From a virus: 53,508 nucleotides of DNA. The notes beneath the pieces are model-generated. The model had not been told where the DNA came from. It made no database searches and saw only the letters and a list, made by a program, of their open reading frames with translations. Positions 1 to 53,508 of this stretch are shown piece after piece. The translations under genes were made by a program, and so were the position numbers. How positions within the stretch are numbered: the stretch's first letter is position 1; each line of letters opens with the position of its first letter. The stretch is taken from positions 1 through 53,508 of the IMG/VR virus record IMGVR_UViG_3300046171_000007; one strand, written 5' to 3'.

Positions 1-184
1 CTTTGGCCTGTTGATACAGGACGTTCAACTCATCCTGATATTCTTCATACCTCGACCAGTCGTCATCTGTCAACAGGTCAATTTGTTTGTCGGTCAGCAG
101 GTGGTGCCAAGCGTACAGGTTGATGATGTCGCCATCCTCGTTTCGATCCAATTCCAGGAAATCTGACATTCGCATCATCATCAT
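1..184 (-). CDS. Small early protein, open at the window edge
   Basis: The reading frame starts at a run of ATG codons (184, 181, 178, 175; then 169) and has no stop before base 1. If base 1 is joined to base 53508, it continues for three codons (D, G, L) and ends in TGA at 53500-53498, overlapping the methyltransferase ATG at 53501. That gives a 64-residue acidic protein with no membrane segment and no family I recognise. Its own start overlaps the stop of the gene at 181-546, the same ATGA coupling used throughout this arm. It is the fourth gene of the leftward early unit. Confidence 0.75.
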   Translation of the reverse strand, partial: MMMMRMSDFLELDRNEDGDIINLYAWHHLLTDKQIDLLTDDDWSRYEEYQDELNVLYQQAK

Positions 185-546
185 GCTACATCCTTTCCAA
201 ACCAACGCTTCGCTGTCATGTCATTGATGACATACTTGGTGCCGGTGTTCATGTCTTGCACGATCCACGGGTTCTTTCTGGCGCGTGTCTTGTAACCTAC
301 CAGCGTGAAGGCTTTACCCTGCTGGTCTGCAATCTTGCTGGTATCCAGCCCATCAATTCGGGCGAATGTTTCGAGGTCGCGTTCTTCTTTAGACGATGCC
401 CCATCCTCTCGCACTTCGACCTTGAAGGTAACTTGTGCGTCATCGTAGCTGGCATTGCCTACGTGGATGCTGTACCCATCAATGCCGTGCTGCTCAAATA
501 CTTCATTCAGCTTGTTACGTAGTGCTTTCGCTGTTGCTCTATCCAT
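181..546 (-). CDS. Conserved small phage protein, unknown function
   Basis: This is a 121-residue soluble protein with no signal peptide. The N-terminal half is helical and charged; the C-terminal half has aromatic and basic residues (GYKTRARKNPW, KRWFGKDVA) and looks like a compact alpha/beta fold. I do not recognise a catalytic motif. It sits in the leftward early unit between a short basic protein and the gene crossing the coordinate junction, so a host-takeover or early DNA-metabolism role is possible but only inferred. Confidence 0.75.
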   Translation of the reverse strand: MDRATAKALRNKLNEVFEQHGIDGYSIHVGNASYDDAQVTFKVEVREDGASSKEERDLETFARIDGLDTSKIADQQGKAFTLVGYKTRARKNPWIVQDMNTGTKYVINDMTAKRWFGKDVA

Positions 547-549
547 GAC

Positions 550-684
550 CTAGCCCCCCATCTTCTGGCGTTGTTGTTTGTTCTGCCGCTGCTGCTTGCG
601 AATGGCAGCGACTGGCTTGCGATGTTTAGTCGATATCGCTTTGACCTTTACCGGCTTGCGATAGGTGAGAATTTTTTTCGACAT
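550..684 (-). CDS. Short, highly basic early protein
   Basis: The 44-residue product is very rich in Lys, Arg and Gln, ending in a QQRQNKQQRQKMGG-type tail, and suggests nucleic-acid binding. I chose the ATG at 684 because the conserved-looking part begins there; an ATG at 708 in the same frame is also possible. No family is recognised. It is the second gene of the early leftward unit and lies three bases from the next gene. Confidence 0.55.
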   Translation of the reverse strand: MSKKILTYRKPVKVKAISTKHRKPVAAIRKQQRQNKQQRQKMGG

Positions 685-788
685 CTTTCTTGTCCCTTTT
701 TCTGTCATACTTCTTCTTGTTCGGTATGACACTTGCCCTGCGTCGGGACAAGGCAAGTGCCTTTGCTACCGGATTGACTGGCGTAACC

Positions 789-971
789 TTACGCACGTTT
801 CACAAACTGACCCGACGCCTTGTCACGTGACACCGACAGGTAGCCTTTGTTGTTCGAGAACGTACCCTTCTGCTTGTAGCGTCCGGTGGTGCGGCGGAAT
901 TGCAAGTTCTCGGCACCTACTGGGTTGCGAATGATACCGGCGACGTTCTTCTGAAACACTGTCTTTTCCAT
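789..971 (-). CDS. First gene of the leftward early unit, small basic protein
   Basis: The 60-residue basic protein starts at the ATG at 971, preceded by an AAAGGA ribosome-binding site. It has no membrane segment and no motif I know; the middle contains a run of Arg, Thr and Lys residues. Nothing coding lies upstream for about 500 bases, so it is the first gene of the roughly 16.6 kb leftward early operon that crosses the coordinate junction. Confidence 0.65.
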   Translation of the reverse strand: MEKTVFQKNVAGIIRNPVGAENLQFRRTTGRYKQKGTFSNNKGYLSVSRDKASGQFVKRA

Positions 972-1003
972 GATATGTAGTCCTTTCATATTGGTTTCGA
1001 TAC

Positions 1004-1036
1004 CTAGTCATTAGACTAGTCTGGTCATGGGGTCAA
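1004..1036 (-). promoter_or_regulatory. Candidate leftward early promoter with overlapping inverted repeat
   Basis: On the minus strand a TTGACC hexamer (1036-1031) stands 17 bases before TAATGA (1013-1008), about 40 bases upstream of the first early gene. The -10 match is poor. The inverted repeat CTAGTC-ATTA-GACTAG (1004-1019) and the palindrome AGACTAGTCT (1013-1022) overlap the -10 side, as an operator would. The position is right for the early promoter; the exact hexamers are uncertain. Confidence 0.35.
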
Positions 1037-1156
1037 CCCCCTATTTGCATCTACTTGGCAACGCCCCGCTGGCATCGGTTATCTAGCATCTGGCCCCATT
1101 GTGATGCCCACTAAATAGGCTTTCCTGTTAGGCCGTCGGCTTTGTTCTGCCTTTCG

Positions 1157-1192
1157 ATGTTGTCAGTATCCCCCCACAATGTGGCAAGAATA
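1157..1192 (-). repeat. 36-bp leftward element, copy B
   Basis: Read on the minus strand, the element is TATTCTTGCCACATTG, then seven variable bases, then ATACTGACAACAT. A second copy with the same spacing and orientation lies at 3022-3057. The first block is identical in both copies and the second differs at two of 13 positions. Both copies are upstream of leftward genes, so a promoter or operator is the natural reading. It does not match a plain TTGACA/TATAAT promoter. Confidence 0.6.
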
Positions 1193-1203
1193 AGGCACAA
1201 TAA

Positions 1204-1440
1204 ACTTTTTTGCGTCGGAAATTTGACACCACCCACCCCTCACCCGTCAATAATTTGACGCCAGGAACCAGGTGTTTTAACACGCTAAAACATTTAGCCC
1301 ACCCACCATGTGTTAAGCCCACCTAATAAAGTTAGCCATGCCTAACATTCTTTGCCCCACCATATAAAATTAGCTGCCCCACCCAATGTTAGCCATGCCT
1401 AACACCGTCAATATTTTGACACCAGGAACCAGGGATTTTG
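1204..1440. repeat. Gene-free control region with repeated palindromes
   Basis: I find no convincing gene between 972 and 1486. Within it two roughly 30-bp direct repeats (1242-1272 and 1404-1434) each contain a perfect inverted repeat: GTCAA-TAAT-TTGAC at 1246-1259 and GTCAA-TATT-TTGAC at 1407-1420, followed in both by CCAGGAACCAGG. A second pair, GTTAGCCATGCCTAACA, occurs at 1331-1347 and 1388-1404 and has GTTAG/CTAAC arms. Such arrays are typical of repressor operators, recombinase sites or replication origins; which applies here is not shown. Confidence 0.6.
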
Positions 1441-1481
1441 AAAAATAAAAAAGGCCAGCCGGTGCGATACCGGCCAGCCCC
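1441..1481 (-). terminator. Rho-independent terminator of the short leftward unit
   Basis: On the minus strand, a stem of about 12 bp with a GCCGGT/ACCGGC core and a five-base loop (1464-1468) is followed at once by TTTTTTATTTTT (1452-1441). It lies six bases past the stop of the 50-residue gene at 1487-1639. It therefore closes the 2997-1487 unit and separates it from the early unit starting near 1030. Confidence 0.85.
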
Positions 1482-1486
1482 ACCAT

Positions 1487-1639
1487 TTAGGCCCGACTGA
1501 ATTTCCCGTCGGTGTAATAGTCCATCATGCGTCTCACATGGTCGGCATCCATTGTGGCAAGCGATGTCGCCACATATCGGGCATCGTCCCGTGATAGATG
1601 CTGGCGCAATTCACGATAGAGTTTTTGTGCTTTTGTCAT
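1487..1639 (-). CDS. Small conserved-looking protein, unknown function
   Basis: The 50-residue ORF starts at ATG 1639 with GAGGG about seven bases upstream and stops three bases after the TAG of the preceding gene begins. The sequence is helical and charged, with an RELRQHLSRDDARYV stretch and an MMDYYTDGKFSRA end. It is the last gene of the short leftward unit, directly before the terminator. No family is recognised. Confidence 0.65.
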   Translation of the reverse strand: MTKAQKLYRELRQHLSRDDARYVATSLATMDADHVRRMMDYYTDGKFSRA

Positions 1640-1641
1640 GT

Positions 1642-1964
1642 CTATGCCCTCTCAATGGTGATGGTATCGTCTCCAAACGTCGCCATGTAATGGCTGGCAC
1701 CGTCCAGAAAATTCAGACACATAGCGGCCATTCAAATCGACAATGGGACGCGCTGGCGTTCCGGCAATCTTGCCCTTTGCCTTTGTCGGTGTCACGTACG
1801 TCTGCAAACTGTAGCGTCAATGCTGGCGCGTTACTGCCAATAGGTGCCACCATTACGCGCCTAAACCGTCGGCCATGTATAAAGCCATTGGCTTTCAATA
1901 TGTCGCCCTCTATCCATATACGGGCATTGCCGCGATTGAATGCTGTCTTGAATGTCTTTTGCAT
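1642..1964 (-). CDS. Conserved protein of unknown function, frame broken twice
   Basis: Translation from ATG 1964 (AAAAGGA upstream) runs intact to about 1778 and then needs two one-base removals, one in the GGG near 1771-1778 and one in the TTTT near 1708-1711. With both, a single frame of about 106 residues reaches TAG at 1642-1644, and the length fits exactly. The repaired C-terminus contains PIVDLNGRYVSEFLDGASH and then a beta-rich ATFGDDTITI end. It resembles a small family I associate with proteobacterial plasmids and prophages, but I cannot confirm that. Function unknown. Confidence 0.6.
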
Positions 1965-2054
1965 GGTCATATCCTTTTCATGCTGTTGCTAGGCCGTTAT
2001 TGGCTAAAGAATAGTGACATGGCGACAACACGCGCCGCCATGCCATGGGTTAGG

Positions 2055-2785
2055 TTAGGCCGTGAAATTATTCTTTCCGGCACCATGCGCGGGAATGGCT
2101 ATAGACTTTGGCGGCAATGCTACTGCCAGCACAAAGCTTGCAAGCTTGGCATTGAACGCGCTGTCCGGCCTCTTTACTGGCGGGGCATAGTATCTCTTTC
2201 CCGCGAATGATATCGGAAACATTAGCGACAACCCGAAATGTTCTTTCACCATTGCGCCAAGCTTCCCGCGCCTCTTGTTCTGTATCTGCAGAACGCATAA
2301 CCATGTCGGGCCTATAATCCGCGCCAGTCACGCCGGATTGGTGGCTATATCCTGTCCAACCGTCGGCATTCTTTAGCAAGGCTTTCCCATATATAGGACG
2401 GGACAGCCGACGGATCGCCATAGGTGCCTAGTCGCACCATACGTCCCGCGCCAAGCTTGGCGATAGCGTCATCGCCTATCGCGGTATCGTATATGCCGCG
2501 CTGATATGATTTCCAGACAATCAAAACGCCTTGTGCGATATTGACATAACATGACCGATTTTCGGCAAGCTTTCTATTCGGATCATTCGTCGGCGTTCCG
2601 CGATGCCGACAGTCGCCACAAATCGAATAATCCGCGCCAGTCTTGTTTGCATCGCGCGGATCAATGTCGCGGCATAGGATATATGTCTGTACCATGTCGC
2701 CAGTCTTGGCATTGCCAGATTTGCGAATGGCAATTGCGATGATAGGCGTTCCGTCTAACAGTGATGGGCCGTTGTAAATAATCAT
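2055..2785 (-). CDS. Cysteine-rich conserved protein, frame broken twice
   Basis: The start is ATG 2785, with AAAGGAAAG upstream. Two extra bases, near 2369-2375 and near 2102-2110, break the frame; removing them gives 242 residues ending at TAA 2055-2057. The N-terminal half carries C56xxC59-HRG and a third Cys at 79 (RSCYVN). The C-terminal half carries a second cluster, CPASKEAGQRVQCQACKLC. This pattern suggests a metal-binding (zinc or iron-sulfur) protein. I associate it with a conserved family of unknown function from plasmids and prophages. It is the largest gene of the short leftward unit. Confidence 0.7.
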
Positions 2786-2801
2786 GGTTTGCTTTCCTTT
2801 C

Positions 2802-2997
2802 CTATTCGGTGATTGCTTCAAACGTAAAGAGATAACCGGCAATGGCTATCATTTCAAATTCTGCCATGCAAAAGACATATAGAACGTCATCTAGATCGGC
2901 ATCGGCTGGCGCATAGATATGTAAATCATATGCATCGGAATAGGCCATGTATTCCGTCCAACCCATGGCGCGGCATTCAATGGCATTCGTTGGCCAT
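2802..2997 (-). CDS. Small acidic protein, frame broken once near its start
   Basis: From ATG 2997 (AAAGGA upstream) the frame stops after six codons. Removing one base near 2977-2985 gives one frame of 64 residues to TAG 2802-2804, beginning MANECIECRAMGW, with a CxxC pair and an acidic, aromatic body. If the break is real, an internal ATG at 2976 would give a 57-residue protein. It is the first gene of the short leftward unit, about 25 bases downstream of the 36-bp element at 3022-3057. Function unknown. Confidence 0.6.
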
Positions 2998-3021
2998 GGG
3001 TCCTTTCATATGCGCGTGAAT

Positions 3022-3057
3022 ATTTTGTCTGTATGTCCTAGCAATGTGGCAAGAATA
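3022..3057 (-). repeat. 36-bp leftward element, copy A
   Basis: This is the same element as at 1157-1192: minus-strand TATTCTTGCCACATTG, seven variable bases, then ATACAGACAAAAT. Its distal edge lies 25 bases before the ATG of the first gene of the short leftward unit, a normal promoter distance. Read in the plus direction it has GG-N10-GC spacing like a sigma-54 promoter, but the TTGC block is missing and no rightward gene follows, so I favour the leftward reading. Confidence 0.6.
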
Positions 3058-3073
3058 GGGCAAGCATTATTTT

Positions 3074-3340
3074 TTAGGGGATATAGTGCTGCATTTCATG
3101 CATCGCCGGTCTGTTTTCATGTGTTAAAACATAAACACGCCATTCGGTGGCGTCGGATATGGCGTCAATTCATAGCATATGCCATTGACCATAACCTAAA
3201 AAGTCCAGGCATTTCAATAGTTTAGCAGCTTTCGATCCATCGCTTGCGTCACGGGCTGGCGCGAATGAAACAAAAGGTGTCGCAATCGGGCGTAATCCGC
3301 GCGGATCAAGGTGGGCAGGCGGGGGCCACGGTGGGGGTAT
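3074..3340 (-). pseudogene. Possible gene remnant interrupted by an in-frame TGA
   Basis: On the minus strand one frame reads coding-like sequence (ARDASDGSKAAKLL, FLGYGQWHML), meets TGA at 3172-3170, and continues in the same frame as IDAISDATEWRVYVLTHE to TAA 3076-3074. Amino-acid texture is good on both sides of the stop, and there is no clear start codon with a ribosome site. It could be a decayed gene, a sequence error, or chance. Apart from this, 2998-3470 holds no gene I can support. Confidence 0.3.
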
Positions 3341-3470
3341 ACGTACGTATATATGGTGAAATACACAGATTGGGAAAATTGAATGGTAACCACTGCGGCA
3401 ACTCATAACCATCTTATGCACAAGTACTGCACAATGTGCCTAAAAAATAGGCAACTCCTTGCTCACGATA

Positions 3471-3489
3471 TGTTACATATATTGTAACA
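3471..3489. promoter_or_regulatory. 19-bp palindrome upstream of the rightward promoter
   Basis: TGTTACA-TATAT-TGTAACA is a perfect inverted repeat with 7-bp arms. It ends 23 bases before the -35 hexamer at 3513. The spacing fits an activator or a repressor acting on the rightward promoter. The binding protein is unknown. Confidence 0.55.
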
Positions 3490-3512
3490 ATCAGTAACAG
3501 TACATTTTGTTC

Positions 3513-3541
3513 TTGACAGTGTTTTTACGGTATGGTATAAC
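3513..3541 (+). promoter_or_regulatory. Strong sigma-70-type promoter for the rightward unit
   Basis: TTGACA (3513-3518), a 17-base spacer and TATAAC (3536-3541) make a near-consensus housekeeping promoter. The first gene starts at 3735, so the transcript would carry a leader of about 190 bases. The promoter at 17763-17790, before the capsid gene, shares the same hexamers and the following TA, so both may belong to one class read by host RNA polymerase. Confidence 0.75.
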
Positions 3542-3613
3542 TAGTATATATAATGCTTCATTAGATGCTCTACATTAAATAAAAGAACATAGATGTAAAA
3601 ACATAGATGAAAT

Positions 3614-3688
3614 AAATTTGTTAAAGACATCTAATGCTACATCTAATATAAGCAAACTTGTTAAAAGCATTAAATGCTACATCTAATA
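3614..3688. repeat. Two 35-bp iteron-like direct repeats in an AT-rich leader
   Basis: The repeats occupy 3614-3648 and 3654-3688, match at 30 of 35 positions, and have a 40-bp period; each ends GCTACATCTAATA. The octamer CATCTAAT occurs at 3628, 3640 and 3680, and its complement ATTAGATG is at 3560-3567, so the leader RNA could fold in alternative ways. The region is AT-rich and noncoding. A replication origin and a regulatory leader are both possible. Confidence 0.6.
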
Positions 3689-3734
3689 CCCCCCTATGGA
3701 CTAAATCTCGTATTTTCAAAAAAAGTAGTTGACA

Positions 3735-3983
3735 ATGGCGAAGAAATCTGTAAAACTATATACAGACAACGTATTGGAGGCATTTTATGATGCCATCAAG
3801 AATAACACATTAGATAAATTACACATACCTCATAGCGATGTATTTTTTGTACGTAAGGCAGTAGAAGCACATTATGGCCGCCCTTTCACATTAGAACACG
3901 TAGAGTGGGCTATGCGCATGGAAGGATGGACAGACGATGTTGACAGCAATGGTACTGGTATGCAGCCTCGTGACAGAGAATGA
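3735..3983 (+). CDS. First gene of the rightward unit, small protein
   Basis: The product has 82 residues from ATG 3735; a TTG two codons upstream (3729) is in frame but less likely. It is soluble and helix-rich, with the stretch VRKAVEAHYGRPFTLEHVEWAM, which could fit a small DNA-binding helix pair, though I see no definite helix-turn-helix. The 3' end overlaps the next gene by 47 bases. Function unknown. Confidence 0.65.
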   Translation: MAKKSVKLYTDNVLEAFYDAIKNNTLDKLHIPHSDVFFVRKAVEAHYGRPFTLEHVEWAMRMEGWTDDVDSNGTGMQPRDRE

Positions 3984-4143
3984 CTGTATGTTGTTCACTG
4001 ACAATCGTGGGCCGTATGATACTGAAGAAAAATGTTTAGCCCGTGTTGAAGAGATGATTACGGATATCACTCCAACACTTCCACCTGTGCCAGCACAGTT
4101 TAGGTACAAGTGCGAACAAGTGATTAAGGGAACTGCGACATGA
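3937..4143 (+). CDS. Small secreted or membrane-anchored protein
   Basis: The 68-residue product begins with a short hydrophobic segment, MLTAMVLVCSLV, then a polar region with three further cysteines, which suits export or lipid anchoring. Similar short proteins with a hydrophobic start are common at this place in marine podoviruses. The stop overlaps the next start (ATGA at 4140). Function unknown. Confidence 0.6.
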   Translation: MLTAMVLVCSLVTENDCMLFTDNRGPYDTEEKCLARVEEMITDITPTLPPVPAQFRYKCEQVIKGTAT

Positions 4144-4442
4144 GTGTCGAATATCGTGGCATTACATTCCCAGGATATAACAAACCGATTAAGTCAAACC
4201 GTGAAGGTAAGAAGATGATGGTTCTTGCCAAGGAGGGTGACAAGGTTAAGTTAATCCACTTTGGTGCTACAGGTTATGGTCACAATTACAGTGCTGCAGC
4301 GCGTAAGTCATTTCGTGCTAGGCACAAATGTGACACAGCGAATGACAAGATGACTGCTCGGTACTGGGCATGTCGTCATCTGTGGAAAGGGCCAAGTGGT
4401 AGCAAGAAGTCCAGCCCTAAGTCACGCAAAGGAAAATACTAA
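4140..4442 (+). CDS. DUF6321-like protein
   Basis: The 100-residue basic protein has the pattern of DUF6321 as I know it: an N-terminal FPGYNKP, then VLAKEGDKVKLIHFG, then RKSFRARH and ARYWACRHLW, with a Lys/Ser-rich tail. The family is common in marine phages and its role is unknown. It is coupled to its neighbours by overlapping stop and start codons on both sides. Confidence 0.75.
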   Translation: MSVEYRGITFPGYNKPIKSNREGKKMMVLAKEGDKVKLIHFGATGYGHNYSAAARKSFRARHKCDTANDKMTARYWACRHLWKGPSGSKKSSPKSRKGKY

Positions 4443-4693
4443 TGGCTAAGAAGAATAAAAAGAATGACGACGTAATGGTTGTCTCAATTGGTGTAGGCAC
4501 TATGCCAGCAAAGAAGCTGAAAGAAAAGATGAAGAAGGCTGAGATGGCAATGGGTGGTATGGCTAATGGTAAGAAGCATATGTATTCTGCTGGTGGCAAT
4601 GTTACTGACAAGCTGCCAAACAAAGGCTTGCAAAGGCTGGCATCTACAACCAAAGGACGGGAAGCTGTACGTAACATGGGCTTTGATGTCTAG
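4442..4693 (+). CDS. Small basic protein, unknown function
   Basis: The 83-residue product is Lys- and Met-rich, with a KKLKEKMKKAEMAMGG segment and a Gly-rich middle. It has no transmembrane helix and no known motif. It follows the DUF6321 gene with a one-base stop/start overlap and is probably a virion or packaging-associated accessory protein, by position only. Confidence 0.6.
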   Translation: MAKKNKKNDDVMVVSIGVGTMPAKKLKEKMKKAEMAMGGMANGKKHMYSAGGNVTDKLPNKGLQRLASTTKGREAVRNMGFDV

Positions 4694-4695
4694 TA

Positions 4696-5265
4696 GTGCA
4701 TCCTGTAGAGCAAGACATACGTAATTGGTCTGCCAATTTTCTTGAAGTACCGAATGCCAAGTTAAATGGCTTACCCCCATGCCCCTATGCAAAACAGGCA
4801 TGGCTAGAAGATAAAGTAACATTCAGTATCAACACTGGGCTGGACGGACTTGTAGAGGAAGTGCAGCAGTTTGAGTCCCACGACTCTGACATAGTTGTGT
4901 GGGCTAGTGAGTACTTACCTGTCATGGAATACTTGGATGGCTTCTGTGACGGCATAAATGAAGCACTGTCTGTGTCAGGGATTGACTTACACCTGATGCA
5001 GTTTCACCCAGACTACGGCGCAGATGAAGCCGGTCTGGACTTTTTGTTACAGCAAGGGGTAAGTGACCCTGACCTAGAATACTGCATGGTCTTTGTGCAG
5101 AAGCTGTCGCTACTGGATGATGCGGCATTAAGTCTGGAGAAGTCTGACTATTACACGAACTTCCCGACCGATACATATGAAGCCTTAGTGCTTGACAGAC
5201 GGAGATTACGAAATGGTAATGAAGAAAAAGATGCGTGGCGGCGGCATGATGAAGACAGCAGCTAA
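4696..5265 (+). CDS. DUF1415-like protein
   Basis: The 189-residue product starts at GTG 4696, two bases after the previous stop. Two landmarks match DUF1415 as I know it: an early CPYAKQAW and a later FHPDY, separated by a helix-rich middle with acidic clusters. DUF1415 members are bacterial proteins of unknown function, so this may be a host-derived metabolic gene. The C-terminal 17 codons overlap the next gene in another frame. Confidence 0.6.
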   Translation: MHPVEQDIRNWSANFLEVPNAKLNGLPPCPYAKQAWLEDKVTFSINTGLDGLVEEVQQFESHDSDIVVWASEYLPVMEYLDGFCDGINEALSVSGIDLHLMQFHPDYGADEAGLDFLLQQGVSDPDLEYCMVFVQKLSLLDDAALSLEKSDYYTNFPTDTYEALVLDRRRLRNGNEEKDAWRRHDEDSS

Positions 5266-5341
5266 AAAGAAAATGATGCGTGGCGGTGCAGTTGCCAAGA
5301 AGAAGATGATGCGCGGTGGCGTAGCTAAAAAGAAAAAGTAA
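5213..5341 (+). CDS. Tiny basic protein of KKMMRGG repeats
   Basis: The 42-residue product is almost entirely three imperfect copies of a K-K-(K)-M-M-R-G-G unit joined by short Ala/Val-Ala-Lys linkers. GGAG lies about nine bases before the ATG. It overlaps the end of the DUF1415-like gene and is followed directly by another tiny basic gene. The charge suggests binding of packaged DNA or of RNA; this is inference. Confidence 0.65.
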   Translation: MVMKKKMRGGGMMKTAAKKKMMRGGAVAKKKMMRGGVAKKKK

Positions 5342-5452
5342 ATGGCCAAGCAATACGCAAACAGCTTTATGAAAAAGAAGCGTATTCGTAGACCCGGAGT
5401 TCATAAGAAAAATGCGAACAAGCGTAACAAACCTAAAACGTACTTCGGTTAA
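5342..5452 (+). CDS. Tiny basic protein
   Basis: The 36-residue product begins at the ATG placed right after the previous TAA (TAAATG). It is rich in Lys, Arg and Asn, with FMKKKRIRRPGVHKKNANK in the middle and an aromatic end. I believe very similar tiny proteins recur in marine podoviruses at this position. Function unknown; nucleic-acid or virion association is plausible from its charge. Confidence 0.65.
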   Translation: MAKQYANSFMKKKRIRRPGVHKKNANKRNKPKTYFG

Positions 5453-5477
5453 GTACTTCGGTTGGGGTTTGCTCTAT

Positions 5478-5555
5478 ATGGGCAAGCCTTTTACCGCTGT
5501 TGGCAACTGGTTCTGGAAACGGCACCGTGCTGTACTGGATTGGAATAACAAGTGA
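5478..5555 (+). CDS. 25-residue peptide coupled to the next gene
   Basis: The ORF starts at ATG 5478 and its TGA overlaps the GTG start of the next gene (GTGA at 5552-5555). The peptide is Trp-rich, with NWFWKRHRAV and a DWNNK end. The ribosome site is weak. The exact coupling and the otherwise empty 100-base gap argue that it is translated. Confidence 0.5.
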   Translation: MGKPFTAVGNWFWKRHRAVLDWNNK

Positions 5556-6301
5556 GTATTACAAGCTACCCGCAACTGATTGGCATGGGAGGCGGTGTCG
5601 GATATTACCCGTACTTCGTGCAGGTTTCTCGTGGGCTAGTAGATGGCCATAAACGTATATTTAAGTTCGGTCACAATCCTCAAATACAAAACACAGAAGA
5701 AACAATCTGGGACGCTGGCGGCATCTATGCGTACCCATCTAGTGCCGTTGCAATGACGGTGACTAGCGGTGCAGCCGCAACAGACAACGGCGTACAGATT
5801 AACGTCGCCGGTTTAGACGCAAGCTACAATGAAGTCAACGAGACTGTAACACTGGCTGGTAGCGGGACGGCAACAACGACACAGACATTCCTGCGTGTTA
5901 ATCGCTGCTTTGTGGCAGGGTCTACTGCTCCCACCGATGACGTTACCATTTCGAATGGCGGCACTACGTATGCACAGATTACTAATGGTGAAAACCAAAC
6001 GCTGATGTCTCTGTGGACCGTACCGGCTGGTTATACAGCGTATCTGCTTGCGCTAGATGCAACAGCATTTACAGAACAGAATAATAAGGTTGCCACACTC
6101 CGCTACTTGACAAGAGAATTGAACGGCGTATTCAGAGTTAAAAACAAGTTTGATTTGTTTCAGGCAGCTTTCCATCAAAACTACATTACACCAGAACCAA
6201 TTTCAGAAAAGACAGATATTGAGTTCCGTGCTGTAGCTACAAGTTCTAATGCTAACCTTCATGTAGCTGCTTCGATGGACATCATTTACATAGAGAACTA
6301 A
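5552..6301 (+). CDS. Putative virion protein, beta-rich
   Basis: The 249-residue protein starts at GTG 5552. It is rich in Thr, Ala, Gly and Asn, with alternating hydrophobic beta strands, and lacks a signal peptide or transmembrane helix, as expected for a capsid-surface or tail-associated protein. The next gene is a smaller protein of the same character. I do not recognise a named family. Confidence 0.65.
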   Translation: MSITSYPQLIGMGGGVGYYPYFVQVSRGLVDGHKRIFKFGHNPQIQNTEETIWDAGGIYAYPSSAVAMTVTSGAAATDNGVQINVAGLDASYNEVNETVTLAGSGTATTTQTFLRVNRCFVAGSTAPTDDVTISNGGTTYAQITNGENQTLMSLWTVPAGYTAYLLALDATAFTEQNNKVATLRYLTRELNGVFRVKNKFDLFQAAFHQNYITPEPISEKTDIEFRAVATSSNANLHVAASMDIIYIEN

Positions 6302-6302
6302 G

Positions 6303-6641
6303 ATGGAAACAAAGAACCGCACGGTTGGTCTTTCATTAGGCACAAGCAATGCAGACATCTATACTGTTCCCTCTAATTATGAAGCAGAGGTTGACAGCAT
6401 TTTTGTAAGCAACGCCAGTTCATCTAATGTCACATTCAGCCTCGACTGGTACGACAGCCAAAACACAACCTTCTACACACTTGCCGAAACAGTCGAGTTG
6501 CTAGGCAATTCGATGCTTCAGATTAATGATGATCCTCTGTGGCTTTTCAAGGGTGACAAACTACGTGGCCTTGCCAGTACAAGTGGTGCAGTCACTGTCA
6601 CTGTAAAGCTAAAGGAATCATATTTGCCCCAAAGGAGTTAG
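6303..6641 (+). CDS. Putative small virion decoration protein
   Basis: The 112-residue beta-rich protein starts one base after the preceding stop. The pattern of strands (VDSIFVSNASSSNVTFSLDW) and the C-terminal VTVTVKL are what one sees in immunoglobulin-like or jelly-roll decoration proteins, but no specific family can be named. It follows another putative virion gene. Confidence 0.6.
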   Translation: METKNRTVGLSLGTSNADIYTVPSNYEAEVDSIFVSNASSSNVTFSLDWYDSQNTTFYTLAETVELLGNSMLQINDDPLWLFKGDKLRGLASTSGAVTVTVKLKESYLPQRS

Positions 6642-6646
6642 AGGAG

Positions 6647-6925
6647 ATGGCACGTGTCGCTAAAAAAGCCCCCGCAAAAAAGAAAACCGCATCGGCTAGA
6701 ACGCAAAAGAAATCGACTGGAAAGGTTAGCCTTGCGCCGGGGGGTTCGGTACCAAGCAAATCTAGAGTTAACCAAGCTGGCAACTATACTAAGCCCACAA
6801 TGAGAAAGAACCTATTTAATAAGATTAAAGCAGGTGGCAAAGGTGGCAATCCAGGCCAGTGGTCTGCACGTAAGGCGCAGATGCTTGCGAAACAATACAA
6901 AGCCAAAGGGGGCGGCTACAGATAA
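6647..6925 (+). CDS. Small basic protein with conserved GNPGQWSARKAQM motif
   Basis: The 92-residue product has a Lys/Ala-rich N-terminal third resembling a histone tail, then YTKPTMRKNLFNKIKAGGKGG and GNPGQWSARKAQMLAKQYK. That C-terminal block is conserved in many phage and giant-virus proteins of unknown function, to my knowledge. AGGAG stands just before the ATG. It may bind DNA in the virion. Confidence 0.65.
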   Translation: MARVAKKAPAKKKTASARTQKKSTGKVSLAPGGSVPSKSRVNQAGNYTKPTMRKNLFNKIKAGGKGGNPGQWSARKAQMLAKQYKAKGGGYR

Positions 6926-6927
6926 AA

Positions 6928-7116
6928 ATGAAACACGTCTTTCTCCTGTTCGTCTTTCTTGGCTTGGGAGAAGACAAACGTCAGGTTAGCAAGGACATGT
7001 ATTTCCGTGACCTGAATGATTGTGTTTGGTATGCACAGATGCTTCATAAGCAGGGCAAGAATATAACAGCATACTGCTTGCCCAAGTTAGTGAATAAAGA
7101 TATGGAGACGTACTGA
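6928..7116 (+). CDS. Small exported protein
   Basis: The 62-residue product begins MKHVFLLFVFLGLG, a short hydrophobic segment that could be a signal peptide or anchor, followed by a polar region with two cysteines. Its stop overlaps the next start. It lies among other small envelope-associated proteins ahead of the lysis genes. Function unknown. Confidence 0.55.
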   Translation: MKHVFLLFVFLGLGEDKRQVSKDMYFRDLNDCVWYAQMLHKQGKNITAYCLPKLVNKDMETY

Positions 7117-7547
7117 TGCTTGCTGAACTTGCCGCAGCTAATGCCGCATTCGCTGTAATCAAGACAGCGGTACAGAATGGTAAGGACATTGCTGCAGCTG
7201 GCAGTGCCATTGCTAAGTTCGTTGGGGCAAAGCAAGACCTAGAACGTAAGTCTCTGAAAAAGGGTGGCGGTTCTGATCTAGAAGAGTTCATGGCCCTTGA
7301 ACAGATACGGGAACAGGAAGAGCAACTAAAGCAGCTTATGATATACACAGGCCGTCCGGGTCTGTGGCATGACTGGCAGAGGTTTCAGGCAAAGGCACGT
7401 GTAGCTAGAAAAGAAGCAGAAGAAGAAACTAGGCGTAAGCGCAAGCAATATTTTGAAATAGCCATCATTACATTTTTACTTATTGTAGGTTTGAGTGTGC
7501 TTGCTGCTATTGTACTACTGGCACTACATGCACAGGGAAAATTATAA
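7116..7547 (+). CDS. Coiled-coil protein with C-terminal transmembrane helix
   Basis: The 143-residue protein has an Ala-rich N-terminus, a charged helical middle (residues about 60-108, with EEETRRKRKQ at the end) and one strong transmembrane helix at about 110-138 (IAIITFLLIVGLSVLAAIVL). The layout resembles a holin-associated or spanin-like membrane protein, without a diagnostic motif. Its stop overlaps the next start. Confidence 0.6.
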   Translation: MLAELAAANAAFAVIKTAVQNGKDIAAAGSAIAKFVGAKQDLERKSLKKGGGSDLEEFMALEQIREQEEQLKQLMIYTGRPGLWHDWQRFQAKARVARKEAEEETRRKRKQYFEIAIITFLLIVGLSVLAAIVLLALHAQGKL

Positions 7548-7792
7548 TGTCACTTGCTAAATCACAAAAAAGTCTGAAGCGTTGGACGAAGCAGAAGTGG
7601 CGTACTAAGTCGGGCAAACCTTCTGGCAAGACAGGTGAGAGGTATCTTCCTGAGAAAGCCATCAAGTCACTGAGTTCTGCAGAGTATGCAGCAACGACAC
7701 GAGCAAAGAGGAAAGGCACACGTGCTGGAAAACAATTTGTACGACAGCCTAAGTCGATTGCAAAAAAGACTGCAAGATTCCGCAGAAGCTAA
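7547..7792 (+). CDS. DUF5872-like basic protein
   Basis: The 81-residue, strongly basic product matches the DUF5872 pattern as I recall it: SLKRWTKQKWRTKSGK, then RYLPEKAIKSLS, TRAKRKGT, GKQFV and a final AKKTARF. The family occurs in phages and large DNA viruses and its role is unknown. The gene overlaps the next one by 71 bases. Confidence 0.65.
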   Translation: MSLAKSQKSLKRWTKQKWRTKSGKPSGKTGERYLPEKAIKSLSSAEYAATTRAKRKGTRAGKQFVRQPKSIAKKTARFRRS

Positions 7793-7904
7793 TGGCATTC
7801 GGCTACTGAAAGAGGACGTGCCAGATTGGGAAGATAGACTGGCATTGATACAAAGTTATATAGAGGTGAAATATGCTGACCGCGCTGATAGGACCGATTG
7901 CTAA
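7722..7904 (+). CDS. Small acidic protein overlapping its neighbours
   Basis: The 60-residue product starts at GTG 7722, which has GAGGAAAG about six bases upstream; an in-frame ATG at 7686 has no ribosome site. The sequence is helical and charged, with EDVPDWEDRLALIQSYIEVKY near the end. It overlaps the DUF5872-like gene upstream and the holin gene downstream, which is dense even for this genome. Function unknown. Confidence 0.55.
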   Translation: MLENNLYDSLSRLQKRLQDSAEANGIRLLKEDVPDWEDRLALIQSYIEVKYADRADRTDC

Positions 7905-8256
7905 TCTGGCTGGTACGTGGCTGGAGGGCAAGGTTGAAAAAACAAAAGCTGAAACAGGGGCCAAGGTCGCTAAGGCACGTGCTGAAGCAACTATCATGGA
8001 GAAGAAGGCTACGGGTGAAATTGATTGGGACATTGCTATGGCTGAAGGTAGTAAGCACTCGTGGAAAGACGAATGGCTGACTATTCTGTTTAGTGTCCCG
8101 CTTATCCTAGCATTTATTCCTGGCATGGAGGGTGTTGTACAGAATGGCTTTGACCAACTCAGTTCGATGCCTGAATGGTATCAATATTCCTTGGGCGTCA
8201 TCGTTGCCGCTTCTTTTGGCGTACGTTCAGCTACAAAATTCTTTGGTAAGAAATAA
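7873..8256 (+). CDS. Holin, three-TM gene-transfer-agent type
   Basis: The 127-residue protein has a hydrophobic N-terminal segment, a long charged helix (Lys/Ala/Glu rich, about 17-55), then SWKDEW and two transmembrane helices at about 71-85 and 105-120, ending in basic residues. This fits the three-TM holin family linked to gene-transfer-agent release. It would permeabilise the inner membrane for the lysozyme two genes downstream. A positively charged tail and coupling to the next gene by TAATGG support the cassette. Confidence 0.7.
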   Translation: MLTALIGPIANLAGTWLEGKVEKTKAETGAKVAKARAEATIMEKKATGEIDWDIAMAEGSKHSWKDEWLTILFSVPLILAFIPGMEGVVQNGFDQLSSMPEWYQYSLGVIVAASFGVRSATKFFGKK

Positions 8257-8459
8257 TGGCAGAACTAACAATGGAACGGATGCTGAAGTGGAAGATACTT
8301 CCGCGTCTGATGATGTTGGGAATGTCATTATCAGCATGGCGGGTAGTTGAGTGGTTTATGACGTTGCCCGACCCTACGTCACAGCAAGCCGCATTGGTTA
8401 GTGTAGTAACAGGTGCTATGACTGGTGCCTTTGCCGTGTGGATGGGACACGAGAAATGA
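8256..8459 (+). CDS. Small two-helix membrane protein in the lysis cassette
   Basis: The 67-residue protein has two predicted transmembrane segments, about residues 18-35 and 45-62, with a short polar turn. It lies between the three-TM holin and the lysozyme, overlapping the latter by four bases (ATGA). A second holin or antiholin is the obvious possibility, but the sequence alone does not decide. Confidence 0.6.
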   Translation: MAELTMERMLKWKILPRLMMLGMSLSAWRVVEWFMTLPDPTSQQAALVSVVTGAMTGAFAVWMGHEK

Positions 8460-8941
8460 AATATAATAAAGACGATCTAATTCAAAAGCTGATTAGCCAC
8501 GAGGGTCTACGTCTTGAGGTGTATCAAGATACGCTGGGCATCAATACGATTGGCATCGGCAGGAATCTAGATGATCGAGGTATCTCTAAGGATGAACTGG
8601 ACTGGATGGACTATCCATCTATTGACTATGTTTTTTCTGATGGTATCACTGAAGCTGATGCCATGTACCTCGCACAGAATGACGTACAGATTGTCGAAGA
8701 TGAACTGTTACGTGCGCACCCTTGCGTATACAGATTAGACGCTGTACGTCAGCTTATCTTGGTAGATATGGCTTTCAATATGGGTGTGCCGCGTTTGTGT
8801 AAGTTCAAAAAGATGTGGGCAGCTGTTCACGAAAATAAATTTGACATCGCGGCAAAAGAAATGCTTGACAGCAGGTGGGCAAATCAGGTAAAATCACGGG
8901 CAGTGAAGTTGGCCAATGCCATGCACAACGGTGAGTTCTGA
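8456..8941 (+). CDS. Endolysin, GH24 T4-type lysozyme
   Basis: The 161-residue muramidase cleaves peptidoglycan glycan strands at lysis. From ATG 8456 the catalytic triad is E16 (HEGLRLEVYQD), D25 and T31, with the same 9- and 6-residue spacings as E11, D20 and T26 of T4 lysozyme; GIGRNL follows. There is no signal peptide, so it depends on a holin. An upstream in-frame ATG at 8438 lies inside the previous gene; the ATGA overlap at 8456 is preferred. Confidence 0.9.
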   Translation: MKYNKDDLIQKLISHEGLRLEVYQDTLGINTIGIGRNLDDRGISKDELDWMDYPSIDYVFSDGITEADAMYLAQNDVQIVEDELLRAHPCVYRLDAVRQLILVDMAFNMGVPRLCKFKKMWAAVHENKFDIAAKEMLDSRWANQVKSRAVKLANAMHNGEF

Positions 8942-8985
8942 TGTGGCCATATAACGAGGAAGAGTGGAAATGGCTAGACAGCTAA
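8941..8985 (+). CDS. Possible 14-residue Trp-rich micropeptide
   Basis: An ATG overlapping the lysozyme stop (TGATG at 8939-8943) opens a 14-codon frame, MWPYNEEEWKWLDS, with three Trp residues. It overlaps the start of the terminase small subunit and contains that gene's ribosome site. It may be translated for coupling only. Without comparative data it is weakly supported. Confidence 0.3.
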   Translation: MWPYNEEEWKWLDS

Positions 8986-9344
8986 ACGAAAGACAGCAGA
9001 AGTTCCTTGAGGTACTGTTTGAGGACGCGGGTGGTGACATGGTGCTTGCCAAGAAGATGGCAGGTTACTCTGATACCTCTAGCACGACTGCTATAATCAA
9101 GGGTCTGAAAGAGGAAATTCTAGAGGCCACCCAGATGTACATGGCACGTAATGCGCCAAAGGCTGCAATGGCTATGACCGGCGCACTGTACGACCCGACT
9201 GAACTTGGCATTCGTGACAAGATGTCTGCCGCCAAGGAACTGCTTGACCGTGTAGGTCTGGTCAAGACTGAGAAGATGCAGGTGGAAGCAACCGGCGGTG
9301 TTATGCTGATGCCACCGAAAGCCGCAGTAGAGGAGGATGACTGA
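8970..9344 (+). CDS. terS: Terminase small subunit
   Basis: The 124-residue protein would recognise phage DNA and load the large subunit. The N-terminus (LNERQQKFLEVLFEDAGGD, then a helix-turn-helix-like AKKMAGYSDTSS) is typical of small terminases of marine podoviruses. The C-terminal part includes DPTELGIRDKMSAAKELLDR and an acidic end. ATG 8970 is favoured over GTG 8964 because GAGGAAGAG lies seven bases before it. The large subunit follows four genes downstream. Confidence 0.75.
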   Translation: MARQLNERQQKFLEVLFEDAGGDMVLAKKMAGYSDTSSTTAIIKGLKEEILEATQMYMARNAPKAAMAMTGALYDPTELGIRDKMSAAKELLDRVGLVKTEKMQVEATGGVMLMPPKAAVEEDD

Positions 9345-9955
9345 TGCAGGGCAAAATTAAAGCGACTATGAAACTTGCAGATTTTTTAGCGCAAGCTACT
9401 GGACGACAACTTAATAGGCTAGGCGACAAACTTGGTATGAATAAAGATATCTTGGATGGTATGTCTGAGAATCAAGTAAAGGGTGCTATTCTTGATGAAA
9501 GTCAAAAATACATGCGTAATAAACGTAAGAATATTAATCGGCGTGTTGGTGCTGCTGCCGCTGGTGGTGCTGCCACCTATGGCGTCGTTGACTTTATTCA
9601 TGATATGCTTGGTATCTCTTCCGTTGCTGATGGCACCCTGTCAGCTGCTGAACGATCAAAAGGAACTGACGAAAAATTTGGGGAAAAGACTAAACCAACG
9701 GCACCACGCGAAAGTAAAAAAGATGACATGCCAAAGTCAAAGCCCAAACCCAAGCCCAAACGTAAGCCTATGCCAAAAACCCTGCCGAAGCCAAAGCCAA
9801 AGCGGCAAAAGAAAGAAGATTCTGGCGTAACCTTCCAGTTTGAAACTGTAAATAAAAACAAAGGCGGTTCTGTCACAAAATCTAGCAAAGGCGCACAAGA
9901 CTTCCGTAAAGGCGGTATGGTCCTGTCAACTGTGGACAACCGCAAGAAGCGATGA
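9344..9955 (+). CDS. Lys/Pro-rich protein, unknown function
   Basis: The 203-residue protein has a helical N-terminal domain (to about residue 65), an Ala/Gly-rich stretch that could insert in a membrane (GAAAAGGAATYGVVDFI), then a low-complexity K-P repeat (KSKPKPKPKRKP...) at about 125-155 and a basic tail with two GG turns. It sits between the terminase subunits. A virion or DNA-binding role is a guess from its composition. Confidence 0.6.
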   Translation: MQGKIKATMKLADFLAQATGRQLNRLGDKLGMNKDILDGMSENQVKGAILDESQKYMRNKRKNINRRVGAAAAGGAATYGVVDFIHDMLGISSVADGTLSAAERSKGTDEKFGEKTKPTAPRESKKDDMPKSKPKPKPKRKPMPKTLPKPKPKRQKKEDSGVTFQFETVNKNKGGSVTKSSKGAQDFRKGGMVLSTVDNRKKR

Positions 9956-10158
9956 CTAGTTTTATTAATTGGAATGCTCCAATTAAAGAAGGTAGGAAAA
10001 ACGATATGTGTCCTAGTTGTTTTTCTAAAGGACTAAAAAGAAAAGGTAGGCACAGAAGAATTTGCACAGAGTGCAATTCCATGTTTATTAACCCAAACAG
10101 AAAAAGAAATGACACGCAGCGCAGGGCGGTGGAAGCTACCACAGCCAACAGACATTAA
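9952..10158 (+). CDS. Small zinc-ribbon protein
   Basis: The 68-residue protein carries CPSC at about residues 20-23 and CTEC at about 39-42, an 18-residue spacing typical of a zinc ribbon, inside a strongly basic context. Such proteins usually bind nucleic acid. It overlaps the previous gene by four bases and the next by 50. Its place between terS and terL suggests a packaging or late regulatory role, not proven. Confidence 0.6.
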   Translation: MTSFINWNAPIKEGRKNDMCPSCFSKGLKRKGRHRRICTECNSMFINPNRKRNDTQRRAVEATTANRH

Positions 10159-10510
10159 AGAAGAAAACGAGTGGGTGCAGATACCTCGCATTGCAAGGAC
10201 TGTCCCATTCGGTTATAAGCAAAACGAAGAAGACCCCGACATTCTTGACCCTATTCCAGTTGAATTAGACTTGCTGGAGAAGGCACGTAGGCACGTAAAT
10301 CAGTATTCCTACCGTGAGGTGGCCAATTGGTTGAGTGCAAATACTGGACGATACATTTCGCACGTGGGATTAAGAAAACGGTTAGGTAATGAAAAACAAC
10401 GTAAGAACCAAGCTGCAAGCCTCCGCAAGTGGGCAGAATATGCGGAAAAGGCAATCGCCAAAGCGAAAGCCCTTGAAGAAGAAAGAACCGGAGCAAAAGC
10501 CAACGGTTAG
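10109..10510 (+). CDS. Helix-turn-helix-like protein ahead of terL
   Basis: The 133-residue protein has a conserved-looking N-terminus (WVQIPRIARTVPFGY, EDPDILDPIPVELDLLEKA), then YSYREVANWLSANTGRYISHVGLRKRL, which looks like a resolvase-type helix-turn-helix, then a charged helix. A DNA-binding role in packaging or late control is likely. It overlaps the start region of the large terminase gene, so the two are translated together. Confidence 0.65.
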   Translation: MTRSAGRWKLPQPTDIKEENEWVQIPRIARTVPFGYKQNEEDPDILDPIPVELDLLEKARRHVNQYSYREVANWLSANTGRYISHVGLRKRLGNEKQRKNQAASLRKWAEYAEKAIAKAKALEEERTGAKANG

Positions 10511-11198
10511 CATAGAAGACGTTTCATATGAAACAGAAGCTATTGAAGAACATGCTAACGTACTGTTTAAGCCTAACCCCGGACCACAGACAGAGTTTCT
10601 TGCCGCAGCGGAACGTGAAGTTCTTTACGGCGGCAGTGCAGGGGGCGGTAAGTCATACGCAATGCTTGCTGACCCACTGCGTTACATGGGACATCCGCAA
10701 TTTAGTGGACTCCTGCTACGACACACAACAGAAGAATTGAGGGAACTCATATTCAAGTCGCAGGAGTTGTACCCAAAAATCTGGCCAGGCATTAAGTGGT
10801 CAGAACGAAAGATGCAGTGGACCGCGCCATCTGGCGCAAGGTTGTGGATGTCATATCTCGACAGAGATGATGATGTCTTGCGTTATCAGGGTCTGGCATT
10901 TAGCTGGATAGGCTTTGACGAGTTGACACAATGGGCCACACCATACGCATGGAACTACATGCGATCTCGTCTACGGTCCACTGCACCTGACTTGCCTATC
11001 TTCATGAGGGCTACAACTAACCCCGGAGGACGGGGGCATCACTGGGTCAAGAAGATGTTTATTGATCCAGCCCCGTACAATAAGTCGTTTGATGCAACAG
11101 ACCTTGAAACTGGTGAAGTACTGAAGTATCCAGCCTGGACACCAAAAGGCAGGAAAGTCTTTGTTCAAGCGGCGATTTATTCCCGCAAGGCTTGCTGA
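10389..11198 (+). CDS. terL: Terminase large subunit, ATPase half (frame broken)
   Basis: This half holds the packaging motor ATPase: Walker A YGGSAGGGKS, an adenine-binding region with RYQGLAF, and Walker B WIGFDEL, followed by the coupling motif TTNPGG. The frame ends at 11198 in missense residues after about position 11145. The terminase continues in the +1 frame from 11161, and one extra base in 11140-11172 explains the break. The start may be ATG 10389 or TTG 10473; the latter removes a basic leader. Confidence 0.85.
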   Translation: MKNNVRTKLQASASGQNMRKRQSPKRKPLKKKEPEQKPTVSIEDVSYETEAIEEHANVLFKPNPGPQTEFLAAAEREVLYGGSAGGGKSYAMLADPLRYMGHPQFSGLLLRHTTEELRELIFKSQELYPKIWPGIKWSERKMQWTAPSGARLWMSYLDRDDDVLRYQGLAFSWIGFDELTQWATPYAWNYMRSRLRSTAPDLPIFMRATTNPGGRGHHWVKKMFIDPAPYNKSFDATDLETGEVLKYPAWTPKGRKVFVQAAIYSRKAC

Positions 11199-11949
11199 CA
11201 ATCCTTACCTATCCGAATCAGGTGACTACGAAGCAATGCTTCTGTCACTACCAGAGCAACAGAGAAGGCAACTTCTTGATGGTGATTGGGATATTAAAGA
11301 GGGTGCAGCCTTTACGGAGTTTGACCGCACTATTCATGTGGTTGATCCTTTCCCCATTCCTAATAATTGGGTTAAGTTTAGGGCTTGCGATTACGGCTAC
11401 GGTTCATATAGCGGGGTTCTGTGGTTTGCTGTTAGTCCTTCTGAGCAACTTATTGTATACCGTGAGCATTACGTGTCAAAAGTTTTGGCGACGGATTTGG
11501 CAGAACAAATCTTGGAACTTGAGTCAGGTGATGGCAATATTAAGTACGGTGTCCTTGATAGTTCTCTTTGGCATAAGCGCGGCGATACTGGCCCTAGCTT
11601 GGCAGAACAGATGATTATGAAAGGGTGTCGTTGGCGTCCATCAGACAGAAGCAAAGGCAGTCGTGTAGCTGGCAAGAACGAAATTCATAGGCGTTTACAG
11701 GTAGACGAATTTACAGAGGAACCTAGACTTGTATTCTTTAATAGCTGCACAAATGTCATATCACAGTTACCGGCCCTCCCGATTGATAAAAAGAATCCAG
11801 AGGACATTGACACACATAGTGAAGACCACTTGTATGATGCCCTGAGATATGGTATAATGTCAAGACCAAGGTTTAGCATATTTGACTATGATCCTATGGG
11901 ACGCCCATCAGGTGGTATGCAGGTAGCAGACTCCACATTCGGATACTAA
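11161..11949 (+). CDS. terL: Terminase large subunit, nuclease half (frame broken)
   Basis: This is the continuation of the packaging terminase. It opens with FKRRFIPARLADNPYL, the conserved linker before the RNase H-like nuclease, then acidic residues of the active site at FRACDYGYGS, YGVLDSS and EDHLYDALRYG. The nuclease cuts concatemers during headful or site-specific packaging. The listed start is a TTG that is probably not used; the piece is part of one polypeptide of about 500 residues with the ORF ending at 11198. Confidence 0.85.
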   Translation: MFKRRFIPARLADNPYLSESGDYEAMLLSLPEQQRRQLLDGDWDIKEGAAFTEFDRTIHVVDPFPIPNNWVKFRACDYGYGSYSGVLWFAVSPSEQLIVYREHYVSKVLATDLAEQILELESGDGNIKYGVLDSSLWHKRGDTGPSLAEQMIMKGCRWRPSDRSKGSRVAGKNEIHRRLQVDEFTEEPRLVFFNSCTNVISQLPALPIDKKNPEDIDTHSEDHLYDALRYGIMSRPRFSIFDYDPMGRPSGGMQVADSTFGY

Positions 11950-11959
11950 GGAAATTAAT

Positions 11960-14098
11960 ATGGAAGAAGATGACATTCTAATCGAAGACGATTCAATCGC
12001 ATTGGATGACTCTGATGATAGTGATGCCGAAGATATTGGCGTATCTTCCATCATTGATTTTATTCAGGACCGATACAACAAGGCTGAAGACTATCGGTAC
12101 AACGACGAAGAACGCTGGCTGAAAGCGTATCGCAATTACCGTGGCTTGTATGGCCCAGATGTTCAGTTCACCGAAACAGAAAAGTCTCGCGTCTTTATTA
12201 AGATTACCAAGACCAAGACGCTGGCAGCGTATGGCCAGATTACTGACGTACTGTTTGCCAACAGTCGCTTTCCTCTTTCTATTGAACCTACAGAACTCCC
12301 AGAGGGCGTTGTAGAAAATGTACACTTTGATCCGCAAGCACCTGACATGGGTGCCGGTGGTCCAGAGATGGCCAGCCCCTACGGCTTTGCAGGTGACGGT
12401 ATGCAGCTTCCAGCGGGTGCTACAGAGAAGACCCTGCTGGACATGCTTGGCCCACTACAGGAAAAGCTGGACCCTGTTCAGGACAAGCTGAAGGAAGGTC
12501 CGGGTGCGACACCTACGGCTGTGACATTCAGCCCCGCAATGGTTGCGGCCAAGAAGATGCAGAAGAAGATTCATGACCAGCTGGAAGAGTCTAGCGCAAC
12601 CAAGTATCTGCGCAGCACGGCATTCGAGATGGCACTGTTTGGCACGGGCGTAATGAAGGGTCCGTTTGCTGTAGACAAAGAGTATCCTAATTGGGATGAC
12701 GATGGCGAGTACGATCCGGTATTCAAGACGGTGCCGCAGGTTTCTCACGTATCTGTCTGGAACTTCTATCCAGACCCAGATGCTAACAATATGGACGAGG
12801 CACAGTTTGTCATTGAACGACATAAGATGTCTCGCACTCAGCTTCGTTCTTTGAAGAAGCGTCCCTACTTCCGTGGCACTGTCATTGATGAGGTTATCTC
12901 TCGCGGAGAAAACTATACCAAGAAGTATTGGGAAGATGATCTGTCCGACTATGCACCAGAGCATGGCATTGACCGCTTTGAGGTTCTTGAGTATTGGGGC
13001 ATGGTCGATGTTGAGATGCTCATGGAGCAGGGCGTAGACATTCCCAAAGACTTCCAAGAGTTTGACGAGTTACAAGCTAACGCATGGGTATGTAATGGCA
13101 AGCTGATCCGTCTGGTGCTTAATCCTTTCAAGCCGTCAAAGATTCCGTACATGGCTGCACCGTATGAACTCAATCCTTACAGCTTCTTTGGCGTAGGTAT
13201 TGCAGAGAACATGGACGACACGCAGACGTTGATGAACGGCTTCATGCGCATGGCTGTGGACAATGCCGTACTGTCAGGCAATCTGCTTATTGAGGTTGAT
13301 GAAACCAATCTGGTACCTGGCCAAGACCTGTCCGTATATCCGGGCAAGGTATTCCGTCGCCAAGGCGGTGCGCCGGGTCAGGCTATCTTTGGCACAAAGT
13401 ATCCTAATGTGTCACAAGAGAATATGATGATGTTTGATAAGGCACGTGTGCTGGCAGATGAAAGCACCGGCTTCCCGTCCTTTGCACACGGACAGACTGG
13501 TGTGTCCGGCGTAGGCCGTACAGCTAGTGGCATCTCCATGCTGATGGGTGCTGCACAGGGTTCTATCAAGAGTGTCATCAAGAATGTGGACGACTATCTG
13601 CTTCGTCCGCTAGGCGAAGGACTGTTCCGGTTCAACATGCAGTTTGACTTTGACCCTGAACTCAAAGGCGACCTTGAGGTAAAGGCACGTGGTACTGAAA
13701 GCCTGATGGCTAATGAGATTCGCAGTCAGCGTCTCATGCAGTTCCTGCAGATTGCAAGCAACCCAGCCCTCGCACCGTTTGCCAAGTTCCAGTATGTAAT
13801 CACAGAGATTGCAAAGTCTATGGACCTTGACCCCGACAAAGTTGTGAACAATATGAATGAAGCCGCCCTGCAAGCTGAGATACTTAAAGGGTTCCAAGCA
13901 CCGCTTCCAGAAGGGCCACCTGCTGCTCCTGCTGGCGCGGACGTTATGGACCCGACAGGTGCGGGTGGTGGAACAATGGGTGTAGGACAAGCACCAATAC
14001 CGGGTGAACAAGGATTTAGTGGAAATGGTGGACAAGGAATTGTACAGCAAGCTGAAGCCGCTGGTGGCCAACAACCGCCAGTGGACGCACTTCAGTAA
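11960..14098 (+). CDS. Portal protein
   Basis: The 712-residue protein forms the dodecameric ring at the capsid vertex through which DNA enters. Its size, the position directly after terL, an acidic N-terminus (EDDSIALDDSDDSDAED), RYNDEERWLKAYRNYRGLYG, and the conserved blocks YWGMVDVEML, PYMAAPYELNPYSFFGVGIAENMDDTQ-type and GRTASGISMLMGA all fit podovirus portals. The C-terminus is Gly/Pro/Gln-rich. The frame is intact. Confidence 0.85.
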   Translation: MEEDDILIEDDSIALDDSDDSDAEDIGVSSIIDFIQDRYNKAEDYRYNDEERWLKAYRNYRGLYGPDVQFTETEKSRVFIKITKTKTLAAYGQITDVLFANSRFPLSIEPTELPEGVVENVHFDPQAPDMGAGGPEMASPYGFAGDGMQLPAGATEKTLLDMLGPLQEKLDPVQDKLKEGPGATPTAVTFSPAMVAAKKMQKKIHDQLEESSATKYLRSTAFEMALFGTGVMKGPFAVDKEYPNWDDDGEYDPVFKTVPQVSHVSVWNFYPDPDANNMDEAQFVIERHKMSRTQLRSLKKRPYFRGTVIDEVISRGENYTKKYWEDDLSDYAPEHGIDRFEVLEYWGMVDVEMLMEQGVDIPKDFQEFDELQANAWVCNGKLIRLVLNPFKPSKIPYMAAPYELNPYSFFGVGIAENMDDTQTLMNGFMRMAVDNAVLSGNLLIEVDETNLVPGQDLSVYPGKVFRRQGGAPGQAIFGTKYPNVSQENMMMFDKARVLADESTGFPSFAHGQTGVSGVGRTASGISMLMGAAQGSIKSVIKNVDDYLLRPLGEGLFRFNMQFDFDPELKGDLEVKARGTESLMANEIRSQRLMQFLQIASNPALAPFAKFQYVITEIAKSMDLDPDKVVNNMNEAALQAEILKGFQAPLPEGPPAAPAGADVMDPTGAGGGTMGVGQAPIPGEQGFSGNGGQGIVQQAEAAGGQQPPVDALQ

Positions 14099-14243
14099 TT
14101 ATCTTGATGCGTTAATTGCAACGCACCAGAAGACTTTAGAACAAACAGACAATAATGTAGAGATACTCCGTGCGCAGGGTTCTATTTCTGTGCTACGTAA
14201 GATCAAGCGTCTCAGGGATGAAGTGAGTGAACTAGATGGCTGA
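14025..14243 (+). CDS. Small helical protein following the portal
   Basis: The 72-residue protein (79 if GTG 14004 is used) overlaps the portal 3' end in another frame and the next gene by eight bases. It is helical and charged, with ELYSKLKPLVANNRQWTHFSNYLDALI and a Leu-rich C-terminus suggesting a coiled coil. Proteins of this shape follow the portal in several marine podoviruses. Function unknown. Confidence 0.6.
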   Translation: MVDKELYSKLKPLVANNRQWTHFSNYLDALIATHQKTLEQTDNNVEILRAQGSISVLRKIKRLRDEVSELDG

Positions 14244-14979
14244 AGAGCAGGCACCAAACTTTCAGGGTATGCCACAGAGTGCGCGTACTAAAAAGTATAA
14301 TAAGTTATACGATACTCTGACAAGTCAGACCGTAGGTGATAGAAGTTTTGCTGACATGTATGGTGCCTTGCAGGAAGCAGAGGTAGGCGCATATAAGGAA
14401 AAGACTGGCTGGCCCTACATATTTACGGGTGCCTCTAAAAAGTCTTCCGCATTTGGTCCTTTGCAGATTACTTATAGCACAGCGTTGGACTATTTTTATC
14501 CGGGCGATAGCGAAACTGAAAAGCGCGATAATATGAAGGCCGGTAACTTTAAGGAAGGTTACACCCAGCTTCCCAGTGATGTCAAAAGCTACATTAAAGG
14601 TTTTATTGAACAAGGCATTAATAAACGTAATCGAAAGGGTGGTGTATACGGCAGCTATGGTGTTGGCGATATTTCTGCAGAAGACCATAAAAAACACTAT
14701 CCATTTTTGGCCGCAGTTCATGTAAATGAAAAGAAAAAACTTGCGGATGCAGATACGGTTCCCGCTTTTGTAAATGCACATTTTGGTGACATTCAAGAGG
14801 ACGATCCGCAGAAAGAGAATAAAGAACGGCAGCTGGCCAATCTACAAACAAAGGTTAGCGATACACTAGGTGTAACTGTACGGCCTGTCACAACAGATGT
14901 CGCAGAAGGCTTCTCTGAACCCGTCACTGTTACACCTGAACCAGAACCAAGCGCCAGAACCAAGCCCCGTAACACCTGA
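14236..14979 (+). CDS. Virion protein with transglycosylase-like N-terminus (piece 1)
   Basis: The first piece of a broken gene that runs to 15884. Residues about 35-80 read YGALQEAEVG ... SSAFGPLQIT, which resembles the catalytic Glu and the SxxFGxxQ block of lytic transglycosylases and lysozymes. A virion-borne muralytic domain would open the cell wall during DNA entry. The frame becomes missense near 14945, where one extra base in CCAAG shifts it; the next frame continues the Pro-rich linker. Confidence 0.6.
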   Translation: MAEEQAPNFQGMPQSARTKKYNKLYDTLTSQTVGDRSFADMYGALQEAEVGAYKEKTGWPYIFTGASKKSSAFGPLQITYSTALDYFYPGDSETEKRDNMKAGNFKEGYTQLPSDVKSYIKGFIEQGINKRNRKGGVYGSYGVGDISAEDHKKHYPFLAAVHVNEKKKLADADTVPAFVNAHFGDIQEDDPQKENKERQLANLQTKVSDTLGVTVRPVTTDVAEGFSEPVTVTPEPEPSARTKPRNT

Positions 14980-15808
14980 AACAAAAACGCAAACAGATGA
15001 AGCATTTACGCTGGACTATGAAGGCGAACTGCCGGATATTGGTGACGAAGTAAAGTTGCCCGACCTACCAGCAACAGATGTAGCACCCGACACAACGGAT
15101 GCCATTCCTCCTACTATAGTAGATAAACCAGAGGATAAAAACATTTTTGAACGGGCATATGATTATATGTTCGGTGACGACGATACACCAGAAGAAATTC
15201 AGCAACGTGAGCAGACTAGGCAACGGCTGTTGCAGAGTTTAGAAATGAACGAGGGCGGTATGGCTATTGAAAAGCAAATGGAAATGTTTGAAGACGGCGG
15301 TCTTATGGACGAGGGAGGCACAGTTGATCCAGTATCTGGCAACGATGTACCACCAGGTTCTACACAGGAAGAAGTCCGCGATGACATTCCTGCCCAGCTG
15401 AGTGAGGGCGAGTTTGTATTTCCTGCAGACGTAGTTCGGTTCATCGGACTAGAGAAGCTGATGCAGATGAGACAAGAAGCGAAGGCAGGTCTTGCTCGTA
15501 TGGAAGCTATGGGCCAGATGGGCAACAGTGAAGAAGCTGTACTGCCAGACGATATTCCGTTTGACCTTGACGATCTTGACATGGAAGATGAACCTATGGA
15601 GTTCCAGACGGGCGGTCTTGTACCTAACCCTTATGGGACGTATCAACAGGCGTCACAGTTTGCCACATATGGCCAACAGCCGTATCAGGCACCTCAGACT
15701 TCCTACAGCACCTATGGCACCTCAAGCCCCACTACAGACGGGCTTCCAGCCGCTTACAACTCCTGTTCAACCAGTGACCACAGCTACAGGCACGGTGCCT
15801 TCATTTGA
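14897..15808 (+). CDS. Virion protein, middle piece (frame broken)
   Basis: From about 14950 this frame continues the gene at 14236: a Pro/Thr/Glu-rich linker, an acidic region, then DDIPAQLSEGEFVFPADVVRF and GLEKLMQMRQEAKAGLARMEAMG, a block I associate with marine podovirus structural genes next to the portal. A further extra base near 15731-15738 ends it. Repaired, the whole gene encodes about 548 residues. Confidence 0.65.
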   Translation: MSQKASLNPSLLHLNQNQAPEPSPVTPETKTQTDEAFTLDYEGELPDIGDEVKLPDLPATDVAPDTTDAIPPTIVDKPEDKNIFERAYDYMFGDDDTPEEIQQREQTRQRLLQSLEMNEGGMAIEKQMEMFEDGGLMDEGGTVDPVSGNDVPPGSTQEEVRDDIPAQLSEGEFVFPADVVRFIGLEKLMQMRQEAKAGLARMEAMGQMGNSEEAVLPDDIPFDLDDLDMEDEPMEFQTGGLVPNPYGTYQQASQFATYGQQPYQAPQTSYSTYGTSSPTTDGLPAAYNSCSTSDHSYRHGAFI

Positions 15809-15884
15809 GGACATCATGCCCACAACTACTGGCCGGTATGATGAACTAAAAGAATACATCAACCAGAGACGGGCGAGTCGATGA
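15492..15884 (+). CDS. Virion protein, C-terminal piece (frame broken)
   Basis: Only the part after about 15735 belongs to the gene: TGFQPLTTPVQPVTTATG, then FEDIMPTTTGRYDELKEYINQRRASR. The upstream portion of this frame is a shadow of the middle piece. The last codons overlap the next start by four bases (ATGA at 15881), the same coupling used elsewhere, which supports this as the true C-terminus. Confidence 0.6.
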   Translation: MLVWKLWARWATVKKLYCQTIFRLTLTILTWKMNLWSSRRAVLYLTLMGRINRRHSLPHMANSRIRHLRLPTAPMAPQAPLQTGFQPLTTPVQPVTTATGTVPSFEDIMPTTTGRYDELKEYINQRRASR

Positions 15885-16810
15885 CTATTCCGTTTGTTGA
15901 CGGCAAGCCTATTTATCCTATTCCGCAAGGTTTTATTCCAAAGCCGACAGAACAAGTTGAGGCTGTTGTTCCAGATACTACAGTCCCAACGGCACGAGTA
16001 GCACCAGTTTCCGGTGATGACGATAGAGATGATGGCCTTGGACTCGGCGGTGGCAGAATTGGCATGGGTGGTTTTTCGGACGGAACTGGTCGTAAACAGA
16101 ATGCTACTATTATGGGTGTCTCATTTGATATGGGTGAAGGTTTCTTGGGTGGTGCCGCTGGTATAGGTGCAACTGCTCTTGGACTTGCAACTGGTAAAGG
16201 CATTCCAAAAGACGCTACCGCTACGTTTACGTATGACAATGCTACATATACTGTATCCGGCGATGAGTATAATGACTTGAAAAAGTCAGGTTATACAGGA
16301 GATTTGGCTGACAAAATTGTTGCATCTCTTAAAACTGAAAGCGGTGTGCGTAGGGGAAGTATTGAATATAATAAAGAAACTGGAACCTTCAAAGATAAAA
16401 AATCTGGTGAGACTTTCCAAGATAGGGACGATGATAATGATGGCATCGGCGATATTCTCAATAAAGCGGGTGAAAGTATCTATTCTAAAGTAGACATAAA
16501 TGATCTTCTAGGTTCTTCACAAAAAATGAATCAATCTGAAAAAGACATTGCATCTGCGTATAATGATGCACAGTTTGAAGCGTTTGATCCTGGGCCTGCA
16601 CCAGATAGCGGCGGATCAGATAGCGACGGCGGCGGTTATGGAGGCGGTCGCACAGAATCTGCTGGTGCAGATTGGAGTGCAGGTTCCGACTTTAGTGCAT
16701 CTGAACGAGAAGAATTGGGGCCGGGTTCGTACAACGCTGGTGGTCTAGCATCTAAGAAAAATCCCAAAGCCAAAAAGATGAAGCAAGGCGGTATAGCTTC
16801 TAAAAAATAA
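15881..16810 (+). CDS. Gly-rich putative structural protein
   Basis: The 309-residue protein has Pro/Val-rich N-terminal sequence, a Gly-rich stretch (LGLGGGRIGMGG), an Ala/Gly hydrophobic segment at about 88-108, an acidic Asp-rich loop (DRDDDNDGIGD) that could bind calcium, and a C-terminus with GGLASKK and GGIASKK repeats. It lies between portal-associated and scaffold genes. I know no named family. Confidence 0.6.
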   Translation: MTIPFVDGKPIYPIPQGFIPKPTEQVEAVVPDTTVPTARVAPVSGDDDRDDGLGLGGGRIGMGGFSDGTGRKQNATIMGVSFDMGEGFLGGAAGIGATALGLATGKGIPKDATATFTYDNATYTVSGDEYNDLKKSGYTGDLADKIVASLKTESGVRRGSIEYNKETGTFKDKKSGETFQDRDDDNDGIGDILNKAGESIYSKVDINDLLGSSQKMNQSEKDIASAYNDAQFEAFDPGPAPDSGGSDSDGGGYGGGRTESAGADWSAGSDFSASEREELGPGSYNAGGLASKKNPKAKKMKQGGIASKK

Positions 16811-16880
16811 CCGCAATCGTTGGCCTACCCATCCCCCACCCGACAGGTGGCTACGTTGGCCCCAACATGGAGTAAAACAA

Positions 16881-17754
16881 ATGGCAGAGTCTGCTGACAA
16901 TCATGGCTGAAGAAATGCAGCCAGAAAAGAAAATTGCGTTTGCAAATCGTAAGTACACTAACGAAGAAAAGCGCAGGATGGAAGAAGAAGAACTTGAGCA
17001 ACTAATCAAGGAACAAAGAGGTGAAGCAGAGAATGCTGAACCTGAAGAACAAGAACCAGAGAACGCAGAAGAGAAAACATTCAAGAAGCGTTACTCTGAT
17101 CTTCGTAGACATCAGCAGAAACAAGCTGAAGAGTTTAAAGAGGAAATCGAAAAACTCAAGTCTCAACTCAGTGCTGCAACTAAAAAAGAAATGCAGCTTC
17201 CTAAGTCAGATGATGACCTAGAGAGTTGGGCTAGACAATACCCAGACGTTGCTGCAATCGTCGAAACAATTGCTATCAAGAAGGCGAAGGAACAAGCTGA
17301 CGGCTTGGAAGAACGCATGAAAGTAATTGACGACATGCAGTATACAGCAAAGAAAGAAAAAGCTGAAGCAGAACTTATGCGTCTGCATCCAGACTTTGAC
17401 GAGATTCGTGACAGCGACGAGTTCCACGAATGGGCAGAAGACCAGCCTAAGTGGGTACAAGATGCTCTGTACGAAAATGACAACGACGCTAAGTCGGCTG
17501 CACGTGCAATTGATTTGTACAAGGCTGACAAAGGCATGTCAACTAAGAAGTCTGCATCAGACAAGTCTGCTGCAAAATCTGTTGATTCTCGTAGGTCGCG
17601 TAGTAAACCGCAGGGCGATGAGTCCACAACCTACATCAAAGAGTCTCAAGTTCAGAAGATGTCTCCTCAAGAATACGAGAAGCGTTCTGATGAAATCATG
17701 GAAGCTATCCGTTCTGGAAAGTTTGTCTATGATGTTTCTGGTTCTGCCAGATAA
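16881..17754 (+). CDS. Scaffolding protein (frame shift at its start)
   Basis: The protein guides capsid assembly and is then lost. It is highly charged, almost wholly helical, and lies directly before the major capsid gene: EEKRRMEEEELEQLIKEQ, a long Glu/Lys coiled coil, and a C-terminal basic and Ser-rich tail, about 283 residues from ATG 16903. That ATG has no ribosome site, whereas ATG 16881 has GGAG nine bases upstream. One extra base near 16899-16903 would join the two frames, adding seven residues. Confidence 0.75.
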
Positions 17755-17762
17755 AAAAAGTG

Positions 17763-17793
17763 TTGACAAATAGTTATTTTTTAGTATAACTAT
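17763..17793 (+). promoter_or_regulatory. Strong promoter before the capsid gene, with inverted repeat
   Basis: TTGACA (17763-17768), 16 bases, TATAAC (17785-17790). The inverted repeat ATAGTTAT (17770-17777) / ATAACTAT (17786-17793) spans the spacer and -10, where a bound protein would block polymerase. The hexamers match the rightward promoter at 3513-3541. This would give the capsid gene its own transcript. Confidence 0.75.
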
Positions 17794-17802
17794 ATGCAAC
17801 AC

Positions 17803-17865
17803 TAGTGTAAGTGGGTTCGCTACCTGCTTACACTAATCCGCAAACACCCTCAGTCTTACGGATTA
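17803..17865 (+). promoter_or_regulatory. Structured RNA leader of the capsid transcript
   Basis: Just downstream of the predicted start of transcription, 17803-17816 and 17822-17835 form a 14-bp stem with two G-U pairs and a five-base loop. A second stem, AATCCG (17835-17840) with CGGATT (17859-17864), begins at the base where the first one ends, so at full extension they compete. No T-run follows, so it is not a terminator. The remaining leader to 17992 is unassigned. Confidence 0.6.
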
Positions 17866-17992
17866 CCTGACGAGCATGGCCCGTTAAATATTCGGTCGGC
17901 CAACTGAATAGGAAACGCACCCGTTGTGAATCAGCCTCTGATTAGTCTGGTGAGTTTGTATCTGTTTACATTAGCCTACATAGGAGAAAATC

Positions 17993-19048
17993 ATGGCTTT
18001 TACTACTGCTAGTGGTTATGGTAATCTTCCTAACGGTAACTTTTCACCCGTAATTTACTCCAAACAGGTGCAGCTTGCTTTCCGCAAGGCCGCTGTTTGT
18101 GAGGCAATCACCAACTCCGATTACTTCGGTGAGATTGCTCAGATGGGTGACTCCGTTAAGATTATCAAGGAACCCGAAATCACTGTTAAGGCATATGCCC
18201 GTGGTACGACTATCACGCCGCAAGACCTTGACGACGAAGACTTCAGCCTGACCATTGACAAAGCTAACTACTTTGCATTCAAGGTTGATGACATTGAAGA
18301 GGCGCACAGCCACGTTAACTTCCAGTCTCTGGCAAGTGACCGTGCTGCTTATCGCCTCGCTGACCAGTTTGACCAAGACGTTCTTGGTTATCTGTCTGGT
18401 TACAAGCAGTCGGCAATTCATGGAACTGCCGATACCGTCAACGATGTAGTCAACGGCACCAATGCTGTTGGTTCTGCAACTGACGAACTGCTTGCAAGCA
18501 TGAAGCTGGACGCATCTGACTTTAACTCCGGTTCTGCAGGGGATGCTATTGCTATCCTGCCGCGTACCGGCGCAGGTGCTGCTCCGACTGATGCTGGTGA
18601 TGCTAACCCGCTGCAGGTTATCGCCCGTATGTCTCGTCTGCTTGACCAGCAGAACGTAGACACTCAGGGTCGCTGGCTTGTACTTGACCCCGTATTCATG
18701 GAAGTCCTGAAAGACGAAGACTCTCGTCTGTTCGACGCTGACTTCGGTGGTTCGGGTCTGCAGAATGGCGTTGTTTCCAACAACATTCATGGCTTCACCG
18801 TCTACTCGTCCAACAATCTTCCTGCCGTTGGTACTGGTCCGTCCTTCACTGGTGCGAACTCGTCCACTAACTTTGGTGTGATTGTTGCCGGTCATTCTTC
18901 TGCTGTTGCAACTGCAGAGCAGATTAACAAGACCGAAACCTACCGTGACCCTGACAGCTTTGCTGACATTGTTCGTGGTATGCACCTGTATGGCCGCAAG
19001 ATTCTTCGTCCTGAAGCACTTGTTAACGCCAAATACCATCTGGCTTAA
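17993..19048 (+). CDS. Major capsid protein
   Basis: The 351-residue protein would form the icosahedral shell. It is the most abundant structural gene by context: own promoter, perfect AGGAG site, scaffold upstream. The N-terminus (NLPNGNFSPVIYSKQVQLAFRKAAV) followed by GDSVKIIKEPEITVKAY and DKANYFAFKVDDIE is typical of P22-coat/HK97-fold capsids of podoviruses. The frame is intact. Confidence 0.85.
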   Translation: MAFTTASGYGNLPNGNFSPVIYSKQVQLAFRKAAVCEAITNSDYFGEIAQMGDSVKIIKEPEITVKAYARGTTITPQDLDDEDFSLTIDKANYFAFKVDDIEEAHSHVNFQSLASDRAAYRLADQFDQDVLGYLSGYKQSAIHGTADTVNDVVNGTNAVGSATDELLASMKLDASDFNSGSAGDAIAILPRTGAGAAPTDAGDANPLQVIARMSRLLDQQNVDTQGRWLVLDPVFMEVLKDEDSRLFDADFGGSGLQNGVVSNNIHGFTVYSSNNLPAVGTGPSFTGANSSTNFGVIVAGHSSAVATAEQINKTETYRDPDSFADIVRGMHLYGRKILRPEALVNAKYHLA

Positions 19049-19062
19049 GGGGGGAATGAATA

Positions 19063-19542
19063 ATGGCTACAATTACTTCACTTCTTAAAGCTGCGACTGG
19101 CAATTCCCAGCGTGGCCGTAACCCTTACATGGTTGAGAACACCATCGACATCGTGGCTACTACTGTAGACCCGTCATCTGCTGATGTTGTTCAAGCAATC
19201 ACCATTCCTGCTGGCACCAAAATCATGGCTGCTGGTGTGGAAGTTGTTGAGAGTGCAACTATGAACACTGGTACTGACGCAACCGTAACTCTTGGTGCGG
19301 CTGATCCAGATGAGTACGTAACCGCATTCGACATTGACGGTGCTGCTGACGGTGCTTATGCGCCTAGCGTAACTGTCTCTGCCGACGTGGTTCTGGCTTC
19401 TGCCGACACTCTGGACCTGACCTTTGCTGGTTCCGGTGCATCGTTCACTGCTGGTAAACTCCGTGTTTACGCAGTAATGATGGATGTAAGTTCGCAGGGC
19501 GACACTTCTGCTGATGAAGTAGATCGTGACACTCTCGCCTAA
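19063..19542 (+). CDS. Putative capsid decoration protein
   Basis: The 159-residue protein is acidic, rich in Ala, Thr, Val and Asp, and beta-rich, without hydrophobic helices. It follows the capsid gene by 14 bases and precedes a hairpin, so it is co-transcribed with the capsid and probably made in similar amount. A decoration or head-fibre role fits, but no family is recognised. Confidence 0.6.
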   Translation: MATITSLLKAATGNSQRGRNPYMVENTIDIVATTVDPSSADVVQAITIPAGTKIMAAGVEVVESATMNTGTDATVTLGAADPDEYVTAFDIDGAADGAYAPSVTVSADVVLASADTLDLTFAGSGASFTAGKLRVYAVMMDVSSQGDTSADEVDRDTLA

Positions 19543-19551
19543 CTAAGTATT

Positions 19552-19578
19552 GGGGCAGGGACTTGACATCTCTGCCCC
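19552..19578 (+). terminator. Terminator-like hairpin after the capsid pair
   Basis: GGGGCAGGGA (19552-19561) and TCTCTGCCCC (19569-19578) pair over 10 bp with one G-U and a seven-base loop. The following TCTACATCTT is only partly T-rich, so termination is probably partial, which would lower expression of downstream tail genes relative to the capsid. Confidence 0.6.
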
Positions 19579-19610
19579 TCTACATCTTGTGATAATATTG
19601 GAGAAAACAA

Positions 19611-20048
19611 ATGGCAATCACAACTGCTATGTGCAATAGCTTCAAAACAGAACTGTTAGGCGGTCTGCATGATCTGGACAGCGACTCGCTTAAACTTGCT
19701 CTGATTAAAGCATCCCCGTCTGGCACATACAATGCCAGCACAACTAATTATTCTGACGTAACAGGTAACTCTGACGAAGCAACTGGCACAAACTATTCTG
19801 CCGGTGGTCAGGTACTTGACGGTGCGTCTATTACGCTTGACGGTTCTACTGCCATTGTTGACTTCACTGACGAAGTATTCAACAATGTAACAGTTTCTGC
19901 TGACGGTTGTATCATTTACAACACGGCTAACTCAAATTCTGCTATTGCTGTCATTGATTTTGGCGGTACTGTAAGTGCTACCGCTGGTGACCTGACGATT
20001 GAATTTCCTGCCGCTGACGCTTCCAACGCTGTAATTCGCATCGCATAA
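19611..20048 (+). CDS. Conserved phage structural protein
   Basis: The 145-residue protein opens with MCNSFKTELLGGLHDL and contains SLKLALIKASPSGTYNAST, GGQVLDGASITLDGSTAIVDF and a C-terminal AGDLTIEFPAADASNAVIRIA. I recognise this as a widespread phage family of small beta-rich structural proteins, but its exact place in the virion is not known to me. GGAG stands before the ATG. Confidence 0.65.
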   Translation: MAITTAMCNSFKTELLGGLHDLDSDSLKLALIKASPSGTYNASTTNYSDVTGNSDEATGTNYSAGGQVLDGASITLDGSTAIVDFTDEVFNNVTVSADGCIIYNTANSNSAIAVIDFGGTVSATAGDLTIEFPAADASNAVIRIA

Positions 20049-20060
20049 GGAGTGTGAGGC

Positions 20061-20996
20061 ATGGCCTTTTACGACTCCTCTGATGCAATATATGGCGTAG
20101 GTGTATACGGTTCTCCTAGTTACGGAGTCGTAACACCTAATGTTGCATTAACTGGAGTCAGTGCTACTGGCGCAGTTCAGACTGTAGCTATCAACGGATT
20201 TGAGATTGATATCTCTGAACGTCTTGGTAGCGTCAGTGCGACAGGCACCGTAGGCACACTCACTGTAAATGTCTCTGAATTACTTGCTGGCGTAAGTGCT
20301 ACAGGTTCTATCGGCACAGTTGAACCGCAGGTAGATGAGGCACTAAACAGCGTATCTGCTACAGGTTCTGTAAACACAGTAACTGTAAATATTACAGAGA
20401 AAATTGTTGGCGTATCCGCGACAGGAAGTGTCAACACAGTTACAGAAAATACTGGCGCAGGTATTGCAGGAGTATCGGCAACAGGCAGCATAGGAACACT
20501 ACAGCTTAACATCAATCTGCCTATTACGGGTGTTAGTGCTACAGGTTCTGTAAATACTGTTGAGGACAAGCCAACAGAAAAACTGGCCAGTGTATCTGCC
20601 ACAGGTTCAATTGGTACAGTACAGCCGGTAGTTAGCTTCTCTGTAGATGCAGTTGGTGTACAAGGCACTACCGCACTTGGTAGCATTGAGGCGCAGACTA
20701 CTGAATCCCTGCTAAGTGTAAGTGCAACCATTTCGATAAATGGTAATCTTACGTTCTCAAACACGCATCGTCTAACCTCTGCAGGTATGACACTCTCGCT
20801 GGGAACACTTACAATTACTGCAGTACAGTTTGACTTTGAGGCAGTTAAAACACTATATGGTAGACAGAGGACTGTTTACGTAGAGAGCAAAAAAGCAAGA
20901 ACAGTCTACGTAGAAAAGAAACCGTTTAGAACTGTATTTGTAGAGAGACAATCAACTGCCGCTGAAAGACGGGCATCTGTAGCAAGGGCAGCGTAG
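20061..20996 (+). CDS. Tail or head protein built of 20-residue repeats
   Basis: The 311-residue protein contains about eight clear copies of a 20-residue unit starting (G/S)VSATGS(V/I)xTV, from about residue 29 to 195, then two degenerate copies. The C-terminus has three copies of RTVYVE (R-T-V-(Y/F)-V-E) in a basic context. Short beta repeats of this sort form solenoid-like shafts. It lies between capsid and tail genes; the partner structure is unknown. Confidence 0.65.
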   Translation: MAFYDSSDAIYGVGVYGSPSYGVVTPNVALTGVSATGAVQTVAINGFEIDISERLGSVSATGTVGTLTVNVSELLAGVSATGSIGTVEPQVDEALNSVSATGSVNTVTVNITEKIVGVSATGSVNTVTENTGAGIAGVSATGSIGTLQLNINLPITGVSATGSVNTVEDKPTEKLASVSATGSIGTVQPVVSFSVDAVGVQGTTALGSIEAQTTESLLSVSATISINGNLTFSNTHRLTSAGMTLSLGTLTITAVQFDFEAVKTLYGRQRTVYVESKKARTVYVEKKPFRTVFVERQSTAAERRASVARAA

Positions 20997-21005
20997 GAGA
21001 AATAA

Positions 21006-21351
21006 ATGTCATTCCGTTGGCCTGTAAAAGACCCTGATGAAACACTTGACTACAGCATGGACTGGTCCCGCTGGCTAGACACTGCTACCATCTCGTCTGT
21101 AACTTGGTTTGTGAAAACGCCTGAGATTGGCAAGACGCAGATTGACGCAGGTGAGACACTGACCACAGCATCCGGTAGCACCGTAACTGACAGCATTCAA
21201 AACATCAGTCAGACAAATACAAATACTGTAGCCTACACTTAATCTTGGTGGCGGTGTACTAAATAGAGAATATACATTCACATGTCAAATTGTTGACAGC
21301 ACAGGCAGCACGGCTGAACGATCTGTTAAAGTAGCTATAAGGCAAAAATAA
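21006..21351 (+). CDS. Fibre-tail adaptor-like protein, frame broken once
   Basis: The first frame stops at 21240-21242 after 78 codons. Removing one T at 21239-21240 joins it to TNLGGGVLNREYTFTCQIVD in the next frame, which ends at 21351 overlapping the next ATG. The resulting 114-residue protein has the DPDETLDYSMDWSRWL start and an immunoglobulin-like beta pattern of phage fibre-tail adaptor proteins as I know them. Confidence 0.65.
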
Positions 21352-22082
21352 TGGCATATAATTATCTTGGACTTGTAAATGAACTTAATCGCCGCCTGAA
21401 TGAGACGGAACTTACCTCGTCCAACTTTGCCAGTGCTACGGGTTTCTATGCTCACGCTAAAGACGCAATCAATGCCTCGCTTCGTGACATCAACCAGCAT
21501 GAGTTCAACTGGCCGTTCAACCATGTAGAGCAGGAAGATGTGCTGTCAAGTGATGTCTCACGCTATGCTTTCCCTCACGACGCTAAACTAATTGACTTCG
21601 ACAGCTTCCGCATTAAAGAAGACAGTACACTTGGCAATGCCACCACACGTCTGGGCATTGTTACATACGAAGAGTATCTTGACAAGTATGTAGACCAAGA
21701 GTACAATTCTACAGGAAGACAGGGTGTACCACAGATGGTAGCGCACGGTCCTGCACTTGAGTACATTCTCACGCCGGAACCTGATGCAGCTTACACCATC
21801 GTGTATGAGTACTACCGCATTCCTGTAGACCTTGAACTATATGATGACGTACCGGCTGTGCCAGAACGCTTTAAGCATATTGTAGTAGATGGTGCTATGC
21901 ACTATGCCTACCTGTTCCGTGGCAATACTCAGGATGCACTTGTTGCCAAAGAGAAGTTTGAAGAAGGTATCAAGAACATGCGTTCCATGCTGATTAACCG
22001 GACATACTATGTACGTTCTTACATGATCCCACAGAACACTGGTGGTGGGGGCAGAATGGGCTATGCGAGGTTGCCCATCTAA
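21351..22082 (+). CDS. Head-tail adaptor protein
   Basis: The 243-residue protein is helical at its N-terminus (LVNELNRRLNETEL, YAHAKDAINASLRDINQHEFNWPFN) and has PQMVAHGPALEYILTPEPD and YRIPVDLELYDDVPAVPERF in the middle, a layout typical of phage adaptors of the gp4/gp6 kind that sit under the portal. The stop overlaps the next start (TAATG). Confidence 0.7.
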   Translation: MAYNYLGLVNELNRRLNETELTSSNFASATGFYAHAKDAINASLRDINQHEFNWPFNHVEQEDVLSSDVSRYAFPHDAKLIDFDSFRIKEDSTLGNATTRLGIVTYEEYLDKYVDQEYNSTGRQGVPQMVAHGPALEYILTPEPDAAYTIVYEYYRIPVDLELYDDVPAVPERFKHIVVDGAMHYAYLFRGNTQDALVAKEKFEEGIKNMRSMLINRTYYVRSYMIPQNTGGGGRMGYARLPI

Positions 22083-23605
22083 TGGCTGACGCATGGCAGA
22101 CCCATTCGTTTGAATTTAAGGGTGGCTTGATTACAAACCTTTCTCCGTATCAGCAAGGTTTTCAGGCACCGGGTTCTGCACGTATCCTACGTAACTTTGA
22201 ACCTTCGATCTTTGGTGGGTACACACGTATTGAAGGCTTTGATAAGTTTGACAGCAATGCTCTGTCTAATACGGGTACGGTACGTGGACTGCATCGTTAT
22301 GATGATAAAGTGTTTGCCTGTCGCGGTGACGACTTATTCTTCTCGACAGGTTCCGGCTGGACACAAGTAAGTGACAATGTTGCATACAGCAGCGCAGGTG
22401 TCACAATCGGCGGTTCTGGTAAAGTACGTTTTCTGAAGTACGACTTTGACGGAACAGAAAAGCTGATGCTTGTAGATGGTACAGGCAAACCATATAGGTT
22501 CGACGGCACAACATTTGAACAGCTTACGTCTCTATCTAGTGATACAGCAGGTTCAAGTTTTGTAATCAACTTTAAAAACCACATCGTTCTTGGCAATGGA
22601 AAAAAGATAATTTTTTCTGCTCCATATGAAGATGATGACTTTACAATTGCTAACGGTGGTGGTATAATTAATGTTGCTGATACGATAACAGGTCTGATTG
22701 TCTTCCGTGAACAGCTTATCGTATTTAGTGAAAGCAGTATTAATGTTCTGAATGGCAACAGTGTATCAGACTTTACACTACAGCCTGTGTCCCGTGACTT
22801 GGGGTGTGTGGCAGAAGACACCATTCAGGAAATTGGCGGTGATGTAATCTTTCTTGGTCCAGATGGACTGCGCCTCTTTTCTGCAACAGATCGTATCGGT
22901 GACTTCAGTCTTGCTGCAATATCCAAAACCATTCAGGTTGAGATACTTGACTTGGTTACGAGTAGCCCCGGTGGATTTACCAGTACAGTCATTCGTGAAA
23001 AAAGTCAGTATCGACTGTTCGGGTACAATGCCACATACACAAACGCTTCGGCAAAGGGTATCGGTGCTACCCAGCTACAAGAGGGCATTGCCTTTAACGA
23101 CACGCGAGGCATCAATGCCTACGTAACGTACAGTGAGTATGACGGGTTTGCAGAACGTATCTACTTTGCCAATGCAGACGGATACGTGTATCAGATGGAG
23201 CAGGGCAACTCGTTTGATGGAGTAGACATTCCGGCAACTTTTGCCACACCTTTTATTCCGCTAGGTGACCCAAATGTGCGGAAGACAATTTACAAGGGAA
23301 CTACGTATCTGGATGTAAATGGCGACTTTGATCTTGAGTTCTCACTCAAGTTTGACTTTGACCAGCCGGGTTCAGTTCAGCCAGACTCAATACTTTCAAG
23401 TGATGCAGCTGCATCCATTACATACGGTTCTGGTATTTATGGCACGTCTTTGTTTGGTGTTAAACAAAAAGCCATATATGATGTTCAAACAGTAGGTTCA
23501 GGATTTACAGTGTCAATTCTATACGAAACAACAGGTACAAACACTGACGCTGTATTTACGATTGACGCTGCCACGTTGCAGTTTACGACTAACGCTAGGA
23601 GATAG
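22082..23605 (+). CDS. Tail nozzle/stabilisation protein
   Basis: The 507-residue protein is rich in beta strands throughout, with FEFKGGLITNLSPYQQ at the start and repeated blocks such as GTVRGLHRYDDKVFACRGDDLFFS that suggest a beta propeller, as in P22 gp10-like or T7 gp12-like tail proteins. It follows the adaptor and precedes the fibre, the expected order for the tail hub. Confidence 0.7.
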   Translation: MADAWQTHSFEFKGGLITNLSPYQQGFQAPGSARILRNFEPSIFGGYTRIEGFDKFDSNALSNTGTVRGLHRYDDKVFACRGDDLFFSTGSGWTQVSDNVAYSSAGVTIGGSGKVRFLKYDFDGTEKLMLVDGTGKPYRFDGTTFEQLTSLSSDTAGSSFVINFKNHIVLGNGKKIIFSAPYEDDDFTIANGGGIINVADTITGLIVFREQLIVFSESSINVLNGNSVSDFTLQPVSRDLGCVAEDTIQEIGGDVIFLGPDGLRLFSATDRIGDFSLAAISKTIQVEILDLVTSSPGGFTSTVIREKSQYRLFGYNATYTNASAKGIGATQLQEGIAFNDTRGINAYVTYSEYDGFAERIYFANADGYVYQMEQGNSFDGVDIPATFATPFIPLGDPNVRKTIYKGTTYLDVNGDFDLEFSLKFDFDQPGSVQPDSILSSDAAASITYGSGIYGTSLFGVKQKAIYDVQTVGSGFTVSILYETTGTNTDAVFTIDAATLQFTTNARR

Positions 23606-23607
23606 GC

Positions 23608-25869
23608 ATGGGTACTGGTTATACTCGTAATGATACCGCCAACAATATTGCAGACGGGAACGTCATTAACGCCTCTGACCTTGATGGCGAGTTTGATGCA
23701 GTTCAGGCGGCATTCAACGGAAGCACAGGCCACAGCCACGATGGCACAACAGGCGAGGGTCCGCAGATTGACACGGCGGGTCTTGCTGATGATGCCGTAA
23801 CTGGTGCAAAGATTGACTCGACAACCACGATCACTGCCGCTGGGTTTAGTGGCCCCTTGACAGGCACAGCCTCTAACGCAGCCCTGCTTGACAGCCTTGA
23901 CAGCACACAATTCCTTCGTAGCGATGCGGCGGATACCAAGACATCAGGTGACTTGTCGTTCAGTGATAGCGTTAAGGCAAAGTTCGGTGCTGGGTCTGAC
24001 TTGCAGATTTATCATGATGGCAGCAACAGTTTTATTGATGATTCTGGTACAGGAAACCTCTTAATCCGCAGCAACAGAACCATCATTCAGAAATACACAG
24101 GTGAAGTTGCAGGTGATTTTGTAGCAGATGGCGAGGCTGCGCTTTATTACGACAACGACAAGAAAATCGCCACCACCTCCTCCGGCATCGACGTGACCGG
24201 CACCGTTACTGCTACAGGTAATATTGAACTTGGAGATAGTGGCGGTGTTTCTACTGGACGAGTAAAGTTCGGTGATGGCGACGATTTACAGATGTATTTT
24301 GACGGAACAAGCAGTGTGATTTCTAGCGAAAACACTACTGACATGTATGTTCAGGCAAATAATATATATCTTCGTAGCAGTATTCCGGGGGCAGAAAACG
24401 GTATTGTTATTGCGGGTGATGGCGCAGTGACAGCTTACTACGACAACGCCGCCAAACTCGCCACTACAGCCTCCGGCATCGACGTGACCGGCACGGCAGT
24501 CACAGACGGCCTCACGGTTGCTGGCAACGTCAGCGTGGACGGCGGCACGATTAAGCTGGACGGTAACTACCCGACAGGCACAGAGAACGTGGCTGTGGGT
24601 GACACTGCACTTGATAGCGTTGAAAGTGGTGGGCAGTACAATGTGGCAGTAGGTTCTAAGGCTGGCACTGCAATTACAACTGGTGACCAGAATGTTGCTG
24701 TTGGTGCGTATACTCTTGATGCAACGACTACTGGCGGCAACAACACGGCTTTGGGTAAATCTGCTTTAGGAGCAAACACGACAGCATCTAACAACACCGC
24801 TGTCGGCACAAATGCACTCCTCGCAAACACCACCGGCACAAACAACACCGCTGTAGGTCAAATTTCCCTAGATGCTTGTACGACGGGTAGTGGCAACACC
24901 GCTCTAGGCCGTGCTTCTGCCAGTGCTTTAACCTCTTCGGATGACAACACTTATATTGGCTATCAGTCTAATTCTGTAGGAGTCTCAGGTGATGACAATA
25001 CGGGAGTAGGGGCGAATACTCTGTACAACAACGCTGCAGCGAACAACACCGCTGTCGGTTCAAATGCGCTATATGCCAACACCTCTGGCACGAATAACAC
25101 GGCAGTAGGAAGACAGGCACTAGATGCTAATACCACCTCATCGTACAACACGGCTGTCGGCTTTAACTCACTTACAAACAGCACTGGCGCAAGCAACACG
25201 GCTGTCGGCAACCAAGCACTAGAGACTAACACTTCTGGCACACGCAACGTGGCAGTCGGTTCTAGTGCGGGGTACAACACTTCATCAGGTGCAAACAACA
25301 CGGCTATTGGAACGGTTGCTTTGTATTCTAACACCACTGCCAGCAACAACACCGCCGTAGGCGATAGCGCACTGTTCGCTAACACCACTGCCACATACAA
25401 CACCGCTGTAGGCTACCGCAGTTTGGCAGCCAACACCACTGGCGCAACCAATGTATCTGTCGGCGGCGACTCTATGCTGGCGAACACCACCGGAAGCAAC
25501 AACGTGTCACTGGGCGTTGGTACTATGCTGGCGAACACCACAGGCGGTAACAACGTCGCTATCGGTAGACAGGCACTTGATGCAAACACCACAGCATCTA
25601 ACAACACTGCTGTGGGTTATCAAACACTGACTGCAAACACCACTGGTCGTGACCTTGTTGCTATTGGTTCTGGCGCATTGGACGCAAACACCACTGCCAA
25701 CAACAATGTCGGCATCGGTAAAAATGCGTTGGGTGTAAACACTACAGGCGCTAATAACACGGCACTTGGCACTGCGGCTTTGGACGCTAACACAACAGCA
25801 GACAACAACGTGGCGGTAGGTACAGCAGCACTTGGTGCAAACACCACCGGCGCAGAAACGTCGCGGTAG
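23608..25869 (+). CDS. Tail fibre, N-terminal and repeat part (frame broken)
   Basis: The first 60 residues (MGTGYTRNDTANNIADGNVI, DLDGEFDAVQAAFN, HSHDGTTGEG) are the virion-attachment domain of many podovirus fibres. After spacer repeats with the DLQIYHDG or DLQMYFDG block, a long array of 17-residue units NNTAVGxxALxANTTxx begins near 24580. The frame breaks at 25860-25905, where several indels cluster: one missing base, one extra base and a doubled CA. The fibre continues in the frame at 26067. It would bind the host surface. Confidence 0.8.
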   Translation: MGTGYTRNDTANNIADGNVINASDLDGEFDAVQAAFNGSTGHSHDGTTGEGPQIDTAGLADDAVTGAKIDSTTTITAAGFSGPLTGTASNAALLDSLDSTQFLRSDAADTKTSGDLSFSDSVKAKFGAGSDLQIYHDGSNSFIDDSGTGNLLIRSNRTIIQKYTGEVAGDFVADGEAALYYDNDKKIATTSSGIDVTGTVTATGNIELGDSGGVSTGRVKFGDGDDLQMYFDGTSSVISSENTTDMYVQANNIYLRSSIPGAENGIVIAGDGAVTAYYDNAAKLATTASGIDVTGTAVTDGLTVAGNVSVDGGTIKLDGNYPTGTENVAVGDTALDSVESGGQYNVAVGSKAGTAITTGDQNVAVGAYTLDATTTGGNNTALGKSALGANTTASNNTAVGTNALLANTTGTNNTAVGQISLDACTTGSGNTALGRASASALTSSDDNTYIGYQSNSVGVSGDDNTGVGANTLYNNAAANNTAVGSNALYANTSGTNNTAVGRQALDANTTSSYNTAVGFNSLTNSTGASNTAVGNQALETNTSGTRNVAVGSSAGYNTSSGANNTAIGTVALYSNTTASNNTAVGDSALFANTTATYNTAVGYRSLAANTTGATNVSVGGDSMLANTTGSNNVSLGVGTMLANTTGGNNVAIGRQALDANTTASNNTAVGYQTLTANTTGRDLVAIGSGALDANTTANNNVGIGKNALGVNTTGANNTALGTAALDANTTADNNVAVGTAALGANTTGAETSR

Positions 25870-26066
25870 GTCGCTATCTCCCTTGACGCCAACACACATC
25901 AGGCGCAAGCACCGCTGTAGGCTACAACGCACTCACAGCTAACACCGGCGCATACAATGATGCGTTTGGTTACGCCTCGCTTCAGGCCAACACCTCTGGG
26001 ACAGCTAATGCTGCTTTTGGTTTTTCTGCGCTTCAAAACAACACGACGGCTAGTAACAACACCGCT

Positions 26067-26996
26067 GTGGGCTATCAGGCACTAGATGCTAACACCACTG
26101 GCACACTCAACACAGCAGTCGGCAAGGGTGCTTTGGACTCAAATACAACCGCTTCAGACAATACGGCTGTCGGCGGTGGTGCAATGGAGGACAATACCAC
26201 AGGCACAAACAACACTGCCGTAGGTCGTACAGCACTTGCTGACAATACTACAGGCGGTTCCAACACGGCTGTTGGTCGTGACGCACTAAAGGTGAACACC
26301 ACCGCATCAAACAATACGGCTGTTGGCAAAGATGCACTTCTTTTGAACACCACAGGCAACAACAACACAGCAGTCGGTGCAGAAGCCCTTGATGCAAATA
26401 CCGTAGGCGATAGAAATGTTGCTGTTGGTGTGGCCTCTCTTTCAACATTTAATCCTGCTTCTAATGCTGACACATACAACACGGCTGTAGGTTATGCGTC
26501 CTTAAAACTTGCTACAACCGGCACAAACAACACTGCAATCGGTGGATTGGCACTTACCGCTAACACCACTGGCGCAAGAAATGTTGCCGTTGGTGCAAAC
26601 GCCCTTGATGCGAATACTACATCAAGTGACTCTACTGCTATTGGGTACAACGCTTTAAGTGCAAAAACCGGCGGGTTTGGCGACCTTGCAATTGGCACGC
26701 GGCCTTTGCAAAGCCTTACAACAGGCCACAGCAATGTTGCGATTGGTACTTCTTATGCTGGATATGCGGGTGGGTCTGTAACAACCGGCACATTCAACAC
26801 TATGGTTGGCAATGATGCGGGGCGTTCAGCCACTACAGGAACCGTGAACACATTTATAGGGAATGGTTCTGGTGGACTGATAACAACTGGAAGCAAAAAC
26901 AGTGTTCTTGGTGGCCTACAACGGCAATCAGGGTGGCCTCGACATCCGCACATCCAGCAACCGCATCGTGCTGTCAGATGGCGACGGCAACCCTAG
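26067..26996 (+). CDS. Tail fibre, repeat part 2 (frame broken)
   Basis: This continues the 17-residue repeat array, with NNTAVG/NVAVG cores, to about 26915. The listed ATG-like start is arbitrary because coding sequence extends upstream to about 25900 in this fibre. One extra G in GGTGGCC near 26913-26918 shifts the frame again, just before the C-terminal chaperone region. Long arrays of this type form trimeric beta-helical or YadA-like stalks. Confidence 0.75.
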   Translation: MGYQALDANTTGTLNTAVGKGALDSNTTASDNTAVGGGAMEDNTTGTNNTAVGRTALADNTTGGSNTAVGRDALKVNTTASNNTAVGKDALLLNTTGNNNTAVGAEALDANTVGDRNVAVGVASLSTFNPASNADTYNTAVGYASLKLATTGTNNTAIGGLALTANTTGARNVAVGANALDANTTSSDSTAIGYNALSAKTGGFGDLAIGTRPLQSLTTGHSNVAIGTSYAGYAGGSVTTGTFNTMVGNDAGRSATTGTVNTFIGNGSGGLITTGSKNSVLGGLQRQSGWPRHPHIQQPHRAVRWRRQP

Positions 26997-27402
26997 ACTA
27001 TACATGAACGAAAACGGAATACTGTTTTCTCCCCCGACCCAAGACAACACCACCGCCGCTGGCGCTAACGTGTTTATCTCAGCCGGACAGTTTTATCGTT
27101 CAACATCATCTCAGCGTTACAAAAACACCATCACTGATGCCACACACGGCCTGACGGAACTGCTTGCACTGCGTCCTGTTACCTACAAAGGCAACAATGA
27201 TGGCGACACAATCTTCGGTGGCTTGATTGCTGAAGAAGTACACGACGCTGGCCTGACAGAGTTTGTTTCTTACGATGACCAAGACAGGCCAGACTCTCTT
27301 GCATACGGGAATATGGTGTCGCTGTGCATCAAAGCTATCCAAGAACAGCAAGCAACAATCACAGCACTTGAGGCACGTATTGCCACACTTGAGTCCAACT
27401 AA
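26902..27402 (+). CDS. Tail fibre C-terminus with S74 intramolecular chaperone
   Basis: From about 26916 this frame reads GNQGGLDIRTSSNRIVLSDG, then a peptidase S74 domain from about 27110: SSQRYKNTI holds the Ser and Lys of the self-cleavage dyad, followed by LTELLALRPVTYKG and GGLIAEEVHDAG and ending in a coiled coil. The domain trimerises the fibre, folds it and is cut off. The preceding repeats and attachment domain are in other frames. Confidence 0.85.
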   Translation: MFLVAYNGNQGGLDIRTSSNRIVLSDGDGNPRLYMNENGILFSPPTQDNTTAAGANVFISAGQFYRSTSSQRYKNTITDATHGLTELLALRPVTYKGNNDGDTIFGGLIAEEVHDAGLTEFVSYDDQDRPDSLAYGNMVSLCIKAIQEQQATITALEARIATLESN

Positions 27403-27413
27403 AGGAGACTAAA

Positions 27414-27656
27414 ATGGACGAAATCACTAGCGAACAAATCGCACAGAACTACACCGCAATGGGTCACAGCGTTGACCTTATCAATGCCATCATTGCTGGC
27501 GAGGCTATGGCAGATGACGACGCAGCCGACAGGCAGGACTGTGTTGACCGCAACGTCGAGCATCTTGAGATTATGGTCGCAAAGGACTACTGGACCGACG
27601 AGGACATGACAGCAGTTAATGCTGCCATCACGGCTGGCAACGGCTACACCGCATAA
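27414..27656 (+). CDS. Small acidic protein after the fibre
   Basis: The 80-residue acidic protein starts 11 bases after the fibre stop with AGGAG upstream. It is helical (SEQIAQNYTAMGHSVDLINAI) and has an Asp-rich middle; there is no hydrophobic helix. Proteins of this size next to fibres may be chaperones or tail caps, but no motif supports a choice. Its stop overlaps the next start. Confidence 0.6.
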   Translation: MDEITSEQIAQNYTAMGHSVDLINAIIAGEAMADDDAADRQDCVDRNVEHLEIMVAKDYWTDEDMTAVNAAITAGNGYTA

Positions 27657-27868
27657 TGAAACTCACTCCAGAGACACACATGGAACCTGCTTTCAAAACT
27701 CAGATGGAACTTGAGGCACACGAGAAAGAGTGTGCCATAAGGTACGCAGCAGTGCAGGAGAAACTGGAGTCTCTGGACAAACGCATGTGGCGTTTAGAAG
27801 CGATGATTATGGGTAGCACTGTTCTTGTGGTAGCTATGGTGGTCACTGTATTTATGGGAATTAAGTAA
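27656..27868 (+). CDS. Membrane protein with coiled coil and one C-terminal TM
   Basis: The 70-residue protein has a charged helix (residues about 10-45, EAHEKECAIRYAAVQEKLESLDKR) and one transmembrane helix at about 48-66 (IMGSTVLVVAMVVTVFMGI). The layout is like XhlA-type phage membrane proteins that help holins, or a spanin component. Its stop overlaps the next ATG. Confidence 0.6.
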   Translation: MKLTPETHMEPAFKTQMELEAHEKECAIRYAAVQEKLESLDKRMWRLEAMIMGSTVLVVAMVVTVFMGIK

Positions 27869-29988
27869 TGGCAATGTTCAAAGCATTTAAGCCTAGCGGC
27901 ATGGAAAAGATTGCTCGTGCTATGGGCTATCAGGGCAATATGCAGGGCTTTCAGAACTACCTTGCTCAAGACCCCATGCGTCAACAGCAGATGCAGACAT
28001 ACCAAAACAAGGCCATGCAAATGGCAAAGGGTGGTGTCGTGAAGATGCGTGAGGGTGGTATGCTTAAACCCGGTGTAACACCTGAAATGGTTGCTTCATT
28101 TCCGCAGATGGGTCAAGTCATGGGGCCAGCGCAAAATGCTGCTGGTGGTTATAATCCACAGACAGGACAGTTTACACCATTGAATCAACTGCCACAAGGT
28201 CCAGCCGGACAATTTGCACCCGGAACACTTGCACAAGCACAGAACCAGATGCAGATGTCTGGCAATATAACAGGCAATCTAGAAGATGCGTATGACCCGC
28301 GTGGACCCATCACTGATGGTAGACCTAGTTTTGGTGGACGATTGCCCGGATTAGGTGGACCAGCAGATAAAGTTGTTGCCGCACCTATCATGAGAGATTT
28401 GAGCAAGATGTTTGATACATCTATTATTGACCCCCGCACTGGATTTGCTCAAAGACTTAAATCTGATGGGACAATAGACGAAGGCCATTTTGGCGATTAT
28501 CAATTTTATGCTGATAAGGCTAAAAAGGATTACGAAACTAAACTTGCAGAGTTTCAGCGACGGCAAGCAGCACTAGGTCAAAACTTTACGTATGGTCAAC
28601 TGCAAGAGTTTCAACGAAAAGAAGGCATTCAAAATCTAAAGAATAAGCATCAAAACGTAGATACAGGTTTCTTTGACTCACCTGAATTTAAAAATATGAG
28701 AGGTGGTCCAGCAGGACAGGCTTTTACATATTCTCCTTACTTTGGTATGCACGGAGATACTTCTATTGGGACACAGGACCAAGCCTATGAGGCATACCTT
28801 CGTAGAACAGGGCAAACAAACAAACTTCGTGGCGGTTCTGAATTTGTTCAAGCGCCGGGGCAACTACCGCGCTTAGAGAAAGCGCTGCCAGTTATGCCTA
28901 CCACAACGGAGGCACCTTCACCTGACGGATTAAATCCAAGCATAACTATGGACACTAATTATGGTCAGCCCCTAATGTCCGCAGATGGCACTATGGACAT
29001 GGGTACAATGAATACTCAACAACCTGACTACAGTGGCATGACATATGAACAAGCAGTAGCAAGACAATCACAACGTGATGTGAAATCACCAGCAGAGGCT
29101 GCAGCTATTCAGGCAGCAATTGCACGTGGTCCTGTTGCACAAACCCCACAAACACAACTGCCACAACAGGCTGTACCTACCTTTACAATGCCTGAACCAA
29201 CTACCACTACTGTAACACAGTATCAGGATGCTGACGGTAATGTATACGCAAGTGAGGCAGATGTTCCAGATGGTGTCACAACAACTCCCATAGAAGTTAC
29301 ACAAACAAAACAGCCAACTATTGGTGACATCATGGCACAACAGGCATTTTCGCCAGGTCTGCCAACTGGTGGAGCAGTTGCGCCTGTTGGTATGCAAGCA
29401 ACTGCTGACCAGCTTATTGATCCAACAACTGGCCAAGTCAGTGGTGCAATGGCTGTACCAACCGCTATGGCAACGACTGCTATGGCTGTGCCGTCACAAG
29501 AGGCAGATGCCGCACAGGTGCAAGCAGCTACTGCCGCCCCTGCCGTTGCTTCTGCGCTGGATGCAACAACGGCTGCGACAGGTGCTGTATCACCGAATGC
29601 CAACATTGTAGCTGCACAACAGACTGCTTCATCTGTTGGTAGTCTTGATGCGGCACAGGGTAATGCAACACTTATTGACAATCCTGTACAGCGTGAATTG
29701 CAACAGGGTGAACTTATCTCTGGTGCAGCTGATGCCGAAAAGGCTGCAAAGTTTACTGAGCAGATCGAAGCGGCACAGGCCACACCATCCCAGCAAGCTA
29801 CTGTACAAGGTCAGCTTGCACAGCTTACTGCAAACTTTGACGCAAAGAACCCACCTGCTTGGGCTGCGGGTGCCATGCGTAATGCTACAGCACAGATGGC
29901 CGCACGTGGGCTTGGTTCGTCCAGCCTTGCAGGTCAGGCTTTGGTACAGGCTAGCTATGGAAAGCGCACTGCCAATTGCACAAGCTGA
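27868..29988 (+). CDS. Large internal virion protein A, N-terminal part (frame broken)
   Basis: The N-terminus has MAMFKAFKPSGMEKIARAMGYQGNM, GGVVKMREGGML and long Gln/Pro/Thr-rich stretches; it ends in Ala/Gln-rich helices. Near 29953 one extra base (GCTAGCTATGG) shifts the frame, and the protein continues in the ORF ending at 30976. The whole would be about 1036 residues, one of three giant proteins in a row that probably form the ejected core, as in T7-like phages. Confidence 0.7.
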   Translation: MAMFKAFKPSGMEKIARAMGYQGNMQGFQNYLAQDPMRQQQMQTYQNKAMQMAKGGVVKMREGGMLKPGVTPEMVASFPQMGQVMGPAQNAAGGYNPQTGQFTPLNQLPQGPAGQFAPGTLAQAQNQMQMSGNITGNLEDAYDPRGPITDGRPSFGGRLPGLGGPADKVVAAPIMRDLSKMFDTSIIDPRTGFAQRLKSDGTIDEGHFGDYQFYADKAKKDYETKLAEFQRRQAALGQNFTYGQLQEFQRKEGIQNLKNKHQNVDTGFFDSPEFKNMRGGPAGQAFTYSPYFGMHGDTSIGTQDQAYEAYLRRTGQTNKLRGGSEFVQAPGQLPRLEKALPVMPTTTEAPSPDGLNPSITMDTNYGQPLMSADGTMDMGTMNTQQPDYSGMTYEQAVARQSQRDVKSPAEAAAIQAAIARGPVAQTPQTQLPQQAVPTFTMPEPTTTTVTQYQDADGNVYASEADVPDGVTTTPIEVTQTKQPTIGDIMAQQAFSPGLPTGGAVAPVGMQATADQLIDPTTGQVSGAMAVPTAMATTAMAVPSQEADAAQVQAATAAPAVASALDATTAATGAVSPNANIVAAQQTASSVGSLDAAQGNATLIDNPVQRELQQGELISGAADAEKAAKFTEQIEAAQATPSQQATVQGQLAQLTANFDAKNPPAWAAGAMRNATAQMAARGLGSSSLAGQALVQASYGKRTANCTS

Positions 29989-30976
29989 TGCTGCAACTAC
30001 TGCACAGTTTGAGGCACAGAACCTTTCCAATCGCCAGCAACGTGCCATGCTTGCTGCACAACAACGTGCAGATTTCATAGGTATGGAGTTCACACAGGAC
30101 TTCCAAGCACGTGTACAGAATGCGGCAAAGATTAGCGACATTGCTAACATGAACTTCACTGCTGAACAGCAGGTACAGCTTGAGAACAGTCGCCTGACTA
30201 ATACAATGAACCTGCAAAACCTGTCCAACTCACAGGCAATGGTTATGGCAGAGGCTGCTGCACTTGCCCAGCTTGACACAGCAAACCTGAACAATCGCCA
30301 ACAGGCTGCAGTACAGAATGCACAGGCATTCCTGCAGATGGATATGGCTAACCTGTCTAATCGTCAGCAGACCAGCATGTTCAAGGCACAACAGCGTATT
30401 CAAAGTCTGTTCACAGATCAGGCAGCAGAGAATGCAGCCCGTCAGTTCAATGCAACATCTGAGAATCAGGTGAACCAGTTCTTTGCAAATCTTAACTCAC
30501 AGGTTGCACAGTTTAATGCGGCACAGTCTAACGCACAGGCGCAGTTCAATGCTGGTCAGCGTAACACTGTAGAACGCTTTAACGCTGAACTGAATAACCA
30601 GCGTGACCAGTTTAATGCCACCAACCAGCTTGCCATTGCTCAGAACAATGCAGTATGGCGTAGAGAGATTGCTACGGCAAATACTGCCGCCATCAACCGT
30701 GCTAACGAGTTGAACGCTACTGCCGCACTAAACATTTCTAAACAAGCCTATGACAATCTTTGGACATATTATTCTGATACAATGGAATTTGCTTGGAAAA
30801 GTGCAGAGAATGAACTTGACCGTCTTAACAGTATGTCTATTGCGCAATTGAGTGCAGATGCTACAACCCGTGCGCAACAGCTGGCAAGTAGTTCCGCAGC
30901 AGGTACTGCTATCGGCGGTCTGATTGGTACACTTGGTAGTGCGGCTATTGAATACGGTCTTGGAAATTTATTCTAG
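29636..30976 (+). CDS. Large internal virion protein A, C-terminal part (frame broken)
   Basis: The coding part starts near 29955 (MESALPIAQADAATTAQFEAQN). It is an almost continuous Ala/Gln/Asn-rich helix with recurring NLSNRQQ and QFNA units, as expected for a long coiled-coil ejection protein, ending in a short Gly-rich hydrophobic segment (IGGLIGTLGSAAIEYGLGNLF) that could insert in a membrane. The upstream part of this frame is a shadow of the N-terminal piece. Confidence 0.7.
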   Translation: MVVLMRHRVMQHLLTILYSVNCNRVNLSLVQLMPKRLQSLLSRSKRHRPHHPSKLLYKVSLHSLLQTLTQRTHLLGLRVPCVMLQHRWPHVGLVRPALQVRLWYRLAMESALPIAQADAATTAQFEAQNLSNRQQRAMLAAQQRADFIGMEFTQDFQARVQNAAKISDIANMNFTAEQQVQLENSRLTNTMNLQNLSNSQAMVMAEAAALAQLDTANLNNRQQAAVQNAQAFLQMDMANLSNRQQTSMFKAQQRIQSLFTDQAAENAARQFNATSENQVNQFFANLNSQVAQFNAAQSNAQAQFNAGQRNTVERFNAELNNQRDQFNATNQLAIAQNNAVWRREIATANTAAINRANELNATAALNISKQAYDNLWTYYSDTMEFAWKSAENELDRLNSMSIAQLSADATTRAQQLASSSAAGTAIGGLIGTLGSAAIEYGLGNLF

Positions 30977-30992
30977 GTTGAGGTAAGGTAAC

Positions 30993-31214
30993 ATGGCATA
31001 CACAAATCCTAGTAAGGGTGTATATCTAAATATGCAACGCATGAGGGCTATGGAAAAGGCGAAGGAAAAACCTGCACCAAAGCGTGGTGGTCTTCTTAGT
31101 TCGCCAATGAAACGTATCAAGCGTGAAGAAGAGACAGACTTTTCCATGAAACGTGTTGCACATTACATGGACATCCTTCAACAGAAACGACAGGAACTAA
31201 AAGATGGCAGTTGA
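30993..31214 (+). CDS. Small basic protein between virion genes
   Basis: The 73-residue product is Lys/Arg-rich, with MRAMEKAKEKPAPKRGGLL and a helical C-terminus (DFSMKRVAHYMDILQQKRQEL). It has no known motif and overlaps the following gene by 11 bases. Its position among the ejection proteins suggests a minor virion component. Confidence 0.55.
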   Translation: MAYTNPSKGVYLNMQRMRAMEKAKEKPAPKRGGLLSSPMKRIKREEETDFSMKRVAHYMDILQQKRQELKDGS

Positions 31215-31728
31215 AAATCCAGTATTTAATGCGCCTATTCCTGGCGAATCTTTGACACACGAATTGGGTGCCAGACCTTGGCAACAGCCAGCACAGTTTA
31301 CTACTGTCGAGGAAGCACTTGACTATTACATTCCACGTTTTGCAAACGAGGACGTAATTGCTCAAACAGCTGATGTTCTCAAGATGGGCGTCCCTGTTAC
31401 AACTCTTGCCAACACAATTCAGCTTGCCAGTGTCATGGAAGGCAAGCACAGTATTGATGTTGGTATGCTTGTGCTTCCTGTTATCATGGAAATGCTTATG
31501 TATATTGCAGAAGCAGAAGGTATTGACTATGTTAGTGGCTTGGAAAAAGATAAGAAACTTCGTAGTACACTAATTCAGTCTGCCCTGATCCGTCTTGAAG
31601 AAGAGACTGAGCAGAAGGAAGAGCAAGATACAGAAACAGAAGTTGTAGAAGAGTTGCAGGATACTGTTGAAGTCGAAGAGACAGAAGATACTCAAGACAT
31701 GAGAAAAGGTTTGATGGGGCGTAGCTAA
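31204..31728 (+). CDS. Putative virion protein, acidic C-terminus
   Basis: The 174-residue protein has LTHELGARPWQQPAQFTTVEEALDYY, hydrophobic helices around 60-100 and a long Glu-rich tail (EEETEQKEEQDTETEVVEEL). I recognise its start as recurring in marine podoviruses, next to ejection proteins. It overlaps its neighbours by stop/start coupling. Function unknown. Confidence 0.6.
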   Translation: MAVENPVFNAPIPGESLTHELGARPWQQPAQFTTVEEALDYYIPRFANEDVIAQTADVLKMGVPVTTLANTIQLASVMEGKHSIDVGMLVLPVIMEMLMYIAEAEGIDYVSGLEKDKKLRSTLIQSALIRLEEETEQKEEQDTETEVVEELQDTVEVEETEDTQDMRKGLMGRS

Positions 31729-34232
31729 TGGCACTGTTTGGTTTAGGAGCATTTGGTCAAGGTCTTGTTACTGGTCTGGCAACGAGTACGGACAAGGCCA
31801 TTCAGGGTGGCTTGGAACGTGTGCGTGAAAACATTGATGAGTTTTCTAGTGCTACATTGAAGCGCGAACAAAAAGCTATTGAAAAAACAGAAAAAGAAGC
31901 AGAGGAAGTTATTGAAGAACTTCGTTCTGCACAAGCTGTTCTTGGTGGTGTAAATGATCCACAGTCTGCAGGTCGCGCTGCGGCGTTGCTTGAGAACATT
32001 GGTGATCTTGATGAATTTAAATCTGTCGTAAGTCAAATAAAAGAACATAGTTTTCAAGACAATATAAGTGAAAATTATGACTTTACAAAATACTTTGACA
32101 CCCAAGTAGATGCTAGCGAAGTAAACCTTGGAGATGCTGCTGTAAATTATGTTATGCGCAGACAACTTCCTACTCGTGCTACACCTATGCCTGAGATGAA
32201 GGGTGGCGGTATTGCGCGTCTCTTTGGGGTTGATGTTGCTGAACGTGCAAGGGCCAAGACTGATGCACAACTTGCAGCACTTGGTCTAGTCCAGCCACAA
32301 GAAAAAGATATTGCACTGCCTAGCATTACATTCAAGTCAGAAGCATTCAAGCTGGATCGTATGGGACCAGAGCAGGAACGCACGTATCTTAGAGATAAGA
32401 TGCTTGACCCTGACACACCACAGGATAAGATTGAGTTCTATCGCACTCGTTATTCTGACTTGTCAAATCGTATGGGACTTGACACACAGATTGAGTCGGC
32501 TACGTTCCAGCTTAATCTTGAGCAAGACCCAGCTAAAAAGAAAAACCTCCTGTTGAATCTTCAAAATCTTAATAGAGAAAAGAAAGAGTTTGATGTTTTG
32601 GCGACGGGCAATAAAATTGATATCCTTAAATTTCAATTGGAAGATGCGATGTCTAAGGGTCAAACAGGTCGTGCTAGACAAATTACGGAAGAATTGTTCC
32701 AAAGCGGTGCTATAAAGGTTACCGACTTTATTGCTGTGCAAGAGGAGAGGCTGCTTGCTGATCTTGCTCAAGGTAAGGATGTTCAGGAAGATATTGACAG
32801 CTTAAAAAATCTAAAGGAAATAGTTAAAACTACTAAGGAAAACATTGAAGGTCTTCCTGATCCTACACCTGCTGGTATAGCAGCTTCATTTAGTAGCGTT
32901 GATAGGATAGTAAATCGTGACCTTGCAAGTGATCCAAAATTTGCAAAAGCTGGTGTTACTATTGACGCTAACAGCCAGTTAGTTATCCCAGACGATATTA
33001 GTACAAACCTCAAGATTGAACTTTCTAAAGCGCGCATAGATAGGTTTAAAAAGGTTGCAGGATTTATGGAAAATTCCATGCCTAATAATCCTGATGTTAA
33101 ACTTGTCACTAACATGGTAAACGGGGGTTATTCTTTAGAAGACGTTAAGGCACTTGGCGAAGCAGAAGCTGTAGTTTCTCCGCCACCATCTGATACACTT
33201 GGCCCTGAATATGACGATACCGCTGTAACTAAGCAAGTTATGGGCGTGTCTATACCCGAAAATGTTGCACGTCGTACAGACTTGACTGATGATGATAAAG
33301 TCGTTGTGGCAAGTACGCAATCTGAGTATGGTGTAGTTCCTTCTGAAGAAGTTCTAATGAACCTCATGTCGGATATACATGATGCCAACGCTAATGTTCT
33401 TGGTAAATCTGGTATTCAAACTTTGATGACAGATTCAATTAAAACAATTTATGGACCAAAAGTTGCAGAACAATACGCAGCACAAATTGATTCGTATATA
33501 AACTCTTACTCTGGATTTGATGATGCTGCATTAAATGAATATTCTGCTGACTCACTTGAAGGACAAATCGTGTCGGTGATGCGTGATTTAGAAAAGGCCG
33601 ATCCTAATTTTGCGGTAGAACAAGTCGCACCTATTGTCAAAAGACAATACTATGAAGGCGACAGAAGTGTTGACATTCCTGGTATTATGAGTACGGTCAC
33701 AAAACTTGTGACGCGCCACAGGAATAAGCGTCCTACTGAAACAGGATTTATTTCTCCAAAACGTAGAGCAGAGATTGAAAATGTTCGTGAAGCATCAGGT
33801 CAGCCACCTATGGAAGAAACAGGAACCGATAGCCTTTTGTTTGACAGAGATCAAATGAAACGCGGACTTATGTATCCTCTCGAAATGTTTGGTATGCCTG
33901 CTCCAGATGATGCACCGGGTAAACCCGTAAGTCTTTTTGGGGATTCAGCACCTGACGAGGATGCAGGTATTGCGCCAGAAGATGGTGGTACTGCAACGGC
34001 ACGAGGCAGAACAGGTTTAATGGCTAGGGATACAGATACGCAACCTCTGTCGCCACCTACTAGTCCAAAAGCTATGAGCATTATTTCGTTGACAACAAAG
34101 TACGCAGATGGTACTATAAGCAGTGAAGAAGCTAGTGAACTAAGGCGACGTATTGAAATGGACGAATCTGGAAAAATCGCGGAACAAGTTCAAGGAATAA
34201 TGACTGCGATAGCAAAAGGAAAGCAAGATTAA
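31728..34232 (+). CDS. Large internal virion protein B
   Basis: The 834-residue protein is intact. It begins ALFGLGAFGQGLVTGLATSTD, then a long charged helical region, and has Pro/Asp-rich linkers near the C-terminus (SPPPSDTLGPEYDDTAVT). I find no enzymatic motif. Its place between the small acidic virion gene and the 1198-residue protein makes it the second of three probable ejection proteins. Confidence 0.65.
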   Translation: MALFGLGAFGQGLVTGLATSTDKAIQGGLERVRENIDEFSSATLKREQKAIEKTEKEAEEVIEELRSAQAVLGGVNDPQSAGRAAALLENIGDLDEFKSVVSQIKEHSFQDNISENYDFTKYFDTQVDASEVNLGDAAVNYVMRRQLPTRATPMPEMKGGGIARLFGVDVAERARAKTDAQLAALGLVQPQEKDIALPSITFKSEAFKLDRMGPEQERTYLRDKMLDPDTPQDKIEFYRTRYSDLSNRMGLDTQIESATFQLNLEQDPAKKKNLLLNLQNLNREKKEFDVLATGNKIDILKFQLEDAMSKGQTGRARQITEELFQSGAIKVTDFIAVQEERLLADLAQGKDVQEDIDSLKNLKEIVKTTKENIEGLPDPTPAGIAASFSSVDRIVNRDLASDPKFAKAGVTIDANSQLVIPDDISTNLKIELSKARIDRFKKVAGFMENSMPNNPDVKLVTNMVNGGYSLEDVKALGEAEAVVSPPPSDTLGPEYDDTAVTKQVMGVSIPENVARRTDLTDDDKVVVASTQSEYGVVPSEEVLMNLMSDIHDANANVLGKSGIQTLMTDSIKTIYGPKVAEQYAAQIDSYINSYSGFDDAALNEYSADSLEGQIVSVMRDLEKADPNFAVEQVAPIVKRQYYEGDRSVDIPGIMSTVTKLVTRHRNKRPTETGFISPKRRAEIENVREASGQPPMEETGTDSLLFDRDQMKRGLMYPLEMFGMPAPDDAPGKPVSLFGDSAPDEDAGIAPEDGGTATARGRTGLMARDTDTQPLSPPTSPKAMSIISLTTKYADGTISSEEASELRRRIEMDESGKIAEQVQGIMTAIAKGKQD

Positions 34233-34235
34233 GTT

Positions 34236-37200
34236 ATGGCTGGGATTTTAGATAATTCTTTCTTTGCCCAGTATCGAACTGAAAAAGAAGAAGAAACTAC
34301 TTCTGATATTACTATTTCTAAACCTCAGAAATCTTCAGTTTTAGATAATTCTTTTTTCAAACGTTACGGTGGCGTATCAGAGCAAATCAAAGTAGAGTCT
34401 GATATTGCTAACGAAGAAGTTGCATCCACGAAAAGCTATCAATCTGTAAAGAACGATCCGACAATCCGTGAGACAGCTGTGCGGTTTGCTAAAGATCATC
34501 TGGGGTACGATGACATCTCAGAAGATGACGCAATCAGTGAGTTCATTGAACACTTCCGTTCCTTCAATGTCAACGAATTGACATCAGGTATGGATTTCAA
34601 TGTTGTATCCGGCTTGGCAACAGATGCAGACGGACAGACAGACAATGCTCGTAAGGCAAGACAACGCCTTGACGACTACACTAAACTCTATCAAACGTAT
34701 CAGTCCCTGCCCGGTGCCTTTGACGCTGGCGGTGCGCCTGGTGCGTTTTTAGATTATTTGGAGGGTATTGCAAAAGCCCCGTCAACTTATATCGGTATTG
34801 TTCCGGGCTTGTTTACATTTGGTGCAGGTACAGCCGCTACAAAGGCTGGGGCAACTGCTGCGACACAGGTTGCTAAAGAGGGTGTCAAGCAGGTAATTAA
34901 GCGCAAGCTGACATCTCCTGTATCAGAACTTGCCAAGGCTGCTGCTGCAAATCCTGTTAAGACAACCGTGCTTACAGAAGCTGCGGCAGGTGCCTTACAG
35001 AATACGGCACAACAAAAGACTGAGATGGAGATTGGCGAGAGGCAGGAGTTCAATAAACAAGAACTTGCCCTGATGACTGCCATCAGTGGCGCACCTGCTG
35101 CCCTAATCCCCGGACTCTTGAAAAGTGTATCCAGTAAAACTATCAACAAGAGTGCTGAAAGCATTTTGACGGATGCTGAAAAAGCTATTGCCAAGAAGAA
35201 TGAAGAGGCAATTGAGGCAGCTGAAAAAACATTCTCTGCTGACATTGAACTGGCACGGGATATTGACCTGTCGTTCCGTCTTCCAGCAGAACAAGGCACT
35301 GAACGAGTATCCTCTAAAATAAAACTTGATCCAGAGGGTGTAGCACGTGGTAACTTAAGTGCCAAAGAGATTGGTGAAAACCTTGGCATTGCCGACGAGT
35401 TTATGATTACCATTGACCCAAGCCGTGACAAGCGTCTTATAGCTGCTGGTATGGAAGTAATCAAGGCTGGTAAAGTAAAGTATGATCCGACCACTGAACG
35501 ATTTAGTGATGCACTTGGCAGGGCTTTGACAGAGGTAGACTTTGAAGAAGAGGGGCTGAAGTCGTTCAAAGACACACTGAAGAAGTATAATCTGTCATCT
35601 GATGACATGGTGAATGTTTTGGTAGGTGACTTGCAAAAGGCTGCAGCTAGTGAGGCTGGCGCACTTCTTGGACGTAGGAGTGCAGCAAAGAGACTGCTTC
35701 GTCGTATCACTGATGTAGGTTCTACAGAAATCTTTGGTTTGACTGAAGAAACTACAGCGTCCCTGAAGAAGCTGGACGATGCGCTGTCTAGCGGTGATGC
35801 ACGTAAAGTTCTACAGGCAACTGGCGAAGTCAAAGAAGGTATTACTATTCGTGGTATTGACCAGCTTCGTCTGTCGATGATGACTTCTCAGACGGCTACA
35901 ACTTTCCGTAACTTGATATCGGGCTACACACGTGTCGGCTTTGATACAGTAACTAAAGTATTTGACCGTTCTATTGCTAGTGGCCTTGGTGTTGTGGGTA
36001 AAGGCAAGGGCAAGGTGAAGCTATTTGAAGCAACGCCTAACGCAGACCTTGCAGCAGTTCTTGTCGGCATGACTAATCACACACGTTCTCGTGCCTTGCG
36101 TGAACTGTTGGCACAGGCATATCCACGTAGATACCAGCAGATGTTCCGTCAGTTGACAGACATTGCTGACGCATCGGGTGAACTCAAGGGTGCAAAGACA
36201 TCAAAGATGCAGCACATGGCACGGGAGTTGAATGCACTCAATACCTTGCAAGACAACATGTTCAAGCAAGCGTCCTTTTATGGCGAACTTGCCCGTGAAC
36301 TAAACGAAGCTGCTGCACGTGTGAAGGCAATCAACCCAGCACAGGATGTATCACAGTTTAATCTGGAACGTATCATGCGTTCTGGCAACTTTGCTGAACT
36401 GGTTGAGCAGCAGATCAAAGTCGGTGATACTGTAGTATTTGACGGCAAGGAAGCTGTAGACAGGGCTATTGACAAGTCTCTGTATTTCACGTTCCAGAGA
36501 AGCCCAAGCAATGCTACGGCAAAGGCTATGGTAAATGCTGCACACTCTCTTCCGTTTATTACGACATCCTTTGTACCGTTCCCTCGCTTTGTTGCAAATG
36601 CTCTGCGCTTTACCTATGAATACTCACCAGCTTATCTGGCATCTGGTATCAAGCAAGCACTCGCCAAGGATACTAATAACTACGAAGAACTGGCAAAGGG
36701 TCTGACAGGTAGTGCATTTCTTGCAGGGGCTATGGCATTTCGTAACAGTGAGTATGCTGGCGAAAGCTGGTACGAAGGTAAGACAATGGATGGCAAGACG
36801 TATGATCTTCGTCCATTCTTTCCTGCTGCACCATACCTATTCTTTGCTGACTTGATTACTCGTGGCCTCAAGGGTGAACCGCTGACTGGTGACAGGAGTA
36901 TCACTACTGAGGCAATTCAGGCACTATCTGGTACACAATTCCGTGCTGGCTTTGGTGTGTATGCACTTGACCAAGCATTCAAAGACATCACAGAAGCACA
37001 AGATATGGAAAAGGCTGCAGAGATTGCGGCTAACTTTACCGGCAATATCATCAACACATTCACTATTCCGTTTACATCTTTCCAAGATACGTACAACACC
37101 TTTATCGCAGAGGATGAGGCACGTATTGTGCGCGATGTGGACATGCAGATTAAGGATACTAAGGACTTCCTTACACTGATTGCACGTCGTTCTCTTGCAC

Positions 37201-37832
37201 GTATTCCACAGAACTATAAGATTGAAGAGTATTTGTCTGAACAGCTAGGTATTAAGCAAGCTGAATACTACGAGTCTGGAACTCGTGCAGAAAAGTTGCG
37301 CAGGATTGCCCCTATCAGCCGACAAACTATGGGTATCTTACTCCAAGAACGTAAGAACTTTTTTGAAGAAGAGATTGCTCGACTCAAGATTCCTCGCAGT
37401 GTAATCAATGCGCGTACTGGTGTGCCAGAAGCTGACATGATGCTTGACGCATCCTATGGTGAATACATTACCAACTACGTTGTGCCTCGTATGCAAACAG
37501 ACGTTTACAAAAATCTTGATAATGGTAAACAAGAAATCTTTATTCGTGAATTGATATCAAATTACAAAACGGATATCAAAGAAGCAGTAGAAGAGAATGC
37601 TAAAGAAACAGCACACGCACGATTTGGATTCAATCCCTTTGAGTTGGTTGAGTTTAACAAGTTTAGACCTAGCGAATACACAGAGATGGCAATCCAGCTG
37701 TATGAAGAACGCTTTGGAACTGAAGCACCAAAAGATTATGACTTGCTTCTAAAGATTGCAAAGAAACTAAAAGCACGAAGAAAGTATTCTAGATTCATAG
37801 GGTCAGAAGACTTCTTCGCAACTGACCAATAA
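34236..37832 (+). CDS. Large internal virion protein C
   Basis: The longest frame, 1198 residues, intact. The N-terminus repeats a short motif, LDNSFFAQY and LDNSFFKRYGG. Residues around 185-215 are hydrophobic (STYIGIVPGLFTFGAGTAA). The rest is helical with mixed charge and resembles the large ejected transglycosylase-like proteins of podoviruses in size and place, although I see no catalytic Glu motif. It ends three bases before the arm terminator. Confidence 0.7.
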   Translation: MAGILDNSFFAQYRTEKEEETTSDITISKPQKSSVLDNSFFKRYGGVSEQIKVESDIANEEVASTKSYQSVKNDPTIRETAVRFAKDHLGYDDISEDDAISEFIEHFRSFNVNELTSGMDFNVVSGLATDADGQTDNARKARQRLDDYTKLYQTYQSLPGAFDAGGAPGAFLDYLEGIAKAPSTYIGIVPGLFTFGAGTAATKAGATAATQVAKEGVKQVIKRKLTSPVSELAKAAAANPVKTTVLTEAAAGALQNTAQQKTEMEIGERQEFNKQELALMTAISGAPAALIPGLLKSVSSKTINKSAESILTDAEKAIAKKNEEAIEAAEKTFSADIELARDIDLSFRLPAEQGTERVSSKIKLDPEGVARGNLSAKEIGENLGIADEFMITIDPSRDKRLIAAGMEVIKAGKVKYDPTTERFSDALGRALTEVDFEEEGLKSFKDTLKKYNLSSDDMVNVLVGDLQKAAASEAGALLGRRSAAKRLLRRITDVGSTEIFGLTEETTASLKKLDDALSSGDARKVLQATGEVKEGITIRGIDQLRLSMMTSQTATTFRNLISGYTRVGFDTVTKVFDRSIASGLGVVGKGKGKVKLFEATPNADLAAVLVGMTNHTRSRALRELLAQAYPRRYQQMFRQLTDIADASGELKGAKTSKMQHMARELNALNTLQDNMFKQASFYGELARELNEAAARVKAINPAQDVSQFNLERIMRSGNFAELVEQQIKVGDTVVFDGKEAVDRAIDKSLYFTFQRSPSNATAKAMVNAAHSLPFITTSFVPFPRFVANALRFTYEYSPAYLASGIKQALAKDTNNYEELAKGLTGSAFLAGAMAFRNSEYAGESWYEGKTMDGKTYDLRPFFPAAPYLFFADLITRGLKGEPLTGDRSITTEAIQALSGTQFRAGFGVYALDQAFKDITEAQDMEKAAEIAANFTGNIINTFTIPFTSFQDTYNTFIAEDEARIVRDVDMQIKDTKDFLTLIARRSLARIPQNYKIEEYLSEQLGIKQAEYYESGTRAEKLRRIAPISRQTMGILLQERKNFFEEEIARLKIPRSVINARTGVPEADMMLDASYGEYITNYVVPRMQTDVYKNLDNGKQEIFIRELISNYKTDIKEAVEENAKETAHARFGFNPFELVEFNKFRPSEYTEMAIQLYEERFGTEAPKDYDLLLKIAKKLKARRKYSRFIGSEDFFATDQ

Positions 37833-37835
37833 AAA

Positions 37836-37862
37836 GGGGGCCGCAAAGCCCCCTCTCTTTTT
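37836..37862. terminator. Bidirectional terminator between the converging arms
   Basis: GGGGGC-CGCAAA-GCCCCC, a 6-bp GC stem, is followed by TCTCTTTTTAT on the plus strand and, read leftward, by CCCTTTTT-type T-rich flanks (AAAAA at 37831-37835). It lies directly after the 1198-residue gene and next to the last stop of the leftward arm, so it would stop both transcripts. Confidence 0.9.
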
Positions 37863-37965
37863 ATCTAAGACAGTCGCATACTGTGTGTATCAATCCTGTT
37901 CCCATTATGTAAGTTATGTATGCAATTATTATACCCACGTATACTCGCATAATCCACTTAGACAT
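37861..37965 (-). CDS. 34-residue membrane peptide
   Basis: The last gene of the leftward arm starts at ATG 37965, overlapping the stop of the gene above, and ends at TAA 37863-37861 in the terminator. One hydrophobic helix (VYVGIIIAYITYIMGTGLI) fills most of it, with a CxC end. The exact overlap supports translation. Function unknown. Confidence 0.6.
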   Translation of the reverse strand: MSKWIMRVYVGIIIAYITYIMGTGLIHTVCDCLR

Positions 37966-38209
37966 ACTCCAAGATTCCCACCGCAAGGATGGCAGCGGAG
38001 ATAGCATTCAGCACGATGATTGACCTGTCGTGCCACATGAATCCTACCCATGCCCACAATCCCATTCCAATGACACCAAGCACCATGTCCATAAGATGTG
38101 AGTAGTCCGCTGCTCGTATCACGATTGCCGACAGGATGAAGAAGCTGGCAGTCCACTTGACGTACCACGTGACATCCTTATATGGCGTTACCTTATTGAC
38201 TGTCTTCAC
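37958..38209 (-). CDS. Small membrane protein, three hydrophobic helices
   Basis: The 83-residue protein has three hydrophobic segments at about 18-33, 42-58 and 63-80, with a WHDRS turn between the last two. It follows the Na/Pi cotransporter-like gene by one base and is coupled to the 34-residue peptide. A membrane-associated accessory role is likely; no family is named. Confidence 0.65.
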   Translation of the reverse strand: MKTVNKVTPYKDVTWYVKWTASFFILSAIVIRAADYSHLMDMVLGVIGMGLWAWVGFMWHDRSIIVLNAISAAILAVGILEYV

Positions 38210-38210
38210 G

Positions 38211-38684
38211 TCAGAACCTGCCTAGCCATCGTGCTATGTGCGATACAAACGGTAACAAAGTAGCTGCCATAAACAAGTTCACACCTGTGTGCGCCATTGC
38301 AATACGCAACGTATCTCCTTTAGGCATACCGTCTGACACAAACAAACCTGCCAGCCAGATTGTTCCTGTTGTGCCTATGTTTGCTCCTAACACTGCGGCA
38401 ATGGCTGCGGGTAAAGGCAAGGCACCAGAGGCAACCAGTGCAATGATGGCTGTAGTAGACAGGCTGGACGACTGCCACAGCAGTGTCATTATGATGCCAC
38501 CTGCAAACATATACAAGGGGTTGCCCAAGAACCATGAAAGATGTTCTATGTTGCCCATAGATTTCATGCCACCAGAGAATGTCTTTAAGCCTATGTAGAA
38601 TATAACTAAGCCTACTATGGCTGTTATCACAGGGTTTCCTAAGTCCATCTTACTGACTCTCTTCCATAGTTTCTTTCCCTCCAT
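38211..38684 (-). CDS. Half-size Na+/phosphate cotransporter-like protein
   Basis: The product (157 residues from ATG 38684, overlapping the MazG stop as TGATG) carries one set of the signature motifs of the Na/Pi cotransporter family: QSSSLSTTAIIALVASG with QSSS at about 72 and GANIGTT at about 101 when counted from the upstream GTG. Bacterial and animal members have two such repeats; here there is only one, with about four hydrophobic helices. It might dimerise to move phosphate, an auxiliary metabolic role in phosphate-poor seawater. That is inference. Confidence 0.75.
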   Translation of the reverse strand: MEGKKLWKRVSKMDLGNPVITAIVGLVIFYIGLKTFSGGMKSMGNIEHLSWFLGNPLYMFAGGIIMTLLWQSSSLSTTAIIALVASGALPLPAAIAAVLGANIGTTGTIWLAGLFVSDGMPKGDTLRIAMAHTGVNLFMAATLLPFVSHIARWLGRF

Positions 38685-39067
38685 CACCTGTTATCGCCTG
38701 ACCCACTGATTTTCCCGCGCTTGTGTCTGTCTGCGAGTTTTTCAAGATTCTTCTCCATGATATGTCCAAGGTTCATGTCTAGTTCTTCGGCCAGCACAGC
38801 GCAGTACCACAGAACGTCACCAATCTCGTAGCCAATCTCAATCTTCTTAGCTGCGTATTCATCTGGTGGCGCACCGTCACGAATGAACTTCTTAACCTTG
38901 TTAGCAATCTCACCTGCCTCACCTGTCAGGCCAAGAGTCAGATACTCCATAGCCTGATGCTTGGGGAAGATTGCTGTCTCACACGCTTTCTCTTGATACA
39001 GAGATGCCGTAATACTACTCAATTGTTTCTCCTTCATCCACTGTTTAGCCTCTAGTTCCAAGTCCAT
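38684..39067 (-). CDS. mazG: MazG-like nucleotide pyrophosphohydrolase
   Basis: The 127-residue protein has the all-alpha MazG pattern: GLTGEAGEIANKVKKFIRDG supplies the first Glu pair and YEIGDVLWY the later Glu and Asp that bind magnesium. MazG-like enzymes hydrolyse NTPs or (p)ppGpp-related nucleotides and are common in marine phages. GGAG precedes the ATG. It is coupled to the cotransporter gene below. Confidence 0.8.
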   Translation of the reverse strand: MDLELEAKQWMKEKQLSSITASLYQEKACETAIFPKHQAMEYLTLGLTGEAGEIANKVKKFIRDGAPPDEYAAKKIEIGYEIGDVLWYCAVLAEELDMNLGHIMEKNLEKLADRHKRGKISGSGDNR

Positions 39068-39296
39068 TTAGTTTCTCCAGGTTCTCGAAGTATGCAGTAT
39101 TCCAGCCACGCTGCCATTCACGATACTGCATCGTGTTCTCGTCCATGTTAGGCCGGTTTTCTACGTAAACCTTCTTAGACCTGACTTTGTTAGGGTTAAC
39201 ACTCCTAAAACTGCCACCTTTTTTGAATGCCTCATACCCCCACTCAAACTGAATGCGGAGTGGGGCGTCGTATTTTTTAAGACCATTACGCCTCAT
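39045..39296 (-). CDS. Small protein resembling ribosome modulation factor
   Basis: From ATG 39296 the product has 83 residues; an ATG at 39308 is also possible. The pattern FEWGYEAFKKGG ... QYREWQRGWNTAYFENL resembles the RGYQAG ... WLGGWREA arrangement of bacterial ribosome modulation factor, with a basic middle. If real, it might bind host ribosomes. The similarity is by eye. The start overlaps the preceding stop. Confidence 0.55.
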   Translation of the reverse strand: MRRNGLKKYDAPLRIQFEWGYEAFKKGGSFRSVNPNKVRSKKVYVENRPNMDENTMQYREWQRGWNTAYFENLEKLNGLGTRG

Positions 39297-39516
39297 CAGA
39301 TTCTTCATCCTCTGCCTGTTGTTGAGTAGAACTAACGAGTGCATTCGTGAAAGCATCTTGCGCACCACGAAGCTGGTCAATGCCAAACTGTGCCTGTGCA
39401 ATCTTGCTACTCAGATCACGAAGCTGACTCACCAGATACTTCTGCTGGTCAGTCATTGCCCCAACGTCGTACTCGTCACCATTAATGTTGATAATATCTT
39501 TTTGCTGTTCAGTCAT
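39286..39516 (-). CDS. DUF6447-like protein
   Basis: The 76-residue protein starts at ATG 39516 with a perfect AAAGGAG site. The beginning (INGDEYDVGAMTDQQKYLVSQL) has the short beta hairpin and helix of DUF6447 as I know it, followed by a helical segment and an acidic tail. The family is small, widespread in marine phages, and of unknown function. Confidence 0.65.
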   Translation of the reverse strand: MTEQQKDIININGDEYDVGAMTDQQKYLVSQLRDLSSKIAQAQFGIDQLRGAQDAFTNALVSSTQQQAEDEESDEA

Positions 39517-39517
39517 T

Positions 39518-39628
39518 TTATTTCTCCTTTGTTTGCTGTTCCATCCACTTGCGAAGGCTGCGCACTTCGTACCATGACCCGAAGGCCATAACCCAAACTG
39601 CAAATAGCACCAGTAGTTCACCTGTCAT
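39518..39628 (-). CDS. 36-residue single-TM protein
   Basis: From ATG 39628, with AAGGGG about six bases upstream, the product begins MTGELLVLFAVWVMAFGSW, one hydrophobic helix, then a charged tail. It overlaps nothing on its far side except one base of spacing to the DUF6447-like gene. The longer frame to 39766 is a shadow of the upstream gene. Function unknown. Confidence 0.55.
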   Translation of the reverse strand: MTGELLVLFAVWVMAFGSWYEVRSLRKWMEQQTKEK

Positions 39629-39629
39629 T

Positions 39630-39836
39630 TTAATCCCCTTCAGGCCAGTTGTTGAGGATTGCGAGTCGGTCTTCGTGGACAGCCATCTTGTCCATCTCTC
39701 CCTGAATGGCTTCCATGATATCGGAATGCTCACCGATACCTGCAGGGTTCTTGAAGTATGCCTCAATATTCATCATGTGTAAATGAACATTTGCTTGAGC
39801 ATGGTTTTTCAAGACACTAATCATCTTTTCCTTCAT
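39630..39836 (-). CDS. Small conserved-looking helical protein
   Basis: The 68-residue acidic protein is helical, with KNHAQANVHLHMMNIEAYFKNP and EHSDIMEAIQGEMDKMAVHEDRLAIL. I believe similar sequences recur in cyanophages and other marine phages, but I cannot name the family. It is coupled by overlap to the gene upstream. Confidence 0.6.
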   Translation of the reverse strand: MKEKMISVLKNHAQANVHLHMMNIEAYFKNPAGIGEHSDIMEAIQGEMDKMAVHEDRLAILNNWPEGD

Positions 39837-40005
39837 TTGTTACTCCTTCCATATAGCTGTATTCATCGTTGTGTTTATCAACTGCTTTCTCAATCAGAGA
39901 TAATAGACCTTCATTGATAAGTGCTTGTTTGGCTTCATCGTCACACTCAAACACTACGGTAGCGGAACCGTCTTCATGCTCTTCTACCTTTTCAACCTTA
40001 ATCAT
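39817..40005 (-). CDS. Small acidic protein
   Basis: From ATG 40005 (or GTG 40014) the product is about 62 residues, acidic, with a beta hairpin (VEEHEDGSATVVFECDDEA) and a helix ending in an Asp/Glu-rich tail. It overlaps the short ORF upstream and the gene downstream. No family is recognised. Confidence 0.6.
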   Translation of the reverse strand: MIKVEKVEEHEDGSATVVFECDDEAKQALINEGLLSLIEKAVDKHNDEYSYMEGVTNEGKDD

Positions 40006-40132
40006 TCCTATCACTTTCTTTTTCCTTTTCTTTCTGTTTCATCCACTCTTCATATTGAGGGTGGTGTCGAGGTGGGTTGTATTGCACCCACCCCACACCT
40101 TGTTTCCAGACTTTACCACTATGCTGCGGCAA
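39998..40132 (-). CDS. 44-residue Trp/His-rich protein
   Basis: This short frame starts at TTG 40132, inside the last bases of nrdJ, and ends at TAA 40000-39998 inside the next gene. The sequence (GKVWKQGVGWVQYNPPRHHP, then YEEWMKQKEKEKE) looks like a real protein with a compact aromatic start and a charged tail. It fills a gap of about 100 bases that is otherwise unexplained. The start codon is the weak point. Confidence 0.45.
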   Translation of the reverse strand: MPQHSGKVWKQGVGWVQYNPPRHHPQYEEWMKQKEKEKESDRND

Positions 40133-42059
40133 TGTCAACTACCTCACACACGCCAGCCGTACATGCCAACTCACGTCCACCTGACGTAGTGTCTTCCTTC
40201 TCGTAGTCTTGCAACCACGTCCAGTCAATAGCTGCTGGCATACGCTTGAGCATCTCACCATACTCTTCAACTGTACAGTCCTGATACGGTGCTTGCTTGT
40301 ATGTATGCTCACTGAATGGCAGGAAGCTGATACCTGACACTTCATCGAAATGTTCATACACCCATGAACCAACTTCCATCCACTCTTCCTCTTTCACAGA
40401 GATGGTAACGGATGGCTTGTGTTCACACCAGTGACGCTGATACATCAGCCACAGTTCAAGCTGCTCAATGGCAGACATGTCGAACCGTGTAACTGCACCC
40501 TGCGGAGACTTCATCGGGAAGCTGAACACTGTTGTGCTGTCTGGCTTCATGACATCTGGTTCCGCTGGAATACCAACACTGACCATGAACTGCGTCAATG
40601 GGTCTTTGTTGTCGCCACGCACTGTACGAATGTAGTATGGATTGTGACGAGCATGGATGCCAGAAGCACTGTCCACAAGCTGTGAGACTGTACCAGACGG
40701 CTTCACACAGGTGATAGCTGCTGACTGCGGAATGCCAAGCTGTTCAGCCATAGCTGCATTAGTCTCAATGGCTTGTTCCTTGAGTGCATTCAGTGTAGCA
40801 CCAATGTTCATACCAAGATGGGCAGACTTACCCGACATCATAGCATTGTCCATGATACCAGTCAGTGACACACCAAGCAGACGTTCTTCCTCTGTGTTGT
40901 TCTTCCATATCTTGCGTAGATATTTGAAGTCAGTCAGTGTGGACTGGAACGTGCCAAGAATAGTGGCAAGGCGAACCTTCTCCGTCAGTGACTGCTGTGT
41001 GTCAGATGCACGTACAACTACCTCAGACAGATTACAGAACTGATAAGGACGCAGGATGATTTCACTGCATGGGTTGCAGCCAAAGTCCTGTTCGTAGTCA
41101 CGCCGACCATTCAGAGATGCTTGCTTCTTTGCAGCCTGACGGTTGAAGATGCCACGTTCACCTGACTTACTCTCGTAAAGTGCAAGCCACTCCCGCATGA
41201 ATGTACCCATCTGCGGCTTCTCTTTGTAGGCAACGCTGTTGTTAGCCAGCGCACGTTGCCCTTCATTCTCCCACCACTGACCTGCTTTGGCATGACGCAT
41301 CTGGTCATCGTTCAGGTTGGACAGGCTGATGAGTGCGCTACGGCGTACTCCGCCGACAACAACAACTTCACCAATCTTACACATCAGGTCATGACATTCA
41401 ATTGGGTACAGGCGACGACCTGCTGCCTTCTTGAACATGTCTACAGTAAACTGGAACAGTTCCTCAAGAGGTGCTGGACCACTGGCCCTGCCACCAAATG
41501 TCTTAAGACGTGCGCCAGCAGGGCGTACTTCAGACATGTCCCACTGAGGAATCTGCCCTGCGTACAGAAGTGAGATAAGTTCACGCAAAGACTTTGCCCA
41601 GCCAGGACGAGAGTCGCCTACCTTGATGACAGTATCTGTGTCGTGCATGTCCTCATTGACAATAGGCAGCTTGTCTGTATGATGTCTCTCCACAGAGAAG
41701 CCAACACCTGTGCCGCACATGAGAATATACATTGTCTCATCGAATGCACGAGGATTATCCACTGGTACGTAGGAGCAATTGTAGCCACCGACGTGACAGC
41801 GATCAAGTGCAGGGCCAGCCGTCATCAATGCTCTCATGCTTGGCATGATGTCTTGGTTAAGCACAGCCTGCTCCAGTTCACTCCTCAGTGAATCAGAAAG
41901 CTGATAGTCATGCTTAGTGACCAGATGCTTAGTAATATAATCAAAGTATCGTGCGACTGTTTCACCCCATGTCTCACGCCTTTGTTCATCTTCCTTCCAT
42001 CGGGCGTACCGTGAGAGGGCGATAAAGTTTTGGTAGTCTGTTGGTAAGTAATTGTTCAT
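40119..42059 (-). CDS. nrdJ: Ribonucleotide reductase, class II (B12-dependent)
   Basis: The 646-residue enzyme makes deoxyribonucleotides from ribonucleoside triphosphates using adenosylcobalamin. The active-site NPCSE block puts Cys at 331 and Glu at 333; an N-terminal Cys lies in DRCHVGGYNCSYVP, and the C-terminus has the CTAGVC redox pair. Length and the lack of nrdA/B partners fit the monomeric type. ATG 42059 is used; the longer frame to 42101 overlaps the gene upstream. It feeds the DNA polymerase of the same operon. Confidence 0.9.
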   Translation of the reverse strand: MNNYLPTDYQNFIALSRYARWKEDEQRRETWGETVARYFDYITKHLVTKHDYQLSDSLRSELEQAVLNQDIMPSMRALMTAGPALDRCHVGGYNCSYVPVDNPRAFDETMYILMCGTGVGFSVERHHTDKLPIVNEDMHDTDTVIKVGDSRPGWAKSLRELISLLYAGQIPQWDMSEVRPAGARLKTFGGRASGPAPLEELFQFTVDMFKKAAGRRLYPIECHDLMCKIGEVVVVGGVRRSALISLSNLNDDQMRHAKAGQWWENEGQRALANNSVAYKEKPQMGTFMREWLALYESKSGERGIFNRQAAKKQASLNGRRDYEQDFGCNPCSEIILRPYQFCNLSEVVVRASDTQQSLTEKVRLATILGTFQSTLTDFKYLRKIWKNNTEEERLLGVSLTGIMDNAMMSGKSAHLGMNIGATLNALKEQAIETNAAMAEQLGIPQSAAITCVKPSGTVSQLVDSASGIHARHNPYYIRTVRGDNKDPLTQFMVSVGIPAEPDVMKPDSTTVFSFPMKSPQGAVTRFDMSAIEQLELWLMYQRHWCEHKPSVTISVKEEEWMEVGSWVYEHFDEVSGISFLPFSEHTYKQAPYQDCTVEEYGEMLKRMPAAIDWTWLQDYEKEDTTSGGRELACTAGVCEVVDIAAA

Positions 42060-42063
42060 ATTG

Positions 42064-42225
42064 TCACTCCATAATTGCTTTAATGTTACGTATGTTTGCA
42101 CCCTCTACTTCGTAAAAGTATTCTTCAATACTGTCTTGTATGTCCTGCGCTACGTTCTCGTCTGCTGGCACTGGATACTCTTCTGGATCAATGTCAAGTG
42201 TTATGAATACTTTAACTCTCATCAT
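42064..42225 (-). CDS. Small acidic protein before nrdJ
   Basis: The 53-residue ORF starts at ATG 42225 (or 42222), overlapping the stop of the DUF3310 gene, and ends four bases before the nrdJ ATG. It reads VKVFITLDIDPEEYPVPADE and then a helical, acidic part, a compact alpha/beta pattern. I have seen similar small proteins in marine phages. Function unknown. Confidence 0.6.
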   Translation of the reverse strand: MMRVKVFITLDIDPEEYPVPADENVAQDIQDSIEEYFYEVEGANIRNIKAIME

Positions 42226-42514
42226 AAAACCCTTCAACCTCTTCGATCAGCTTGTTCAGATACCATCGCGCTTTCTTCAAGTCTTCTGTACCATTCTTGT
42301 AGCGATAACGCCACAGGTACTTCATGATATTGCCCTGCAGATAATACTCATAGCCATCACCTGTTGCAGCACGAATGGCATCAATACACTCAACGCCAGT
42401 CTTGTTGTAGTGTGGTGGAGAATTTACCATGTCCAGCTTGTCGCTTATGCGATTGGCTGTCTTGTTTATTTCTTCCATCATTTTTTCTTTCATGTAAGTC
42501 TCGTGTCTCATCAT
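42212..42514 (-). CDS. DUF3310 protein
   Basis: The 100-residue product has the DUF3310 signature: VNSPPHYNKTGVECIDAI, then YYLQGNIMKYLWRYRYKNG, DLKKARWYLNKLIEEV. This is a small helical phage domain, sometimes annotated as nucleotide kinase related, with no confirmed role. It lies in the nucleotide-metabolism part of the arm between endonuclease I and nrdJ. Confidence 0.8.
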   Translation of the reverse strand: MMRHETYMKEKMMEEINKTANRISDKLDMVNSPPHYNKTGVECIDAIRAATGDGYEYYLQGNIMKYLWRYRYKNGTEDLKKARWYLNKLIEEVEGFYDES

Positions 42515-42870
42515 GCACTACCTTTCGTGTTCGTGTTAAAGTTGATAGTAATTACATTTCCATCTACATCTTCAATCAATGGAACCTCTTCCCTTTCGTC
42601 AAACTCATACGTAAAGTATCTGTCTACATAATGTGCAACGAAGTCGCGGAAGTTGTCATCCTGTTCCATCAATGGTATAGTAGATAACATACACTTAACT
42701 ATATACTCCATATCTTGATACAAGTCAACAGGTATATCATGGTTCTGGCTACTGATGACAGAGAAATTTGCTTCTCCGGTATACCTGCCAGTATCTGTTT
42801 TTACCGGACGAACACGAATAAGAAAGTCCTCTTCTGTTACGTGTTCTTCTGTGTTGTTTTCCTCTGTCAT
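42511..42870 (-). CDS. Acidic protein of unknown function
   Basis: The 119-residue acidic protein has AAAAAGGAG before its ATG. It is a mixed alpha/beta sequence with a Glu-rich start, IPVDLYQDMEYIVKCML and FVAHYVDRYFTYEF in the middle. No motif is recognised. The stop overlaps the DUF3310 start and the start overlaps the endonuclease stop, so it belongs to the replication operon. Confidence 0.6.
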   Translation of the reverse strand: MTEENNTEEHVTEEDFLIRVRPVKTDTGRYTGEANFSVISSQNHDIPVDLYQDMEYIVKCMLSTIPLMEQDDNFRDFVAHYVDRYFTYEFDEREEVPLIEDVDGNVITINFNTNTKGSA

Positions 42871-43328
42871 TTTTTACTCCTTTTTACTTTAGTTCCTGCA
42901 AATTTAATAAACTTTGGATGCTTGTTTTTCCCTTTCTCTTTTAGCCAATCTTCGGGAATGATCCTGTCATAGTATCTGAATCCATACTTGATACACCATT
43001 CGCCGTAAGTTGACTTCGCCCCCTTGCGTAGCTTTCGTCTGCTGTTCTCAAAGACAAAGCGAATGTCTAGGTTAGGATGCTGACGCTTGATCGCTAAGTG
43101 CTTGCGCCGATCTGCTGCCGTAAACATACCCTTTGTCTCAATGATGACACCATTGGACAGCACGAAGTCAGGTGTATACGTCCTGTAAGCAAGGTCTTCC
43201 CATTCGATCTTGATGGACTCGTAGTCAAACTTTATTTTAAGTCCTACAAGATACTCAGAAATCTTATGCTCAAGGCCGCTACGAAATCCTAACTTACGTG
43301 CTGCCCTAAATCGTTTCGCATTATGCAC
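42867..43328 (-). CDS. Endonuclease I, T7 gp3-like Holliday junction resolvase
   Basis: The 153-residue enzyme (GTG 43328, overlapping the upstream stop) cuts branched DNA and can break down host DNA. Landmarks of T7 endonuclease I are clear: FRSGLEHKISEYLVG, YTPDFVLSNGVIIETKGMF with the catalytic D, E and K, DRRKHLAIKRQHPNLDIRFVF and YGEWCIKYGF. The residues before the GTG in the longer frame are a shadow. Confidence 0.85.
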   Translation of the reverse strand: MHNAKRFRAARKLGFRSGLEHKISEYLVGLKIKFDYESIKIEWEDLAYRTYTPDFVLSNGVIIETKGMFTAADRRKHLAIKRQHPNLDIRFVFENSRRKLRKGAKSTYGEWCIKYGFRYYDRIIPEDWLKEKGKNKHPKFIKFAGTKVKRSKK

Positions 43329-44181
43329 TGTCGTATTCACTCGCCAGTTCAACATACGAAACAATCTTTGGTTCCTTTGCCTGTGACTTCACTGCTGGCA
43401 ACTCTTTCATGTTAGGCCAACATGCTTTGCGATAGTCACAGAACGAACACTCTTTGGCTAGGACTTTGTTACCAGTCGGCTTGCCTCTGAATGTTTCTTC
43501 TACAGGTTCAAAGCAACGCTGAAACTTATTGTCATCAACAGTCTTCACTGTTTTCATAATTTTCATCATCTCTTGTTCAGTGTCTACGCCTGTAGCTGGA
43601 ACATACTTAAAGCTACCATTTGCTTTATTGACTACCCACCAGCCACCAGGTTTTAGTCCAGTAGCTGTAGCATAGCCGACCAACTGTCCCACATAACCGA
43701 AAGCATCTCCACTGCGTAATGTTTCAAACGATGCAAACTTGTTACGATAAGACCAATCAGATGCTGACTTGACATCATCAACAGCACCATCAATAGTAAG
43801 GTCATATGTTCCATTAATTGTATGCTCTCCGATATCCAGAGATACACTTTCCGAATCACCATACTCCACTCCTGCTTCTTTCAGTAGCCCTTTGAATACT
43901 GCTTCCACAATATCTCCAAGCATCATGTTCATGACAAATGTGGTTGGACGAGGCAGGGCTGTCTCAGGCTTGTTCTTCTCGAACCATAGCTGGCACGTGG
44001 GCCTACCAATGTTCGACATACGTAGCCTGAAGTCTCGCTTGTCTGCCCCGCCAAACTGACGTGCAAGCGCACCCATGACATCCAAACCAATCTGTTTGAT
44101 TGTCTCTTGGGACATGGTTGACTTACCATTGGCAGCGTCATCCATATACTTATGCAACGCCAGTTCAGCTGGGTGATTCAT
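43321..44181 (-). CDS. Cas4/RecB-like PD-(D/E)XK nuclease with Fe-S cluster
   Basis: The 286-residue protein has the nuclease core GTYDLTIDGAVDDVKSAS (D ... D-x-K) and a later GQLVGYATA, plus four cysteines arranged as in Cas4: one in RPTCQLW and three in CSFCDYRKAC. A 5' or 3' exonuclease on single or double strands is expected. It precedes endonuclease I and follows the putative SSB, so it probably serves recombination or genome processing, not CRISPR: there is no array or other cas gene. Confidence 0.75.
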   Translation of the reverse strand: MNHPAELALHKYMDDAANGKSTMSQETIKQIGLDVMGALARQFGGADKRDFRLRMSNIGRPTCQLWFEKNKPETALPRPTTFVMNMMLGDIVEAVFKGLLKEAGVEYGDSESVSLDIGEHTINGTYDLTIDGAVDDVKSASDWSYRNKFASFETLRSGDAFGYVGQLVGYATATGLKPGGWWVVNKANGSFKYVPATGVDTEQEMMKIMKTVKTVDDNKFQRCFEPVEETFRGKPTGNKVLAKECSFCDYRKACWPNMKELPAVKSQAKEPKIVSYVELASEYDSA

Positions 44182-44182
44182 A

Positions 44183-45055
44183 TCATTCTACCTCTTCAAC
44201 ATCAACGTCAACAAAAGATTCAGCAAGTTCCTTCTCTTCTTGCGTAGCCTTTTGAACATGCTTCTCGTCCCAATCAGACAGCACCCTGCGATTATGGTTC
44301 TCAACCACAGCTTGGAAGTCCCTGAGTAGCTGTTGATCTGCTTCCGTAATCTCATGGATTGTGTCAAGGTCTGCTTCACAGACTGGCACATAGTATGGGC
44401 CATTCGGGCCTTTACGTTCAGCCGTAGACACAATGATGTCGTGCATAATGGGAAGACGACGATGCTGCGCAAACTTGTTTGATACATCACCGAAGTTCTT
44501 GTAACCTTCCTTTACTGCTACATCAAATACAAAGGGTGTGTCCACAAGTTCAGCAGGATTGCCTTCTTCATCCTTTGCATCTACAAAGGTAACAGTCCCA
44601 TACATAGAACGAGTACGCTTGATAGAACGAATGAGAGTCTGCATGTCGTCAGACAAAGCATCGAAGTCCTTGATGTAACCAGAAGGTTTACCACAGTTGA
44701 AGTTACCTTGGTTATCCTTAAGGTCAATGTCCAGATTCTCTGCCATGACTGTCTTCACATAGTTCTTGTTGACCGGATCATACTTCTGGTACAGAAACCT
44801 CTGCATGAACAGGCGCATCCTGATCTTCTCAGCGTACACAGTCTTGCCTTCGATGTTTGCCAAGAAGAATGAACCAGCCGACACGATATCGACATTCATC
44901 ATCTTGCCATTAATCTCTGCCTTACCCTTGATGGGCTGACTGTGAATCTTGATACGGGCAAGGCTACTCTTGCTCTCACCTGTATCTGCAGCCATGCCTA
45001 GCATTTGTGCCATAGCTGCATAGTTGTTGGAATCAATTACTGCGAGTTCACTCAT
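44183..45055 (-). CDS. Putative single-stranded DNA-binding protein
   Basis: The 290-residue protein has KGKAEINGKMMNVDIVSAG and EGKTVYAEKIRMRLFMQRF, beta-rich blocks of an OB-like fold, and ends in a very acidic tail (FVDVDVEEVE) like SSBs. It lies directly between the DNA polymerase and a nuclease with an AAAGGAG site, as SSB genes do in this phage group. No classic SSB signature is present, so the call rests on context and the tail. Confidence 0.55.
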   Translation of the reverse strand: MSELAVIDSNNYAAMAQMLGMAADTGESKSSLARIKIHSQPIKGKAEINGKMMNVDIVSAGSFFLANIEGKTVYAEKIRMRLFMQRFLYQKYDPVNKNYVKTVMAENLDIDLKDNQGNFNCGKPSGYIKDFDALSDDMQTLIRSIKRTRSMYGTVTFVDAKDEEGNPAELVDTPFVFDVAVKEGYKNFGDVSNKFAQHRRLPIMHDIIVSTAERKGPNGPYYVPVCEADLDTIHEITEADQQLLRDFQAVVENHNRRVLSDWDEKHVQKATQEEKELAESFVDVDVEEVE

Positions 45056-45096
45056 TTATATTTGCTCCTTTCGTGGAAAATAGAACCGTAGTTTTA

Positions 45097-47139
45097 TCAC
45101 ACTACGTCTTTTGTGTCAAGCCAATTTTCACCTATTTTGGCTTCAAGTTCGAGTGGTACATTAAAGACTATGCCCCATCTCATTGTAATTAAACCAGGAA
45201 GATCGTAGTTAGTTTTACTGATAATCTCAATCACCTGACGTTCTTCATCTGGGTGTACGTCAATGACGATACTGTCATGCACAGTGTTGACTACACAAGA
45301 CTGCATACCTACAAGTAGCTTCTCAATGTGAAGCAGGGCAATAGGTACAATGTCTGCTGTAGCGAATGACTGCACCGGATAGTTCTTGATCTGCGTAAAG
45401 TTAGTAACCTTGCCACTCTCAAGACGCTGGACACCATCAAACTTAAACTGCCGACCAGAGGGTGTAGTAATCATCTCTGTAGTCAAAGCCTCTTTAGCCA
45501 GTCGGGTATGCCAATCTGCGATGCCTTGATACTTCTCCGTAAAATGCGTGTAGTATTCTGCTTCTGCTGGCGTTCTGCCGAAGCCCGTTGCTCCATATAA
45601 CGGCGCGAATGTATGCGCCTTCGCTGTCTGTCTATCCGTAGGCTGACCAGCATTGGTAATAACTTCAGCGGTGTATGCGTGTACATCAAATCCAGTAGAT
45701 ACTTCTTCAATAGCTACTCCATCTTGTGACAGGAATGCAGCTGCACGAAACTCAAGCTGTGCAAAGTCTGCTTCCAATACCTTACCATTGGGCCAGCGAG
45801 ATACAAACACCTTCTTAACAGGAAACGTACCACCACGTGGCATGTTCTGCATGTTAGGGTCTGCACCTGACAGGCGTCCAGTGGCAGTCCTATGTTGCAA
45901 TAGTCTGACATGCAACTTGCCATCCTGCTTTGTGTGGACGCGAATGCCATCGACAAAGGATGACAGGTAAGTCTCCACAGCAGATAGTCTGCGAATATTC
46001 CGCAGAAATGATACAGCGTCGTCCATTCCCTTGCTCTTAGCTGCCTTCTCAAGAATCTCAAGATTGTTCTTGCTTGTGCTAAAGCCACCTGCACTAGCCC
46101 ACTTGGCATTGGGCGGTGTAAACTTTAGACCAGCCACTGTTTTAGTTGGCTTGAACAGGAAGCCACTGGCTGCACAGGTGATGCACTTGTTAGGCTTGGC
46201 AAAGGGTGTACCATCCTTCTTCACCTTACGAATGTAACCTGTACCTTTACAGTCACTACATTGCACTGCCTCTGTCTTATACAGATACTCTGTCTGGCTA
46301 CGCACCAAGTCCTTGAAGGGCGTGTCACGCATGTAGGGATGTATCGTATTAGACCACAGGTTCTTGTCCTTCACCTTACGGCTGTAGATTACCCATGACA
46401 ACTGCTCTGGACTGTTGAGATTAATAGGCGTATCACCCATCAGTTCACGAACCTGAGACTGTAGGCTGTCAAGGAGTTCCAACTTTTCTTGTTCAAATTC
46501 CTGGCGCACTTCGTCCAGCTTTGACAGGTCAACTGCAAAGCCACGTTGATAGATACGTGCCAGACATGTAGCCACCTGATTGGTCAGGTCAACTGTACCA
46601 CGCAAGCCAGCATCGTCCTGACTATTCAGCCGAAGCATCAGCTTGTCTGCCAGTTGCTGTGTAGCACGTAGGTCAGCAGACAAATAATCTGACAATTCAG
46701 AATGAGGAATAGTACGAGTGCTATAACCCTTCTTGAAATATTCTTTTAGCGTGTCTTGCTTCTTCGTATCCAAAGCATATCTTTCGGAACACGCCTCAAG
46801 AGACAGAGGTTCCTTGACACCACGCTGTAGCACATACTCTGCCAGCATCGTATCAAATACCGGCCCATCATACTTGAAGCCCGACTCCCACAGCCACAGC
46901 AAATCATAGGCAGCATTGTGGCAGATGAGTACCGTTGCCTCGTCCAACCATTCTTGAACACCCTCATGTCCCATAGGAGTAGCTTGTTCATCTGCATGGT
47001 CAAACGTAACCAACCATTCCTCACCCCTGTCATTCAGCATACCTACCATTGTAAGGCTGTTACTAGCCTCGAATGGATCAAGGTGCATCTTGCCGTCACG
47101 CTGTGTGACAGTATTCTCTACGTCAAGTGTAAGTTTCAT
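45097..47139 (-). CDS. polA: DNA polymerase A family with DnaJ-type zinc finger insert
   Basis: The 680-residue replicative enzyme has a 3'-5' exonuclease domain (LTLDVENTVTQ; CHNAAYDLLW; DYLSADLRAT) and polymerase motifs A (LEADFAQLEFRAAAF), B (RQTAKAHTFAPLYG) and C (NTVHDSIVID). Between them, residues about 294-322 form CSDCKGTGY ... CITCAASGF, the zinc-binding module of DnaJ. This architecture is known from phage HMO-2011 and its relatives. The role of the finger is unknown; DNA or partner binding is a guess. The frame is intact. Confidence 0.95.
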   Translation of the reverse strand: MKLTLDVENTVTQRDGKMHLDPFEASNSLTMVGMLNDRGEEWLVTFDHADEQATPMGHEGVQEWLDEATVLICHNAAYDLLWLWESGFKYDGPVFDTMLAEYVLQRGVKEPLSLEACSERYALDTKKQDTLKEYFKKGYSTRTIPHSELSDYLSADLRATQQLADKLMLRLNSQDDAGLRGTVDLTNQVATCLARIYQRGFAVDLSKLDEVRQEFEQEKLELLDSLQSQVRELMGDTPINLNSPEQLSWVIYSRKVKDKNLWSNTIHPYMRDTPFKDLVRSQTEYLYKTEAVQCSDCKGTGYIRKVKKDGTPFAKPNKCITCAASGFLFKPTKTVAGLKFTPPNAKWASAGGFSTSKNNLEILEKAAKSKGMDDAVSFLRNIRRLSAVETYLSSFVDGIRVHTKQDGKLHVRLLQHRTATGRLSGADPNMQNMPRGGTFPVKKVFVSRWPNGKVLEADFAQLEFRAAAFLSQDGVAIEEVSTGFDVHAYTAEVITNAGQPTDRQTAKAHTFAPLYGATGFGRTPAEAEYYTHFTEKYQGIADWHTRLAKEALTTEMITTPSGRQFKFDGVQRLESGKVTNFTQIKNYPVQSFATADIVPIALLHIEKLLVGMQSCVVNTVHDSIVIDVHPDEERQVIEIISKTNYDLPGLITMRWGIVFNVPLELEAKIGENWLDTKDVV

Positions 47140-47141
47140 AT

Positions 47142-48155
47142 CTATACCTCGTATCTGCCAATAGTGTAATTCAGTTCACAGTGTACCCTGCCATGCCAGC
47201 CAGTTAGTTTGTTCTTGACTACGCACAGATGACGCTGTGTGTCTTCCTCATCCTGCCCATCAACCTGTGGGTTCTTGGCAATCAGCACCATGAGGTCTGC
47301 CTCTGCTGCCTTGCCAGTACGTGAACCTTCCATCATACTCTGGTTCAGGACTGTCTTACCCTCTGCCTCTGCACTCAACTGTGACATATAGAATACAGCA
47401 CAACCATACTGCTTGGCAATCATCCTAGCATAGATGGCGTTAGCCTTGAGTGCTTCATCAGGCCGCGAGTAGCCAGACATTGTAGCGAATTTGTCACCCA
47501 TGTCAAGCACAATAACGTCAGGGTTGTACGACTTACATACACTCTCTACCCATGCCATGTCCCTACCTGTGGAATCCTTGATGCGAATCTTGTCATACAC
47601 AGGACGATACAGATCACGTGCCTTGGCAGGATTGTTCTTGACTTCCCACATGGTGAGGCCAGTTGCTGCTGTCAGATAACGTGCTGCCACACGATGGTAG
47701 CTTTCCTCGTTACACAAGACGATACAGTTGGCACCCTGATGCGCGAAACCACCTGGTCCTGCAATGATGCTGGCATGGAATGATGTCTTACCTGTATTCG
47801 GTCTGGCACCAATCTCAATCAGATGTCCATCGTTTACACCCTCGACTTTACGTGTCAGGGCAGGAATGTTGAATGTCCATCGTGCTTCCAGATCATTCTT
47901 GGCAATGATGGTGTCGATAGATATGTCGTCCCATTCGATGTTCAGCTTGGGCGTGAAGTCGTCACCATACTTTTCAAGAAGCTGCTGTAAGGGTTCCAGA
48001 CTGGCCTTGTCACCATTCACGTAGTCAAACCCCAACTCTGCAATCTCTGCCCCTACAACCTGCTGAAACAGGCGAGAAAGCACCTCTCCAGCTACATCGT
48101 TGCCCAGTGGTTCAGGTGCGCTGGATGGACTGGAAGATGCTGTTGTACGATTCAC
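47142..48155 (-). CDS. DnaB-like replicative helicase, ATPase part (frame broken)
   Basis: The protein unwinds DNA at the fork. Walker A is GARPNTGKTS, with NEESYHRVAARY and VIVLDMGDKF (Walker B-like) and FYMSQLSAEAEG behind it, the RecA fold of DnaB/gp4 helicases. The reading frame joins to the ORF at 48112-48375, which supplies the N-terminal helical domain, if one base near 48118-48122 is removed, giving about 411 residues. The ATG listed at 48155 lies in the shifted frame. Confidence 0.85.
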   Translation of the reverse strand: MNRTTASSSPSSAPEPLGNDVAGEVLSRLFQQVVGAEIAELGFDYVNGDKASLEPLQQLLEKYGDDFTPKLNIEWDDISIDTIIAKNDLEARWTFNIPALTRKVEGVNDGHLIEIGARPNTGKTSFHASIIAGPGGFAHQGANCIVLCNEESYHRVAARYLTAATGLTMWEVKNNPAKARDLYRPVYDKIRIKDSTGRDMAWVESVCKSYNPDVIVLDMGDKFATMSGYSRPDEALKANAIYARMIAKQYGCAVFYMSQLSAEAEGKTVLNQSMMEGSRTGKAAEADLMVLIAKNPQVDGQDEEDTQRHLCVVKNKLTGWHGRVHCELNYTIGRYEV

Positions 48156-48375
48156 GCTGCGCTGGCGTCATGGATGGGTTGCTGGATAGGAACAATGCCT
48201 GTACCTCTTCTGGGGTAACAGTGCGACTGTAGCGATCCATTGCCACATCAACTGCCTTCTTAATCTTACGCACGTCAGTGCTGAACAGTCTGTCGGGACA
48301 CCTAGCCCCACGATGATCTTCATAGAAGTCTTTGTTCATCAGACTTCTGACCAGTGATAATTCCATAAGTTCCAT
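48112..48375 (-). CDS. Helicase N-terminal domain (frame broken from ATPase part)
   Basis: The 87-residue frame from ATG 48375 reads MELMELSLVRSLMNKDFYED, then DVRKIKKAVDVAMDRYSRTV and TPEEVQALFLSSNPSMT, which resembles the helical N-terminal domain of DnaB helicases. It runs out at 48112 after IFQSIQRT. The following frame (APEPLGNDVAGEVL) is reached by a one-base shift. If the two are separate, this would be a stand-alone helicase loader. Confidence 0.7.
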   Translation of the reverse strand: MELMELSLVRSLMNKDFYEDHRGARCPDRLFSTDVRKIKKAVDVAMDRYSRTVTPEEVQALFLSSNPSMTPAQRESYNSIFQSIQRT

Positions 48376-49142
48376 TATGTTGCTCCTAATTGTTTCAGTT
48401 TGTCGATGTCTGTCGGGTTGCAATACTTCAAGTCTTCCTCAAGGCGCAACACCTTCACGTTTGGTATGTGACTACGCAACTCTTTCGCCATTGCAATAGT
48501 CTTGGTCAGCACGTCAGGGTCTAGTGCAACGATAGCTGCTGAGAACCGTGTGAGATAATGCTTGTGTTCTTCAAGCAATGTTGTGCCTAGCAGTGCGACC
48601 CCGACAAACTTCTCACTGCCTACCACAGCTGCACTCACACAGTCCTCAACAACCACGGCGACATCACCTTGGCCACTGGTATAGGGGAAACCTGAAGACC
48701 CATACCTTCGCCATTTAGGGAGTCGCTTTGTCAACGCCCGACCAGTAGCGTCAACAATCTTGTTGTCATGCACGACAGGAAATACAACACGGTCTTCCTT
48801 TACGTCGTACAGTAATCCCAATTCCTTTTCATTCAGACCCCATCTAGCACACCACCGATTGAATTGCAAGAGGTTTTTGTTGGGTATGATGTACTGAGGT
48901 AACTTAAATTCTTCTACCTTTGTCTCCTGCTGCATCTTCATGCGCTTGATGTCGTCAGGTGTCATGCCTACACGCTTGCCACCACTGACACCACAGGATG
49001 CCTTGTAACAATTCCATACGATGTTACCACCAATGTTCGATACAGTGAACGTCTTGTACCCTTTACATACAGGACAGTTGATACGTTTAGATTCACCGAT
49101 ATATAATGATATATCATTTACTATATTATATATATTATACAT
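48375..49142 (-). CDS. DNA primase, zinc-ribbon and TOPRIM type
   Basis: The 255-residue protein has a CPVC zinc ribbon near residue 23, with two further Cys near 44 and 49, and a TOPRIM domain: VVVEDCVSAAVV (catalytic Glu) and AIVALDPDV (DxD). This matches the primase half of T7 gp4-like proteins. It would make primers for the polymerase encoded downstream. Its start overlaps the integrase stop (TAATG at 49142) with GGGGAT nearby. Confidence 0.8.
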   Translation of the reverse strand: MYNIYNIVNDISLYIGESKRINCPVCKGYKTFTVSNIGGNIVWNCYKASCGVSGGKRVGMTPDDIKRMKMQQETKVEEFKLPQYIIPNKNLLQFNRWCARWGLNEKELGLLYDVKEDRVVFPVVHDNKIVDATGRALTKRLPKWRRYGSSGFPYTSGQGDVAVVVEDCVSAAVVGSEKFVGVALLGTTLLEEHKHYLTRFSAAIVALDPDVLTKTIAMAKELRSHIPNVKVLRLEEDLKYCNPTDIDKLKQLGAT

Positions 49143-50065
49143 TATATATCCCCTTCGTTTGCGGCATCTAATGTGCTTTTACCATGACTGTTTCGTTTTG
49201 TCAATGCGTAATTTGCAGCATCGTATGTGTTTTTGATGTACGGCTTGACCGATTGTGGGTTAGCATGTCCTGTAACCGACATGATTTGTCCTATTCCTAC
49301 ACCAGCCTGAACCATCTCGGTTGTGCCAGTACGTCGCAGGTCAGATAGTCGCAGAGTGTCAGGCAACCCAGCGTTGCGAATCAGTGCGCGTCCATGCTTC
49401 GACATCTTGAAGATGGTGTATGGTTCATACTTCCCATCAATGGGGTTAGGACGAGGTGCTACATATTCTTGGAACCCAAAGTCCTCATGCTGTTGTGTCA
49501 GCATCTCCATCAGGTCATCCGATATGGGTAGGTACACCTCTGCCCTACGCTTTGACTGCAGGATGTGTACACGCTGCTCATCAAAGTCGATGTTGTCCCA
49601 CTTGAGTAGGCGCATGTCGCCCACACGCTGGCACCATTCGTATGCCATCTGTGCAATCAAGCCCAGATTGCGTGTGTTGAAGTCACTGTATGCTGTATCC
49701 AATAGCTGCATGATGTCGTCCTTTTCCCACAGGGTTGTTCTACTTTTAGGTGTACGCCTACGCACAGCATTGAATGGGTTACGAGTGACCATCTCCATAC
49801 GCAAGCCGTGATTGTACACGACTCGCGCAATAGCCATCGCCTTGTTGGCAAAGTGGATGCCCCTCTCGCACCACTCATCGTAGGCGAGTTTGCACATCTT
49901 GCTTGTCAATTTATTGACATCCACCCTGCCAAAATTTTGACCATCAATCTTTGTGGCCAAAACCTGGCGAATTATATATTCATAGTTAGCTTTAGTTTCA
50001 TCCCGTAACTCTTTGTATTCATAGGATGAATAGTAATCACCAACCATTTCTCTGAAGCTAGTCAT
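49142..50065 (-). CDS. int: Tyrosine recombinase (integrase)
   Basis: The 307-residue protein has a helical arm domain and a catalytic domain with R147 (EWCQRVGDMRLLKW), K172, R244 (LSDLRRTG), H267 (VTGHANP) and Y276 (SVKPYIKNT), nine residues after H267 as in lambda Int. The usual His of the HxLR box is Ser (S241). It lies in the middle of the replication operon, coupled to primase by TAATG, not next to an att site. It could integrate the phage, or resolve multimers of the circular genome. Confidence 0.85.
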   Translation of the reverse strand: MTSFREMVGDYYSSYEYKELRDETKANYEYIIRQVLATKIDGQNFGRVDVNKLTSKMCKLAYDEWCERGIHFANKAMAIARVVYNHGLRMEMVTRNPFNAVRRRTPKSRTTLWEKDDIMQLLDTAYSDFNTRNLGLIAQMAYEWCQRVGDMRLLKWDNIDFDEQRVHILQSKRRAEVYLPISDDLMEMLTQQHEDFGFQEYVAPRPNPIDGKYEPYTIFKMSKHGRALIRNAGLPDTLRLSDLRRTGTTEMVQAGVGIGQIMSVTGHANPQSVKPYIKNTYDAANYALTKRNSHGKSTLDAANEGDI

Positions 50066-50118
50066 AGTCCGAATGCCAACAGAATAATCATGCCGACAAC
50101 TGCAATGATAATGTCCAT
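50062..50118 (-). CDS. 18-residue transmembrane micropeptide
   Basis: An ATG at 50118 with a perfect AGGAG ten bases upstream opens an 18-codon frame whose product is one hydrophobic helix (MDIIIAVVGMIILLAFGL). Its TGA overlaps the integrase ATG (ATGA at 50065-50062). The strong ribosome site and exact coupling argue for translation. Function unknown. Confidence 0.6.
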   Translation of the reverse strand: MDIIIAVVGMIILLAFGL

Positions 50119-50130
50119 GTTATTTTTCTC

Positions 50131-50313
50131 CTAATCGCAAGAGTTCCAGCGAGACATGGTGGCTGTGTACCGACCAGTCTCAGGATCATGTGTTGTCCTA
50201 GCTACTCGTGTGTCGTACCCCAAGGGGTGGTACTGGTTAAGGTACCACTCGACTTGAATGTCCAAGTCTTCCTTGGAGTCGGCCACAAGGGTTTCTTCTA
50301 CTATACGTGGCAT
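50131..50313 (-). CDS. Small protein before the integrase
   Basis: The 60-residue protein reads VEETLVADSKEDLDIQVEWYL, then RVARTTHDPETGRYTATMSRW, a compact alpha/beta pattern with no known motif. It is followed by a 12-base gap with the micropeptide ribosome site and overlaps nothing. It lies in the run of small genes between the methyltransferase and integrase. Function unknown. Confidence 0.6.
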   Translation of the reverse strand: MPRIVEETLVADSKEDLDIQVEWYLNQYHPLGYDTRVARTTHDPETGRYTATMSRWNSCD

Positions 50314-50559
50314 CTAATAGTCCCACTGCTTGATCTCGACATCCTTGTCAACAAGTGCGTTCTTCAACTCATACCATGCGATATCTACTTTTCGTAGGTC
50401 ATCGTAGTCCAGAGAACATAACTCGCTTATGTGAGTACGAATAGGCACCCATGCCTTGAGTAGTGTCATCATAGCTTCCTGCTGGTGTGGTGTCATAGAC
50501 TTCCAGCAATTGGTTGCTGCTTCGCGCCGCATATCCCATTCAGTTTTTTGCTCACTCAT
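50314..50559 (-). CDS. Small helical protein
   Basis: The 81-residue product is helical and acidic, with a Trp-rich beginning and HISELCSLDYDDLRKVDIAWYELK in the middle. AGGAG lies six bases before the ATG. It overlaps the next gene upstream by four bases (ATGA). No family is recognised. Confidence 0.6.
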   Translation of the reverse strand: MSEQKTEWDMRREAATNCWKSMTPHQQEAMMTLLKAWVPIRTHISELCSLDYDDLRKVDIAWYELKNALVDKDVEIKQWDY

Positions 50560-51068
50560 TGTGTTGCTCCTTTCATCCAGCCAGGAATATCCCGACCTTT
50601 GTTGTACCTTGCAAACCTAGCCTTGTCTGCAATGTAAAAGTTACGATAAGATTTGATAGGCCAGTGTTCGTCTGTCTTCAAGTGATCCATACCACTAAAG
50701 CATTCTGGATGCTTGGTGACGTGGTTGATGGCATCGACAGGCAGGAATTGTTTGCCGTCAGCCAATGCCATGAAGTGTTTGCTTGCACCATGTACCTTGC
50801 CGTAGCGATATGTATATTCTTCTAGCATAGATGCGTACAGATTGAAAGCATAAACGTAGTTCGCTTGGCTACGCATTGCCCACAATGTGCATGGGTGCTT
50901 CTGATGCACAGGCTTATACAAGTTCTTTTCTTCTGCGTACTCTGGTGCTTGATGCCACAGGCTGGTGCATAACATCTGTGCTTCCTCTAGTGGCATCTTT
51001 ACAATGTGCTGGTCACATAGCTGCTTGGCTATGGCCTTGGGGTGGTGGTCCAACAGGAACCGGTTCAT
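50556..51068 (-). CDS. Conserved phage protein, possible DNA-repair type
   Basis: The 170-residue protein starts MNRFLLDHHPKAIAKQLCDQ and includes HIVKMPLEEAQMLCTSLWHQ, KPVHQKHPCTLWAMRSQANYVYAFN and EYTYRYGKVH, with YRNFYIADKARFARY near the end. This is a recurring phage family in my memory, sometimes annotated as pyrimidine-dimer glycosylase-like, but I am not certain. Its conserved His and Cys residues suggest an enzyme. It is coupled to the next gene by overlap. Confidence 0.6.
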   Translation of the reverse strand: MNRFLLDHHPKAIAKQLCDQHIVKMPLEEAQMLCTSLWHQAPEYAEEKNLYKPVHQKHPCTLWAMRSQANYVYAFNLYASMLEEYTYRYGKVHGASKHFMALADGKQFLPVDAINHVTKHPECFSGMDHLKTDEHWPIKSYRNFYIADKARFARYNKGRDIPGWMKGATQ

Positions 51069-51589
51069 TCTATTGCTCCTGTGTTTGCTTCCTGTTCCTC
51101 ATAGTCGAACTCAGCTTGCATGTAACTGATGCTGAACTCCCAATCAAGTTCAGGGTGTGTGGCAATGGCAAGGTTAATGTCAGATTCGCAGTAGTCAAGC
51201 AACTGCCCATCCTCATGTACGAACCAGCCAATGTACATCCAGCCCTCGTCAAAGTAACGGGCATCAATCTCAAAGCCCATCTCGACCAGCTTGTGGAAGA
51301 CACGATCAGGTGGTGACCAAGCTGACAGGAACGAAATATTAAGCTGGTTGGCATCAATGCGATCACAGTGTGCGTCATAGATGTCCCACTTGGTACCCCA
51401 ATTCTCAAGCCGCCAGTTGTACCAGTTGGGGCCATCGGACAAGCCTTCAGTGCCTTCCAACTCTTGTGGCATTGGGATCAAGGTCTGGCACAGAGGCGTA
51501 TCCTCTGTGTTCATGATGTTGTAGATCATGTCGATCTGCTTCGGGTCTTCGTGTGACAGAATGACCCTGTTGTCGGTATGATTTGGCAT
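51065..51589 (-). CDS. Api92-like protein with ferredoxin-like fold
   Basis: The 174-residue acidic protein starts MPNHTDNRVILS, with an aromatic NWYNWRLENWGTKWDIYDA block and LSFLSAWSPPDR-type sequence after it; this is the Api92/YubB-like phage and plasmid family as I know it. The role is unknown. The stop overlaps the start of the gene downstream (ATGA). Confidence 0.7.
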   Translation of the reverse strand: MPNHTDNRVILSHEDPKQIDMIYNIMNTEDTPLCQTLIPMPQELEGTEGLSDGPNWYNWRLENWGTKWDIYDAHCDRIDANQLNISFLSAWSPPDRVFHKLVEMGFEIDARYFDEGWMYIGWFVHEDGQLLDYCESDINLAIATHPELDWEFSISYMQAEFDYEEQEANTGAIE

Positions 51590-51604
51590 AGGTATGTCTC
51601 CTTG

Positions 51605-51991
51605 TTACTGGTCGATGTTGTTATCGTCAAAGTGATAGAACATTTCTTTCACCTTGTCAATGTCAATCTTGAACCACTCATTGCGCCGTTCATCTGCGTA
51701 CTGTTCCAGTGTACGGTGCATCAGTGTCTCAGCCCTGCGCCTGTTCTTTGATTCAAGGGTACAGACAATCTTGTAGTCACGAAAGGGTGATGATGTTTGA
51801 TACCCATTGAGACGATCCTCTGCAATGTTGGCGCAGCCGATCTTCACCCAGTCAGGCCATGCCTGATTGACGATAGCATAGACCTCACCTGATGGTACGC
51901 TGTCAATCTTCTCATGTGACCACGCATCGTCCAGACTTTTGTAGCGTCCAGGTTTATGCAAAGGGTGCGACTTTGGAATGTACTTTACCAT
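51605..51991 (-). CDS. T5orf172 (GIY-YIG-like) nuclease
   Basis: The 128-residue protein has the T5orf172 layout, a variant GIY-YIG nuclease: EVYAIVNQAWPDWVKIGCAN with the aromatic and Lys residues, DRLNGYQTSSPFRDYKIV with the catalytic Arg, and a later RAETLMHRTLEQY with the conserved Glu. It may be a homing-type or host-attack endonuclease. Its start overlaps the small gene upstream by 38 bases. Confidence 0.75.
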   Translation of the reverse strand: MVKYIPKSHPLHKPGRYKSLDDAWSHEKIDSVPSGEVYAIVNQAWPDWVKIGCANIAEDRLNGYQTSSPFRDYKIVCTLESKNRRRAETLMHRTLEQYADERRNEWFKIDIDKVKEMFYHFDDNNIDQ

Positions 51992-52145
51992 TCACAAACA
52001 TGCGTGTCGTATTCTTCTTGGCATGATTCGCCAGCCTCTCTCTGTACTTGAATCCGGTGGTGGCAGGGCTTACGTACCACCATTCGCCATCCTCGAATAC
52101 TACATTGTTTGATCGTGCATAGTTCGGGTCAATTTTCTGTGTCAT
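51954..52145 (-). CDS. Small basic protein paired with the T5orf172 nuclease
   Basis: The 63-residue product from ATG 52145 reads YARSNNVVFEDGEWWYVSPATTGFKY and a basic C-terminus (HAKKNTTRMFVNGK). It looks like a small DNA-binding domain of the kind that accompanies homing nucleases, but no motif proves it. It overlaps the nuclease gene and its neighbour upstream. Confidence 0.55.
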   Translation of the reverse strand: MTQKIDPNYARSNNVVFEDGEWWYVSPATTGFKYRERLANHAKKNTTRMFVNGKVHSKVAPFA

Positions 52146-52269
52146 TGGTAATCTCCTCATAGTTGTTAGTGTCGATGTCTTCATCTGTCAGCCCGACAAT
52201 ATCATTGTCCAGCCAGTCATTGTCAAACAGGAATTGTTCCAAGCCCTGCAGCATCAGTTCCTCATCCAT
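52129..52269 (-). CDS. 46-residue acidic protein
   Basis: From ATG 52269 the product is very acidic, with a helical start (DEELMLQGLEQFLFDNDWLD) and a final Asp/Glu-rich tail. It resembles DNA-mimic or antirestriction peptides in composition only. It is coupled by overlap to the genes on both sides. Confidence 0.5.
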   Translation of the reverse strand: MDEELMLQGLEQFLFDNDWLDNDIVGLTDEDIDTNNYEEITNDTEN

Positions 52270-52270
52270 G

Positions 52271-52687
52271 TCAGTCCATCCTCGTGATGAAGTAGCCCTC
52301 GTCAGTAGGCAGGGCAGTGATGGCGTAGGGATAGAAGTATACTGTGCCATCCTTTGTGTCCATCTTGCCTACATACTGCAGGTCATCATCCTCGTCACAG
52401 TTGCTCTTGTACGAACCGTCATCTTGCACGTCGCCGCCGAAACGATACAACTCACCAAAGCCGTAGCGTTCTGTCATGTATTGCACAAGGTCTGATTCAC
52501 CCAGCATGTTATACTCTACCACCCAATGTGGCAACAGTCCCAATGACTCCGTGAGGTGTTCTTTCGGTGCGTCATAGTGTGTCGTGTTAAGTGTCAGCAT
52601 GGTGTTGGTACTCCCTCTGTTTGTTTCATAGAATTGTTTGATGTATTCGTAGTCCATTGATGTAGTATCGAACATGTCCTCACCCAT
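52271..52687 (-). CDS. Unknown acidic protein
   Basis: The 138-residue protein starts at ATG 52687, seven bases after AAGGGGG, inside the last codons of the methyltransferase. It has YIKQFYETNRGSTNTMLTL, LLPHWVVEYNML and an Asp-rich loop (SNCDEDDDLQYVG), ending in a beta-rich part. No motif is recognised. It belongs to the row of small early genes after the methyltransferase. Confidence 0.65.
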   Translation of the reverse strand: MGEDMFDTTSMDYEYIKQFYETNRGSTNTMLTLNTTHYDAPKEHLTESLGLLPHWVVEYNMLGESDLVQYMTERYGFGELYRFGGDVQDDGSYKSNCDEDDDLQYVGKMDTKDGTVYFYPYAITALPTDEGYFITRMD

Positions 52688-53501
52688 TGTCAACCCCCTT
52701 GAATATGTGTGCTATCACATCAACTGTCCAACCATTGCCCAGCATCTTGTAGCGTTGTGTGTTACTGACATGGGCTGTGTAGTTGTCCGGCACGGTTTGC
52801 AGTCTCTCGCATTCCAGTGGCGTCAGCTTGCGAAACTCTGTCATCGTCTCGTCAGTGAATACAAGCTGGCGTCTGCGCTTCTGGAAATACTGCGTCAGGT
52901 TGCCGCCCTTCCAGTAGTTGGCGTCGATGCAGTACGACTTGTCACGATCTACGTAGCCATCCTCGATGATGTCCTGTAGCTTGATACCCTTGTCGATAGG
53001 TTCATAGTACCTGCCGGTGAATGGAATGTTCGTCCAGTAGTATCGTTGCCTGTTGTGTGCCGACACCTTGTCGCTGTTGATGAAGATCGGTTCGACACCC
53101 AGCGCGTCACTGATGACATCCATAGATTCCTGTTTCATCTTGACATTCTCCAGCAGGAAATACTTTGGCTTGAGTTTGCCCAGGATTTTTACGTACTGCC
53201 AGAATAGCTTGGATCGTGGGTCATCGAAGTGACCATGCCGTCCTGCGCTGCTGAATCCTTGGCATGGACTGCCACCGATCAGCATGTCAATGCCACCCTT
53301 GTCTGCCATAGCATTGACCCAGTTCATGAACGCTGGACTGGTGCAGTCGCCAAGCTGTACCGTGTCAGGGTAGTTGGCTTGTGCCACCTTGATGGCATAC
53401 TTGTCGATCTCGCTGGCGTAGTATTTGTTGACACTGATGCCAGCACGATCCAGCGCAATACGTCCGCATGACATGCCGTCAAACATCGAAAGAATATTCA
53501 T
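52680..53501 (-). CDS. dcm: DNA cytosine-5 methyltransferase
   Basis: The 273-residue enzyme methylates cytosine in DNA. Motif IV is GGSPCQGFS (C80), motif VI LLENVKM, motif VIII NRQRYYWTNI, motif IX LTPLECERLQ and motif X MLGNGWTVDVI, with a SAM-binding FDGMSCGR at the N-terminus. No restriction partner is near, so it is an orphan enzyme, probably protecting phage DNA. It starts seven bases from the window end and overlaps the stop of the junction-crossing gene. Confidence 0.95.
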   Translation of the reverse strand: MNILSMFDGMSCGRIALDRAGISVNKYYASEIDKYAIKVAQANYPDTVQLGDCTSPAFMNWVNAMADKGGIDMLIGGSPCQGFSSAGRHGHFDDPRSKLFWQYVKILGKLKPKYFLLENVKMKQESMDVISDALGVEPIFINSDKVSAHNRQRYYWTNIPFTGRYYEPIDKGIKLQDIIEDGYVDRDKSYCIDANYWKGGNLTQYFQKRRRQLVFTDETMTEFRKLTPLECERLQTVPDNYTAHVSNTQRYKMLGNGWTVDVIAHIFKGVDNG

Positions 53502-53508
53502 AGTCCAT

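Follow-up and report, generated by a model that had tools for sequence, protein, structure and literature searches.

Many marine phages carry a gene for exactly one half of a sodium/phosphate (Na/Pi) transporter, which in cells is a two-half protein, and we propose that two copies of the phage half probably join into a working transporter. The DNA analysed, here termed the window, comprises positions 1 to 53,508 of the IMG/VR virus record IMGVR_UViG_3300046171_000007, and on this 53,508-nt virus contig lie genes for a portal/head-tail adaptor, a DNA polymerase, a DnaB-like helicase and an integrase. The half-size gene, its motifs and its immediate neighbors are as follows.

38211..38684, minus strand: half-size Na/Pi cotransporter of 157 aa with one PF02690 repeat (open reading frame, Pfam and PDB profile match)
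38634..38684, minus strand: cationic N-terminal leader, residues 1-17 (helix 2-11 in the model), missing from some relatives
38463..38474, minus strand: QSSS motif, residues 71-74, at the tip of the re-entrant hairpin; putative Na+ ligands, aligned to the QSSS of the NaPi-II Na3 site and invariant in 120/120 members
38367..38387, minus strand: GANIGTT motif, residues 100-106, followed by T108; putative Na+ ligands (alignment A2)
38684..39067, minus strand: MazG-like pyrophosphohydrolase, directly upstream, with a TGATG stop/start overlap at the start of the half-size gene
37958..38209, minus strand: 83-aa membrane protein, DUF6552 (PF20189), directly downstream, one base after the half-size gene; not a repeat homologue

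The 157 aa are counted from an ATG, and a GTG one codon earlier (38687) is an alternative start. The sole significant Pfam match of the protein is a single one to PF02690 (Na_Pi_cotrans) that covers residues 28-139 (57.7 bits; cutoff, 29.1), and the NCBIfam Na/Pi transporter models match it below their cutoffs and at different model regions. The sequence-only reading had described a half-size protein with only one QSSS and one GANIGTT, and this is what is found, with one of each motif in the reading frame and no second PF02690 match anywhere in the record. The repeat unit consists of TM1, a re-entrant hairpin bearing QSSS, a broken TM2 with GANIGTT, and TM3, and it is a complete, virus-borne, single-repeat form of the NaPi-II/PF02690 superfamily.

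The assignment to the Na/Pi family, likewise made from the sequence at the outset, is borne out by the PF02690 score and by a profile of 120 relatives, which matched SLC34A2a at E = 2.8e-20 as the only significant match in the PDB. Both SLC34A2a repeats align to one and the same phage unit, the family match is well beyond chance, and PF02690 is matched at E ≤ 0.01 by 120/120 members of the diverse set. The phage half has in common with SLC34 NaPi-II and the bacterial NptA/YjbB proteins a repeat unit with QSSS and GxNIGTT, the family-level match and the proposed Na3 ligands, but those proteins have two inverted repeats per chain where the phage half has one, and cellular forms of 540-600 aa have a long C-terminal extension that it lacks. 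An AF2 monomer from a deeper alignment reached a pLDDT of 88, and a Foldseek search with it found no match in the PDB (to April 2026) or in BFVD; an earlier AF2 model built on 30 similar sequences was of low quality, with a pLDDT of 67, and the fold search made from it was discarded as meaningless.

Nearly all cellular relatives that were examined have two repeats and the viral ones have one. The viral scan used a DNA pattern of the GANIGTTGT type, and at least 105 complete viral reading frames carry it, single-repeat in all of the matches listed. In addition, each of 35 large virus records, some of which may be incomplete, has exactly one copy of the gene (35/35), in line with its original description as phage-carried. 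The cellular-type pattern, GANIGTTVT, used in place of a cellular alignment (A3) that was too divergent, was found on only four viral contigs, all of which encode two-repeat proteins (584-587 aa) that probably come from proviruses or flanking host DNA. On the cellular side, 151 genomes from one phylum were searched for PF02690 and 400 with the phage profile, and the frames obtained were of 327-721 aa save three, namely one on the virus-like L082 contig, one broken by a stop and one of 200 aa. The cellular and plasmid reading frames inspected in detail all had two repeats except for the stop-broken one. A two-peptide-pattern scan of 84,980 species, which reaches close relatives only, gave L082 as its single relative. 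This contig (PAAV01000031.1) belongs to a metagenome-assembled genome labelled Chloroflexi and is viral in appearance, and since a protein 98% identical to that of L082 sits on an IMG/VR contig, it is probably viral. A tblastn search of isolate phages and plasmids with the 157-aa protein returned nothing, and the INPHARED matches of a relative were weak and came from unverified, unannotated records, of which the three examined (L407-L409) encode two-repeat proteins and probably represent bacterial DNA. A single-repeat form shared by several phage groups that lack a second half seems to be new.

The half-size protein is under purifying selection. Comparison of 85 usable pairs gives a median dN/dS of 0.14. 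The halves form only 18 clusters at 80% identity, and among 120 diverse ones (alignment A2) 45 columns are invariant. These include QSSS in 120/120 members together with G100, A101, N102, G104, T105, T106, and T108, with I103 being variable, and H132 and N136 are invariant or nearly so. In NaPi-IIa the proposed Na3 ligands are Gln417, Ser418, Ser419, Thr451, and Thr454 (PMC6325988), and their equivalents, Q71, S72, S73, T105, and T108, are invariant in 120/120 halves, while D118 and N136 align with Asp209 and Asn227 of the proposed Na1 site. At residue 133, by contrast, the halves have Thr (112 of 120) or Ser (8 of 120) in the place of Asp224, the Asp of the SLC34 HDxxN motif, which in NaPi-II is required for electrogenic transport and is linked to the Na1 site (PMC6325988). 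The residues were mapped by eye from an SLC34 alignment, against the published NaPi-IIa models. NaPi-IIa residue numbers that go beyond the text describing those models are our own assignment.

The genes around the half do not supply a second one. The mazG neighbor pointed out in the sequence-only reading does adjoin the half-size gene in the window, but a mazG homologue is present in only 11/174 related loci, so that mazG is not a general partner and its adjacency is clade-specific. DUF6552 homologues are present in 7/174 loci, and the most frequent neighbor family lies near only 35/175 unique half-size genes. Such widely varying neighbors argue that there is no fixed phage partner and, given one copy in each of the 35 records, a fixed partner gene was rejected and a phage-encoded partner is unlikely, which leaves self-association or a host partner. 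The absence of a partner gene from the 35 virus records is observed, as are the homology, the single repeat and the conservation.

Self-association is the most likely of these arrangements because one repeat is half of a substrate site and the phages have no second half. We put it slightly short of an even prospect that the single-repeat half self-associates as a homodimer of opposite orientation, rebuilds the two-repeat core and adds Na+-driven phosphate uptake. In the core formed by two subunits inserted in opposite membrane orientations, the two QSSS/GTT sites, related by symmetry, would bind sodium, phosphate would sit on the two-fold axis, and the infected cell would gain Na+-driven uptake of phosphate. 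In the NaPi-II model phosphate lies almost exactly on the symmetry axis (PMC6325988). What we infer here is the homodimer, its opposite orientation, phosphate as the substrate and the benefit during infection; dimerization of the half is plausible, and transport in the manner of the family would probably require it. The Thr or Ser at the Asp224 equivalent and the one-sided charge of leader-bearing forms speak against the mechanism; the leaderless relatives, near balance when the two TM1 lysines are left out, speak for it.

The charge data bear on membrane topology and are mixed. With the helices of the second AF2 model (pLDDT 88), the K+R bias is +3 in the 157-aa protein and its spread in the family is two-peaked, with values of −4 to −2 in the 15 members that have no K or R before TM1. 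In a narrower count that leaves out the two TM1 lysines, and that was chosen after the first count was seen, the 157-aa protein is at +5, leader-bearing members are at +3 to +9, and members with at most one K or R before TM1 are at −2 to +1, and it is in this count only that the leaderless relatives come near to balance. The 157-aa protein does not have the balanced K+R distribution expected of dual topology. The strong one-sided bias of leader-bearing forms predicts a fixed N-in orientation for them, the 157-aa protein included, and this prediction is the main evidence against a simple dual topology. As a control, the cellular repeats gave a mean of −3.0 for RU1 and +1.0 for RU2, both mixed and only partially separated; with all subfamilies pooled, the loop charge of RU1 and RU2 has two peaks of opposite sign, as if two subfamilies were present in opposite membrane orientations. 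Most members keep the cationic leader but at least 15 lack it and retain the core. The leaderless starts look genuine, with stops upstream and no in-frame upstream ATG, GTG, or TTG, and the tree implies at least six gains or losses of the leader; hence the core can do without the leader. Single-repeat membrane proteins with relatives that are fused inverted repeats are known, namely SMR (EmrE), Fluc, single-domain UPF0016 and DUF606 (PMC4067407, PMC3755343), and the phage half is like them in this respect. Known dual-topology singletons have balanced charge (PMC3755343), in contrast to the one-sided 157-aa protein, and the paired forms of SMR/Fluc-type singletons were not seen among the viral halves.

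The same charge data would suit a parallel oligomer in which all subunits have one orientation and which serves another purpose, for example as a leak channel for ions or anions, rather than rebuilding a two-repeat transporter. Its appeal lies in the strongly one-sided leader-bearing forms and in the retention of the cationic leader by most members, and yet the residues aligned to the proposed family Na+ site are invariant and the core stays intact in the leaderless members, and we judge such an oligomer unlikely, if worth serious attention. It is rather improbable that the half instead pairs with, or disturbs, a full-length Na/Pi transporter or other membrane protein of the host and so alters phosphate traffic or signalling. 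A two-repeat partner could accommodate a single repeat and the phage has no second half of its own, but podoviruses and T4-like phages share this conserved protein, with varied neighbors, which a self-sufficient unit fits better.

Even if the homodimer transporter forms, its main substrate might be another anion or solute instead of phosphate, since the motifs do not reveal the substrate and the Asp224 equivalent is Thr or Ser; the best family and structure matches are nonetheless Na/Pi transporters, and we give this alternative little weight. The half has about a third to half of the length of its cellular relatives, as might be expected of a remnant of a full-length gene that was captured and is now decaying, but decay was rejected on the dN/dS of 0.14, the 45 invariant columns among 120 sequences and the hundreds of related copies, those examined being intact and of similar length, and its probability is negligible.

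Inverted-repeat transporters presumably arose from single-repeat proteins that paired in opposite orientations. We tentatively suggest, from the sequence evidence and with clear doubt, that the single-repeat Na/Pi transporter of marine phages is an antiparallel homodimer and a modern equivalent of the single-repeat ancestor postulated for inverted-repeat transporters of this fold. A natural, conserved and unfused Na/Pi half would allow one-repeat ancestry to be tested directly for this fold. The mean identity of the half is 26.4% to RU1 and 27.5% to RU2, so that it is about equally far from each, and 25.5% separates RU1 from RU2 to a similar degree. On the tree the half falls next to RU2, at the boundary of RU1 and RU2, a placement that lacks support, and the half may thus derive either from the loss of one half or from an unfused half.

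The gene was looked for in other marine phages, as the sequence-only reading had suggested, and its relatives occur on marine viral contigs in the hundreds. One query reached relatives in 549 viral stretches and a distant query in 504, counts which overlap and come from scans that reach only sequences with shared short peptides. Both HMO-2011-type podoviruses and T4-like phages are among the carriers. The RNR-MazG region of the window, which encodes a B12-dependent RNR, has its closest match in Puniceispirillum phage HMO-2011, at 74.4% identity across 29% of a 7.9-kb query, with RNR and MazG annotated beneath the match and a similar gene order. Relatives from the distant query have T4-like features (a polymerase of the gp43-type family and a porphyrin-biosynthesis/CobS-like gene) on contigs of up to 177 kb, and on one large marine phage contig, L187, Nol-like carbamoyltransferase (3153-4580) and porphyrin-biosynthesis (CobS-like; 10686-11870) genes lie near the half-size gene. 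Qin et al. (2022; PMC9038755) reported PF02690 in eight genomes of HMO-2011-type subgroup I and proposed phosphate transport during infection, and hence the carrier group and the proposed phosphate role were already known. Their gene and ours have the Pfam family, the phage group and the proposed phosphate role in common, but the passages of that paper on PF02690 make no mention of gene length, a single repeat, T4-like carriers or a missing second half, and the two are likened by family and phage group alone. No other literature report of the half-size gene or of PF02690 in phages was found. A half-size transporter would show a minimal route by which marine phages could influence phosphate uptake. 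A search of the window for Rfam and tRNA features found none. Three large reading frames (27868-29988, 31728-34232, and 34236-37832) have no PHROG match and perhaps encode virion proteins, and a tyrosine integrase-like gene (phrog_1) is located at 49142-50065, so that the phage may be temperate.
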